Source of the DNA: Hyperoplus lanceolatus
Lineage: Eukaryota; Chordata; Actinopteri; Uranoscopiformes; Ammodytidae
NCBI GenBank assembly: GCA_026929865.2
Contig: CM049398.1
Coordinates: 12,109,501 to 12,173,500, forward strand
Direction of reading: 5' to 3'
DNA: 64,000 nucleotides
Positions 1-64,000 of this stretch are shown one piece after another. Position 1 is the stretch's first letter, and every line of letters starts with the position of its first letter. The position numbers were made by a program, and so were the translations under genes. Below the pieces are notes generated by a model. It did not search any database, was not told the origin of the DNA, and was given only the letters and a program-made list of their open reading frames with translations.

Positions 1-1192
<1,192 letters not shown>

Positions 1193-1233
1193 GGATGGAT
1201 GGATAGATGGCTGGATGGTTGGATGGATGGATG
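1193..1233. repeat. GGAT/GATG microsatellite
   Basis: A short imperfect tetranucleotide repeat based on GGAT, with single-base interruptions. Confidence 0.85.
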
Positions 1234-1330
1234 TGAGCAGCTGGGCGGCTAAATTCCTTAAGGGAAATGAAGTGCCCTGATGTCCAAAGTTACGGTGGCC
1301 CTGAGAGGTCACAGCACGCAACATCAGAAA

Positions 1331-1492
1331 ACACATGCAAGAAGACAAAACACCAGCAAATTAAGAAAACATCTTCATGAATTTGACAACACATGCGCAG
1401 CATTTAGAAAACACACATGCAAGAAGAGAAAACACAAGCAAATTAAGAAAACATCTTCATCAATTTGACAACACGCGCAGCATTTAGAAAAC
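1331..1492. repeat. Tandem pair of an 82-bp unit
   Basis: Two head-to-tail copies (about 1331-1412 and 1413-1492) share the same ordered blocks: ACACATGCAAGAAGA, GCAAATTAAGAAAACATC and GCGCAGCATTTAGAAAAC. They differ by a few substitutions and a 2-bp gap. The reading frame through them encodes Lys/His-rich peptide that looks like chance. Confidence 0.8.
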
Positions 1493-1536
1493 GCGCTGCA
1501 AAGACCACAACACACACATTAAAAAAACGCTGCAAA

Positions 1537-1599
1537 TAGGCCACAACACAACGGAAATAGGCCACAACAAGACGGAAATAGGCCACAACACGACGGAAG
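1537..1599. repeat. 21-bp tandem repeat, three copies
   Basis: Three consecutive copies of a 21-bp unit of the form TAGGCCACAACA-N2-ACGGAAA. The third copy ends in AAG instead of AAA. The array directly follows another interval with CCACAACAC words, so it may be part of a larger unnamed repeat that starts near 1300. Confidence 0.8.
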
Positions 1600-2455
1600 T
1601 GTTTCCAGAGGACACTTAAAAGTGATGCACACGTCCAGGCAGGCTTGTTGTTTACGCATATTTTGACCATGATTTTGACTCACAGTGCTATTAATGTTAT
1701 CTTTCCGTCTACACTAGCCTACGTTGTGTAGCAAATGTTGGCAATCTAAAAGTGTGATTAAAGCCGTTTTACTGGACTGTGGAGGAGAAGACTGAGACAC
1801 CATCTGTCCGAAATGTAAGTAGCCATATTTTTTTAAATAATCATGGCCCATTGTTAGTTGAATGTCTGTGATGTCCTTTATCATATCCCTCCTATAATAA
1901 CCAACACTGACTGAAATTAGATAATGCTGTGGGGTTTAGTAGTTAGCGTTAGCATCCGCTAGCTTAACCGTTAGCTTTAGGCTAACCGTTTGAGCTGTGG
2001 AGTCTTTGGCAATGACTGTTGTCGCCTGCGGCTCGTTTTTGTGAACTCACATTAGACCTGCAATGAAGGTCCCTGTGTGAAAAACAAATGGTGAAACTGA
2101 CTGGTGTGTTGGAAAAGAGTTTTTTTTTTAATAGCTTCAGGCTGCTACCTGCTAGCTGTCTGACTAAGCAGTAGTGGTACAAGCAGCAGTATCTCCAGTG
2201 TAATGTGTATACAGACAAGAATACTCTTAAGTTGCCTCTGTCTGCTGGTGTTTGTTTCCTGTCCAAACATCACAGTATCACTCAGAACTAGTTTCTTATA
2301 GAGCCAGGGCTATACTGAATTTATTAGTAGCCTATCTTATTTTATAATGGAAGAAAACACTAATCTCCTCTGTTTGTGGCTTTGCCATAACTACAGATGT
2401 ATGATGTCCATGTCAGCTACATGATGTTACATTGGATGTGCCATGTTTTACAGAT

Positions 2456-2547
2456 GTGAGTGACCTGAGGGAGCCTGTTTGATTAAGTGTCCGTTGACCC
2501 ACCCGGACCTTCACACAGCTATCTGTTCCATCAGAGGACATGTTCAC
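2456..2547 (+). repeat. Left arm of a 92-bp inverted repeat
   Basis: This segment matches the reverse complement of 3583-3676 with only a few substitutions and small indels over about 92 bp. It is bounded on the plus strand by TTTTACAG before and GGTAAATA after, so it looks like an exon with AG/GT borders, but its frame carries stops. Confidence 0.8.
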
Positions 2548-3582
2548 GGTAAATACAGTTTAAATATGTCAGTCAATAACATAATATGAACTAAGTATTT
2601 ATGCATAAACTCTCTAAACTGGTAAAATACACCCTGTTTTACGTTTGTCTTTACATGTTCAACGGAGGAATGACCTACAGCCCAGTGGAGTGAAAAAGCT
2701 TTGGTTGTGAAGCGATGCTGATGTTACATGTAAAGGCCCATCTTTTTTGCAGTTTAAAACATTTGTTTCATTAATTTTCACTTTCTTTTGCTACAAACTC
2801 TAAACCCAACATAGACCTTGACGTAACGTGGGTTGTGTGTGTTCAAAAACTGTTTCAATGTCTGGGTAGCAACTGTGGAACCAAAGATTGGTTCCTACTT
2901 CATACAAGAGCGCTAATTGGCTCTTACATAGCATGTTACGTAATGTAATAGTTAACAGTAACCATAATGAGGCTGGAAAAGAATATATCATGAATCATGT
3001 CAAGATTCGCTGGAAAGGCATTTACTTTTGTAAAATTTATTTTTGAAATAATGCTTTAGATGGCTTGTCAGAGCTGCAAATGATTTGACACCATTTCAAT
3101 ATCTAGTAGATAATGTATCATTTGTGTTGTGATCTCATTCATAATAAAGTTTTACTGTTAAAAAAATGGATTGTGTTCCTTACTGTCACCGTTTGCTACC
3201 TGTAGTAAAGGATTACTTGAAACTCACATTTTCATAGTCAGGATGTTGGACTAGATTTCTGACCGATCTTCATGCATAGAATTATACGTTTCTCATTTCA
3301 ACCCTTTATTTCTCTGTAGATTTCTCTGATAAGACAGGATTATTACATTTTAAAATGACCAACACCATCCTTAAAAATAAAGCAGTTTATTCATAGCCAG
3401 TGAAATGGAAATAATAAGTCTACATAATTCAAACGGAAGCAAAGCCATAACTTTTAACTGTCCAGATCATGTAGGTGAAGGACTTGTTGTATGCTGTTTT
3501 GTCAGCTGGTAATAAAGCTCATGTCATAGATGTTGCTGCTGTTGTTGCTGGTATCCCTGAAGAAGACCACCTGTCCCACCCA

Positions 3583-3676
3583 GTGAACACGTCCTCTGAT
3601 GGAACAGATTGCTGTGTGAAGGTCCGGGTGGGTCAACGGACACTTCATCAAACACAGGCTCCCTCAGGTCACTCAC
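3583..3676 (-). repeat. Right arm of a 92-bp inverted repeat
   Basis: This is the inverted partner of 2456-2547, about 1.0 kb away. Here the minus-strand frame stays open through the arm and reads DVSDLREPVFDEVSVDPPGP, whereas the left arm is frameshifted by a 2-bp deletion. The right arm may therefore preserve the coding version of an unidentified, possibly transposon-borne, exon. Confidence 0.75.
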
Positions 3677-4241
3677 ATCTAAGAGTTATATATGAGTTTG
3701 AGTTGCTAGCACCAGCATTCTGCATACAATCACCTTATTATTAAAATAGATTAATAAAATTTGCTGACATCTGCAACATCTTAAAACAATTTCCAAGTTT
3801 ATTAACTCAATTTGTAACATTTAAACAAGACCGTTCAGTCTGTGTGAATCTCAAAACACAGAAACAAGAGTAAATGTTTCACTGGGGTTTTCATTTAATT
3901 AATAACATTTTTAAACAGTAAACATTGGTCACTTGTCAGTCAGCTTCATCAGCTTATTCCCTTTCAAAAATATATATGACTTAAAAATAAACATTACTCT
4001 TTGTGTGCAACATTTGCAACAATATTTAATGTACAATTTGCATACTTTCCCTGAACATAACACAAGACATTAAAAAAGCCTTGAACCCTGAACTATTTGA
4101 AACTGGCAGCTACATCAGTTTGAGCTTTTTTAATATAACTAAATTCACCTTCACAATTATTTTGAACTTATTTCCCTATTTGTCTGTTTTATATGAACAC
4201 ATTCTGCTTATAATACACAAAAATACAATTTGCTCTGTATT

Positions 4242-4500
4242 CTAGTGGCTGCAGTGAGCCCTCTTTGCAGTGCACATCATTCCAAATCTGGGCTTCAAAC
4301 TTGATACTGCTACTCTTAACTCTTGCTCAATGTTAAGCTGGGACCTGTACTTTGTCTTGAGTGCAGCAGCAGTGGAAAAGCCCATCTCACACAGATAGGA
4401 TGTGGCAAAGGGTAGTAATATGTTGACAGCCTTCTGTCCAATGAGTGGATACTCCTTTTCTTTGTAAGATCTAAATTCTGTTACACTTCTGACCCTTGGT
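4242..4500 (-). pseudogene. hAT transposase C-terminal fragment
   Basis: The minus strand encodes an open C-terminal segment ending at TAG (4242-4244). It contains LLPFATSYLCEMGFSTAAAL, then KTKYRSQLN, then LRVAVSSLKPRF. This order (P-F-A-T-x-Y-L-C-E-x-G-F-S, then K-x-x-R-x-x-L, then L-R-x-A) is the hAT dimerisation domain as found in ZBED5/SCAND3-like transposases. The catalytic core and N-terminal half are absent; only about 80 residues remain, so this is a relic. It lies inside the hAT end described at 4587-4603. Confidence 0.85.
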
Positions 4501-4586
4501 ATAATGTTTATTTAAGAAAAAAAACATATATATATAAAAAAAAAAACACTAAGTCCCCCCTGCCGCTCGCGCCCGGTCGCGCCCCA

Positions 4587-4603
4587 CCATTTGAGAAGCA
4601 CTG
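4587..4603 (-). mobile_element. hAT terminal inverted repeat
   Basis: Read on the minus strand, the terminus is CAGTGCTTCTCAAATGG followed by a GC-rich stretch of the GGGGCGCGAC type, characteristic of hAT elements of the ZBED5-like group. The transposase relic on the same strand begins only about 90 bp inside, so the element has a large internal deletion. I could not find the partner end or a target-site duplication. Confidence 0.7.
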
Positions 4604-7327
4604 CTGTAAGGCCTTTAGACGATATTTTTGTGAATAATTCATTGAACCTGCCTCGCTTGTCTGCATTTGGGTCCCATCACGGTTGCCCCTGTGCACACAC
4701 CAGCTGTGACAAATACCATCATTTGTCACTTCTGAGTCATTTTGCATATTGCAATCAAGTAATTGCTGACACACTGTTGCCTTGTTTGCATACATGTAAT
4801 ACTGTGGTTCCTAAATGTGTGTGTGTGTGTAAGCAAGTATTTGCCTGGTAGCCCTTAATGTTATTATATTGATCATTTTAATACCTTAATATGTTTTTGA
4901 AAGGCCCTGAACCAGCCATAGTCCCATCGATCATTGCACCACTCGCTGCTTTTAGTGAAAGTAATAATTGAAGCTGATTGGGTGTATTGGACAGTTTATG
5001 CAATTTAGATCATCTGAGCTAATGCGGCTGCAGTCAGATGATGATGTTCAAAGGGATTTTAAGTAAGATCACCAACCTGAAGCATTAAGCCCTTTGGGTT
5101 TTCACTGAACAGGATATTGCAGACTTATTGGCCAAATCAGAACTACTGTACATACTTGTAACACGACACTCACAGACAGCTGAGCTCAGTGACCCTGAGA
5201 CAAGTGGGGTCAGAAGCTTCTGTGTTCCTGGACATATCTCAAAATGAAAAGCTGGTATTCTGGCAAACATAAGGATAGGATGGAGATCCTGATGGATATA
5301 CAGTATTTGGTGACTTACTACAGGTTTGTGTGAGCTGTTGAGATATCATACGATACTAAAGTAATTTGTGCTGCAAGTCTAAATACATTTTAATTCAGTG
5401 CTCAGCAAAGAGTTTGTCTTCTACTAAATTAATCAGAATGATAAACTGAATCTTGTTTGGATGCAGTGTCTAATGGGTCATCAAATTCAGTGACCTATTT
5501 ATTGTTTGAGTGTCAAATTAGATCAATTTGGGTTAAGATTTGAGTTTAAACTGAATTTTTTTGTTTGAAAAATCTTCTTGCTTCTCAGTTTGACAAGAAA
5601 TGTACCTCTGATCGCTTACATTTTTCTGTAATTTTTTTTCAAAAGCATGACATCATTTTTGTTAGGGCAGCTCTCTCACTGAACTGTAATCTGAGATCCC
5701 AGCACTTCCTGTCCTCAAGGCCAAATGTTAGAGAGCAATGCAAAGGGCAAACTCTGCTGGTGCATTTGCATCTGTGCAGATACTTCATACAAAGACTGAG
5801 AAAAGAACATGTTTATCAAAGGCAGCAGTTTAGCATCTTTATATTCAACCAACACATATTCACTTCATACTGTGAGTATGAATCAGTCAGTACTTAGCTA
5901 CATAAAATCCCCTGAACAGGCAACTGTCCACAGCTCCCTCCTCTGGACAAAAGTGGAATTCAAAGAGGTTGAGACATGTTCTGCAGTGAGTCTTTTAAAA
6001 GTAATATATTTATTTTTTATTTTAAGGAAAGGCATCTGAAAACCACAGTGCTGTCTTTTTAAACCTACACAAATTAAACTGTTCTCAGGTCAGCAGTTTT
6101 TAAAGACGCCCTGGCCAGAGGGGGACAGTTCAATTAGACTTTATTGTATAGACTGCAGGATTTTGCCTCCTACAACAGTGTATACAAACATAATAGAAAT
6201 TTAAAGAAAATCAGCTGAAAACCATTTTTTAACAACTGAATAATGAATATATTAAATGGGAAAAATTAGAATGCTAAGGGGTCAATTAAAATGATTAATA
6301 ATTAGATGCATGACACCTGAAAAAAATAAAACACCACCTAGATTTTTTCAGGGTGGCTTTACAAAAAACCACGCATTTGAGATCCCTTAATCCAAACCTT
6401 TGTGAGTCTGTGTTTCTGTTTTGCTCACTCTCTCTCTAACGCACAGACACAAACATAAACAAACTCAGAGAAGTGTTAACCCTTCCCTTCCTCTGCAGGA
6501 GGAGATTATGACATGTTGACCGGACAAAGGTCAAAGGAGAAAGTGTTGACGTCCAATGGGGTAGAAACTAGGTCAAGTCCTGGCATGATGAGATAAATAA
6601 TACCTCTTCTTCGCTATAGTCACCTTGGGTGTTTTACAGAATATGTAATGATGAACGCTTTTCTCTGCCTTTTTATATATTCCAATACTGGGAATGAACC
6701 TTGTTATTTTTCAATGCACCTCTACTTCCATAAGAGTATCCTCTAAATGTGTTTATCAAATAACCTTAGATAACATTTGACAAGCCACATGTAAGTAAGA
6801 AACAGCATTAAAGGTGCACTATGTCACTTTGGGTGTTAAAGAAGTGAAGATTGTCTAAGGTGTATTCTGATAACTGAATGAACACACTTTCCTCACAGGA
6901 AAATTGGATCCCTGGAACACTGTTTTAAGTTAGAAAGCTTTCTTAAAAGTGATACTTTTTCACTGTTGTTGTTGTTGTTGTTTACAGCCGCAGGGCCCAC
7001 AGTTTTGTCTACAAACATCTTACCTTTGGTTCCAGGTGCCTCGGCATAATTTAGTTCTGATTTATGATGGTAGAATAATTCAATAATAGGAATTACATGT
7101 AGTGAAAATATGTTTCGTAAACTAACTTAATGTAAACAAAGCAATGTCGCTTGAAAACTGCATAGTTCACCTTTGTGCTGAAGTAATGATTCTCCCGATC
7201 GCTTCAAAGAGGATTACTTTTCTGCTTAGCTTAGTTACTTCAAATTAGGATAAAGGAGAGCTCTGCTGTAGGCTACACATGCAGTGGCCATCTGTCTGTG
7301 GACGCTCGAGCGCTCTCGCTGCTGTCA
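4604..7327. other. Intergenic region upstream of the RIM-BP-like gene
   Basis: AT-rich sequence without recognised exons. It holds a short TG run near 4819-4831 and a short TTG run near 6966-6982. Short frames are frequent but show no family resemblance. Upstream exons of the SH3 gene were sought here (fibronectin III or a further SH3 domain) and none was seen. Confidence 0.5.
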
Positions 7328-8941
7328 ATGGAGACAGGTCTGGAGTTGGATGTTTTGATTTTCCCAGACCGAGTGAGGATCGCCACTCCCGATGATCTCA
7401 CACAATGGGATCTTGAGACGGCCAGCCAGGTGTCCCTCCCCGTCGTCCGGCTCTTTGTGGCACTTTACCCGTATAACCCCGCTGCAATGTCTCCAAACTA
7501 CGAGACGGCTGCAGAGGAGCTACCTTTTGTACCAGGCCAGATAATCAAGGTAAGAAACATGTACTGTTTAGCTTTGCAACCCAATGTTAAAGTCTTGCAG
7601 ATAAAATAGTTAAAGTATTCTTTTTATTTTTTATGGTGCACTCTCATTGTGCTGGCATGTTTGAGCTGTATCTCCTCACTTCATCAGTTGAAAGAACACT
7701 ATGATGTTTCCTGTTTGTGCTACAGTCAGGCCATCTAAATGTGTACAAAGCCTTCACCTTTTTCTATCTTTACTTCCTGCCACCATTTCCGACAGATTGA
7801 ATTTATTTGCCGCCTTTTTTCACCGAATCTGTCTGGCGGCTTCAACTTGAAAATACAAACGTCAATTTCTTTGTCTTTTTCGAAGCATCAAAATAGAATT
7901 ACAAAACCAGCTCTCTCTGCATTTCTTAGGTGTTAGGACACCAAGACATTGACGGTTTCTATCACGGTGAGTCTGGTGGTCTCTCCGGTTATGTGCCAAG
8001 TAACATGGTGGCTGAGATCCCCGTGGACGATGAGTACCTGAAGCATCTACTCATGCAGCAGGGATTCCTCCCTGTGGATCACACAGGTACCCGCCCTCTG
8101 TTTCTGCAGGACTGTAGCACACTAGCAGAGTGGTAACATATGTACAAATGCACAGATGTTAACCCAGAAAATCATGTCAAAAAGAAATGCTCTCTCCACC
8201 TTCAAAAACTATTCTGGCGTTACTATTGAACTCAGCTCTCCCATCGTCTGTGAGCTGCAGTTTGCACTGAGTTTATGATGATAGGAAGTTAGAAGAGAGA
8301 AAACACTGCAACCTATCAAAATAGAAGTAATACAGAAATCTTGAGAGTATATTACAAAAATTACTAAAACTAAAACTTGCAATTATGATTATATAATTTA
8401 AATATAAAAAGGAATGTTAGCTTTTTAAGCAGTCGTTTCTTTGTGGTTTGTTACTCATATTTCAGGTATGTCTTCAACGCCAGAACTGAGCGACATAGCC
8501 AGTATCACTGAGGACGTGGGTGTTCGACGCATGGTGGCCTTATTCGATTATGATCCATGGGAAAGTTCCCCTAACATGGACAGTGAAGTAAGCAATACAA
8601 TGATACGTGAACCACATTATGCATTTAAACACTTTCTTCAAAATAGATTTTAAATACAACTAAGTGGTTTGAGTGGATGTTTTAAAAAGTTTTTACTTTT
8701 TTTTCTTGAAAGGTTGAACTTGGCTTTCGTTCAGGAGACATCATCTATGTGTTGGGTGACATGGATCCTGATGGGTTTTACTATGTAAGTGCCATCATGT
8801 TTCTACTACATAGCACAGACAATGCTTTTAAGTTCTTACAGTGACTCTTGCAAACAAGTGTAATTTTAATTTTAGGGGGATTTGCTTGGACGTCGAGGTT
8901 TGGTTCCATCAAACTTCCTGCAGCCGCTTCCCTGGGATTAG
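7328..8941 (+). CDS. Two-SH3 RIM-binding-protein-like protein
   Basis: Five exons join in frame with GT/AG borders: 7328-7549, 7930-8086, 8466-8587, 8713-8784 and 8876-8941 (TAG), giving 212 residues. SH3 domain one spans about residues 46-105 and contains ALYPYNP, the acidic EELPF segment and GYVPSNMV. SH3 domain two spans about 148-205 with ALFDYDPWESSPN, GDMDPDGFYY and GLVPSNFL. These closely resemble SH3-II and SH3-III of RIM-BP (RIMBP2, TSPOAP1), adaptors that bind proline motifs of RIM and voltage-gated calcium channels at presynaptic active zones. RIM-BPs are normally over 1000 residues with an N-terminal SH3 and fibronectin III repeats, none of which is visible upstream. Either this is a short paralogue, or upstream exons were missed or lost. 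The start is the first in-frame ATG; a 5' splice acceptor near 7270 is possible. Confidence 0.8.
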
Positions 8942-10455
8942 AAGAAAATACAATGCGAGGATGTTTGCTACCAATGCCAAGTCTGAAAAAAAACAGCAGT
9001 TTTTATTTAAACAAAACAGTTTAATGAACATTTTATGTGTCAAAAATATATTTATTTAAAAATGTTATATTGTAATGCGACCTGCTTAAGATAGCAAATC
9101 AATGAGGGGCCAATGCAGTAAGTCACCAATTACTATTACTACATGTTTCTGACTAGTACTGATCAGGATGGTGTGGTGTGAAAAAAGTCATTGTAATACA
9201 ATTGTCAGATAATAAGTTTATTGAAAAGAATTAAGGACAATTACAAATAATTTGGTGAAAACAAAATATAGAATTTTCACAGTGTGAAAAATGCCAACAT
9301 AAACTTCTGCCCTTTCACAAAAAGTCCAACCTAAGCCAATAGCTGAATTCACACAATGAACTGTGTGGATATACATGTATATCAGTAAATACAATTACAA
9401 TATGAACAAGTTGTAATTATTTCAGTCATACCTGATGGCAATGGATACATTATGTTAGCCTTAATAAATCACTTTTAGTCTCAGTTTTGTGCAGACCAGA
9501 GTGTATTAATATAGAACATCCATATTTGCCTTATACCCTGTTTGTATATTTTGTGTAATTGGCTATTAGTTTTTTATAATTAAGAGGAAGTAGATGAGTT
9601 TTGCAGGAGTTTTTTTTGTGAGAAAATGAACAACAGACACTTTGTATAAAGGAAATGATAAATGTAATAATAAAGAATGTTATCAACGAAAGAACTGTAC
9701 AGCAGAAATTTTAAATAAAATAAGTAATATTTGTACAATGCTTACCTGCTTTCTGTGAACTTGAGACCTCAGCTACTGTTTTGTAATTTTACTATGTTAA
9801 ATTAAATAACCTTCATAGTCAGCATTTTCAATTTGTAATCAATTAACACAAATAAAAACTTAAACGAGATAAAGCAACAGAAACACATCAGGATTCCATG
9901 ACGGGCCCACAAGTTGTTCTGTTTTTTAAATTCTCGGACTCCATTGGTTTCTTCCTTTACTTTTCTCAGCAGCCAACAGTATACTCATCCATAAAGTAGG
10001 AAACACTACACTGTTTAGTGAAGTTTAGTAGTGCTTTCAACTTTATGGGTGACAACACTGTACATCAGATGCTTCTGGTCGCTCCACCTCAAAACTCTGA
10101 CGACATGACAGGGTTGAGTAAATAAAAAACACATGAAAATATCAGTTGCACCCACAGCATTAGACAGTAATGTTGCTTAAAATCATTCTAATATAAGTCA
10201 CTAATAATACATAGAGCAGCACCTCCTATATATTGTAGTGCCTTTTCATTGGAAAGATGTAACAAAATAAAAGCAGCCGTTGTCAGATTTTTTTAAATTA
10301 AGTTACTTGCTGTCAGGGTCTTACCACAAGCTTGGACTCCAAGGAAGAAAGAAAAAACCAGAAGTGAACGTGATCTTTTATTAACCCTGTCTGAGACACG
10401 TGGTTAACACAGGAAAAGCTCTAACAGTCACACACACATGCAATCAGGCATGTAA
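8942..10455 (+). other. 3' UTR and intergenic sequence after the SH3 gene
   Basis: AT-rich and non-coding. AATAAA signals occur at about 9669-9674, 9713 and 9850, any of which could serve as the poly(A) signal of the SH3 gene. No conserved frame is seen. Confidence 0.5.
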
Positions 10456-10458
10456 ACA

Positions 10459-10554
<96 letters not shown>

Positions 10555-10566
10555 CATGCACACAAA
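10456..10566. repeat. CA/TG microsatellite
   Basis: A long CA repeat of about 50 units with occasional CG, TA and TG interruptions. The His/Thr and Val/Cys frames that cross it are artefacts of the repeat. Confidence 0.95.
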
Positions 10567-11275
10567 ACATGCAGGGAGTTGTGGGCAGATGTGCACATGC
10601 TCATGCTTGCACGCACACACACAGTGGTGGGAATATTATGTGAAACATGTCCATTAAAATAAATTAAAGAGAAATAATTATTTATTTTTGAAGAAATAAA
10701 TAATTTAGTGAATGAGCTACAGCTCCAGAAGGATGAAGTTTCTACAATTTCATATACTTTTGGGCAGTGGTTATACATTTGTATACTTATTTTATTATGC
10801 CTTTAACACTTTTACCTGCTTAGCCCTTTTTCTGTTGCCACGATGTAAATTTCCCCGCAAAAAAGGTTAATATTTTATCAGATCTTACTCATGAAAGTAA
10901 CGTAGCCATCAGATAAATGTAGTACCAGGGGGGTGGGGCAGTTGGGGGGGCTACGCCCCTGAAGCTCTTGTAGACTGCACCAATGCCGCTAAGCCTGAGC
11001 TCATCCCATTTAAGGACATACAGTGATGAAAAGACACCTGCTTTAAAAAATGAAGTCAGACGCTCAAGCAGACAAATATTGAGCCCAGTCATAATGTTTA
11101 ATGTACAAATGATCTCAGGACAAAATACCCTTGACCAATGCTGTATGGAGGCATATACTTAACATACTGGTATTCGATTAATGATTCTTTGCAGACTTAT
11201 AGATTGAGTGAGCTCATTTTGGAGATAATGAAGCTGTTCAATTGTGTTCCGTTTCTTAGCACAGTCCCCGAATAG
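10567..11275. other. Intergenic, nothing recognised
   Basis: Mixed AT-rich sequence with one G-rich segment at about 10928-10975. I see no conserved protein or known repeat terminus. Confidence 0.4.
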
Positions 11276-11277
11276 TA

Positions 11278-12489
11278 GGGGAGAACGGGGGAATCTGAGG
11301 CATCGGGTAATGTGAGCCACCCCCTGTATCTAGGCAACGGAAAACATTTTTTGTCATGTGAGATATATGTTTTCAAGCCCCTCTCATTTCCCCATGGCCC
11401 TGAAAGAGAGGACCTCATGGTACAGTGGTAAGCATGTTTTTTTCACCAAAATGATAAAAACTTCTATCATACGTGTTGATGAACTACCAACATATGAAAC
11501 CATGTGATGCTGATAGATTAGCCTGAAATGCTAAGAGAGGTAGTTTTTTCTCAAATTGTGGTGGTGGGGGAAAGTGAGCCAAATGCTGTGGGGGAAAGTG
11601 AGCCACTGTCTCACTTTCCTCCACCATGAGGCGCAAGTTAAGTTTAGTCTTAAACATATTTTAATGTAATATTACATGACATATGTTTTATTTTATTGTC
11701 ATACACATTGTAGAAAAGCCATCATGCCAAGGAAATACACCAGGAAGACGACCTGGGGCAACCACACGGAAAGAGCACCTTCTCATCTTTCCCTGTAACC
11801 TTCAGGGCTGGAATGTAGAGTAGGCCTAGTTGTAGAGTACGACAGGCTGATGTTATCATCCAGTTGGGTATTCTCCTGTGTTCTGAGTCCCAGGCTGTTC
11901 TCGCTGGTTCTGATTTTCCTATGCTTTGACCCCCAGACACTAGCTGGCTCTAAGGGTCCTGTGTTCTGACCCCCAGACTGTGTTCTAATCTAACTGGTCC
12001 TATCTTTCATTTGAATCTTATTAAAACCTTTTGAATTATAATATGTTGTATTTGATTTTGTTCAGAGTTACTTTCAAGTGTTTAGAAAATTAGCTTTGCT
12101 TAATTGACCAAACCCCATCATTCTTTTACTAGTCTGACATTAGTTCTGGAATGTGTGGCTAGCTTTCAGGATTCTAACTGTTACAATATGTGTTGTTATG
12201 GTAGTTTCAGAGTGGAAAGTGGTTTACCCCCAGCTGGTTCACTTTATCCCCTTGATTTTCATGGTCTGGCTCAGTTTACCCCACAGCTGGGGTAAAGAGA
12301 GCCACATGCCAACTTTTTTTTAAACAATCATATTTTCACTGCCCTTTGTCTTGAAAAAATTCTGCTAATGCCCATTTCTAGGAAACATCCTGAATAAATG
12401 GGAAATGTGTAAATTTGAGTGATAAATCATTTTAGCTCGCTTAGAGGGGAGCAAATGTAAAAAGTGGCTCAGATTACCCCGTTCTCCCC
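11278..12489. mobile_element. Pogo/Tigger-like non-autonomous DNA transposon
   Basis: The ends are inverted copies beginning GGGGAGAACGGGG (left) with the same sequence inverted on the right, flanked by TA at 11276-11277 and 12490-12491. A TA target duplication is that of the Tc1/mariner/pogo superfamily. Related words (GGGGAAAGTGAGCCA) recur internally near 11570-11605, giving repeated subterminal motifs. At 11724 an ATG opens MPRKYTRKTTWGNH before decaying, which resembles the start of pogo/Tigger (CENP-B-like) transposases of the MPRxYxRKT type. The remaining transposase is missing, so this is a 1.2-kb deletion derivative. Confidence 0.75.
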
Positions 12490-12492
12490 TAC

Positions 12493-13700
12493 ATATTTTA
12501 CAGCTCTGCAAGTCCAAAAATCTTCTGCATAGGTTACAGGAAGAGATTAATATCTTGTCTATATTTCTGAGAACTCATTCACGCCTGCATGTTTGTGACG
12601 AGGTGTGGGTGTGGGGTGGTGGCGGCACATTGCTCTTCCCTATCCCAGCAGCTAATGTGCAATATGCTTGCAACAACAGAAACTTCACAAATAGAATAGA
12701 GACGGGCCTGTGTCCTCCGTAGTCACGACAACCCAAACCTCAGAGTCACACTAAGTGCAATAAGAGGAAGTGGGGGATGGGTGGCGTGCACAAACCGAGA
12801 AAAATATGTCCTTGTGAGAAGAAAGAAAGAAGAAATGACAAGCACATAGTAATAGTGATAAAAAAACAGGTTGCAGGAACTAGCAAAAAGTGAAATTTGA
12901 TGAATTAGCCACAAAATACTTGTTCCTGTCAAACAACACTTGCCCGCTCTGTAAAAGGTTTTATATGTTTGTGTTAATGAGTCCATATGTGAACAAGGAA
13001 TGACGCTCTGCAACATGCAAGCATGACTTTGCATCCTGCAGATTAACTCAGCACTGTTGCGCGAGGCTAGAGGATGTGCTTGCATCAGACATCTATTTCT
13101 GTGCAACATGGGATTACATCCAAAGTGCTCTCCTTGAGTACTTAGTCTGATATAGATAGCGCTGTGGTGACAAAAAGAAGTGTAGCATGTAATGACACCA
13201 GTAGGTGTTATCCTGCCAAGTGACTGCTTAGGCCTAAATCTGAGGGGCCCTCCTGCTAGTCTACTGATTGAATTATGTTTTACCTGTGATGCTTGATCTC
13301 AGACAGGAGAGTCAATTTCGTGCAATAGAGTTGTAAGTTGCACTTTCCTTTTAAAGGGGTAGTGCAATTGTTTATGAAATCGGAAAATAGTATTACAAAT
13401 ATTATAAAGAACCAGGATTGAGCAGTTATGGTCATGGACAGCAGCTGGAATCTTCTTCATCTATCTGTGAGTTAACAAATATAACAAAAAGCCACTGTTC
13501 CTGTTTCGGTTCAGTCAACATCTTAACTCTCTCATTATATCATGGCTCTGGGTTCGTTAGAAAATAACCCAATAAGAGATGAAAGTTCCCCAGGACACTT
13601 GAAGTTAGAAACACTAACGTTTGAGGACTTTTATCCATTTAGAAGGCTATTATTACAGTATAGAGCAGAAGCCAAACAACCATTTAGACTTGTTCAGTAC
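12493..13700. other. Intergenic, nothing recognised
   Basis: No exon, repeat terminus or microsatellite was recognised. An open frame at 13542-13757 (71 codons) has no family resemblance and is probably chance. Confidence 0.4.
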
Positions 13701-14302
13701 TGCCACATAGTGGATGTTAGTGGAGGTGACATTTGCAAAATCCAGTGTGGAATGTAGAACATTTCAAAATAAAACTGAAATGATGAATATTCGTGACATT
13801 TTTAAATGACATTTTCAATTCTCTATTTGGATTATGAGCTTCCACAAAGTCCATGCTTGTCTTCCTCGTTGTCCACCCAAAAACTATAACAACACAAAAA
13901 TAAGTGAATTAACACTACATAAGCACAGAATCATACCGTTAAAACAAAAGGAAAATGTATAGAAACAAAAAAGAAAATGAAAACAATTAAAAAAAAATCC
14001 ATAACAGCAATGACAATATTACATGTAATATTAAAAATGCCTTTTTGAAGGGGTGAAAAAATCTATTTTTCAACATGAATTACTGTTAGTACAAACCACG
14101 TATTTCCAAATCTGATGATTTTGAATTTGAATTCTGATCAACTAGATTATGAAGTGTTTCTTTATACAAATATTTATATAAGATAATTCTGTTATTGAGG
14201 TATGAGGTTGTCATTGTACTAGGAAATATGATCGCACACAGTGCAACCGGTAGATTCACATTCAAAATGTACATTTAGATACACAGACATTAAACAGACC
14301 TC

Positions 14303-14488
14303 TCAATCTCGAGTGTGAAGGGACATTGCACTGGATACCAGCACTGACATGATGAGCAACCCAGTGCTAACCAAAGCAACATGGCCTCCCGAGTAATACA
14401 CCTGCCGTCTGTTCAAGGGCTGCACTGGTCTGTAGGTTTTCACCATCTTCTCTCCACTAGGAAACTGAAGCTGGGAGAACGCAACGAG
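14303..14488 (-). pseudogene. Carbonic anhydrase IV-like, isolated last exon (left copy)
   Basis: This is an acceptor-bounded terminal exon of 61 codons plus TGA. It starts LVAFSQLQFPSGEKMVKTYR, continues PVQPLNRRQVYY and ends in a hydrophobic tail (STGLLIMSVLVSSAM) typical of the cleaved GPI-anchor signal of CA IV. It is homologous to the last exon of the intact gene at 35220-35393. The frame is open, but exons 2-7 cannot be found between it and the matching first exon at 25264-25327: the gap holds a hairpin MITE, a LINE, a hAT and other repeats. I infer a hollowed-out pseudogene. An intact gene with misassembled exons cannot be excluded. Confidence 0.75.
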
Positions 14489-14747
14489 CTGTAACAAAGA
14501 GAACAGAGAGGAGCATTTAGTGACTTATTTTGCCAAGGAATTGGGGGCCGACAAAAACACAACTACTGAATATGTAAATGGGTAACTGTTGTGATAACAT
14601 GTCAATGTTTACAAAGTGTACTGCTGACCCTTAATGGCCTAAATATCTTAATATCTATGTATCTTAAATAATATCTTGTATCTATGGTATTTGGGGGATT
14701 TCAGATAAAACAAAAAAAAAACTCTTTAGAGAATGATGATGAAACAA

Positions 14748-15095
14748 TAGTTTCTGCAGTGTGTAGAATTTTGGGATTTTTTTCATAGCAGACTTGGTAG
14801 AAAATAATTATAATATCCTTGAGTACGTTTAATTTAGTGTATAATAGCTGATTTTTATTATTTTTTATTATTATGTTTTCCCTTAGAAAGGGTCTCATAT
14901 ATCTCCATATTTGTCCATACCTTGGACCAAGGCCTGGGCGCCGCCATGTTGGAAGAGTCATAGTTGGAATGTCATCAGGTGCATTGTTTAGAATTTAGAA
15001 TTGTTCTCGTTCTTGAAGGCCACTGAAGCTACAGTGGCCTTCAAGGACAAAAACAATTCTAAATTCTAAACAATGCACCTAATGACATTCCAAAA
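14748..15095 (-). mobile_element. MITE, TGCAGTGTGTA family, with hairpin end
   Basis: The unit begins (plus strand) CTGCAGTGTGTAGAATTTTG and shares its whole body with the tandem pair at 34205-34955, in opposite orientation. Its right part, 14985-15090, is a palindrome: GTGGCCTTCAAGGAC and its complement lie on either side of a centre near 15033. It interrupts the ca4-derived intron sequence of the left duplicate. Confidence 0.7.
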
Positions 15096-15287
15096 AAATG
15101 GATGCCTCCATAAGACTTGCCTGCTCAATGTACAAAATGTAATATTAATATTTGTAATTCTCCGCTCAGGAGGATAATTCAGATTATTGGCAGAGGTGAT
15201 TTTACACCAATGAGGACATATTTATGACTTTATTGATTTTAGCTAATACATTACTTAAAATGTGACATTGTGAACGGGACTGGTAAA

Positions 15288-17890
15288 ATGCCAACTGCTA
15301 AAAAAGCAAGCAGTATTACTGGCGGTGCTGAAACACTGCCACTAAAGCGGGTGGTTTCCACAGCAAACAAGTGTGCAAGTGTCGAACCGGTTTACTCCAC
15401 TGATGCAAGTCCCTGGATTTCCCTCTGATGACCAAGATAGCATAGCGCCTGCACACAACAAGGTAAGGCCTGAAAGCCAAGAGCCACAGAGAGAGCTAAC
15501 AACCGGGCTAACCAAGCTAACAACAGAGCCTGAAAATCTGATTGTTGGAGACTTTTCTGTTAGAGATATGAAAAGCATGTGTAGTGTTGATACCAAAGTA
15601 CTCTGCTTTCCCAATGATATGGTGTCGGACTTAGAAAGAAGAATCCTGGAAATTGCAGCAGCACACACAACTGTAAAGAAAATCATTCTGCACTTCGGGT
15701 CAAATGATGTTGTAAAGCAGGAGTCTGAAATTTTGAAACAGGACTTTAAGAATCTCCTGAACATGGTCAGCTCACTGAATGCTGAGGTGTATATCAGTGG
15801 TCCTCTGCCACCAATCAGAAGAGGACCTGAGAGATTCACTAGACTGTTAGCACTGAAAACGTGGCTTTCGATAGCGTGCCCTGACCACTCAGTGCATTTT
15901 ATTGACAATTTTAACATTTTCTGGAACCGCAGGGACTTTGTCTAAATAAGGCTGGAGTCAAACTATTCACATCCAACGTGATTTACGTCCTACGTCACCC
16001 ATCTGTTCGTGCCAAGGACAAGGCCCAGGAGGAGAACATAACACAGCGTAGCAGCAGCGCCGAAGGACAACTGCCGGCCCCAGATGACAGCTCAAACCAT
16101 GAGAGATATCAGGGCAGAGAGGAGAGGGCCCCACCCATAACAAGCCCACCTCTTGCTCATTCAATCTCTCCTACAACCACCCTTTCTCCATCCTCTCCTG
16201 ATCTGGGATTCAAGGAAATCGTATGTACCCCCAGCAGTCAACGTCCCCCTCAACTCGCCAATCTAAGCCACAGCGCCCGGCTCTTCACCCCTCCACACAC
16301 ACCCCCTCCGATCCCACCGTGACGTCATCATCATCAGGCATGGGAGACTGATAATGTCAGCACTTGTTGATATGTGCCGGGCCGCGGCTACACAGTTATC
16401 GCCTTCGACTCACAGGATAAGCCGGGGCCCTGTTTCTCAAGGTTTATCTCAAGAAACGGGAAACCGTTATCAAATCTGATAGGCATTCCTCTTCAGCCAC
16501 AATCTGCTGAAATAAATCGGGCTGACAATGCTTCAAACACACTAAATTTAGCTTTATTAAACATCAGATCCTTGGCAGGTAAAACATTTTTAATTAATGA
16601 TCTTATTACTAGGCACAATCTTAATTTTATGTTTTTAACTGAAACTTGGTTAGACCAAGATAACTGCTCAGCTGTTCTGATAGAGTCCGCCCCCCCAAAC
16701 TACACTTTCGTGAGTGAAGCCAGAGTGCATAAAAAAGGAGGGGGGAGGTTGCTATTTTGTTTAAAGAATCTCTACAATGCAAAAAGATGTCTTATGGAAA
16801 TTTTGATTCATTTGAGTATGTGGCTCTCCAGTTAAATTCAGCCTCTAGAGCTATTTTCATTAATATCTACCGGCCACCGAAATACTGTACAAGCTTTTTA
16901 GATGACCTTTCTGAGCTGCTGTCTGTAATCTGTATTGAGTTTCACTGTGTATTAATTGTTGGAGACTTAAATATTCATATCGACAAACCCGAGGACAGAT
17001 GTGCGAAAGAACTGTGCTGTGTCCTTGACAACTTAGGACTAAATCAGCATGTTGACAAACCAACTCATAACAAAGGGCACACTCTAGACCTTATCATTTC
17101 CAGAGGAATGAACATTTCAGACGTAACAGTGGCAGATATGGGTCCCCTCTCAGACCATTCCTGTTTATTTTTTGAGAGTAAAATGTCAGTGCACACAACT
17201 GATCAATCAAAAGTAATCAAAAAACAGTATATTACAGAAAATACCAGTGAAACATTTATTCAAGCATTTTCTTTAATACCACCCCTCCCCTATAACTCAG
17301 TTAATGAGCTTTTAGACAACTTTAACGGCAAAATTACAAGTGTTATAGATGCTATTGCGCCCACTAAGATGAAGGTTGTCTCTGGTAATAAAAGATCCTC
17401 CTTGGAGAAATGCCCCGCAGGTCAGAATAGAAAAAAGAGAGTGCCGTGAAGCAGAACGCAGGTGGCGGAAAACAAATCTCCAGGTTCATTATGACATCTT
17501 CAAAGAGAAACTTTGCATTTTTAACTCAGAGATGAAAAGTGCAAGGCAGTCTTTCTTTTCTGACATCATCACCAAAAACAACAACAATGCACGTGCCCTG
17601 TTTGTTAGATTAACAAACCCTCCTGTGTCAGTAGCGTCTGAACATCTCTCCACAAGGGCCTGCAATGAATTTGCCTCCTTCTTTACTGAGAAAATTCAGA
17701 AGTTGTCACTGCATCAATATAAAGTTCAACATATGTGTTATCGCTATGCCCACTTAAAATCAATCCAAATGCAATGACACAATTTTATCTGATAAACCAC
17801 AAAAACCTGGAGGACATTATACAACACCTGAACTCCTCCTCCTGTTGCCTTGACATTCTTCCCACAGGCTTCTTTAAATCTGTTTTTGGT
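15288..17890 (+). mobile_element. CR1/L2-like LINE, 3'-truncated and frameshifted
   Basis: ORF1 covers about 15373-16322 with a frameshift near 15945. It has an SGNH-esterase-like domain (LIVGDFSVRDM, then LHFGSNDV, then SGPLPPIRRG) and a Pro/Ser-rich tail, as in ORF1 of CR1/L2-type LINEs. ORF2 starts near 16374 and shows the apurinic endonuclease motifs in order: LLNIRSLAGK, LTETWL, INIYRPP, GDLNIHIDKP and PLSDHS. It is split by frameshifts near 16790 and 17400. After the linker region that precedes reverse transcriptase the homology stops at about 17890, so the RT domain and 3' end are missing. Loss of the 3' end with the 5' part kept is opposite to ordinary 5' truncation, and points to a later deletion or replacement. 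Confidence 0.85.
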
Positions 17891-17914
17891 AACACTTTAC
17901 AATAAGGTACACAA

Positions 17915-18073
17915 AATTGATATGTGTTACCTACTACATAGGTATTTTTTTTTGTGTTACCTACTACATAGGTTTTTTTTTGTGCTACCTAACACATAGG
18001 TTTTTTTGTGTTACCTACTACATAGGGGTTTTTTTGTGCTACCTAACACATAAGGTTTTTTTGTGCTACCTAT
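17915..18073. repeat. Tandem array of about 30-bp units
   Basis: About five or six copies of a unit of the form TGTG(T/C)TACCTA(C/A)-N2-CATAGG followed by a T run of 6-9 bases. Copies alternate between the variants CTACTACATAGG and CTAACACATAGG. Unit length drifts with the T tract, which suggests slippage. Just before it, at 17888-17907, lies GTAACACTTTACAATAAGG, a sequence seen at the ends of several teleost DNA transposons; no inverted partner was found. Confidence 0.8.
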
Positions 18074-18700
18074 GGCACACTTATTTTAAGGTAAGCTCTA
18101 ATTGATTATTAATTCATTTTTTCACACGTTTATGTTTTGAGGCGGAGGGTCCCTCCGACGCTCTCTGTCCGGCTCATCAGACAGCACTCAGCTGCTGGAC
18201 GAGCCGTGGTGTGTGGAACACAGCATTCAATTCTGATCTGATTTTATATACTATCTATATCAGACTGGCATCACTCATTTCACTTAGCAACTCTAATGTT
18301 GTTAGGTATTTATTTTCATATCTTATCTATGAATGACTGCAGACTGTTGTCAGATCGCGGACCCCAAACAATGTCGTTGCCTAGCAACTTGCTCGAAAAG
18401 ATTTCATTTTCCTGTGCGGGTAGAATTAACCCAGTGCATTGTGGGGCGGTTGAGTATGAAAAGTATCCAATCGATCCATACCCAAAATTTTCCCGGAAGT
18501 TAGTACTCATCCGGGAAATTCTCGCATACCCAAACTCGCATACCCAACCGTCACATACCCAAATTGAAGTCAAAATGAGTATGAGTAGGAGCTCAACTGA
18601 CAGACAGCCGAGTGCTGTCTGATGAGCCGGACAGAGAGCGTCGAAGGGATCGTGTGAAAAAATGAATAAATAATCAATTAGAGCTTATCTAAGTGTGCCA
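18073..18700. mobile_element. Foldback MITE with about 115-bp inverted arms
   Basis: The left arm, 18073-18192, and the right arm, about 18596-18700, are inverted copies starting TGGCACACTTA. They share AGCTCTAATTGATTAT and CGCTCTCTGTCCGGCTCATC. The arms differ by small indels; the left has an extra insertion near 18135-18150. The loop holds a cluster of CATACCCAA words at 18525-18560. No transposase is seen and no convincing target duplication could be read. Confidence 0.8.
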
Positions 18701-19055
18701 TGTTACTGTTTATTGTATTTAGGATTTTAGCTCATTTGGACGCTGTTTTGACCGTCTGTTTTCATTTAGGCTATTAGCAATATTATACTTTCAGTTTCAT
18801 TACTGAGTTGCCACGAAACGTGATTAGTGTTCTTAAAGATAGGCCTACTTAGATTATGAAACAAGAGGTCTAAAACACAGATGATGAACACAGGACTGTA
18901 AAAATCTAGTTCAATATCTAACCCTTGGAGGGCGGTTATACGCAGCGTCTAAACGGCCTGAATCTAATAAGAAGAAATTCTTTACTGCTTGAGTATACTT
19001 CAACTGAAAAAGTTTTGATGCACCTCGCATACACAAACGATCTTTGAGTAGACAG

Positions 19056-20238
19056 TAGGGGTGTAACGATACACGTATTTGTACCGTACCGTGACGGTAC
19101 AGGCACGTATTTGGTGTTACAGAGGTGGACCGCGGTCCGTTTGTGGCGTAGCCTACATAGCGTTAATATATGGCGAATGTACAGGCTTGTTTTGCGGTGT
19201 GGAACTTAAAACTTGTAGTCGGAGTTCCCCCCGGACCATTTAGCCTCCGGCTCGCTTGCACGTGCGCATTAGCAGCCAGCGAGAGTCTGTTATCTCCATG
19301 GTGAGCACAGCATGAGGGTGCAGTGTTGCTAACTTAGCAACTTTTCATAGCCCTCTGGCGACTTTTTTTTTTTCAAAAAAGCGACTAGCAACAAATCTAG
19401 CTACTTTTTCTGGTGTTATTGGTGACTTTTGGAGACTCTGTTGCTAAAGCATGTATCGCACTTTACTTCTAAACGAGCAGCGGCTGGCTCCCGAGGCTCC
19501 TGCCTCCTCCCAGAGCACTGACAGGCGGCCGAGTCCTCACGCAGCAGTCCCTCCCAGCTGCGGTCAGAGCAGGAGATACACACCTCTCCGCTCAAGTGTT
19601 CCGTTTGCATCACTATTAGCAGTTGTAGCAGCGTTCCCCCCTCTTCTACAGTCTATGAGTAGTGCAAATAAAGATGTTATACAGTGCTTTCGAACAGAGA
19701 GCGAACTGCATGGCGAAAGACAACAGGAAACCGGAGCTTGCAGGCGTACCCCTGTCATTCAAATCCCGCTTGAGGGATAACTTCGGATTCCAGTAGAATT
19801 ATGAAAACAGTGATAAACGTGTGGAACAATGTCGGCACACAGGTTATTGTTTCACCGCGATCGCCTATGTAGGAGCCAACCATGGACATATAAAGGGAGC
19901 CAACACGTTGAACATGCATACGCATTTGAAAAGGCACCATCCAGGTCTTACTATCACCGTTACTGTGAAGAAAAATCGAGCTGTGCAAACACAGACAGTA
20001 TTTTCTTTTTTATACTGAAAATACATAAGCTGTCAAGTATTTTATTTATTGGAGAATTGCAGCAGTATTCTTTTTAGATTTGTTAGGCCTATGCATTTTA
20101 TTTGTATGTTACATACTGTCAGCTAGTTAAAACTGTTCATTCTCCCTTAACTATGAACCGTACCGTACTGTACCGTACCGTGACTTCAAAACCGAGGTAC
20201 GTACCGAACCGTGACTTTAGTGTACCGTTACACCCCTA
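19056..20238 (+). mobile_element. hAT element with BED zinc-finger relic
   Basis: The termini are TAGGGGTGTAACGATACA on the left and an inverted match on the right, flanked by a perfect 8-bp target duplication GTAGACAG (19048-19055 and 20239-20246), diagnostic for hAT. Subterminal GTACCGTACCG repeats occur at both ends. Near 19845-19945 the plus frame contains ANTLNMHTHLKRHHPG, the His end of a BED zinc finger, the usual N-terminal DNA-binding domain of hAT transposases. The catalytic part is missing, so the 1.18-kb copy is non-autonomous. Confidence 0.9.
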
Positions 20239-20625
20239 GTAGACAGTATGTATAGATGGTGAGTATGTAGGATGTAGGACGCTAGTATGGCTTTCCGAAC
20301 ACAGCCATGGTTTGTTTGTTGTTTGACCCCGGAAGGGCATACGTTTTTTGACTGCTTGAAACATATCTCTTAATTGTAAACAATCGTTGTTAGTGTCAAT
20401 GAGGACCTGTCTGGATGTAGGCTATTCATAGCCTGGTCCAAACAGACCATCGTACTTCATTTCATTTATACAGAAGGTCTGGAACTGCTCTATTTGGCAA
20501 ATGTTCACTCACTTGGAGGCGGGTGTCTGTTGAAGTTTAAAACTATTTGATCTGCCCAGTGCCACTCTGGATCAGCCAACCAATCGCATAACGTTTGTTG
20601 TATGTCATTAGCCAGCTTCTGACGG

Positions 20626-22829
20626 TGCGTTCCAGTTGAACTGGAAACTCGGAAATTTCCGACTTCACTACATATTGTAGTCTATGGATCTACCGGTACC
20701 TGGCAACGGTAATGTGCTAAAGCCTAACGTTTATTTTTTTGGACGAGAAAGGTTGTAGGCGTCCATACTTTCGCGAGCAGATGCACTGTGTTGAGATAGG
20801 CAAGAATATTGCAACTTTTCATTGTACATATCTTGTTCTTAGGAGAATGTGAAATGTATATTTCTTGTTTTCGTAGGGAAAAGTATGATATTTTTAATAA
20901 GACAGGCAAGGTAACAAGTGACCTTTAATATTAAGGTAGAATCACTACAAGTGTTGTATTCAAGTTTTTATCCTGAAATATATACATAATTGTGAATTCA
21001 TAAGGCCTCTCTGAAAAGGCATGCCTGGGCTTGTCCTGGGACAGGTCAGGGGTGAGAGAGACAAGGGGGGCAGTGGGTCCTTGAGCTGGACACACACACC
21101 CTCATCTTTACCCCCACCCTCTCTCCTCCTAATACACACACCCACTTTCTCTGTCTTCAGACTATTTAAGGCCAGGGTTTTGAGCAAGAAAGTCTGCGGG
21201 TTTTTGGGGAAGTCTTGACTGTTCCACTTTTTTGTTCTTTTAGCATGGACGAAAGACTTAGAAGAAAAACTCGAAAGAAACACTCTGAATCTTTTTGAGT
21301 GCAAAATACTTAGAAAAATTGAGAGGGTTATTTTTTCTTTTCAAGAAGGGGAAGAGGCTCAGAACCATTTTCTTCCTTTTCTATTCTGTGAAGTTTGGTA
21401 AGGGACCATTTGGGTTATTGATAGGAACTAATTCATGAACCAGGTTGTAAAATAGCATGGAGTTGAGGTTGTAAAACTGTTGAACCAACTTTTTCTGACT
21501 GTTGTGTCGCAAAATCAAACATGTCATAGCATTTGAAGATATTCAAATATATATGACATGATTGAAAGTTCGGCCACCACCCAGAACTATTGAAGTTGTG
21601 TAGACAGTGGACAAACTTTTACTCCTGATCTCTTGTGGATCAACCGAATAAACTGTTGAACCAACTTTTCCTGACTGTTGTGTCGCAAAATCAAACTTGT
21701 CATAGCATTTGAAGATATTCAAATATATATGACATGATTGAAAGTTCGGCCACCACCCAGAACTATTGAAGTTGTGTAGACAGTAGAGTTTTAAAAAACC
21801 TGAAGATGAGAATACTCCTGATCTCTTGTGGATTGAAAATGGGAGAACTCATGAACTAAATTCAATGTGAACAAAAGACATACAACACATAAGTTAAGTC
21901 TTATACTTCTCTACATATAATAATCACATTAATGGGAGTGTAGGTACTTATTTTCCTTCCTTTCATTTTATTTTATCTTTTTTTTCTATATTGTGAACGT
22001 ATATTCTTTTTATATTGGTTAAATAAAATTTCTTGAAAACGTTAAAAATCTTTGGCCTGAATTTTTAGTTTAGTGTTGGGAACAAGGACCTAATTAGGGT
22101 TTTCCTTTAAAGAGATCGCGGCGCCTCTGAGGTAAGCAATTCAAACCTACACTACGGCTACACTACTGATAACAAAGAATACACATCCCATAAACACCCT
22201 CCTTGAATTAGGAGGGATTTGCATTTATCTATTGGCCTAGCTCATCCAGGTGTATGAACTTAGTGAGGACTTAACGGTAGTCTTTTGAAGCCAGGGGTAA
22301 ATGTGAGGTATTCATCCACCAGAATAATTAAAAACCTATTATCTAATCTCCTCCTTTCTAAAAACGTATCTAGGATAAAAGGTCTAAAAACTGGATTTAA
22401 CCTAGGATAAAATTAGAAGTAACAATTGTAAGGGTCATTAGGGGATCAACACAGGGGGAGATCTGGAGATAGGCAGGGGTCAAAAGGGTCACATGCTTTA
22501 AAACCAGAGCCTTTAAGGTAATATATGGTGTGAAGGTTTTTTGGTGAAAAGTAAAACCTTTTGGGAATTGTGTAAATCGGCTTTTGGTCTTTTTTTGCCA
22601 TATAAAAGTGCAGGGGTCGATGAACACATAAACTTTATAGTGGAACAGGTTTATTCAAGGAACAAATAAACTTGGCGGGCTATATTTACATGAAAACATC
22701 CTGATATTAATTTAGGGGTGTTTAATCTGGTGAAGGGATACCGGCATATTCATTAACTGGAACACAGACAGGTCGGAACTCGGAACTACCAAGTCGGAAA
22801 TCTCTGAGTTCCGAGTACAAAGGAACGCA
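20626..22829. mobile_element. DNA transposon ends with TGCGTTCC termini
   Basis: TGCGTTCCAGTTGAACTGG followed by AAACTCGGAAATTTCCGAC at 20626-20666 has an inverted, diverged match at about 22788-22829 (TGCGTTCCTTTGTACTCGG read inward). Both ends carry the words CTCGG and ATTTCCGACTT. Termini of this type are frequent in teleost genomes. The interior holds no transposase and may include a second, unrelated insertion (about 20940-22100). Confidence 0.5.
21475..21831. repeat. Tandem duplication of about 177 bp
   Basis: Two direct copies, 21475-21640 and 21651-21831, share AACTGTTGAACCAACTTTT, TGTGTCGCAAAATCAAAC, GTTCGGCCACCACCCAGAA and ACTCCTGATCTCTTGTGGAT. The second carries a roughly 20-bp insertion. 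Upstream at 21160 is a TATTTAA box with GC-rich sequence, and downstream at 22022 an AATAAA. The arrangement resembles a promoter/poly(A) cassette such as an LTR, but no matching second LTR was found. Confidence 0.7.
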
Positions 22830-22833
22830 GCAT

Positions 22834-24051
22834 TCAACTGAAACTGGAGCGAGACTTCGACGTCATCGTTCTCAGCCACTTCCTCTGTTCGCTGATTGGA
22901 CACTCAGAAATTTGTTCGAGCAAAATCCCACTAATACGCCCCATCCCCAGACTGACTACTGAACGGAAAATGAAATTTGGGTGGAAGTAGGTGGGCAGGC
23001 GGAGCCAGGCTAGGCTATTCACGTATCATTGGTGTCATGGTAAACAATAAACGGGTTGCAAACAGGACACGGATCAGTCATTACTTCACACAGCTACAAA
23101 CATTGAGACACGCGTCAACCAGGTCACCCGGGAGTCAGACCACACAGAGCGTACTTACACCATGGAAGTGGCTCCTATAGTGCTGCTCAGGCAAGCTCCG
23201 GCCATGCCCCCACCTTCCTCTCTCAGAAATCTCCCTGCCCGCTGCTGGAAATGTTCCGGAAGGAAGGTAACCAATCACAACAGAGTGGTGTTTGCAGGAG
23301 GGGGGGGGGGAAGAAGCTCAAAGCAGTGTGTGGAGCAGACTGCTGTGCTCGCTAGGGTGAGAGGAAGAGTGTCCCGAAAATCTACATGGTTTTTTGTGAT
23401 GTGATTCGTGTCAGGTTGCTCTATAGCAGTTTTTAACAATAAATTAAGACCAGAAAAGTAGTATAATAGGAGATCTTTAAACTAAACGTCTGCTGGCAAA
23501 ACCATAGAACACTGTGTTGTGTAGGCCTATCTATGGGCTAAACTGCAATGGTTATCCCATCCATTAAAAAGGTGAGTAAGCCCGTGTTTAATTTGAAAAA
23601 AGTTAGTAACTGGGTTAAAGGTGAAGTAAGCGGTTTATTTATGTTAATAAAAGTGTTAAATCGCTCTTTATTCAAACAGTGATCACTTCCATAATGAGCG
23701 CATTTCATAAAGCCAATCTCTCAGTCAGCTGCTCTGCATGTAATCGCCAAATAAACTTATTGGAGGATCCCAAAATTTTTATCCAATCACAAGAGAGAAC
23801 GCTACAAACCGACACCCGTCTCACTCATTGTCTCACTGATGATGCACGCCAGAGCAACAGATGGGTGAATGTTTATGCACCTACAATGGCGGAGCTGGTA
23901 AAAATCCTTCCCAATGTCTTTTTTGATGGTTTTTATCATGTTTTATCACACTTATGGATCTGAGATGACGCTAGATAACTCGCTGCTTGAAGACCACAGT
24001 GCATTAATGTGGTGGAATAGGGACGAGCGAGGGGACTGCTAACTGCAATGA
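22834..24051. other. Intergenic, nothing firmly recognised
   Basis: It contains a GC-richer interval (about 22975-23380) with an open frame from ATG 23162 (80 codons) and a run of G at about 23299-23310. No protein family is recognised, and the surroundings are repeat-derived. Confidence 0.4.
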
Positions 24052-24735
24052 TGCCTCGTTTCCACCGAGTAGAGCAGGTCGGGACGGAGCGGCTCAGAGT
24101 GGGACAGCTCACTTTTAAGAATCTCGGTGGTGTTTCCACCGCCGACCCTACCCTTAGTGGTAGGGCGGGGTTTAAGCTAGACTGCGATAGCCGCAGCCAG
24201 AATATGGGTCAAACTATCAGGCTGTGGAACAACTGTAGTCAAGCCAGCGGCCCCTCGTTTTTGCTTGGTCAAACCAGCCGCTTCTTTACTTATTCCCCCC
24301 GTGTTGTTGTGAGCGTAAACGCACAGAGACGGCTCGGTGCAACTGACAGAGACAGTGAGTGAACAGTGTTGGCTGCGGCAGCTACGTGACATCGTAGCAG
24401 TGGGACACAGTGTAGCCAACTGATTCATTTAATGACGAGGAAAAAAACCACACAATAAACATTTTCGCCAAAACACAAGACTCTCTTTACTCTTGCCGAG
24501 GTGACTACACACGGCGGAAATGATTCTTTCGACCAATAAACAGACGGCATGTGAAGCTCCGCCTTTTCGGCACCCTTTCAGGTGGCTGGCACCCCAACGG
24601 AGGAGTACTGAAATTAGGAGTGGCTTAGAGCGGTTAGGTGCGCTGTACCCTACCCAACTTTTGGCAAATGAAAAGCCAAACTACCCGGACCGAACCGCTC
24701 CGATCCGACCCGCTCTACTCGGTGGAAACAAGGCA
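24052..24735. mobile_element. MITE with TGCCTCGTTTCCACCGAGTA ends
   Basis: The left end, TGCCTCGTTTCCACCGAGTA followed by GAGCAGGTCGGGACGGAGC, is matched in inverse at 24690-24735 (TGCCTTGTTTCCACCGAGTA). The TIRs are about 45 bp with few differences. The element is 684 bp and lacks a coding region. A target duplication could not be fixed. Confidence 0.8.
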
Positions 24736-25263
24736 TAACTGACAGGAAGTTAGCTAAAAGAACCATTCCGCTTACAGCACCTTTATGTAATGTATGTAAT
24801 ATGTTCAGCCACTGAAGCCCGGTTTCACTGTCCATCTGACCTGCTATCAGTCACTGTTCAGCCCACGTTGCCTCAGGCTGCAGCCAATAATACTCATGTT
24901 GCCCGTTCGCCATTGTAATTTTTTTTCTTTTAAATAAAGATGTTCAAAAGTAATTTTCTCCGTGAAATGTTTGTTTTTTACTTTATTTTAATAGACTATA
25001 TTTGGGAATAATGGCTGACTGGCTAAGCAGCTAATGCTTTCTTTAAATATATTGGCCGAATCAATTTAGGCCTAGGACTACTATTTGTTGTGCGCAATGT
25101 TTCTCTTTTTTTCTACTTTGAATCTTGCTAGCTAACAATTGAGCCGATGCCTTCAGTCAGCTGAGCAGATGGTCTATCGAACAGACTAGTCTCTCGTAGC
25201 TAGGACATATCCTAATCATGAAAATAATGGGCCCTACTCAATTATTTAGTTTTCATTCCTTAC
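24736..25263. other. Intergenic/ca4 intron remnant
   Basis: Nothing is recognised up to about 25235. From there the sequence matches intron 1 of the intact ca4-like gene next to the exon 1 donor (compare 37620-37652). Confidence 0.5.
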
Positions 25264-25327
25264 CTGTCCCGTGTCAGGAACCCATCAGGGAAGATGCCAA
25301 TAAAATGAAAACAGGTGCAAGCAGCAT
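25264..25327 (-). pseudogene. Carbonic anhydrase IV-like exon 1 (left copy), with stop
   Basis: The minus strand begins ATG (complement of 25325-25327) and reads MLLAPVFILLASSLMGS, then meets TGA. The homologous exon 1 of the intact gene (37653-37734) reads MLLEPVLMLFASSLMFVSGE and stays open. The left copy is 18 bp shorter and rearranged near the end, giving the stop before the conserved GTAAGG donor. The signal-peptide part is kept. Sequence further upstream, to about 25480, also matches the right copy, so the promoter was part of the duplication. Confidence 0.8.
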
Positions 25328-25479
25328 TGTACATCGCCGGGGGCTGTTTATAAGGTCACGTAGCCTAATACACTACTACTTTAAAGTATTTTCAGTTAGG
25401 GCCGTTTGTTTACATACCAACAGCGCTTATTGGTAGCGTACTAAAAACATATACTTTTGAAAACAGGTTCCAGAGTGGA

Positions 25480-26622
25480 ATTTGTTGGATTCCAAAGCAT
25501 CACTGTAGCCTAGGCCTACTGTCGGCATATGTCATAGCATAGGCTACATGTCAGGCCTAAACAGCATAGATAGGCCTATATGTGTAAATAGGCTCAAATC
25601 AGTCTGCTATTAGGCAAACTTAGTGACAGCCCACCTATTGATCCCACCCACGCCCCATGCTTTGGCTTAATAGCGCCTGATTCCTGCGATTATAGCCAAA
25701 AGTGATATCTGACTAATCACAAGATGATGATTGGACCCAAAGGGTTTGGCCTGAAAACTCAAGGCTTGATGATGATGCAGCTAGTTGGTGAGGATCAAAA
25801 GCAGAGCTAAAAGTAGGAATCTTGGAGTGCAATGCATGCAATAGAAACAGAAACAAAAGACTAAAAATTATTGATGTGTAGTTTTCAAAAAAGTGTGTCA
25901 TATCAAGCTTAAAGGTGAAATGTCAATTGTGTTCACTATTTAAAATCAGAGAGATGATGGAAGCCAAGAACGGCTTTGCTTGCAATACTTTTTTGAAACT
26001 GTTATTTATCTTGAGATTAAGAAAACATTTTATTACAAACAATCACAATATAGGGAGCTGAAGTAATATTTTAAGTAGAATAAGAGAAAACAACCTTTGT
26101 TTTTTCTTCAGATCACAATGAACATTGAGAAAAAAAACAACCTTTTATGGTCAAATGGTGGAATTTCGTTATTTCGATATCTTGTGCATTATGTTGTAAG
26201 AGGAAACACCTCTTGATTAGCCTACTCATCATCACAAGGAAATTGGTTTTGTTATCCTGAGATCAAGAGATAATACATTTCTCATCACAGTAACAGCTTT
26301 CTAAAATAAATGTAATCATGTCCGTTTTCTGCTAAAAAGAAAAGAAAATTTAATTTAAATATAAAGCAGTGTTTATTCATTAATTTTATTATGGGCATTG
26401 CGGCCAGCATTTCTTCTGGCAGACCAAGGTATAGATGCATACTGCCACATAAACTTTAGTTTACATAGATCATAAAAAATATGTATAAAAAAAAAAACAC
26501 CCATCTCCCCTTCTTTCTCTGGCTGTCGTAAATAAATACTTTAAGATAGTCCTATCTCCAGTAAAGGACTCTTAAGAACAATAATGCTTAACAATAATAA
26601 GTAGAAGGAATTAAGTGTATAC
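25480..26622. other. ca4-dhrs11 intergenic sequence of the left duplicate
   Basis: AT-rich and non-coding. The block at about 26120-26410 (shared ACCTTTTATGGTCAA and ATGGGCATTGCGG) matches 38255-38395 of the right copy. 26540-26620 matches dhrs11 intron 1 at about 54965-55035. The dhrs11 exon 1 and promoter expected between these blocks are absent. Confidence 0.6.
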
Positions 26623-26933
26623 TGTCACAACCTGGCTCAATGGTTGTAGCAAACAAAGGGGAGGCCACACATAGTCTATACAAACATAATAGGTTTAATA
26701 AAGAATAAGGTGAACAACCAAATATAACAGAAACAAAAGTGCAGGCTGCAGGCCAGGGAAGAGAAGAGTCAAGCTGGCAGGGCTGCTTTATAGGCTCCTG
26801 AGACAAGCCTGCTCAGGTGAGCTGCATCCCGTTGACGATGGTGTTAACTGATGGTGCTCCGCCCACCAACTCCCTGCAAAAGAAAGCAAACCAGAAGCAA
26901 CAACACCTCAAGGCACACCCTGTGGCCGTCACA
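26623..26933 (-). repeat. 3' LTR of the gypsy element
   Basis: 311 bp with TG...CA boundaries, the counterpart of 31291-31601. On the minus strand it carries a TATAAA box (complement of about 26785-26790). Confidence 0.92.
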
Positions 26934-26947
26934 CCCCCCCCCCCCCC
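26934..26947 (-). other. Polypurine tract
   Basis: A run of 14 G on the minus strand directly abuts the 3' LTR, the expected place for plus-strand DNA priming in an LTR retroelement. Confidence 0.8.
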
Positions 26948-27198
26948 ATAAAACAGGAGCTCCATCCCGCAAATTAACAAAGGACATAACTTAATGTGCA
27001 TGTGGGTAGATAACTCAACCACCCCGTCTAGAGATCAGGGCTCAAACCTCTCTCCCGTCTCCACCACTCCATCCCCAGCCACCTTTGCCTGTGGAGCAGT
27101 TAAAGAGGAGGAGAAACAGACTGCAGAGAAACAAAAGGATGATACGGCGGTTAGGTGCAAGAAGTTACAGAGGTGCACGTGACGGATATGACGGATGT

Positions 27199-27480
27199 CT
27201 AAGTTGTATGCCGGATGGGCTTAGCGTCTCCAACGTCAAAATCATGCTCTATCAGATTTTCCTTTGACGGCGAGTCTCCCAATAAACCTGGATAGTTTGC
27301 AATCAGTTCAGCAAACTCAGTTTGCTTCTCAACAGACCAATGAGCCAAGCCATCCATATTCATTAGACATTCAGAGTTCTTGAGACAACCATGCAGTACA
27401 GAATCATCTGGCACTGCCACATCTTCCCCCCCACTAACAACTGACTGCAACACTATACCAGCAGACAAAACTGGGCGCAC
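27199..27480 (-). pseudogene. Reverse transcriptase N-terminal stump (gypsy element)
   Basis: The minus-strand frame ends with LIEHDFDVGDAKPIRHTT and then a stop. The phrase IEHDxDVGDAKPIR is the conserved lead-in to the RT domain of Ty3/gypsy polyproteins. None of the catalytic RT motifs (such as the YxDD box) or RNase H follow; unrelated sequence runs to the polypurine tract. The stump lies downstream of integrase. Confidence 0.8.
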
Positions 27481-27633
27481 TTCAGAAGGAGTGTGTGAAA
27501 CCTCAGATTCATTCTGGGGACATTCCCGACCATAGTATGGTTTCAGCAGATTTTTGTGACAAAGTTGGTTTCTTTTCCTACGATCTGGAGTGGAAATTAA
27601 ATAGTTAAGCTCAGAGAGCTGACGTTCTACAGT

Positions 27634-29040
27634 CTATGGGCCCATAAATTTAGCTTGGAATGGTGACCCCACAATTGGTAGCAAAGCCAACACTTGGTCA
27701 CCCTCACTAAACTGTTGTCTCTCAGACCGTCGATCATACACATGCTCCATTCTCCCCTGTGATTTTTCCAAGTTTTGTTTTGCCAGATGACCAGCCATAT
27801 AAAGCCGGTGTCTGAACCCGTTTACATACTCTCTCAAATTGGACGGAGGTTCCTCTGTGTACCACTCATCTCGACGCACTGCCAAAGGACCACGTACTCT
27901 GTGACTAAATCATTTGGACTAAAACCAGTACTTTCCTGACACACCTCCCTTGCTGCTAAAAGCAACCATGGCAGACCTTCCTCCCAGTCCCCCTGCATCT
28001 CTGTACAATATGCTTGCAATAAGGACTTCAGAGTTTGGTGAAAGCGTTCTAAAGCTCCTTGGCTTTGTGCATGATACGCAGACGATTGGCTATGTTTGAT
28101 ATTAAGTTGCTTTAGAACTTGGGAAAACCAATTTGAAGAGAAATTTGACCCTTGATCGCTCTGGATAATCTTTGGTATGCCGAATATTGAGATGAACTGA
28201 GTTAAAGCCTTAACTACAGATTTAGCTGTAATTGTACGCAACGGGTAGGCGGCAGGATAGCGTGTCACCTGACACATGACAGTTAACAAATACTCTGAAC
28301 CAAATTTGGACCTTGGTAAAGGTCCAACACAGTCAATTATTATGTGTTCAAATGGGCTATCTACTGCAGGGATTGGAGAGAGTGGGGCAGGCTTTACAGT
28401 CTGATTTGGTTTACCTGTAAGTTGACAAGTATGACAGCTCTTGATGTAAACTGCCACATCACGTTTAAGACGAGGCCAAAAAAAATACCGCAAAATGTGA
28501 CAGTACGTTTTCTTAACCCCCAGATGCCCAGTCTGGTCATGCGAACACTGCATCACTTTATTTCGATACTTCATTGGTACTACAACTTGGTAAACTGGAT
28601 CACCAACACAATCCAAACCCTGTGGGACCCACTTACGGACCAATACCTCATTCTGCAGGAAGTACCCACTAGCTGCACTCTGAGCATCAATGCTAGGCCG
28701 CACCTGATCAAACAGTTCTCTCAACGAGGCATCCGCTCGTTGCTCAGTGCTAAGTTCCTGTTGGGAGATAGACAGAGAATTAGGCACATGCAAATTCCTC
28801 TCACAATCCAATTCTTCATGGTCAAATGCAAAATCTTGCGTTTCTGAATCTTTTGCTGCCATTGCCTGTGTCACAGCACAAGCGGTAAAGACCTCAGGGC
28901 ATTCAATTTTACCATCAGTTGGGTTATCCAGCATCGGTGTATATGCATCAGGTGGGGCACCATTAATCCAGGCATGATTGCCAGCTAAATCATTCCCAAG
29001 AATAACATGGACTCCAATGATTGGCAAAGCAGGACGAACC
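27634..29040 (-). pseudogene. Integrase region of the gypsy element
   Basis: After the protease tail comes an H2C2 zinc finger (HDQTGHLGVKK, then CHTC), then the catalytic core with the D-D-E residues seen in HIIIDCVGPLP, IQSDQGSNF and SQGALERFHQ. A C-terminal GPY/F-like segment follows (VLALLPIVGSPFQAKFMGP). A deletion-type frameshift near 27908 separates core and C-terminal frames, and a TAG at about 27637 ends the GPY segment. Integrase would insert the cDNA copy in the nucleus; this copy cannot encode a whole one. Confidence 0.88.
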
Positions 29041-30574
29041 CCCAAGGTGGACATCACCATTTACAAGGCCATAAGCTAAACTAACTTTGTGCAAAGGAAC
29101 ACTCAGAGTTTTTAAACCCATTCCCTTTACTAGCAGACAGCCACCTGTGTCACTGTCCTGAGAAAAATGCAGAACAGAAGATAATATGAACGAGTCCTTT
29201 GCTCCTGTATCTCGTAGAATTTTTACCGACACTTTATTTTGCATACCAGACACAGATACAAATCCATCCGAGACAAATGCTCCAAAGCCAGAAAAATTCC
29301 CATCTACAGTTTTACCTTCATCTAAAACTGTCTTAGAAATAACTGGAAGGTTCCCAACTGGAATACTTAGGGCAGCTGGTTGAGTAAATGTATTGCCTCC
29401 TCTGTTAACCCTGCTCTTCAGATAAGTGCAATCCGCTTTCCAGTGTCCTCTCTCATGGCAGTAATTACAAACTTCATCAAAGCCACCTGAACGTGAACTA
29501 CGGTTCGGCTTTGCAGACTCTGACCATGACATTTTAGCAGAGCAACCAACATTTTTAGTATGCACATCTGGAACACGGCTCCTCCCCAACCTTCCTTTTC
29601 GAGCCAGAATATATTTGTCTGCCAGAATTGCTGCTTCATGAACAGTTTTCACTCCACGCTCATCAATATGAGTGGCGACTTCAGGTGGAATACACTCTAT
29701 GAACTGTTCCAATACAATAAGATCACAGAGATCTTTCAAATTAATTACTCCCAAAGCTGAACACCATCTATTGAAATGTTTGGACAACTCTCTTGCAAAT
29801 TCCACATTTGTCTGTTCGTCAGCCTTTTCCCACGACCTGAAGCGTTGCCTATAGGCATCTGGCACTAACTCGTATGCTCTAAGAACTGCTTCTTTTACAG
29901 TGGAATAGGCCTGACAATCCACTGCACTAAGAGCGGAATAAGCTTCCTGGGCTTCTCCAGTGAACACCGATTGTAACATAACAACCCGGTCAATTTCAGG
30001 CCAACCTCTCATATCGGCTACCCGTTCAAAAAGTGTAAAAAAGGTGTCTGGATCTTTCTCGTCAAACTTTGGTATCAGACGCAAATTACGAACCACATCA
30101 AACCCTTTTACCTGTGATGTAGCAGGCTCTTCAGGCCATTCTGAACCCTCAGCATTACCCACAATCCTACCTGCTTCAATAAGCTCTAATCGGTACCTTT
30201 GCAACCCCAATTTTTCCTTTTCCAAAAACTGTTGCAACTCCAATTTTTCCTTTTCCAAAGACTGTTTTCCCCTTTCAAAAGACTGTCTCATTTGCTCTTT
30301 ATCCATATCTGCATTTATCTGCAAAAGCAACAGCTCCCTTTGCTGCTCAAATGTTAGACCTACAGTAGGAGAAACCACAGCATTACTTTGCACTGACTGG
30401 CAAAACACCACTTTCAATTAAAGCAGCCCTCAGTGTCCCTTTAATTTCCTTCTTTAACTTTTTATCCCCAATGTCAACCTCATAATGCTCCACGAGTTTC
30501 AAAAGTTGGTCTTTAGTGTAACCATTCAACATTGCCTCAGAGGGAGATTGAACAAAACTACCGACAGAAGCCAT
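29041..30574 (-). pseudogene. Gag and protease region of the gypsy element
   Basis: Gag begins with ATG at about 30574 (MASVGSFVQSPSEAMLNGYT). A frameshift near 30385-30400 separates this start from the main frame. The main frame has a Glu/Lys coiled segment and a capsid-like region (LRLIPKFDEKDPDTFF, LIVLEQFIECIPPEV), then the CX2CX4HX4C zinc knuckle CNYCHERGHWKADC at about 29450-29490. The aspartic protease motif is LRDTGAKDSFIL. The LVLEQF-type capsid segment resembles the vertebrate SCAN domain, which is thought to derive from Gmr1-like capsid. A frameshift in a C run near 29040 breaks the join to integrase. Confidence 0.88.
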
Positions 30575-31270
30575 GACAAAACAGCTTTGATCACTGGTAT
30601 GCAAATAGAATTAGAACTTCCCCACTAACTGCCTATCCAAACCTGAATAATCTCGACCCTAGTGTTCATGCAGCTTGCGGTAGGTATTTATGCACTGTAA
30701 ACCAGCCGGTTTGAAAGGCGACCTGCAAGCAGACAACCCCCAAGATCCTTCGGATGTGCTCCCGAGACAATTGACATTGAACAATTGACACTAACCACGC
30801 CCCACAGCACTACCAAAAGGGAAAAACAACAAAAGAAAAAAAATTCACGCAACCCAAAGGGGAAACGCAACTGAAGCCTAACAGGGAAAGTTCAAATTCA
30901 GACATGTGCTCACCAAACAATCAACTCTGTTAGCCTAGCCTCAGCTGATTACCCACTCCAGACACAAAGCTCAATCCCCAACCATGCACTCCTGCTTTAG
31001 AATACTAAACCACAAAAGAACTTCTAAATATACTAACTAGTGCTCAAATTAACTGATTACCAACGACTAACTGGCCTCCCCAAAAACCAGTACTGAGCAC
31101 CTTTAATCCTAAAACTAATAAGTCCCCTCAATTATTGCCCAGACTGATTTCCTCCACTATGCAAGGTTAAACCCTACTCCTTCACCCTAATGCCTATAGA
31201 GTAAGCTAGATGAAGCAAGTACCAGTTTAACTACCAAAAGTTCTACACGTCACTGAAAAACTTACCAAAT

Positions 31271-31288
31271 TAGTTTGACGAGCCCCCA
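31271..31288 (-). other. Primer binding site, tRNA-Pro type
   Basis: Two bases inside the 5' LTR the minus strand reads TGGGGGCTCGTC, which matches the first 12 bases of the common tRNA-Pro primer site. The last six bases deviate. Confidence 0.75.
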
Positions 31289-31290
31289 TT

Positions 31291-31601
31291 TGTCACAACC
31301 TGGCTCAATGGTTGTAGCAAACAAAGGGGAGGCCACACATAGTCTATACAAACATAATAGGTTTAATAAAGAATAAGGTGAACAACCAAATATAACAGAA
31401 ACAAAAGTGCAGGCTGCAGGCCAGGGAAGAGAAGAGTCAAGCTGGCAGGGCTGCTTTATAAGCTCCTGAGACAAGCCTGCTCAGGTGAGCTGCATCCCGT
31501 TGACAATGGTGTTAACTGATGGTGCTCCGCCCACCAACTCCCTGCAAAAGAAAGCAAACCAGAAGCAACAACACCTCAAGGCACACCCTGTGGCTGTCAC
31601 A
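31291..31601 (-). repeat. 5' LTR of the gypsy element
   Basis: 311 bp, the same as 26623-26933 apart from three transitions seen by eye. One lies directly next to the minus-strand TATAAA box (31455-31460), one in the GTTGACAATGG segment, and one in the terminal GGCTGTCACA. Confidence 0.92.
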
Positions 31602-31755
31602 ATACAAATACATAATACTGTGTATATGCAAGCTTGTCATGTAGTTGCATGTTGTGCAATGTTTCCCCCTTATCTACAGACTTATTTTTTGTTAATGTCA
31701 ACTTCTAGTCCCACTTTATGAAGTTAAATGTTAAAGCTGACTGTCTTGTTTTCAG

Positions 31756-32409
31756 AAACTGGCAGCTGAGTGTCAAAGTGCAGGCCACAGCAGCGTTTTG
31801 GTGCCTTTCAAGTGTGACCTGAACAACGAGGAAGAGATTCTGTCCATGTTCTCCGCCATCAAAGTGCAGCACAAAGGTGTGGACGTGTGCATCAACAACG
31901 CCGGCCTGGCTCATCCAGAGTCTCTGTTGAATGGCAAAACCAGTGGCTGGAGGAACATGCTGGATGTAAGAAATATATGTGAAAAAACCCTTCTTTACAA
32001 CGGTGTACTGATGCCAGTCATTACAGTTTTCCAAACGTTTTGGTGTTGTGCAGTTAAACGTTCTTGCGTTGAGTATATGCACACGTGAAGCATATCAGTT
32101 GATGAAAGAACAAAATTTTGATGGACACATCATAAACATTAACAGTTATAACTTTATTTAATAACAGTTTTAGGAATGATTCAGAATCCACACGTGAAAG
32201 GGACAGATATCATATCAATACATGCAGCTAAATGTTGGTGGTGACCTGGTAAAGCCTACAATTGTAGGCTACATGTTTTTCTGTTGAAGTATGAGCGGAC
32301 ATCGCGTCGTTCCCAGTGCTGACATGCATTTCTACGGCTCCACCAAATACTCTGTGACGGCCCTGACCGGCAGGAGCTGAGTGAGGCCAACACCCACATC
32401 AGAGCCACA
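31756..32409 (+). pseudogene. dhrs11-like SDR pseudogene (left copy)
   Basis: Exon 2 (31756-31965) is open and nearly identical to the right copy, with NNAG (INNAGLAHP) of the SDR fold. Exon 3 (32054-32145) has a first-base change, a 3-bp deletion, and its donor GT changed to TT. Exon 4 (32290-32409) has a 10-bp deletion before the GCAGGAGCTG segment, shifting frame after the YxxxK site (FYGSTKYS). Immediately after exon 4 the sequence continues with TTATGCACTCACAGAAT, which in the right copy lies in the 3' UTR at about 56618. Exons 5-7 are thus deleted. Exon 1 is absent upstream. The gypsy element lies in intron 1. This copy cannot make the enzyme. Confidence 0.88.
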
Positions 32410-33601
32410 TTATGCACTCACAGAATGTAAGACATTTTTTATATTTGTGCAAGTTCTATTTTTATTTTTTACAATTCATAACAATTTACAGTTTATGTAT
32501 TATTTACATTTATTCTAAAGTTCATGTACAAGTAAAAATACAATTTTGTGTAACGCTGAATATTGATGGTTTTGATTGAGCTGACATTTATATCATGCGC
32601 AGTTTAGTTTGGATGACAGCTGCATTAGGCACAGGAGCATATAGATTTTCTACCGTGCAATGTTGTAATTTTTGTAATTTCAGTAAACATTTTTGGACCA
32701 AATTACATCTCATGTCACTGGCGTCAGAATTTGGTTACTGTGCCTACAGCTTGTTTAAATTAAATGCCATTACACTGTATAAAATATGAGATTTAAAGAT
32801 TACACATGTTGCACTTTGTTATTATATTAATATTAATCTCTGGGATGATTTTGTACAGAAACAATAGAATTACAAAAATATTGTATATATATAAAAAAAA
32901 TCACATTTTTTAAAAGAAACATATCAATAATATCAAACTCGTGAAATATTACAAAATCTGAAATATCATAAGTAAAATGCCAAACAGTCATAGAAAGTGA
33001 GAAGTAATACTAGTAAAATGTTGGTAAAAAGAAAATTCTGATAATTTTTTCACTTTTGGATACTTCTTTTTCACTTTCTGATAATTTTTTTCCTTCCAGG
33101 TTCAGACTTTTGGGCCTGATTTTGCTTGGCATGACAGCTGTACCAAGCAATGAGGACCTTCCTCAGTGTTTTAGACTTCAGGAAACATCAAACATTTTCA
33201 AAATTAAAACTGAAAGAATGAATATTCATAAAATTTTAAGATGAGATTTTTTATTCTATTTTTGGCTCCGTTTGAGCTTCCACAAGCTCCGTTTGAGCTT
33301 CGACAAGGTCCTGGTTCTTCTTTTTTTTCCAGAAATAACCTATAACAACAACAACAAAATAAGTTAATTAACTCTCCATAAGCACAGAAGCATACAGTAG
33401 AAGCAAATAGAAAAGCAATAGAAACCAAAAAGAAAATGAAAAACAATTAAAAAATATTAAGATAAAAAGTGACTTTTTGAGGAGAGAAAAAATAATCTAC
33501 TTTTCAGCATGAATTAGGCGTACTCAGTGAAAACTCAATATTTCCAAATGTTTTTGAATTTGAATTCTGATCAACTAAATGATGAAGTGTGTATTTATAT
33601 A
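32410..33601. other. Junction of the two duplicate units
   Basis: AT-rich and non-coding. 32776-32870 matches the dhrs11 3' flank of the right copy (about 56645-56720). 33180-33450 matches the ca4 3' flank of the left copy (13740-13990). The tandem-duplication junction must therefore lie between about 32900 and 33160. Confidence 0.6.
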
Positions 33602-35100
33602 CAGTGCTGCTTGAAAGTATGTTAACCCATTGAGCATTTTCTAATTGTATCCAGTTTAACCATTATTAATTCATTTTTATCAATACCAGTATTTGTTATA
33701 TGAAATAACAGATGTTTGTTTATCAATTCAACATTTTTTCTTTTCCGGAAATCAATTGCTAAAACCGATAAAAAAAATGTTTTGTGAATTTTTGTATGTG
33801 CAAAAGTTTGTGAACCCTAAGCTGCATTGCTTAAATCAAGCAGGTAAACACAATCAGGTGGGCAAAATTCAGTGATGAAATGGACCAATGTTATGAGATA
33901 TCTTTAGCAAATAAATTGCACTAGATAAAACAGAGATCAAACCTGGTCAGTTTAGGCACACCAAAGTGAACCCATGCAGATCAGACATGCCAAGAGGAAA
34001 GAAAATCTCAGAGGATCTCAGGAATAGACTTGTGATGTTGCACATTTGTCTGGGGACAGCTATCAATTAATTTAAAAAAAGTTTGAGTTCCATCGGTCCA
34101 CCTTGAGGCAAATCATCTACAAATGAAGAGCTTTAAGAGTGACTGAACATCTGCCTAGAAGTGGACTTCCTTCAAAAATATCCATAATCATTTTTTAAAT
34201 CTGTTTAAAGGTGCAGTGTGTAATATGACATCATCAAGAAAGTTCTAGAATGCAATGCTCCCTGGGTAACCCCACCCCTTTCGAATAATAACAGAAGCTA
34301 CAGTGGCCTTCAAGGACAAGAACAATTCTAAATTTTAAACAATGCTCCTGATGACATTCCAACTATGACACTTTCAAGATGGCGGCACTAGGCCTTGGTC
34401 CAAAATATGCAGAAATATGGACATATATGAGACCCTTTCTAAGGGAAAAAATTATAATTAAAAAAAAATATTCCGCTATTATGCACTAAATTAAATGTAC
34501 TTATGGATATTATAATTACTTTCTACAAAATGTGCTAGGAAATAAAACCCAAAATTCTACACACTGCAGGTTTAAAGGTGCAGTGTGTAATATGACATCA
34601 TCAAGTAAGTTCTAGAAAGTTCTAGAATGCAATGCTCCCTGGGTAACCCCACCCCTTTCGAATAATAACAGAAGCTACAGTGGCCTTCAAGGACAAGAAC
34701 AATTCAACATTTTAAACAATGCACCTGATGACATTCCAACTATGACACTTCCAAAATGGCGGTGACAAGGCCTTGGTCCAAAGTATGGAGAAATATGGAC
34801 ATATATGAGACCCTTTCTAAGGAAAATAATAATAATTCTAAAAAGAAAATTCAGCTATTATGCACTAAATTAAACGTACTTATGGATATTATAATTATTT
34901 TCTACAAAATCTGCTAGGAAATAAAACCCAAAATTCTACACACTGCAGGTTTAAACTATTGTTTTCCGGAAAAGAAAAAAGTTTAATTGATAAACAAAAT
35001 CTGTTATTTCATATAAAAAATACTGGTATTGATAACATGAATTAATAATGGTTAAAATAACTAGAATTCCAATAGGCTCACATACTTTCAAGCAGCACTG
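33602..35100 (+). mobile_element. Tc1-like transposon relic
   Basis: The ends are inverted repeats beginning CAGTGCTGCTTGAAAGTATG, flanked by TA on both sides (33600-33601 and 35101-35102), as expected for Tc1/mariner. The terminal repeats extend about 150 bp inward (shared ATTAATTCAT, ATACCAGTATT, TTTCCGGAAA). At about 33988-34050 the plus frame reads MPRGKKISEDLRNRLVMLHI, the standard N-terminus of fish Tc1 transposases, and then decays. The DDE part is missing; two MITE copies occupy the interior. Confidence 0.9.
34205..34955 (+). mobile_element. Tandem pair of TTTAAA-flanked MITEs
   Basis: Two direct copies, about 34205-34570 and 34565-34955, each start GGTGCAGTGTGTAATATGAC and end TTCTACACACTGCAGG. 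TTTAAA stands before, between and after them. The TTAA core suggests a piggyBac-like or Kolobok-like target duplication. Copies differ by scattered substitutions. They lie within the Tc1 relic, and the same family occurs at 14748-15095. Confidence 0.8.
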
Positions 35101-35219
35101 TAAATTATTTTAGAAGATATTGCTGTAGATTGAGGTATGAGGTTGCCATTGTACTTGGACATATTGTCGCAGTGCACATAAAAATTCACATTTAAATAGA
35201 CAGTAATTAAACAAAGCTC

Positions 35220-37734
35220 TCAACCTCCAACGGCCGCTGCAATGGCTACCAGCACTAACATGATGGTCGATTTATTAACCCCACTCGGGCGTTTGGAGAA
35301 ATACACATGCCGTCCATTCATGAGCTGCACTGGTCTGTAGGTTTGCACCATCTTCTTTCCATTAGCAAGCAGAAGCTTGGAGAATGCAGTGAGCTGTAAC
35401 AAAGATGAAATGGTGATGTGCAAACACAGGATCAAACTTTCACACTTCTCATAATAAACCTGTGGAGAATTATCACCCCACTTTGTCAGTTGCTTTCACA
35501 GCAACTTTCAGCTCATTATTTTGGTTTGACTGTCTATACTAAACTACAGCACCTGTCCAGCACAAAACAGCACACAGAAAAGATATAGTCCAGCTCAAGA
35601 ACTGAGAGGAGCATTTAGGCGGATTAAGAGCCAGATATTTCACCCAGTAATTGGTGGAGTCCAAAAATAAAGCTAGAAGGAGAATGAAAACACATCTGCT
35701 GATTATGTGAATAGGTAACTGTTGTGATAACATGTCAATGCTTACAAAGTGTACTGCTGCCCCTTAATGGCCTAAAATCTTCCTGTGAAAGCATGGTATT
35801 GGGGGGATTTCAGAAAGAATGAAAATGAAACAGTTGTTTTTTTGTTAAATTTCCTTGAGGTTGAGATTTACGACTAACAAGATGCTCAGCTACTCCTCTA
35901 GTTATTGAACTCCTTTGGCTGATACATGATACAATATTATAAAAGTCCATCACCTGCGCAGTGCTGAGAGGGATGGTGTTTTGAAACAGGGTCCAGACAA
36001 CGGCTTCAGAACAGTCAGGTGTAGTGAGGGAGCCGTCATAGCGGTAGTAGGCTGTCAAATTCTTCACAGGGGGAATCAACATTTCCAGGGAAGTAGTCTT
36101 CACTGTTGTGCTGTTGCCTATTTTTATAAAATATCGACAATGAAGAATTGAAAAGACAATGCAGTAAGAAACAAAGCTATTATTGATCAATAAATAGGTA
36201 AAGGCTTTGTTATTCTATTTGATTTATTATTGGGTGTGAGAAAAACATTTGTTATTTCATAACAATTTCACTTCAGCCTAACGCTGTCGCTGACCACAGA
36301 AAAGTGACCGAAAGATAATCTGCACTATTATCTCATTTTTCCATATCAGCAGAAATTACTAACCTGGATGCATGATTTTTTTCAGAGCATTAATAAGTGG
36401 AACATAATTCTTATTTGGTTCCTTGGACTCCTGGAATTAAAGAAACACAAGATTTTCACATGTTTCACTTTCTCACACTTTGTAAAAGCTATTTCATCAG
36501 ACACTCGAAGATTTGTTTCGAATGATGGTTTAAAAATTTAAAAAATTAAATCACCTCAAAGAAAAATCCAAGAACAGCAAGGCCGTCATAGTCTTTTATA
36601 GCCTCGCCTAGAGAGGTGTAATGTTCTTTCATGTGGACAATGTGCATCTGTAGATACATAAAAAAATCATATTTCAGTTTACTTAATCACGTGTAGTAGG
36701 CTATATTATAACAACCTTAGATCATCCATATTTCATACCTCCATTGGATATTGTTCTCCATTTATCTTGTGTTCAGATCCCGGTCCCCCATTTTTGCCCC
36801 AGTGAAAGTGAAGTTGAACTGCTTTGTAAGGTTCAGACAGATCTGATCCATGTATCTTCATGCTCGTTGGCACATTCAGTACAACTAGACAAACATCCAA
36901 ATCATTATTTCAAAGTGCAGGCAAAATAATACAATCACAAAAGTGGAGATGTGATTATGACAAATGCCCTTCTTGTATTTGGCAACAGAGAAAAATACAG
37001 TCTTTTTTTTTGCTTTGCGAAAGTTTTTTTTTTTTTTTTTTTTTTGTTTACATTATTACAGGCTATTATTGACAACTTTGCCAATTCATAAACAGTACGC
37101 TTTTTAATAGGCTAATAACGTAGGCTAATTAATTTTCAACATTTAGGACAACTTTGGTGTATTTAAATCCCTCAGAAACACATTCACTTATAACTTGACA
37201 TATTATAAAACAAAGGCGTACCACTGTGACCGTTGTTTGTGAAGTCACTTTGAAAAGCGTCTTTATAGCCGATGAATTGGAAAGGAACGAGAGCATCGTT
37301 TAACCACATGTTCTCAGTTACAATGTTGATTGGAGACTGATGTTTGCCGCTACACTTCTTAGAAACCAAGTTCCATTGTTCTGGACCTTTGAATGCAAGA
37401 GGGGAATAAAGGAACGCCGCATATTAATATTTTCTTATTTTACATTAACTGCTCGTGTCAGTGGTTTGTCTTGAGGTTTACCTTTGCAGGAGTGATCGCA
37501 CACCACTTGGGCCTGGTAGCACCATTCTACAAGAAAATGTTTGAAATAGGTTATTTCATAGCCTACTTTTTAACACTTTTGCCATTTGCTTAAATATGAT
37601 TTGATATGCAACTTATTCCCCCTTCCTCAATTATTTTGTTTTCATTCCTTACCTGACCCATGCCCTTCTTGCACTTCCCCCGAGACAAACATCAGGGAAG
37701 ATGCAAACAACATTAAAACAGGTTCAAGCAGCAT
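35220..37734 (-). CDS. Carbonic anhydrase IV-like, GPI-anchored
   Basis: Eight exons join in frame (minus strand): 37734-37653, 37526-37482, 37386-37222, 36884-36739, 36647-36555, 36430-36364, 36117-35954 and 35393-35220 (TGA), giving 311 residues, the usual length for CA IV. The enzyme hydrates CO2 to bicarbonate at the outer cell surface. Signs are an N-terminal signal peptide (MLLEPVLMLFASSLMFVSGE), KHQSPINIVT, NNGHS, the zinc ligands in LHFHWG and MHIVHMKEHY, and the YYRYDGSLTTPDC substrate-pocket segment. A C-terminal hydrophobic tail (STIMLVLVAIAAAVGG) fits GPI-anchor processing, and paired Cys fit CA IV disulphides. All introns start GT and end AG. It lies head to head with dhrs11, about 16.6 kb apart because of inserted transposons. 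Fish have several ca4 paralogues; which one this is cannot be fixed here. Confidence 0.93.
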
Positions 37735-38554
37735 TGTAAATGTAGGCTACTGTCCGCCGCGAGGGGCTGTTGATGTTTTCAATCTTACGTTTCGGGCCGT
37801 TCGTTTAAATGACAACAGAGTTTAATGGGACTGAAAATGTATACTTTTGAAACCAAGTTCCAGAATGGATTTTTTTTAATATGGAAGGTCACAATGTAAA
37901 TAGGCGTTTTTGATTGATAATAGTATTGTCTGTTGTGTAAAGCAATGGGAATAGGTAGGCTAGTGTATGCTTTGTATGCAAACAACTCTAGTTTGCTTAT
38001 CACACGCATTGACTATTAGCCTACCAATAACATCAACATTATAAGCTTACAGTGATTATGTAGGCCTTATAATATTTTGATAAGGGTAGGCCTGATACAA
38101 GCTGATTTTTGATGCATATCATTTTCTAAACCAATATGAAATATTTTGTGAAAAAATTATAAAAACGTGTTACTTCTCCCGGTGGTAGCCTATAGCCAGA
38201 TGCTGTAGCCATAGTGTGAATTTATAAACTTGTATTGAGTAGGCTACAACCTTTTATGGTCAATGGGGTTGAATTGTTATCACGACATCATGAAATAAAT
38301 ATAAGAATGTCCGTTACCGTTTCCATACCTTTTTTATTTATTAAAGCAGTGCTTATTCATTCGTTTTATAATGGGCATTGCGGTCAGCATTACATTTGAA
38401 ATATAACATTTAGGGTTTGGTCAACTCAACTCTTTTTTTGCACCACTTTTTGTAGACAGAATAAAGCATTCTCTTCAGTAGCTCAAAACGAGGCTAAAAA
38501 AGGAGAAAGAAGAAGAGAAAAAAAGGAAAAAGGAGGGAAAGAAAGAGGGCGTCC
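37735..38554. other. Upstream region of the ca4-like gene
   Basis: The first 150 bp match the sequence upstream of the left-copy exon 1 (25330-25480) and probably include the promoter, although no TATA box is clear. 38255-38395 also matches the left copy. A purine-rich run (GAAAGAAGAAGAG type) lies at 38490-38550. Confidence 0.5.
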
Positions 38555-38765
38555 ACCCTCAACTACAGGGTTGGTGGTTCGATCCCCGTCCCCCCACACA
38601 TGTCCAAGTGTTCCTGGGCAAGACACTGAAGCCTAAATTGCTCTCGATAGTTAGTTTGCACCATAGATTGTATACAAAAGATTTGCACCCTGCATGGTAG
38701 CTGCTGCTATCGGTCTGTGAATGTGTGTCACTCTGGATAAAAGTGTCTGCTGAATGGCATGTAAT
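38555..38765 (+). mobile_element. tRNA-derived SINE
   Basis: A pol III B-box-like GGTTCGATCCC lies at about 38577-38587, followed by TGTTCCTGGGCAAGACACTG, CTAAATTGCTCTCGAT and GTCACTCTGGATAAAAGTGT with CTGCTGAATG. This word order is that of a widespread teleost tRNA-SINE. The 5' tRNA head is partly lost. Confidence 0.75.
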
Positions 38766-39359
38766 AATGATAAACTATTAAATTAGATATATAATGACCA
38801 AAACATGTACAACTTTGTGTGGTTGTTGTTAATGTACACATTTGACTGTTACATTAAATAATAGGCTAGTTATTACATAACTGCTAGGGTGGTCAACCCT
38901 TAACTGCAGGGTCAAGAAAGGGTGAAAAGCAATCTGAAAATGATCAGAGATCAAAGAGTGTCTCTGATCTGGGAAGTTCAAGATGTTGCCTCCTTGTCAA
39001 CACCTCTTGATTTACGACAGGTAAATTACCTGGGAAAGCTCACATCTAAAGAGTGTAAAACCTTTGATTAAACCTTTGTTTTTTTTCTTTGAACACTGAT
39101 CACAACAAAGTTACCGTTCTTTTTGATTGTGACTTTAATGTCTCCAATCATTTTCTTTACTCATTTACAATAACTAAAATTAGTATTGAAAACACTGGTA
39201 ACAATTTGCTATACTGTGCCATTCCTGTCTTGTCATTTAATACCTCAATTAGCAAATGTGTTATAATACTAGATATTATACTACTTAAGATTAAATAAAT
39301 AAAAAGTCAATAGCAGTGAAGAAATAGTGTGCACATTTAATACAAAACACATGCACCAT

Positions 39360-39399
<40 letters not shown>

Positions 39400-39620
39400 A
39401 ATAAATAAATAATCAAATAAAATAGTACAATAAATGAAATAAATACAAAAACACAGCACACAAAGAAATATATAAAAAAGTAAATGTATATAAAAACAAA
39501 ACAAGTAAATACAAAAGTTAAAACAAAGCTAAATATATATATACACTGAGTTTTGTAAATCGAGTTAAATGTATGTGTGTTGTGTGACTGTATATGAAAT
39601 GTTTTGTGTGTAGTGTATGA
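38766..39620. other. AT-rich non-coding with CA microsatellite
   Basis: A CA repeat of about 16 units lies at 39362-39395, followed by A-rich low-complexity sequence to about 39545. No gene is visible. Confidence 0.6.
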
Positions 39621-41231
39621 TTATTTTTTGGCATCTGCCCTCTCCCTCCTCTTTTCCTCCTGCCACTGTTCTAATGTGTTGGTTGCTGTGACAGGACAGT
39701 GGATGTGGCCGTAGTATTGGCCATGTCCAGTTTCCTTTGAACGGGGCTGGTGACACTGGCGACACTGGTTTGTTTCTACAGTGCGAATGTAGGGTCTGCG
39801 GGTAGTTGGTGGGGATGGAAGGGGAGCAGAAGGGGCAATTATCTTAGGATGCTGGGCCGGGACTTGTGGGAACAAAAAAATTGGTTGTGAAATAACCGAG
39901 TTTGGGACCACAAGAAAAGGGGTAGAGGCAGGTTGAGGTGGCTGCAGTGCAAAAAGCTGCCTTTGTACAGGCAACTGGGTGGGATGGAGGTGGGGAGCCG
40001 CAGTCTTCCTCCTGTCCACTGCCTGCCCTACTGTGCTCTTTGGCAGGTTGTATAGTATTTTAGGACCAGGACGTACAGGAGCAGTAGTGGGCCTCATTTT
40101 GTGAGGTGGGAGAGGCACCGGAGCAACAGGTACTTTGGGAGGAAGGTTGAGTCCTTGCTGCAGGATGCTGAGGTCCTGCCTCTTCAGCCGCTTGTTGTGC
40201 CACTGGTTGACAGTTGTCTGGCTCACCTCAAACAACTGTAGGGTAGTGCCCTGCATCACTGTCCCATTGCCCAGGACAAGCTGCCTGATCTTTCGGTAGT
40301 CGGTCAGAATCAGAGTCCATCTAGTCAGTGACTAGTCTCGCAAAGCCAGACCAAACTACAGCACGTAGTATGGTCTGGAAGCACTCTGTTTAGAGCCGTC
40401 TATTCGGGTGGGGAAACCGGGGGAAACTGGACTAGCCTGTTTGTATTTGTTTAAACCAATCACAATCATCTAGGGCGGGGCTAACCCCGGGAAGCAGCAG
40501 CGGTGTCCTGCAAAATAGTGCCGGGGGGGGGACTTATTTTGATGGAACGTCTTCACGTCCAGACGTCAGAGAAATGGCTAAACCCGCAAACGCCACACAA
40601 AAACTATTAAAGACAAAAGGAATATACATAGTGTGTTGCTTTCTAACCAGCATGTCAAGACACCATACACTTTAGCCCCCGAGGAGCTCACGGGATAACT
40701 TAACCGGAGTTAACTAGCCACGTAGTGTTATCTCTGGTAACATTATCATCGGTGGTTGAGAGGACGGCTACGGCGGTCGAGTAGAATTTTTAGCATTCGA
40801 GAACTTATGTCACCACCTCCTATCGCTGTAGTCAGAGCCGTAGTCCGTCTGTTTACAGGCAGAACAGGGTTTTGACGTTGTGAGCGCTACACCAACTGCA
40901 GCAAGTAGCCGTAAGAGTTGCTAGGTGATAGTGGAAGCCGTTGGAATCTTTCCCCGTCGCTAAAACACCGCTGCTTAGTCCCTAATTCACCAAAGAAAGG
41001 GAACGGCGGATCTTAATCTAGCTGGTTATAAGGTCCGGTGCTCAATTCAAACCCCCACGCTTCATTTTCCAGAGTTTATGAGGGTATTTCTGCCCGGGGG
41101 TAGTTGTACAATGAAGTTGGACAGCTAGGCTAGGCTAAACTAGGCTGCGTCCCGGACCGCCGCCGCCAATATTATTATCCCGAAGTATAGCCACACTTTA
41201 TTTCCGTCTACAGTAATGTGACTTCTCACAC

Positions 41232-41281
<50 letters not shown>

Positions 41282-42473
41282 CGCTGCACATAAGCACACG
41301 GGTTGACTGTGAGCGAATTGTTTCCGAATTTGAGGGGGATCACAATAGGGGAAAGCCAGCAACCGGAAAAGGAGGGGGCTGCGTCAGGGCTGCGTTGCTT
41401 TTCGACGCAAGCGAATAGACGCTGGCGGAAGTGGTCATGCCAGACTAGTCAGTGACTGACTGCCCTGTTTCTTTGGGCTCTTGTGCAGCTCGCAGAGCTT
41501 AATGAAAATTGACTCAACTAGTCGGCAGCAGTCTGGCCACTGGGCAGGGGACCCTGATGAGCCGGCCACACTCCGGGTCATGCTCTCCACCCCTGGCACA
41601 AATGTAGTTTTGTTTGCACGGTAACGTCCATCTAATGGCTACTGCTGGTGCCGTGCAGAGTAGGCCAGCCTCTGCTGGTCGTATGGCAGAAGATCCTGCC
41701 ACAGAGCCACTATGGTACCTGCCTGTTGTGGGCTGACGGTGTTGCCAGGTTCAGCCCTCAGTCCCACCAAGTACTGTGCCAGGCTGTCCACTTTGTCCAT
41801 CCCTGGGACACCACGCTCATCCACAGCCTAGAAAATGTCACAGTACATTTCAATCAAAAAACAAAACCAAAACACACAATATCACAGCTGTTGCAGTGTA
41901 AAGTGTCACAAGAAGACTTACCAGTTGTTGCTCAGGTGCTGCTAGGGTCCTGGCCGTGGCCCCAGAGGGACCAGCAGTGTGAGCAATGGGGACAGGGGCC
42001 GGTAAGATGGCGGTAGTGGGAGGCACAGGAGGAGGAGTGTACATTGGCAGCACAGGAGGAGGGGTGGCACAGACCGATGGCATGATCTGTTAAATGCAAT
42101 AAGATTTTATTTTAAGAAGCTTTTATTCATTCTTAGGGTTTTTACATATTACCTATACTATAAACATTTTACATACTTGATTACATCGTGAGCAGGTGTG
42201 CACACTGTCACAGCATGATAAAACATATGAAAAGAATAATTACCAGTTGTTGCTCAGGGGTCTCTGTACTGTCAGATGCAGCTGCAGTCTGGAGAGAAGC
42301 TGGGGAGGAGAGAGCTGGATTGCTGGCTGAGCTTGGTGTCATCACAGAGGACACGTCCAGAAGCCGGCCTGTTTCCTGAATCTGAGGGCCAAACCCCAAG
42401 AGCAGCAAACCTCCGCAGGCGTAGCATCCACTCCTCATTCCCCATCGCTCTGTGCTTTTTGAGTTTTGAAGCC
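39621..42473 (-). pseudogene. Multicopy teleost hypothetical gene, interrupted
   Basis: Minus-strand exons with GT/AG borders: about 42473-42244 (ATG; MASKLKKHRAMGNEEWMLRL), 42086-41922 (Pro-rich) and 41827-39621. The last reads ERGVPGMDKVDSLAQYLVGL, then hits TAG at about 41640. It continues SGSPAQWPDCCRLVESIF, is interrupted by the insertion at 40333-41447, and resumes in frame with LTDYRKIRQLVLGNG, a helix-turn-helix-like VSQTTVNQWHNKR and a C-terminal CRQCHQPRSKETGHGQYYGH zinc-binding-like segment ending KK. I recall this protein type as a recurrent unnamed family in fish genomes, likely of mobile-element origin; I cannot name it. The stop codon and insertion make this copy a pseudogene. 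Two exon ends share EQQL-V, hinting at internal exon duplication. Confidence 0.65.
40333..41447. mobile_element. TAGTCT-ended DNA transposon within the hypothetical gene
   Basis: Flanked by a perfect 9-bp direct repeat GTCAGTGAC (40324-40332 and 41448-41456). Ends are TAGTCTCGCAAAGCCAGACC and, inverted, TAGTCTGGCATGACC. Removing it together with one repeat copy restores the flanking reading frame, so the repeat is a true target duplication. It contains a CpG-rich centre (about 40780-41100), a GT microsatellite at about 41233-41272, and no transposase. A fragment with the same CTCGCAAAGCCAGACC-like word occurs at 45160 and 53400. The superfamily is uncertain: 8-9 bp duplications fit hAT or Merlin-like elements. 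Confidence 0.85.
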
Positions 42474-43070
42474 ATCTACCATAAATATGGAAGTGTCATT
42501 TATAACAAACCAACAAACGTTTAACCACTACATATCATTACACCTGAATATACAGCCTCCAGTGAGGGCAATGTTACAAATACAGTGAAATACAGTGTTG
42601 TCTAAATCAGCTAACTCTAACTAAAGTGAGATCAGTGTGTAATACATGAATAAGAATAACATGCCACAGTAGCCTAACGGTATGATTATTTTAGCATGAT
42701 ATTGACACAGGTCTTTTTTTCCGCTCAAAAAGAGGACAATGATTTAACGGTTTAGTGATGTTAGGTAGGCTATAGCTTAATAATTACGAGAGTAGGTCTG
42801 CCTTCGTTTTGCCAACCAATAGCAGAACTTAATGCAGACCTACTATCGTAATGATTAAGCTGTTTTCATTTGGAAAGCCAGATATCTGGGTGTGGAAGAA
42901 AAGCACTTAACAGGCTACCGCCGCTACCTACATTATACATTCAATCGGCTAAGAAGTAATGGTCACTTATTTTATGTTTAACACCGTGAACGGGCGTTTG
43001 AAAAGAGGATTAGATGCGTAGAGCCGCAGCAGTGCATCGGTATGACCCATAGATAGTATAGCGTTTGACC
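42474..43070. other. Intergenic, nothing recognised
   Basis: AT-rich and non-coding. An imperfect inverted repeat is visible around 42770-42860 (TTAATAATTACGAGAGTAGG against CCTACTATCGTAATGATTAA). Confidence 0.4.
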
Positions 43071-44543
43071 CAGCGACGCAAGGGCGTAGGAACCGGGGTG
43101 GACGTGTCCCCTCCAATATTGGAGACAGGCGCATTTGTCCCCCCCCAAAAATGATACCGCGAGGAGAAAAATATTTGATTTTGAAAATGCTTTTATTTTG
43201 AAAGCGCAACACAGCTTCTTGTCACCGGCCTCCTAAATGTGTTTGTTTTGCCCCGAACAAAGCTTTTAAGGTAGCGCGCAGGGTTGGGAGTTTCAGGCGG
43301 GAGTGCCCATTGAAGTGCTTTAACGCAGCGCTGCCTAGAAGGCTGCGTTGAGGGCACACAACAGACTGTTCGGGAAGTCTTTCCTTTGCAAAGGCAGTTA
43401 GAACGCTACTCGGTTACTTTTTTCACACGTTAACCTGTTCTTTCTGTTAGTAAATGCTCTGCGCAAAAGCTCATTCACTTCCTACTTCATCCAAACCGAC
43501 TTAAACAGCTCTCTGTGTATCGTATCGCTAATTTAAGCCTGTAACAAACCTAGTGCTGAGTCCGCCTCTCTCATGCTGCTGCTGCTGGCACATCAGAGGT
43601 TCACTGCTTCTGAACGTTACCCAGCATACGCTCTATAAAAGCCTTCTGTTCTATGGGCTCGGGCTGCCTACTGTAAATATGGGTTTTCAGGTCGATGCAA
43701 GGTGCGATTTTTTAAAAAAGAAAAGAAAAAAGGATGACGTTTTTATTCATGAAACATTTGGAAACTAAACTTGCAAGAATTAAATCTCCCACACAGTAAC
43801 ATTCAAAGTATGATTCAGTGTTTCCCCCACGTTCACACAGCAGCGGCGCGCCACCGCTGCTATATTTTCTCCGCCGCTATTAAAATCCTCCTCATTATTT
43901 ATGAAGGTATTATTGTAGCATAAGTCTTTAGCACATGTAACGGCAGATTTCGAATGCGTAAACTGAAGTGACAAATGTGTAACAGTAGATTTGAAGTCGT
44001 AAATATTTGTTTTGCATGTGTACTCCAAAGTCACAAATGTGTAACAGTAAATTTGAAGTCGTAAATATTTTTTCTACCATTGTGGACACAAAATAGGGGC
44101 TACGAGTTCACAAATCGTTGTTACGGGTGCACAAATCCTATCCTGTGCATCGCAACTTCAAAGAGTCATGCGCTTGACACTTTTGCTACAATCATTGCAG
44201 CACAGTTGGTGCAAAACACATTTGCACACCCGTGTTTCATAATGTGAGAACATGCCCAAAATTTGTGAATTCGTAAACCCAAATGTGAACTAACGCATCA
44301 GAAGTTGCACATCTGTGAAAAATGTCCTCTCAAATAAAATGATATCGAGCACAGCATTTTAATGAGCGAGCACAAATCGATGATACAACTGCTCAAATCT
44401 GTTCCTACAAGTCTCAGCTGAGGGTTTTCTCTGCTCGAATCTGCTCCTGCAAGTCTCGGCTGTGGGTTTTTTTGCAGGTAGATTTGCACCACGCCCAGGT
44501 GGTAAATGTGGTGCAAAAGTGTTTCGTATGCGTAGAACAGATT

Positions 44544-45721
44544 AGGCTCGTTCGACCTGTCGCCGTCTTGCTAAGACCTGCGCAATTATGACGCTCGTCT
44601 TGCTGAGCGCACTGCATTATGGTTAGACTTTTTGTCCCACTTGCACCCGTGGCTGGCTGCGGCTCGGCTGCTTGAGACTTTGAAGTCCCGCGGTATCAAG
44701 ACGGACACAGACACTGGAGCAAGTCGCTGCAGTTGCTCCCCACGGGCTGCGGGAGCGAAATGTCTGATGGGAAACGTCTTGCTGACAGGCGGAGCTGAGC
44801 GCTAATTGGGAGTTTAAACCTCGTGCCTTTGATGCGTTTCCCCAATTGGTTAGGCAAAAGTCTGACATCACCGCTCAAAATTAAATTACGATCCATTCTT
44901 TTTGATTTTAATTTATGTTTAATCATTAGGCCGCCACAATATGCATTTAAGCAGAAATGTACTTAATCAGAGTTAAACCTCTGAACCCTTGACATAGAAA
45001 TAATTTGGATGTGTAACTCTCCTGTATAGATATATTTAAAAGTGAACACAAACTTGAGTCACATAAGATCTTGGTGAAGTGATTTTTATACCATTAAGAT
45101 TAAATCATAGGCTTATTTCAAGTGATCTAAATGGTCTGGGAATTGTATTTTACATGTAGTGTCGCAAAGCCAGACCAAAACTACAACAAGTAGTTTGTTT
45201 GTTACACATCATAATACAGTTCATCATATCCATCTCTACAATAATAATAAGGGATCTTTTCTTAGACCTTCTTTATTTAGGCCGATCATATTCGTTATGT
45301 GAAGGGAGAAATACTAAACCTCCTTTATTTGGATTTGTAAATTATTCTTGTAAATTATTCTTTATCACTTAAAAGTAGGTGTTCTAGTAAAGTAACAAGA
45401 AAGATAAAGATGTGTGGGGAATGGGGATATTAGCTTATATCTCGTTTCTTGTTTTGAAAATGCCCCTCGCTTTTAAAGTGTTTACTCGTCTTTGTGTTGT
45501 GTTCTGCTTCTAATCGGTTGTAGCATGTGTGACTCTCCTGCGAATATGTTTCTAATAGGCCTTCAAAATAAAACTAGAAAACGAACTGCATCCGCAACAA
45601 GGACGCTACTTCCGACTCGGAGCTGTCCGGCTTCAGTCAGGCATTTTCGTCACTCCCCCGACTGCACTCGGCTACTCTCGTCTACTTTCCAGACGAGCTG
45701 AAAGTTAGGTCGAACGAGCCT
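44544..45721 (+). mobile_element. AGGCTC element, copy 1
   Basis: Terminal inverted repeats are AGGCTCGTTCGACCT, flanked by ATT on both sides (44541-44543 and 45722-45724). The other foldback arm shows the same locus without the insertion (GTTCTACAG/AGTTGTATCC context near 50025-50040), which proves the borders and the 3-bp duplication. Interior frames are short (for example 45492-45701 plus, 44696-44926 minus), and neither resembles a transposase. It is 1178 bp and nearly identical to copy 2 (52854-54048, inverted), with a roughly 17-bp indel. Confidence 0.88.
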
Positions 45722-46284
45722 ATTTGTATCCGTAGAAGGTGGGCGGGACAACATTGTCGCATCATCCAATGAAAGCGCCGGTTGGGACCCGTGACGTCAG
45801 CATGTGAACAAACGGAGGAAAAGGCTTTTTCCTTCGTCCCTTTTCACCAGAAATTGTAGGAAATGACTAAATGAGCAACAACTACTATCAAACTAATGCG
45901 AAGTAGTAGGTAGTAGTGAATTGAACTCTTTTTCTGTAGTTTTACATAGCATTTTTTAAGTAATGGAGAATTATATTATATGTAGCCTACTCCAGCCTTT
46001 GAGGAAAAGTAGTCCAAGGTGTCTGTAACAGTAAATAAGCCGCGTTAGCTAGCTTTGAGGTGGTTTCCCGATCATTTTAGACAGGACAGGAGGCTTATTA
46101 TGTGACACGGTGAAGTTGAGGAGGGGATACCCATTAAACACCAGGACCTGCGGTGGTTTAATAAACAGTTGAGCTGCTTCACAATCTCTGTCCGGAGCCG
46201 CAGCAGTGTCTGGACTGACGGTCACGGACACAGACCTAGGGTTTAGCTAGAGCCTACAGGACACGGAGCCATCCCACGGAAACT

Positions 46285-48379
46285 ATGAACTGTAAGTCTG
46301 GTTTTCTTATGTTTTTAAACTTCAAAGTTGGTCGGTATAATACGTTCAATGATGAGAAGCAACGTGTGGTTATAATGTATTGCAGGCAGCATAGCTAACC
46401 ACTAGCTAACAAGTCATAATGGGTATAACAGCTAATGTTCGTTAGCATATTCTTTTAAAGGATGTACCGTTTTTTAAGGCATTTGGTCACTTCTAAGGAT
46501 GTTAATAATTAGCTGTTAACGTAAAATAAGAAGGCTGACCAATGAATCCTTCCGTTAATCAGTTAAAATCCCGGCGCTAGCCAGGGAAATATGAGTCAGC
46601 TGAATACTGGAGTCTTGTTGCTATAATAATAATCAGCGTGTCTGTATGTCTGCTTTTCTGGGACATCGGCACCTTCATACATAGCCTACTAGTTTTACAT
46701 CAGGATGTAATGTTAGCATGTGTCGACCTCATATAGAGCGTTTTCTGTCTTAATAGTGGCTATGAAGATCCAAATAAACACATGTGAGCAGTATACTATT
46801 CTGCTCAGCCCGTCTCAACATCATGTTGCTGTTTCTGAATAAAAACAGGTAGACAAGCGTCCCATTATGCAAAGGATTTTTTTTAATTGTGCAGCTCCAT
46901 CGTGTTTAAATCATATTTTATATCTGTTTTTCCAGCCTGAAAAAAAACATTTACAACTAATTTTAAAAGTCACTAATGACAAGCAGAGCCGGCCCAAGCC
47001 TTCAGGGGGCCCTAAGCGAAATATGATTAGGGGGCCCCTCTCCAATGTTAGCGCTGCTGAAACTCTAGATCTTTGTTAAATATCATTCACACACCCAGTG
47101 TTTTCTGCTAGTGCCTCCACTGTGCGGCTGTGCGAAAATATTAGACAGCCGAGATTCAGACCCTCCTAGGGGGGTCCGGGGGTATGCCCCCCCGGGAGAT
47201 TTTTTTAACCTTTTTAAAGTGAAATGCATGAATCTGGTGCACTTTGAGAGGAAAATTAAGAGGCTAAATCTGAGAAATCTTGTGTGAACAAATAATTTGC
47301 AGACACTGGGTCAGATGAATTAGAAGCTATTGAAGAAGGACACATGGATTTTCCATAAAAATATTAATATAAAATAAAATCTTATGGAGGGTCCTCTGGT
47401 TTGGGCTTGGAGCTCTTTTTCTTTTACGGGACATATTTCTCTATAATATAGTGAATGCATTTAAATGCATTGTGAGGAACGAAGCAGAAGAACTTTGTTA
47501 TCCAGCTACTGTATCTTTTTTTCCACAGACAAGGGTGACATAGGCTATAGACTATACACAGTGCATGGGCAACTGAGGGCAGCTCCATTTCCAATTGTTT
47601 TTAAATAAACTCAATACACACTGTGCATGGATGTGAACGTGACATGATCAGATAATTTCGGATTTCCTCCAAGATGAACTGATTACATTTTTAGGCTATT
47701 AATTATCTAGACCAAACATTGTATTCCTTTTTTTGTATGATAACTCACATTTGCATAGTATGATGTTAATATCAAACACACAAACTAAAAAAAAAAAAAA
47801 AATTTTTTTTTTTTTTTTTTTTTAGGGGGCCCCCCAGGCAGTCGGGGGCCCTAAGCGGCCGCTTAGTTCGCTTATGCCTCGGGCCGGCTCTGATGACAAG
47901 ATACCCCCCACGAAGAGAATGAATTGCAGGGCTGTTATAATAAACTATATTGATTAGTTTTTAGCTTTGTGTTCTTCATCAACTCGAACCCATGTATTTT
48001 ATTTATTTTATAAATCTTAACATTATCTTAACATCTGAATGGCACAATCTGCTTTTCCACAGACTCATCTTGGCTGTCCTGCACAAGTGTCTGGGATTTC
48101 CATCCTGTCAGGGAGAAGCCATTGTACAGTGAGCAGCTACAGTCAGTCCTAACTATTATCCGTCATGTGTTTACTATAACATCACTAATGGGATTAACAA
48201 TTGTTTCCGTCCCCAGTGTATGCATTGCTGAGGGAAGGACACTCCAGATAACTGAAGACTTCACTGCTCCTGCTGCCTTGAGAAGATCTCCGAAGATGGA
48301 GCAGCGTGGAACTCACCTGGCAGTCACAGCACATCAGTCTGACTCTACACTCTACACACAATTTGTTTTCAATTTTTAG
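46285..48379 (+). CDS. Possible two-exon cargo gene in the foldback element
   Basis: ATG at 46285 is followed after seven bases by a GTAAGT donor (46292). A strong acceptor (polypyrimidine then CACAG) precedes 48063. Joining 46285-46291 to 48063-48379 gives an open frame of 107 residues starting MNYSSWLSCTSVWDFHPVRE and containing a hydrophobic stretch (IIRHVFTITSLMGLTIVSV). Upstream 46180-46284 is CpG-containing and promoter-like. AATAAA follows at about 48637. No family is recognised. A further internal acceptor (CCCCAG at about 48213) would give a shorter second exon. It may be a non-coding transcript or a captured host first exon. The intron contains the hAT at 46984-47892. Confidence 0.3.
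46984..47892. mobile_element. hAT non-autonomous element (level 4)
   Basis: Ends are CAGAGCCGGCCCAAGCC and, inverted, CAGAGCCGGCCCGAGGC, flanked by a perfect 8-bp duplication ATGACAAG (46976-46983 and 47893-47900). Subterminal GGGGGCCCTAAGCG and inverse words are typical of this teleost hAT family. The interior holds a fragment related to the level-2 element (47098-47290) and an A-run/T-run palindrome at about 47787-47823. No transposase is present. Confidence 0.9.
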
Positions 48380-49390
48380 ATTGTGATTATTATAAATCTA
48401 GACAAAGTCAGATCATACTCAATTCATAATCATATTGATTGCAGTAAATGAGGTGACATACTCAGTCATGTTTATTTGTTTGACATATTAAAAAGGTAGG
48501 GGAGATTTTGATTAAATATGGTAAACAGTTGGGCTACAGACCAAGGACTAAGTTACTAGTTTTATGTTTTGTTTTATAAAGTCTTGTTCCGGCACATGCC
48601 AGAGCATTTTGGGTATTTTGTTCATTTTCTCTTAATAAAATAACGCCATACAAAACTTTACTTGGAGGTATGCAATTGTGAGTGCATTATAGTTTTAAAC
48701 TGGTTGATTTGTATTTTTCATTTTGACCGTATGTATATGTTTAGTAAATCCACAAATATTTTAAAAAGTCCAAATCTTGTGATTTGTTTGTGGGGTAAGC
48801 TTTTACTATACATTTGTACTGATTGTGCTTTGATGTGATAACTGCAAATCATAAATATAATTGATATAGGGCATTTATTAGTCTTGCTTTAGCAGCATGC
48901 AGACCTACTTATTAATGCAGCACGTGATCTGAATTAACATGTTCTAAACTGCATAAAATGTTATGGTGTGACACTTTTTGATTGTGATTAATTAAAGTAA
49001 TCACTGAAATGAGGTTATATGAAGCTTTGTACCCTGTTCTTCTGGACACGTCACATGAGGTAAGGTGTATAGCAGAACTGTCTGGGGATAAGCACACTAG
49101 TTAAACCTGATCATCTAATTATCAGTTTGTGATACAAGTAGTGATAATTTCACATGGAAAATGTGAGATAGAGGAACAATTATTCCAATTCAGTTTTAAT
49201 ATTTCCTCTATACTTTTCTATTGCCTTGTAGAGTAGGTTACTTATTCACTTCACTATTCACGTTTAAATTAATTAAGCTTACTACATTTAGAAGACTAAG
49301 TGTATGATTTATAAGCATATTTCTGGATTTAGATACATGCTGAATACTCTGCAGCAAGATATGTAGGCCTACTTTATTTACTTTGGTCCT

Positions 49391-49615
49391 CAATGCCTGC
49401 AACGTCCTCCACCCCCTGCGTGTGGTGTGTTTTAACCATAGATAGTTTTAACAGCCAGGAGCCTTGACAGCGGCTGCGGGACAATAAACTATTGTCAATA
49501 GTTAGCCTGCTATCGGTGTACGAATGTGTGTGAATGGTAACGTGTAAATGGGAACAGGTCTCCCTTGCAAAAGAGTCTTCGGACTCAATGGGATATACCT
49601 GTATAAATAAAGGTT
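49391..49615 (+). mobile_element. SINE-like repeat
   Basis: It contains GTGTACGAATGTGTGTGAATG, then a 3' segment with ACTCAATGGGATATACCTG and TATAAATAAAGGTTAAA. This 3' end is common to several teleost SINE/LINE families. The 5' head is not a clear tRNA. Confidence 0.55.
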
Positions 49616-50676
49616 AAAAAAATATATAATGGAAATTCATTCTCTATTTAATAAGACTACTTTTATTAAAATGTAAAGGTTTTAAAGAGAAAAATAGCAG
49701 GTTTAAACAGTTACACCAGTGCCAATCACACAGCAGACGTTAACTGACGTCGACGCTGGCCCTTATATCTGCTAAAGTAAACTTGTTTATGACTTTCACT
49801 ACTGGCATAAGGCTCCGCTGTAGTTCCCTCTTATTCAATTCCCTTATTATTACATTTCCTACATTTTCTGGTGAAAAGAGACGACCATGGACCAGCCATG
49901 GACATATGAGGGAGACGACGGAAACAGGCTTTCCCTCAGTCTGTTTAAATGCTGACGTCACAGGTCCCAACCGGCGCTTTCATTGGATGATACACAATGT
50001 TGTCCCGCCCACCTTCTACGGATACAACTCTGTTCTACAGGTACGAAATACTTTTGCACCAAATATAGCAGCTGGACGTGGTGCAAATCTACCTGCAAAA
50101 AACCCACTGCTGAGACTTGCAGGAGCAGATTCGAGCAGAGAAAACCCTCAGTTTAGACTTGTAGGAACAGATTCGAGCAGTTGTATCGATGGATTTGTGC
50201 TCGCTCATTAAAATGCTGTGCTCGATATAATTTTATTTGTGAGGACATTTTTCACAGATGTGCAACTTCTGATGCGTTAGTTCACATTTGGGTTTACGAA
50301 TGCACACATTTTGGGCATGTTCTCACATTATGAAACACGGGTGTGCAAATGTGTTTTGCACCAACTGTGCTGCAATGATTGTAGCAAAAGTGTCAAGCGC
50401 ATGACTCTTTGAAGTTGCGATGCACAGGATAGGATTTGTGCACCCGTAACAACGATTTGTGAACTCATAGCCCCTATTTTGTGTCCACAATGGTAGAAAA
50501 AATATTTACGACTTCAAATTTACTGTTACACATTTGTGACTTTGGAGTACACATGCAAAACAAATATTTACGACTTTAAATCTACTGTTACACATTTGTG
50601 ACTTCAGTTTACGCATTCGAAATCTGCCGTTACATGTGCTAAAGACTTATGCTACAATAATACCTTCATAATTATT

Positions 50677-52259
50677 ATTCTACTTTTTTTCTTTCTTTTT
50701 TTTGGTACGTAGCTCATTTTAGAAATGGGGCAATGCCTAACATAAACGCTGACCATGCGTCGGAGGTGAATGTAACTTACTCGGCGGAAAACAGAAACTA
50801 ACGGAGGGGAGCATAGACATTATATATGGATATATATCCTTTATAATGTCTATGGAGGGGAGCGGCTCACTGTAGAGTGCCTTTAGTCGCGCTGTCAGTT
50901 TTCCGTCAGGGCTCTGTGTATCCGGGCTCGAGACATACAAACAGATCGCGGAACATTCACTAACGAAACAGTTAGTGGCTGAGCGAAGAATGTGGACTAC
51001 TGTAGGCTACTGGTGCAAATTCCACAACTCATTACTTGTGTTACAGTTTAGTACAATATGTAGGCCTATTCATTTATATTTGGCTGCTCCACCAGTCCAG
51101 GCAGGACAGGATAGTTAAGTTTCAGTTTCGTTTTTCATCTCCGTGTCGGACAGCTGTTCGCTCAGCTGATGGGCTCGAGCCTCACGGAGCAGACAGCGGG
51201 AGTCAGTCTAAAGTCAGCGATGATCACTCTCACAAATCAAAAAGCTAAATTATAAAATAAAGCTATCTCTTCTTCCCTCTATCTGTCTGTATAGGGCCTA
51301 TATTTCTCTCTCCACTGCACACTTAGTCACTACCACTAGTTTTAAGGAAGCAGAAGGAGGATTATACCCTCATTTTGCACTTTATTATTTTTAAATATTA
51401 GAAGATTGCAGGCAAGTAAAATACCACCAGCCACTACATTCTCAATGATAGAGACGAATAATTACCTTTTTTTCTCACAGTTTAAATCAAATATTTGAAC
51501 AATACAGGAGAATAAATATTTGAAAGCAATACAGAATGCATGAAATTACTGCATTGTATTGTATTCTATTTTTGTCACCAGGAACCTAAATGTTGTCAAT
51601 TAGCCTACTTTACATATATTTGGTGCATACAAATTCACCAGAATGCAGGAAATTGTTGAATGCTCAAAAATGTATGGGGGGACACCCCCAGACCCCCACA
51701 TTAAAATGTGTCCCAAACCAAGGTTTAATCACAACCTACACCCTTGAAATTCATGAATAGTTTTGTTTTATTTGTATCTATAGGCCTTTGTATAAGGATA
51801 CATTGTAATTTTTATCACATTATTTTAAATTAAAGTCTTAGGTCCTGCTTATCAATTGCTCATAATAACCAGTAGGCCTACTTCTGTGTTGGACATTACT
51901 GAACCTCTTCCCATTTATAGCACACAATGTCCCTGTCTAGTTCCATGTCCCCAAAAAATCAAATAAAAGGAACCCCCCCTCCCCCCCTCTGATTTACCGA
52001 GTCGTCTCTAGAGGGGTCGGGTGTGGCAAAATGTGGCATTTTGTGTAATATTCATTTCTATACAAAAATGTCAAAATCTGTAAGTAAAGACAAAAAAAGG
52101 CAAATTTGCAACACCAATAATCCCATCTATCTGAATAGTAATTAGTGCATATTCTCCTCTCAAAGTGCACTAGATCAATGCATTAAAATGTAAAGGGACC
52201 CCCCTAGGACGTTCAGGGACCACGCCACCGCTGCTGAAAAAAATCCTGCGGGAAACACT
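50677..52259. other. Right internal part of the level-2 element
   Basis: Non-coding. A hairpin with arms ATAGACATTATA and TATAATGTCTAT lies at about 50814-50852. A G-rich segment at 51675-51700 and a C-rich one at 51975-51990 border AT-rich sequence. No conserved protein is seen. Confidence 0.5.
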
Positions 52260-52853
52260 GTGATTGCATATCATACTGATTGTTGTTTGTTTTTTTACAT
52301 TGGATTTTTTTTCTTGTTATTTTACTACTTTTGTCTGGAAAATTCCTTAATATCAGTGTTTCTGCATAAGTGGATTTTCAATTCATAGATATGGTGATAT
52401 TTCATCAAGTTCTGAGGTGTCTTTGTGAAGGGATTCAACAGGTGTTATGCAAATTATTCTGTATATTTGATCTATTTATTATTTTCAAAGCAAATTTGAA
52501 AATGTCATATTTTTGCTTTCCATGGAAGGTGGCAGATGGTTGTTATACTGATGTGGAAAGCTTCTGGTAGTAGTGCTATCATGGTAACCAAAAAGCAGGC
52601 GCAGAGATCTTGCAAGGGCAAAAAATTTCTGCTCGCGCGCTTAGCGCGCGCTCGCTTGTGTCCCCCCCAATGTTAAACTCATTCCTACGCCCCTGCAGCG
52701 ACGTATAACACTGTAACACAACGGCAATGTATTTGTATTCAACTAACTTCGCAAGTTTAAAATAAACACAATGATAACGGCGACTTTACCTTAGCGGAGT
52801 TCTGTCAACACCTTTTATCCCGGGCGCCGGTGAGAGAAGTTGTAAACATAGTA

Positions 52854-54048
52854 GGCTCGTTCGACCTAACTTTCAGCTCGTCTGGAAAGTAGACGAGAGT
52901 AGCCGAGTGCAGTCGGGGGAGTGACGAAAATGCCTGACTGAAACCGGACAGCTCCGAGTCGGAAGTAGCGTCCTTGTTGCGGATGCAGTTCGTTTTCTAG
53001 TTTTATTTTGAAGGCCTATTAGAAACATATTCGCAGGAGAGTCACACATGCTACAACCGATTAGAAGCAGAACACAACACAAAGACGAGTAAACACTTTA
53101 AAAGCGAGGGGCATTTTCAAAACAAGAAACGAGATATAAGCTAATATCCCCATTCCCCACACATCTTTATCTTTCTTGTTACTTTACTAGAACACCTACT
53201 TTTAAGTGATAAAGAATAATTTACAAGAATAATTTACAAATCCAAATAAAGGAGGTTTAGTATTTCTCCCTTCACATAACGAATATGATCGGCCTAAATA
53301 AAGAAGGTCTAAGAAAAGATCCCTTATTATTATTGTAGAGATGGATATGATGAACTGTATTATGATGTGTAACAAACAAACTACTTGTTGTAGTTTTGGT
53401 CTGGCTTTGCGACACTACATGTAAAATACAATTCCCAGACCATTTAGATCACTTGAAATAAGCCTATGATTTAATCTTAATGGTATAAAAATCACTTCAC
53501 CAAGATCTTATGTGACTCAAGTTTGTGTTCACTTTTAAATATATCTATACAGGAGAGTTACACATCCAAATTATTTCTATGTCAAGGGTTCAGAGGTTTA
53601 ACTCTGATTAAGTACATTTCTGCTTAAATGCATATTGTGGCGGCCTAATGATTAAACATAAATTAAAATCAAAAAGAATGGATCGTAATTTAATTTTGAG
53701 CGGTGATGTCAGACTTTTGCCTAACCAATTGGGGAAACGCATCAAAGGCACGAGGTTTGAACTCCCAATTAGCGCTCAGCTCCGCCTGTCAGCAAGACGT
53801 TTCCCATCAGACATTTCGCTCCCGCAGCCCGTAGGGAGCAACTGCAGCGACTTGCTCATATGTCCATGCTTGCTCCAGTGTCTGTGTCCGTCTTGATACC
53901 GCGGGACTTCAAAGTCTCAAGCAGCCGAGCCGCAGCCAGCCACGGGTGCAAGTGGGACAAAAAGTCTAACCATAATGCAGTGCGCTCAGCAAGACGAGCG
54001 TCATAATTGCGCAGGTCTTAGCAAGACGGCGACAGGTCGAACGAGCCT
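52854..54048 (-). mobile_element. AGGCTC element, copy 2 (inverted)
   Basis: The same 15-bp termini AGGCTCGTTCGACCT, flanked by AGT (52851-52853 and 54049-54051), again a 3-bp duplication. The body is the reverse complement of copy 1 with few substitutions and a roughly 17-bp insertion near 53860-53880. The right end stands 334 bp upstream of the dhrs11 start codon. Confidence 0.88.
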
Positions 54049-54051
54049 AGT

Positions 54052-54382
54052 GACAGACAGAGCGTAAACGGCAGGGAGATGCGGCCCCGCTATTGGTCGG
54101 AGAAGTCACGAGTGGAACTGAACTGTGGACATAGGGCACGGTGATTGGTTGAAAATCGTGAAGAAAATAAAAAAAATCGTGGAGATGGCGAGACGTGATT
54201 GGTCTGCCATTTCCAGTCGTTCTCTCCCTCCCCTTTCTTTATAGGTCCATGGTTCTCCCTCCCGGCATGCTGTGCTCAGTAGCATCTGACAGCGGAAGCC
54301 TGACCTAACCCCGACGTGACCCTCATTATTATTGCGAAGGTTTTGTATATGCGGCAGGTTCCCCGCTTGTGTCCCGGCTGTG
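54052..54382 (+). promoter_or_regulatory. dhrs11: dhrs11 promoter with three CCAAT boxes
   Basis: Three inverted CCAAT boxes (ATTGG) at 54092-54096, 54144-54148 and 54198-54202 are spaced about 52 and 54 bp apart, which suggests NF-Y binding. A TTTATA word lies at about 54237-54242. CpGs continue to the ATG. The region is bounded on the left by the AGGCTC transposon. Confidence 0.6.
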
Positions 54383-56559
54383 ATGGACCGCTGGAGGGGG
54401 AGAGTGGCTCTGGTGACCGGAGCCTCGGTCGGTATCGGGGCTGCCATCGCTAAAGATCTGGTCCGGTGCGGCATGAAGGTGGTGGGTTGCGCCAGGGACG
54501 TCGATAAAATCCAGGTTTGGCAGCGCTTTTGGTGGGGTATTCATTGAGATAGAGCCTCAGCCCACACGTCCCACAACCAGAGAAGCTAGCTATAACTTAG
54601 CTTGCTAACTTCTAATCAAAGTGTGTGTTGATAAAAGACATTTAAAATAAACCTTTATTGTGTGTCTTTCTCACGGTAACGCCAGCTTTTGCCTTGTAAA
54701 CGCTCATCAAAGCTAATTTTTGGCCTACTCAAAACAACTCAACACAAACCACATTGTATTGTATGCATTAAGACTGGGTTAAATACTTTAAATTGTGTCA
54801 GTAAACTGGATAGGGTTAATTTTTAATTATGTCTCAATTGCTAGATCGCTAGACACCAACACAATTTGACTGTTGGCTTCTTTCCTGCTTTTCTTGTAAA
54901 TATTAACCTCTAGAAAAATAACCTCTGTTCTGTCTTAACTGGCTGTTAACTTGTCGTAATGCCCGTAAGATATCTCAAATAAAGGACTCTAAAGAACATG
55001 AAAGTGTAGGCCAAAGTAAAATGAATTAAATGTATGCTGCTGCATTCGATGTTGAACAATGGTTGAGCAATGTTTTCCCCCTGATTTAGCCTACTGACAT
55101 AACAGTAGGCTATAGGCTACATGTCAAGTCACACTTCACAAAGTTAACTGTTAAAACTAACTGTCTTGACATCTCTTTGTTTTCAGAAACTGGCAGCTGA
55201 GTGTCAAAGTGCAGGCCACAGCGGCGTTTTGGTGCCTTTCAAGTGTGACCTGAACAACGAGGAGGAGATTCTGTCCATGTTCTCCGCCATCAAAGCGCAG
55301 CACAAAGGTGTGGACGTGTGCATCAACAACGCCGGCCTGGCTCATCCAGAGTCTCTGTTGAATGGCAAAACCAGTGGCTGGAGGAACATGCTGGATGTAA
55401 GAGCTCAGTGTTTGAAAGATATGTGAAAAAACAACAGGATGTTGGCCCTTCTTTACAACGGTGCACTGTTGCCAGTCATTACAGTTTTCCAACCTATTTT
55501 TTATTAAAGGTGTTACAGACAGAGTCTTTCTTTAATTCTGACTTTCCTGTTTGGTGTCTTGCAGGTAAACGTTCTTGCGTTGTGTATTTGCACACGTGAA
55601 GCGTATCAGTCGATGAAAGACAGAAATGTTGACGATGGACACATCATAAACATTAACAGGTACAGCTTTATTTAATTACATTTTTAGGGATTTTTCAGGA
55701 TCCACACGGGAAAGGGACAGATATCATGTCCATACATGCAGCCAAATGTTGGTGGTGACCTGGTAAAGCCTACAATTGTACATGTTTCTCTGTTGAAGTA
55801 TGAGCGGACATCGCGTCGTTCCCAGTGCTGACGTACATTTCTACGGCTCCACCAAGTACACTGTGACGGCCCTGACCGAGGCCCTTAGGCAGGAGCTGCG
55901 TGAGGCCAACACCCACATCAGAGCCACAGTGAGACTTTACACATTCAGACACCTCTGCATCGTGCTTCATTTCTGGAACCAAGCTGAACCCAAAGTCCAT
56001 CACAGTTCTTCACCATCTCCATTAGCTCCCTTATTAGATATTTTGGAACAAATGCACAGTGTTTAATGAAGTTTACTCTTTTCTGATGATCCCATCTTTC
56101 TTGCAGTGTATTTCTCCAGGTGTAGTGGAGACCGAATTTGCCAAGCGGCTCTACCATGACAATGCTGATAAAGCTTCTGCTTTATACACTAAATTTAAGG
56201 TAAAAATAGTATTCCTACATCCATAGATTGATAGATAGATAACTTAGTTAGATTAATTTAATCAATTCCACTGTCAGTAGCATATTAATAATTTTCTCTC
56301 TTCTCTTGCAGCCACTGGAAGCAATAGACATTGCAAATTCTGTCACATATGTCCTAAGTGCCCCTCCGCATGTACAGGTATGTGACTTCCTCCCTCGTAC
56401 ATATTTTAGTGCTTTCTAAAGTGACTTATCATTTGTTTTCAACCTCTTGTTATTTTATTGTTGACATATCAGTAGTTTACACATGAGGACCTAACCTTCA
56501 CATACCTTTTTCTCAAGATTGGAGACATTCAGATGCGGCCCGTGGAACAAGTGTCCTAG
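54383..56559 (+). CDS. dhrs11: Dehydrogenase/reductase SDR family member 11
   Basis: Seven exons join in frame: 54383-54514, 55187-55396, 55565-55659, 55799-55928, 56107-56199, 56312-56377 and 56518-56559 (TAG), giving 255 residues against about 260 in human DHRS11. DHRS11 is an NADP(H)-dependent short-chain reductase acting on 17-keto/3-keto steroids and other carbonyls. The Rossmann cofactor motif TGASVGIG is at residues 12-19, with INNAGLAHP in exon 2 and the catalytic YGSTK (YxxxK) in exon 4. SPGVVETEF follows, and the protein ends MRPVEQVS. The first donor is the weaker GTTTGG; the rest are GTAAGA, GTACAG, GTGAGA, GTAAAA and GTATGT. It is the surviving partner of the pseudogene at 31756-32409 and runs divergently from the ca4-like gene. 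Confidence 0.95.
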
Positions 56560-59500
56560 CACTGCACCGTGTCATCCGACTGGCTTTGCACATGTGTGAA
56601 ACTAAAAGTTTGTCATGTAATTATGCACTCAGAGAATAACATTTGAGATTTAAAGATAACATATGTTGCACTTAAACTTTATTGTTTTACAGAATTAAAT
56701 TAGATCTCAGGGATGCATTTTCATATTTAATATGAACTACTATTAGAAAAATAAGACATCTAAAATACATATTTTTACTAATCTTAGAATTGTAATTATT
56801 CAGGAAAGAAACATCTAATATCCAACAAAATCTAGTAAGATATTACAAAATCTTAAAAATTATTAGAATGTCAAACAAACATATTAAATAAAAAAAGTAA
56901 GTTAAATATCCCCAATATAATTCTCTAGAAAGTCTAATGGTGGATTATCTGAAAAATATTAGCCTTATATCATAAAAATATCAACAATAAACAACTAGAT
57001 TTTCCATGTACAACAGTTGCTTGATTGTGCCTGAACTCGATAAATGTTTATCAAATCCTTTTCTGTGTTAACTCACTGTCACTAAACATTAATTTCACTA
57101 CAAATTGATAGGTGTCTTTAGATTAGATTAAAGTGTATGCAGCTTGTAATGAGACTCGTTATCTATTCAAACTTTTTAATGATATTTTAACCCAATGAAG
57201 AGTCAATTTTTCAGCAAAAATCCAGGTCAAACAGAAATAAATCTTCTAAACGTCCACTAGAAGTCACTGAAATACTGTAGATCACTGATGCGTCTCTGTA
57301 CGAAAAGTTAAAATTTAAGGGATGTAAGACATTCATTATTTTTTTTGTTTGCATTAAAAACAAAAGTAATGGAAAGTAAGTACATTTATTAATTAAGTAC
57401 GGTGGAGAGGTACTTGTACAAATGAATTAGGATTAGTCATTTTACGACGGTATAATTTAAATGCACAGCTTTTACTTGAGTGAAAGATCTTAGTCCTTCT
57501 TCCGCCACTGCCCAATCAAATAAAGTTGTATTTTTACAGTGATCAGCTTTGGTGTGATTGAACAAAAAACAGATGTATTTGATTCACTAGCAGTGTGTGG
57601 TGTGTTGCCACTGTCTACAATGATCTCATTGCTCCATGGAGGCTCTGGATGGTCCACAGACTTGTGAGTGGGTGCTCTATGCTTGGCATTGCTGGGAATG
57701 CGAGGAATCAATGACAAATGCCAACTTGTAAACGTTGGAGTGACACAAAGACCTGGAACTGGATCCTTTGCTGAGGAGCTCGGACCGAGATGAAGAGATA
57801 ATATAATTGTTTAGTTAAAATGTGCTAAGAGGGCCACACATGTAGGTACTCGTTTGGAGTATTTTTCCATAGATCACTGACTTATTAGTTTCAGTTTCGG
57901 CCTTAAAGTATACAAATAATTGTCTGAAATATTATTTTATCTAGGTTTGCTATCATGTTTTCATTAGTTAGGAGTTAAAACCTTGACAATATACACATGT
58001 TTTTATATTTTAAAAAATATTCACAAACAGAGTCTGGTGACTTTACAGGACGGCACAAAGTTCTTCACTGCTTGTAAGGCAGGTTTGACCTTAATGAGAA
58101 ATAAACGGATAACAACTTAGCGAGCATATTTAATTACTTAAACTAAAGTCGAACCAAACAAAGTACTTTTTACAGTCAATCAGGAGTTTGGATTTTTGTT
58201 GGGCAACATTACATGATGGATCTTCAAGCTTTGCCCACTAGAGGTCACAAGCACAATAGTACAAGCCTCCATAATATTGATCTTGTGTTGGGTGCTCATG
58301 TTGTCAGGTGGCAAAGCTTGCTTCTCTAGCTTCTCAGGAAAAAAAACTATTTACAATTGCAAAAAAAACCAGTACAAATTTGAAGCTACTATTTTTAGTA
58401 GTGAATAAGATTTATGTTTTTTCTACAGCAAGAAATTGATCAAGTTTAATAAGGCGGTGGCATAGAGATGAGGACTTGTTTACAGATGTAATAATTTTTG
58501 TTTATGGTAGCAGCGTTGCTTTCGGCTATCAGTTCATCACTTTGGTCCAGACTAAAATATCTGATGGACTATGTGTGTGTGCAAGTGAGATTTTTGCATG
58601 GGAATGCACCTCATCCTTGAGCATAATTTTTTTATTTAAGGATTCAAAGAATAAGAACATTTGATGATATAGGCTTTAGCTCATATTGCACAAGTTAATA
58701 AACTAGACTTAATACCTTCACACTTTTAACACTGTAACCTTTTAACTATCAAATGTATCCCACAACACAGGTTTCCTTTTACGTGAACAATCGAAAAATA
58801 TGTTTCCATTTAGATTTTTTGTTGTTGTGCTGTGGGACATTTCAATGTACATGCACATGATCCAGTCAATGTAAAGCAACAGGGATAATTGTTCCTTGTT
58901 TTTATAAAAAACTGGTAAACCTCTTGAGTGGCTAATCATTTAGTTTGACAGAATGAAATGTCTGACCATCACCTGTAGTATTCAAATAGGCCTACGGAAT
59001 TAACTACCAGGAAGTATTTTGTGTTTAATTGATGTTTCCCACCCCTGATTCTTTTCTTATGCTGTAACATATAATTTTATATATAATATTAGAAATATTC
59101 CTATTGTCTTCTTTTTTAACTTTTTAATTTTTAATTTTTTTTTTAGATTTCTTTATTTAAAAGGGACAGCGCACACTAATAAACATGAGCACCAAAGTTC
59201 AACATGTAAATGTGCCAGATTTAGCCATGCAGGCTAATTTTCACCTGTAGTCCCTGGCAGGCAGAAAGAAAAAAAGAAACATTAAAAAAATAAAAATACA
59301 ACACATAAGCACAAAAACAAAATGACACAAGCACAGACAAGCAATACGACACAATCATTTCTCCAGCACATAACAGGTTGGCGATGTGTATTTAAAGAAA
59401 GACAAAAAGCACAGACAAGGAGCATACAAGTGGCATGAATGCAGACAAAAACACATTAGCACAAACAAGGGTATACAGACAAGGAGCACAAACTCGGACA

Positions 59501-61267
59501 CAAACACAACTAGTAAACACAAAGACAAACACACTATCCCAGATGATTATGGACGCATATTTGATTTGTCAGTAAACCGTTTTTTATAGATTTTGAAAGC
59601 TTTAGAACTTTGAAGCACTTGTTAGCGGTTTTAAACTTAAATTACTATTGAGATGCTGTTCTACACAACCGACATAATCCAATTGTTGAACCATGCTTGT
59701 CAGTGTTTGATGAGCAGCAGTTTTGCTTCTTATTCCAGGAGCACTACTCTCTCCCTCTTTTATCAGTGCCTACCAGCTGATTGAACCACTATAGGGTAGT
59801 TTTACTTGATCAATAATGTCTATCCTGTGTTGGTGCATTTATTGGTTTATTGAATTCTTCAACTAATAGGATGCCACAGACCGTTCTGTCCTCTCATTAG
59901 CGCACATCCAGTACTATGGATTGTGTATCCCCTTGTGTGTGTGTGTGTGTGTGTGTGGCGTGTGTGTGTTTTTATCTGCTTCACTAGAGAGTGTGCCTCC
60001 AAACAAAACAGCTCATATCTTTCAAAGCCGCAGTCTCCACAGTAACAGGCTGGGGTCAGAACCCTGACACGACCCCCTTCCTAGCTGGCATCAAGCCAAA
60101 GCACTGGGGAGGAGGTGTCACGTCACCTATCACTTAGGTCCAGGAAATGTTCAAATTTTGCAGTAGAACTCAATTAAATTTTCTGACCAAATATTTTTTT
60201 CTGTTTATAATGTGCACAGGTGTCAACCCACCCTGCTGCCTGTGTGTGTGTGTGTGTGTGTGTTGTGTGTAAATTAATGCTGTATATCTACTGTATATAT
60301 GTATGTTGACCTCTGTATGTTGACCTCTGTTAGTGTGTTAATCATTTTAAATCCTTGTGTGAATCTGATTTGGACAGGCCACATAAATCACATAAGATGC
60401 ACACATTGACACATGTTGTTCATTTTTTCTGTAAAAGAAAGCTGTTTGTGAAAGCCGTGGTGCTTAAATAATACTTTTTGCAATCCCAACCTATAAAGTT
60501 CCACAACATATGCAGATGTTAAACATAAATATATGAACCCAGGACATATTTTCAAAGGTCATAAACTTGCATAAGACATGGAACAATTTTCTTACCTCGC
60601 TGTGAGAAATAATCTTATCACAAATCCAACTGGGTTAGCCATTTTGTCATTTCATCTTAAGTTTGAGTCTAAATGCCAAGCTCCTTTGAATGCTTGGTTG
60701 TCTTCCAAAAAAAAGAATACATTCAGGGAACTTGAGCTGCATGAAAGTCTGCATTGTTAGATTGTTCCCACTCTTTGAAAGATTAACACAGTGTAATTTG
60801 AAACTGTACCAAGTGTATCTGAAAATATTTCCTGGAAATGCCAAAGTGCATAAGCATTTGTCAAATGTGATGATCTAATTTGGAATATCCTCACCCAGAT
60901 AATTACTATTATGCAAGCATGTGACAATCAGCTGATCTGGTGGATTTCAGCCTCTGCACCGGGTGTTACAACCCTCACGGGTGGGAGGTGCTAATGTGAA
61001 CTAATGTTCAAATTGAGCTCCTAATCTGTTTGGAGAATGTGGCCCTGGCGTAAACCACACAGGGGCAACAATTAGGCCCCTTGAACAAAGGAAAGCAGTA
61101 GCCTGTATGACATGGCAGAATTATCTTGGCACGATTTCAGAGCACATAGTATGGAAAGTAATGTCTAACCAGGTTAGCGTTAGGCCTCTGAATTTCAGAT
61201 TTCCAATTTTCATCCTTTTGATTAAATAGATCATTTACAGCTGAGGAAACAAACTATGCATGCAAAA

Positions 61268-61318
<51 letters not shown>

Positions 61319-62139
61319 TTATCTATCTGTCTGTCTTTCTGTCTGTATATAAGCTCATGATTCTGTCTTAATTTATGGATAGGCAACGTGTCGCCTAGGC
61401 CAATCATATCAGATCTCTACAAAGTTAAAATAATTGTTGTTGCTACATTATGGGAAATAGTTTTTTTTACTTTCTTGCAGAGAGTTAGATGAAAAGGTTG
61501 ATACCACACTCATGTCTTTTTGGTTAATATAAAAGATACATTCAGCAGGTGTTAGCTTGGTTAAGTTTAGCTCGAAGGCGGGAAACAGGGAGATTAATAG
61601 GCTGGTGTGGCTACATCCAAATGTAACAAAATCCACCTAGTATCAATTATTAAGCTCTTTCACTGACATTTCAAATCTTATTTGTAAAGTGTGGCCTTTG
61701 TGTTAAATTTGCATAAATAACAATGTGTAAAAATACAGCGTTTTAAGCTAGGTGGTAGCGTTTTGTTTAGCATATCTGTTCTTTTCATCAAACTCTCAGC
61801 AAGAAAACAATGTTTCCAAAAACGTCAAACTATTCTTTAAAAAGTGAAGAATGTTAATGTTGTTCTTTAATCACGAAATGAACAGAGGGACTGTCATACA
61901 TTCATCATTCGGAAAGTTTACTACAGAAATGCATATGAAAGTATTACAAAAAATGTATTCTCAGATTGCAATCGAATGAGTGAATTTATTGAAATGCAAA
62001 CCCAGTAAAGATTAAACTGTAAATATTTTGGTTTAGCATTCATCATGAAGACAGTTGGTTTAATCAACAGGAGCTAGCCTAGCCGCCTAAGATGCATTTT
62101 GTTGTAGTTTGTTTTTAGCCCTATTTTACAGTACATGGC
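56560..62139. other. Intergenic region with scattered repeats
   Basis: 56600-56990 matches the 3' flank of the left dhrs11 copy in part. 57330-57500 resembles a common teleost repeat (words AAGTACATTTATT, GAGGTACTTGTAC, TTTTACTTGAGTG, CCGCCACTGCC). 59130-59260 resembles another (AAAAGGGACAGCGCACA, TAGTCCCTGGCAGGCAG). GT microsatellites lie at about 59934-59975 and 60240-60262. No conserved exon is seen. Confidence 0.5.
61266..61334. repeat. TATC/GATA microsatellite
   Basis: About 14 uninterrupted TATC units, followed by TTTATC, TGTC and TTTC variants. Confidence 0.95.
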
Positions 62140-64000
62140 TTATTGTTGTCTAAGAAACAGCGCTGCTTTCCTCCTCTTCTTTGTAAGGAATTGTGCTTTC
62201 ACTCTTTCAATAGATAACTGAAGTGGACTCATAACAGGAGTTCCGGAGGTGGTCATGCGGGGCTTCTCAAATCTCTGAAGATCGAACTCTTCAGTAGTGG
62301 TGACCTTGGATGGCGTGATGGTTGTGAAAGTGATTGTTTGTTGAATTGGATTAGCGAACGAAACTCCATCGCTGGGAGCAGCTTGCACGGTTTTTGCAAT
62401 GATAAAAGGGGCTGTTGTGGTATGAAGTCTCCATTGTTTGTGAGTCCTTGTACGCCTGCTAATTGCAGCAGTGGTTGCAGTGCTGTTCAGTGCATCACTT
62501 TTTTCTGGAGTTGGAAGAACAGGAGTTAGGTTTTCATATGTTTTGTGAAAAAGTGGATTGTCACTTGAAAGAGGTAAACTTGTTTTCCTCCATCTCCTCC
62601 TGAATCCTCTCTCTTTCGACATTTGCCTTTTTAAAACACTGAAGGAGGAGTTAGGAGCCTTAACCTGGATGCTCGTTTCCCCTTTGTTAATGTCCAGCCT
62701 GTGTGAAACCTGTCGCTCTGTGGTGAGCACCGGCAGTCCCCTAAGAGTGATCACTTCCAGATTGGGCACAGAGGAAATTTCATGGCTGACAGCCACCATG
62801 GGAGGAGCCAAGCTGGCTTTCCTCCTTTTTTTCCTCCCTTCTCTGTCTCCCCTCTCCTTTGACCTGTTCCTTTTGACTTTGGGCATTACGAAGGGGTTCC
62901 TGGCAGTGCTGACACCAGGGCGCTTTTCAGCATCTCTGTGTTGCTCGGGCTGTGCCGTTGGGGTTACGGTGAGGATGGTGGGGGCAGAAGTGTTGTCTGT
63001 TGGGATCATTACGAGCTCTACAGAAGAAGTAGGAGGAATTATCTTTCCCTTCCCCTTTCTGAGCCTTCGGGATTTTGTCATAAGTGGTGTTACAGTTGTT
63101 GTGCTCGTTGCTTCCGTGGACCCGGTCAGCGCTTCAGACTCGGCTGGTTTCTTCTGGACTGTCGTAGGCGACGTAATGGACAACGTCTCCTTATTCATCG
63201 CTGGTTCATCTTTCATGACTTCATTCAAGGGCTCTTCTTCTCCACCGAGCTCATATTCACTGTCACCGACCCTGTTTGTGGTTCTGCTTGACTGGTCGTG
63301 TTTATGTGACTCGCTGATGAAGTTACTCAGAGCATTGACTTCTTCTGCTTTGCCGCCAGAGGTCGGGACCACCGCTGCGTCCTCTACTTTAGCATCTGCC
63401 TCTGCTTTCTGCTTTCTCTTTCTCCCCTTTCCCTTTCCTTTCTTTTTTTTGTTGGTTTTCTTCGTCTTACCCGTGTTCTTCCTCTTCTTCTTCTCAGAGC
63501 TTTGCGTCTCTCCTTTATCGGAGTCGGCGGCGGAGCTTTGAGAGCTGGAGACGGTAGCAAGGACCTTGATGAAGTCCTCAGCAGCGGTGACAACGTTTGT
63601 AAGTGAAGGTTCTTCTTGGCCCGCTATCGAAGACTGTGTTGTACTCTCCAGTTTCTCTTCTTCCTCTCTTTCTTTCTTGGATTCTTGCTTCTTGGGAGGT
63701 GACACCGTCAGCACATCGATGACATCAATCCCCCCAAAGTCGTACGGGACCGCCTCTTTCAGCACAGCAATGGGAGACTTCTCATATCGTTTACACCTAC
63801 GAGAGAGTTAACAAAGAGAAAAATGTGTGTGTGTGTGTGGCGCTTTCAGAAAGTATTATGGCTCAGCATGTTGCAAATCCACTTAAAAGTGTAACACCAG
63901 AATCTACTGATACTCACATGCCATACCAGTGCCACTCTGCACACTGTTCTTCGTAAGCAAACTCAAAGCAAGGCACGCCAAGTACATTGAAGAACGCCTG
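62140..64000 (-). CDS. Unrecognised Lys/Ser/Thr-rich protein, last two visible exons
   Basis: The minus strand shows an exon from the window edge to 63918, ending in a GTGAGT donor, and a terminal exon 63796-62140 (TAA). They join in frame across a split Met codon. The first part is Cys- and aromatic-rich (GVPCFEFAYEEQCAEWHWYG, then MCKRYEK), then AVPYDFGGIDVIDVL. The long terminal exon (about 550 codons) is low complexity: a Lys run (KKTNKKKKGKGKGRKRK), acidic Glu segments, Thr-rich stretches, and three related basic motifs (GRKKRRKASL, RRRWRKTSL, KKRRKAAL) before the end. The Cys-rich part suggests an extracellular or matrix protein with a disordered basic tail, but a nuclear protein cannot be ruled out. 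I do not recognise the family. The terminal exon is exceptionally long for a window whose other internal exons are 45-210 bp. Confidence 0.75.

Follow-up and report, generated by a model that had tools for sequence, protein, structure and literature searches.

Positions 43900-50670 of the window, by which we mean the whole 64,000-nucleotide stretch of Hyperoplus lanceolatus DNA that was analysed, are confirmed to be a complete transposon, and this element is very probably a recent copy of a non-autonomous family with long terminal inverted repeats (TIRs) of the IS3EU/GingerRoot type. The preliminary description had proposed a cargo-carrying foldback element from a transposon family not yet described. 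The family itself is borne out by 198 termini genome-wide, exact target-site duplications (TSDs) and a copy inserted inside another copy, whereas its supposed novelty gives way to the IS3EU placement: the family is a new one within a known kind of transposon, not a new class. The family may be unlisted in Repbase; it was placed by published descriptions of IS3EU and not by Repbase entries, and literature searches turned up no paper on it.

A Complete Element with Long Inverted Arms

The element is bounded by an exact 6-bp duplication, ATTATT, at 43894-43899 and 50671-50676. The outer part of its left arm (43900-44543, forward strand) begins with the terminus TATGAAGG, and the inner part (45722-45838, forward strand) holds GGGCGGG, CCAAT and the cAMP-response element (CRE) TGACGTCA at 45792-45799. 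The right arm, 757 bp on the reverse strand (49914-50670), carries TGACGTCA at 49953-49960 and the terminus CCTTCATA. The long inverted arms, which measure ~758 bp, and the 6-bp duplication had both been described correctly. In the window copy the arms pair over 486 nt at 98%, with more blocks after it, and in the uninterrupted copy L023 they measure 758 and 757 bp and are 95.8% alike. Tandem pairs of 62 bp and 40 bp are repeated within the arms; 7-mers showed no clear enrichment there, the commonest occurring 5 times compared with a mean of 3.1 and a maximum of 6 in shuffles. As also reported earlier, the element contains no recognisable transposase: the longest listed open reading frame (ORF) overlapping it (ATG, GTG or TTG start) encodes 142 aa and lies mostly within the right arm, where the longest stop-to-stop ORF of L023 (155 aa) is also found, and no Pfam family scored above the cut-off for the frames tested.

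Two nested insertions, both missed in the preliminary description, interrupt the window copy. One of 1,178 bp (44544-45721) splits the left arm, has inverted ends AGGCTCGTTCGACCT..AGGTCGAACGAGCCT with ATT (3 bp) on both sides, and is missing at that position in all 20 other pairs compared. The other, of 909 bp (46984-47892), lies inside the putative intron of the centre, has ends CAGAGCCGG..CCGGCTCTG and is surrounded by an 8-bp duplication, ATGACAAG (46976-46983 and 47893-47900); from its TSD length and termini we take it to be hAT-like. L009 and L012 align across this insertion, L014 is deleted over the site and the other copies are without it. The lineage of the window copy had gained the hAT-like insertion, common to L009 and L012, before the second insertion entered the left arm of this copy.

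About a Hundred Copies, Spread Very Recently

Searching the genome with the termini (≤3 mismatches) gave 101 + 97 = 198 matches, compared with 0 + 1 for the reversed-pattern control, which disposes of the possibility that the arms occur only here. An exon-2 31-mer from the centre gave 49 + 53 = 102 matches (control 0), and the family comprises about a hundred closely similar copies. At least 43 facing pairs, spanning 4,316-10,737 bp with a median of 4,800 bp, were found among the 96 exact termini listed, the listing covering 100 of the 198; 30 of 33 exact exon-2 31-mers fall within the 43 pairs listed. An exact 6-bp TSD was present in 20 of 21 pairs. In the remaining pair, L020, the insertion is that of L026, carried along in a duplicated segment (99.7% over 9,978 bp), so that all 20 independent insertions carry an exact 6-bp TSD. 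An empty site is provided by a copy nested in another at GATACC, which is single in the window copy and in L023. The 10.7-kb copy L021, whose right arm lies beyond the fetched piece, was excluded from the pair counts; its extra sequence is satellite-like, as far as seen.

The L020/L026 pair is what would be expected if the copies had arisen by segmental duplication or as an assembly artefact and not by transposition, but this explanation is refuted and has practically no chance of being correct: the copies are dispersed among many contigs, their flanks differ, and 20 distinct TSDs, all exact, surround them.

The sampled copies spread very recently. Divergence from the window copy is 0.02% for L009, the nearest sampled sister, and 0.04% for L012, values from which age estimates are biased downward because copies were sampled by similarity to the window arm. 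With copies differing by ~1 base in 5 kb, a live transposition test is practical; apart from this, the recent burst and the long arms, the element follows ordinary mobile-element biology. Arm-to-arm identity is 99.4-99.8% in four of 20 copies versus 91-97% in the other 16, and the four may owe this to arm conversion or may have kept an older state. Arm conversion, if that is the cause, would imply that the element's life cycle includes a hairpin-templated step.

The Centre Is a Family Core

The centre is the core of the family, common to its copies, and not cargo of the window copy, as had been suggested: all 20 other pairs share it. The genome-wide comparison of paired arms envisaged in the preliminary description yielded the pairs and, in those read, one shared centre. 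The donor, acceptor, AATAAA and a CRE in each arm are all present, as described. The donor-like site, ATGAACT followed by GTAAGT (ATGAACTGTAAGT, 46285-46297, forward strand), would be spliced to an acceptor, TTTTCCACAG, ending at 48062; the exon-like stretch after it (48063-48400, forward strand) was without coding signal in our tests and contains a second donor near 48131 and a second acceptor ending near 48218. AATAAA, a poly(A)-signal-like hexamer, follows at 48634-48639 (forward strand). An open frame is present, as claimed, but it is weak. Using the better-looking second donor, the putative frame would have ~35 codons as read by eye; if the second splice is skipped and reading continues, it has 107 codons in 5 of 19 copies compared (L014 left out) and, because of indels, 58-62 codons in the other 14.

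Ten frames from the centre and the nested elements gave no Pfam family above the cut-off and two matches below it, an Rfam search gave 0 matches, and no homologue was found in the protein database for the tested centre and nested frames, including a 76-aa peptide that assumes a weak donor. The observed/expected CpG ratio in L023 is about 0.5-1.05 over the arms and the 5' part versus 0.15-0.42 in the middle (window average 0.51), the low values being as expected for long-methylated DNA. Of 20 copies, 16 have the CRE in each arm; it counts as one site, because either arm repeats the other's sequence in inverted orientation. The CRE, CCAAT and GC-box of the inner arms may be an old transposase promoter.

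We considered whether the centre consists of a fragment captured from a host gene and provided with a working promoter, splice sites and a poly(A) signal for transcripts. Transduplication of gene fragments is known from Pack-MULEs. The donor is kept in 20 of 20 copies, and the first acceptor and the AATAAA context in 19 of 20 each, but this retention tells little, given the youth of the copies sampled. The CpG drop in the middle of L023 would fit such a fragment, as would the fungal IS3EU elements with extra genes that appear in excerpts of two papers (PMC12730594, PMC10853768); against it stand the tested frames without Pfam family or homologue and the short read-through frame in most copies. 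A DNA search for a host parent gene has ~100 family copies to mask any parent, and the single centre of the copies read argues against capture by the window copy. Altogether, we regard capture as unlikely. We regard as very doubtful the further idea that the family is helped to spread by working CRE promoters, one per arm, together with a spliced transcript of the centre that is noncoding or encodes a micro-protein, with arms perhaps homogenised within copies. As a core of a non-autonomous family, the centre would be carried passively, either as what is left of the 5' transcription unit of the ancestor, with its intron, or as noncoding filler.

Termini and Relatives Point to IS3EU

IS3EU elements have TA..TA termini and a TSD of usually 6 bp in the accessible text of one account (PMC10045372), and fungal IS3EU termini read TAYGG..CCRTA in excerpts of another (PMC12730594). 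The termini TATGAAGG..CCTTCATA of all 21 pairs are of the TA..TA form, and the 6-bp TSD recurs in two relatives. Pattern searches for diverged termini returned 4 places compared with 3 in the control, which is not significant alone, and 4 compared with 0 in another; they led to a MITE on C13, and a search with this MITE led to an element on C17. The C13 relative is a 257-bp foldback whose outer arms are 85-88% alike and whose TSD, CACAAT, is exact. For the older C17 relative (C17:30515913-30525342; 9,430 bp), 20 bases were read at either boundary; they give the ends TATGAAGGTA..TACCTTCATA and an exact TSD, CAAAAG.

For the transposase we chose the profile PF24764, which gave 84 matches at 56 loci genome-wide. 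One integrase-core match lies inside the C17 relative (C17:30520143-30520385; 56.8 bits, cut-off 26); it covers profile positions 98-178 only, contains a stop and may be part of another element that is nested at this place. With 56 loci, the chance expectation for the C17 interval is 0.00065, and for 47 intervals together, of which the C17 interval alone holds a match, it is 0.019. PF24764 would represent the IS3EU transposase by fit, given a weak PF00665 rve match and not a comparison with Repbase proteins. The preliminary description had allowed for an ordinary long-TIR family with a known transposase, and the IS3EU ends, the TSD and the C17 fragment bring the element close to this.

None of the 84 PF24764 matches falls inside the 43 young pairs listed, and among the copies and loci covered we found no intact helper bearing these ends. 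Eight PF24764 loci in five groups were read (L029-L036); they gave no DNA match to L023 (E 1e-3, simple repeats masked), and the 16-base terminus was absent at ≤2 mismatches. Family A (L029, L031) has the true end TATGGCAAGCC; the single copy of which we read the true end on both sides showed no clean 6-bp TSD. Family B (L030/L032), in which an identical block of 2,479 bp lacks TA ends, was dropped.

The long arms with their tandem pairs resemble MULE and FB elements, and the element could instead be a foldback that lost its transposase gene and belongs to a different superfamily, such as Mutator-like FB, P/Galileo or Polinton. MULE and P TSDs are longer than 6 bp, and Polinton ends differ. 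The 6-bp TSD of all independent insertions and the C17 relative, which has the same ends and encloses an integrase-core fragment, make this very unlikely. Mobilisation in trans by an enzyme of a known transposon group is most likely, as judged from the ends and relatives: a DDE transposase from an autonomous relative would bind the arms through the TATGAAGG end and the repeated subterminal sequences, move the element and insert it at staggered 6-bp sites.

Comparison with Known Systems

Foldback elements of the FB/MULE type have long inverted arms with internal repeats, and Mutator-like (MULE/FB) TSDs are 8-11 bp. The window family is like them in its repeat-bearing arms and unlike them in its 6-bp TSD and its termini. 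Polinton/Maverick elements have AG..CT ends and capsid and polymerase genes, unlike the TA..TA ends and the small coding capacity (142 aa at most among listed ORFs) of the window element; its TSD length does fit the 6 bp given for Polintons in the accessible text of PMC10045372. According to the abstract of PMC3310237, most plant MULEs have long TIRs, and Mutator TIRs hold promoters.

Within the same genome, family A resembles the window family and its C17 relative in three ways: its protein domain, PF24764, is that of the C17 fragment, its ends have a TATG start and a CATA finish, and it has apparent short derivatives; it has no DNA match to the window family. The gene-carrying elements of fungi, such as the TET/JBP-bearing IS3EU and Styx (excerpts of PMC12730594 and PMC10853768), belong to the same proposed superfamily and show that IS3EU can acquire extra genes; they contain a transposase and accessory genes, unlike the window element, in which no gene was recognised.

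Compared with IS3EU/GingerRoot elements in general, the window family is unlike them in its 758-bp arms, fungal IS3EU TIRs being described as 'longer than 30 bps' in excerpts of PMC12730594, and in that no transposase was recognised in the element itself. It is like them in its TA..TA termini, its 6-bp TSD and, via the C17 relative, its putative link to an integrase-core DDE transposase. In 2022 Repbase contained 45 IS3EU families, of which 17 were autonomous, according to the accessible text of PMC10045372; in the window family, a member of this little-studied superfamily has undergone a burst that is very recent and perhaps still ongoing. Long arms, suggestive of the foldback class, can belong to a non-autonomous element of the IS3EU type.

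Structure of the Element

The transposon at window 43900-50670 ends in TATGAAGGTATT..AATACCTTCATA and is flanked on either side by ATTATT, a 6-bp target-site duplication (TSD). It measures 6,771 bp compared with the usual 4.6-4.9 kb because it contains two nested insertions, one in the left arm (window 44544-45721, 1,178 bp, with ends AGGCTCGTTCGACCT and ATT on either side) and the other in the supposed intron of the preliminary description (window 46984-47892, 909 bp, with an 8-bp duplication). The inverted arms and 6-bp duplication first described are correct. In L023, a family copy free of both insertions, the arms are 758 and 757 bp long and 95.8% identical. Only the 62-bp and 40-bp repeats inside the arms point to candidate transposase binding sites there, because the commonest 7-mers of the arm stayed within the shuffled range. 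Elsewhere in the window, the minus strand of 27834-30417 has two long ORFs that, by eye, resemble parts of a retrotransposon gag (zinc knuckle) and integrase.

A Young Family with a Common Core

The genome-wide search for paired arms proposed earlier showed that the arms are not confined to the window. Queried with the left arm, the genome yielded 41 matches at 99%-100% identity (40 of 233 candidates were scored). When up to 3 mismatches are allowed, the 25-base terminus of the arm occurs at 198 genome places and the reversed control at 1. Among the first 100 of these 198 places listed, 96 termini are exact and form 43 facing pairs of 4,316-10,737 bp (median 4,800), 23 of them 4.5-4.9 kb long. 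We fetched 20 loci, 19 of which yielded 20 complete pairs, making 21 with the window copy; L021, whose fetched piece lacked the right arm, was left out. This 10.7-kb copy carries a large insertion, part of which matches tandem repeats at another fetched locus (L030:1-1880).

Exact 6-bp duplications flank 20 of the 21 pairs. The exception, L020, is 99.7% identical to L026, about 60 kb away on contig C8, over 9,978 bp including the flanks; the two are one insertion carried by a recent segmental duplication and are therefore counted once. At L011:101-9315, one family copy sits inside another, flanked by an exact 6-bp duplication of GATACC; this sequence occurs once at the matching site of the window copy and L023, which provides a natural empty-site comparison.

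The preliminary description had proposed exon-like cargo. Cargo specific to the window copy is not supported, as the centre is common to all 20 other pairs (with a deletion in L014). The genome contains 102 matches to a 31-base stretch of the putative second exon (control, 0); 30 of the 33 exact ones fall within the 43 pairs, and the terminus and exon counts agree with about 100 copies sharing a single core.

Over shared bases, the window copy differs by 0.02% from L009, by 0.04% from L012, and by 1.7% from the farthest sampled copy, L011a (the inner copy at L011). These copies were picked by arm similarity and hence represent the youngest part of the family. Within single copies, the two arms (first 620 bp) are 96%-97% identical in 13 of 20 cases, hence their divergence is older than the burst. 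Identity is 91%-92% in L017, L018, and L025 and 99.4%-99.8% in L011a, L014, L016, and L027; in the latter four, arm conversion or an older state could account for the high values.

Signals in the Centre and Arms

The longest listed ORF overlapping the window copy encodes 142 aa. None of ten frames exceeded a Pfam family cut-off, an Rfam search returned zero matches, and protein-database searches gave no candidate homologue. The donor-like ATGAACTGTAAGT is present in 20/20 copies and the first acceptor in 19/20, a retention that proves little because the copies have diverged so little. Of the 19 copies allowing the test, 5 have a read-through frame of 107 codons and 14 one of 58-62 codons. In L023, the CpG observed/expected ratio is approximately 0.5-1.05 across the arms and the 5' third but drops to 0.15-0.42 in the middle (window average, 0.51), and the low values may reflect old methylation there or descent from methylated DNA. 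Of 20 copies, 16 have the cAMP-response element TGACGTCA in both arms, three in a single arm, and one in neither; GGGCGGG and CCAAT adjoin it, and together these motifs form a plausible putative promoter.

A Possible Link to a Transposase

The integrase-core family PF24764 was chosen ahead of the genome search. Its profile gave 84 matches at 56 loci, 0 of the 84 within the 43 young pairs. A 257-bp foldback relative (MITE) on contig C13 has the same termini as the window family and the TSD CACAAT, and its outer arms match the outermost ~118 bp of that family's arm at 85%-88% identity. Searching the genome with this relative (40 of 224 candidates scored) exposed an older facing pair of 9,430 bp, C17:30515913-30525342, with ends TATGAAGGTA..TACCTTCATA and CAAAAG on either side. 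It encloses a PF24764 match (C17:30520143-30520385, 56.8 bits, one stop) and is the only one of 47 intervals to do so (the 43 young pairs, the C17 pair, a 24-kb facing pair on C4, a 5.2-kb pair on C1, and the C13 MITE). The chance expectation is 0.00065 for the C17 interval and 0.019 for the 47 jointly. The domain could instead belong to a nested element, since the reading of this pair covers 20 bases around each end.

A separate family with a PF24764 transposase, family A (L029, L031), scored best among the PF24764 families read and has TATGGCAAGCC ends. Because the one copy tested had no clean 6-bp duplication, equating PF24764 with IS3EU becomes less secure. The exon of L029 shares 95% identity with a protein from Boreogadus saida, and a 16.8-kb facing pair with TATGGCAAGCC ends (C18:14324280-14341062) has PF24764 matches inside.

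The copies of the window family are dispersed, bounded, and very recent; 6-bp duplications flank them, and they encode no recognised transposase. In the older C17 relative, the same ends enclose a transposase fragment. An IS3EU-type DDE transposase probably recognises the arm ends and mobilises the family in trans; the centre would be passive, perhaps a former 5' transcription unit of the autonomous ancestor.

IS3EU elements are described as having TA..TA termini and a TSD of usually 6 bp, GingerRoot elements of the same lineage share the 6-bp TSD and mostly TA..TA ends (PMC10045372), and fungal IS3EU ends read TAYGG..CCRTA (PMC12730594). With IS3EU-type termini, 6-bp TSDs, and a C17 relative around a PF24764 fragment, a new class of transposon is not supported, and the element very probably represents a new, young, non-autonomous long-armed family of a known kind, the IS3EU type.
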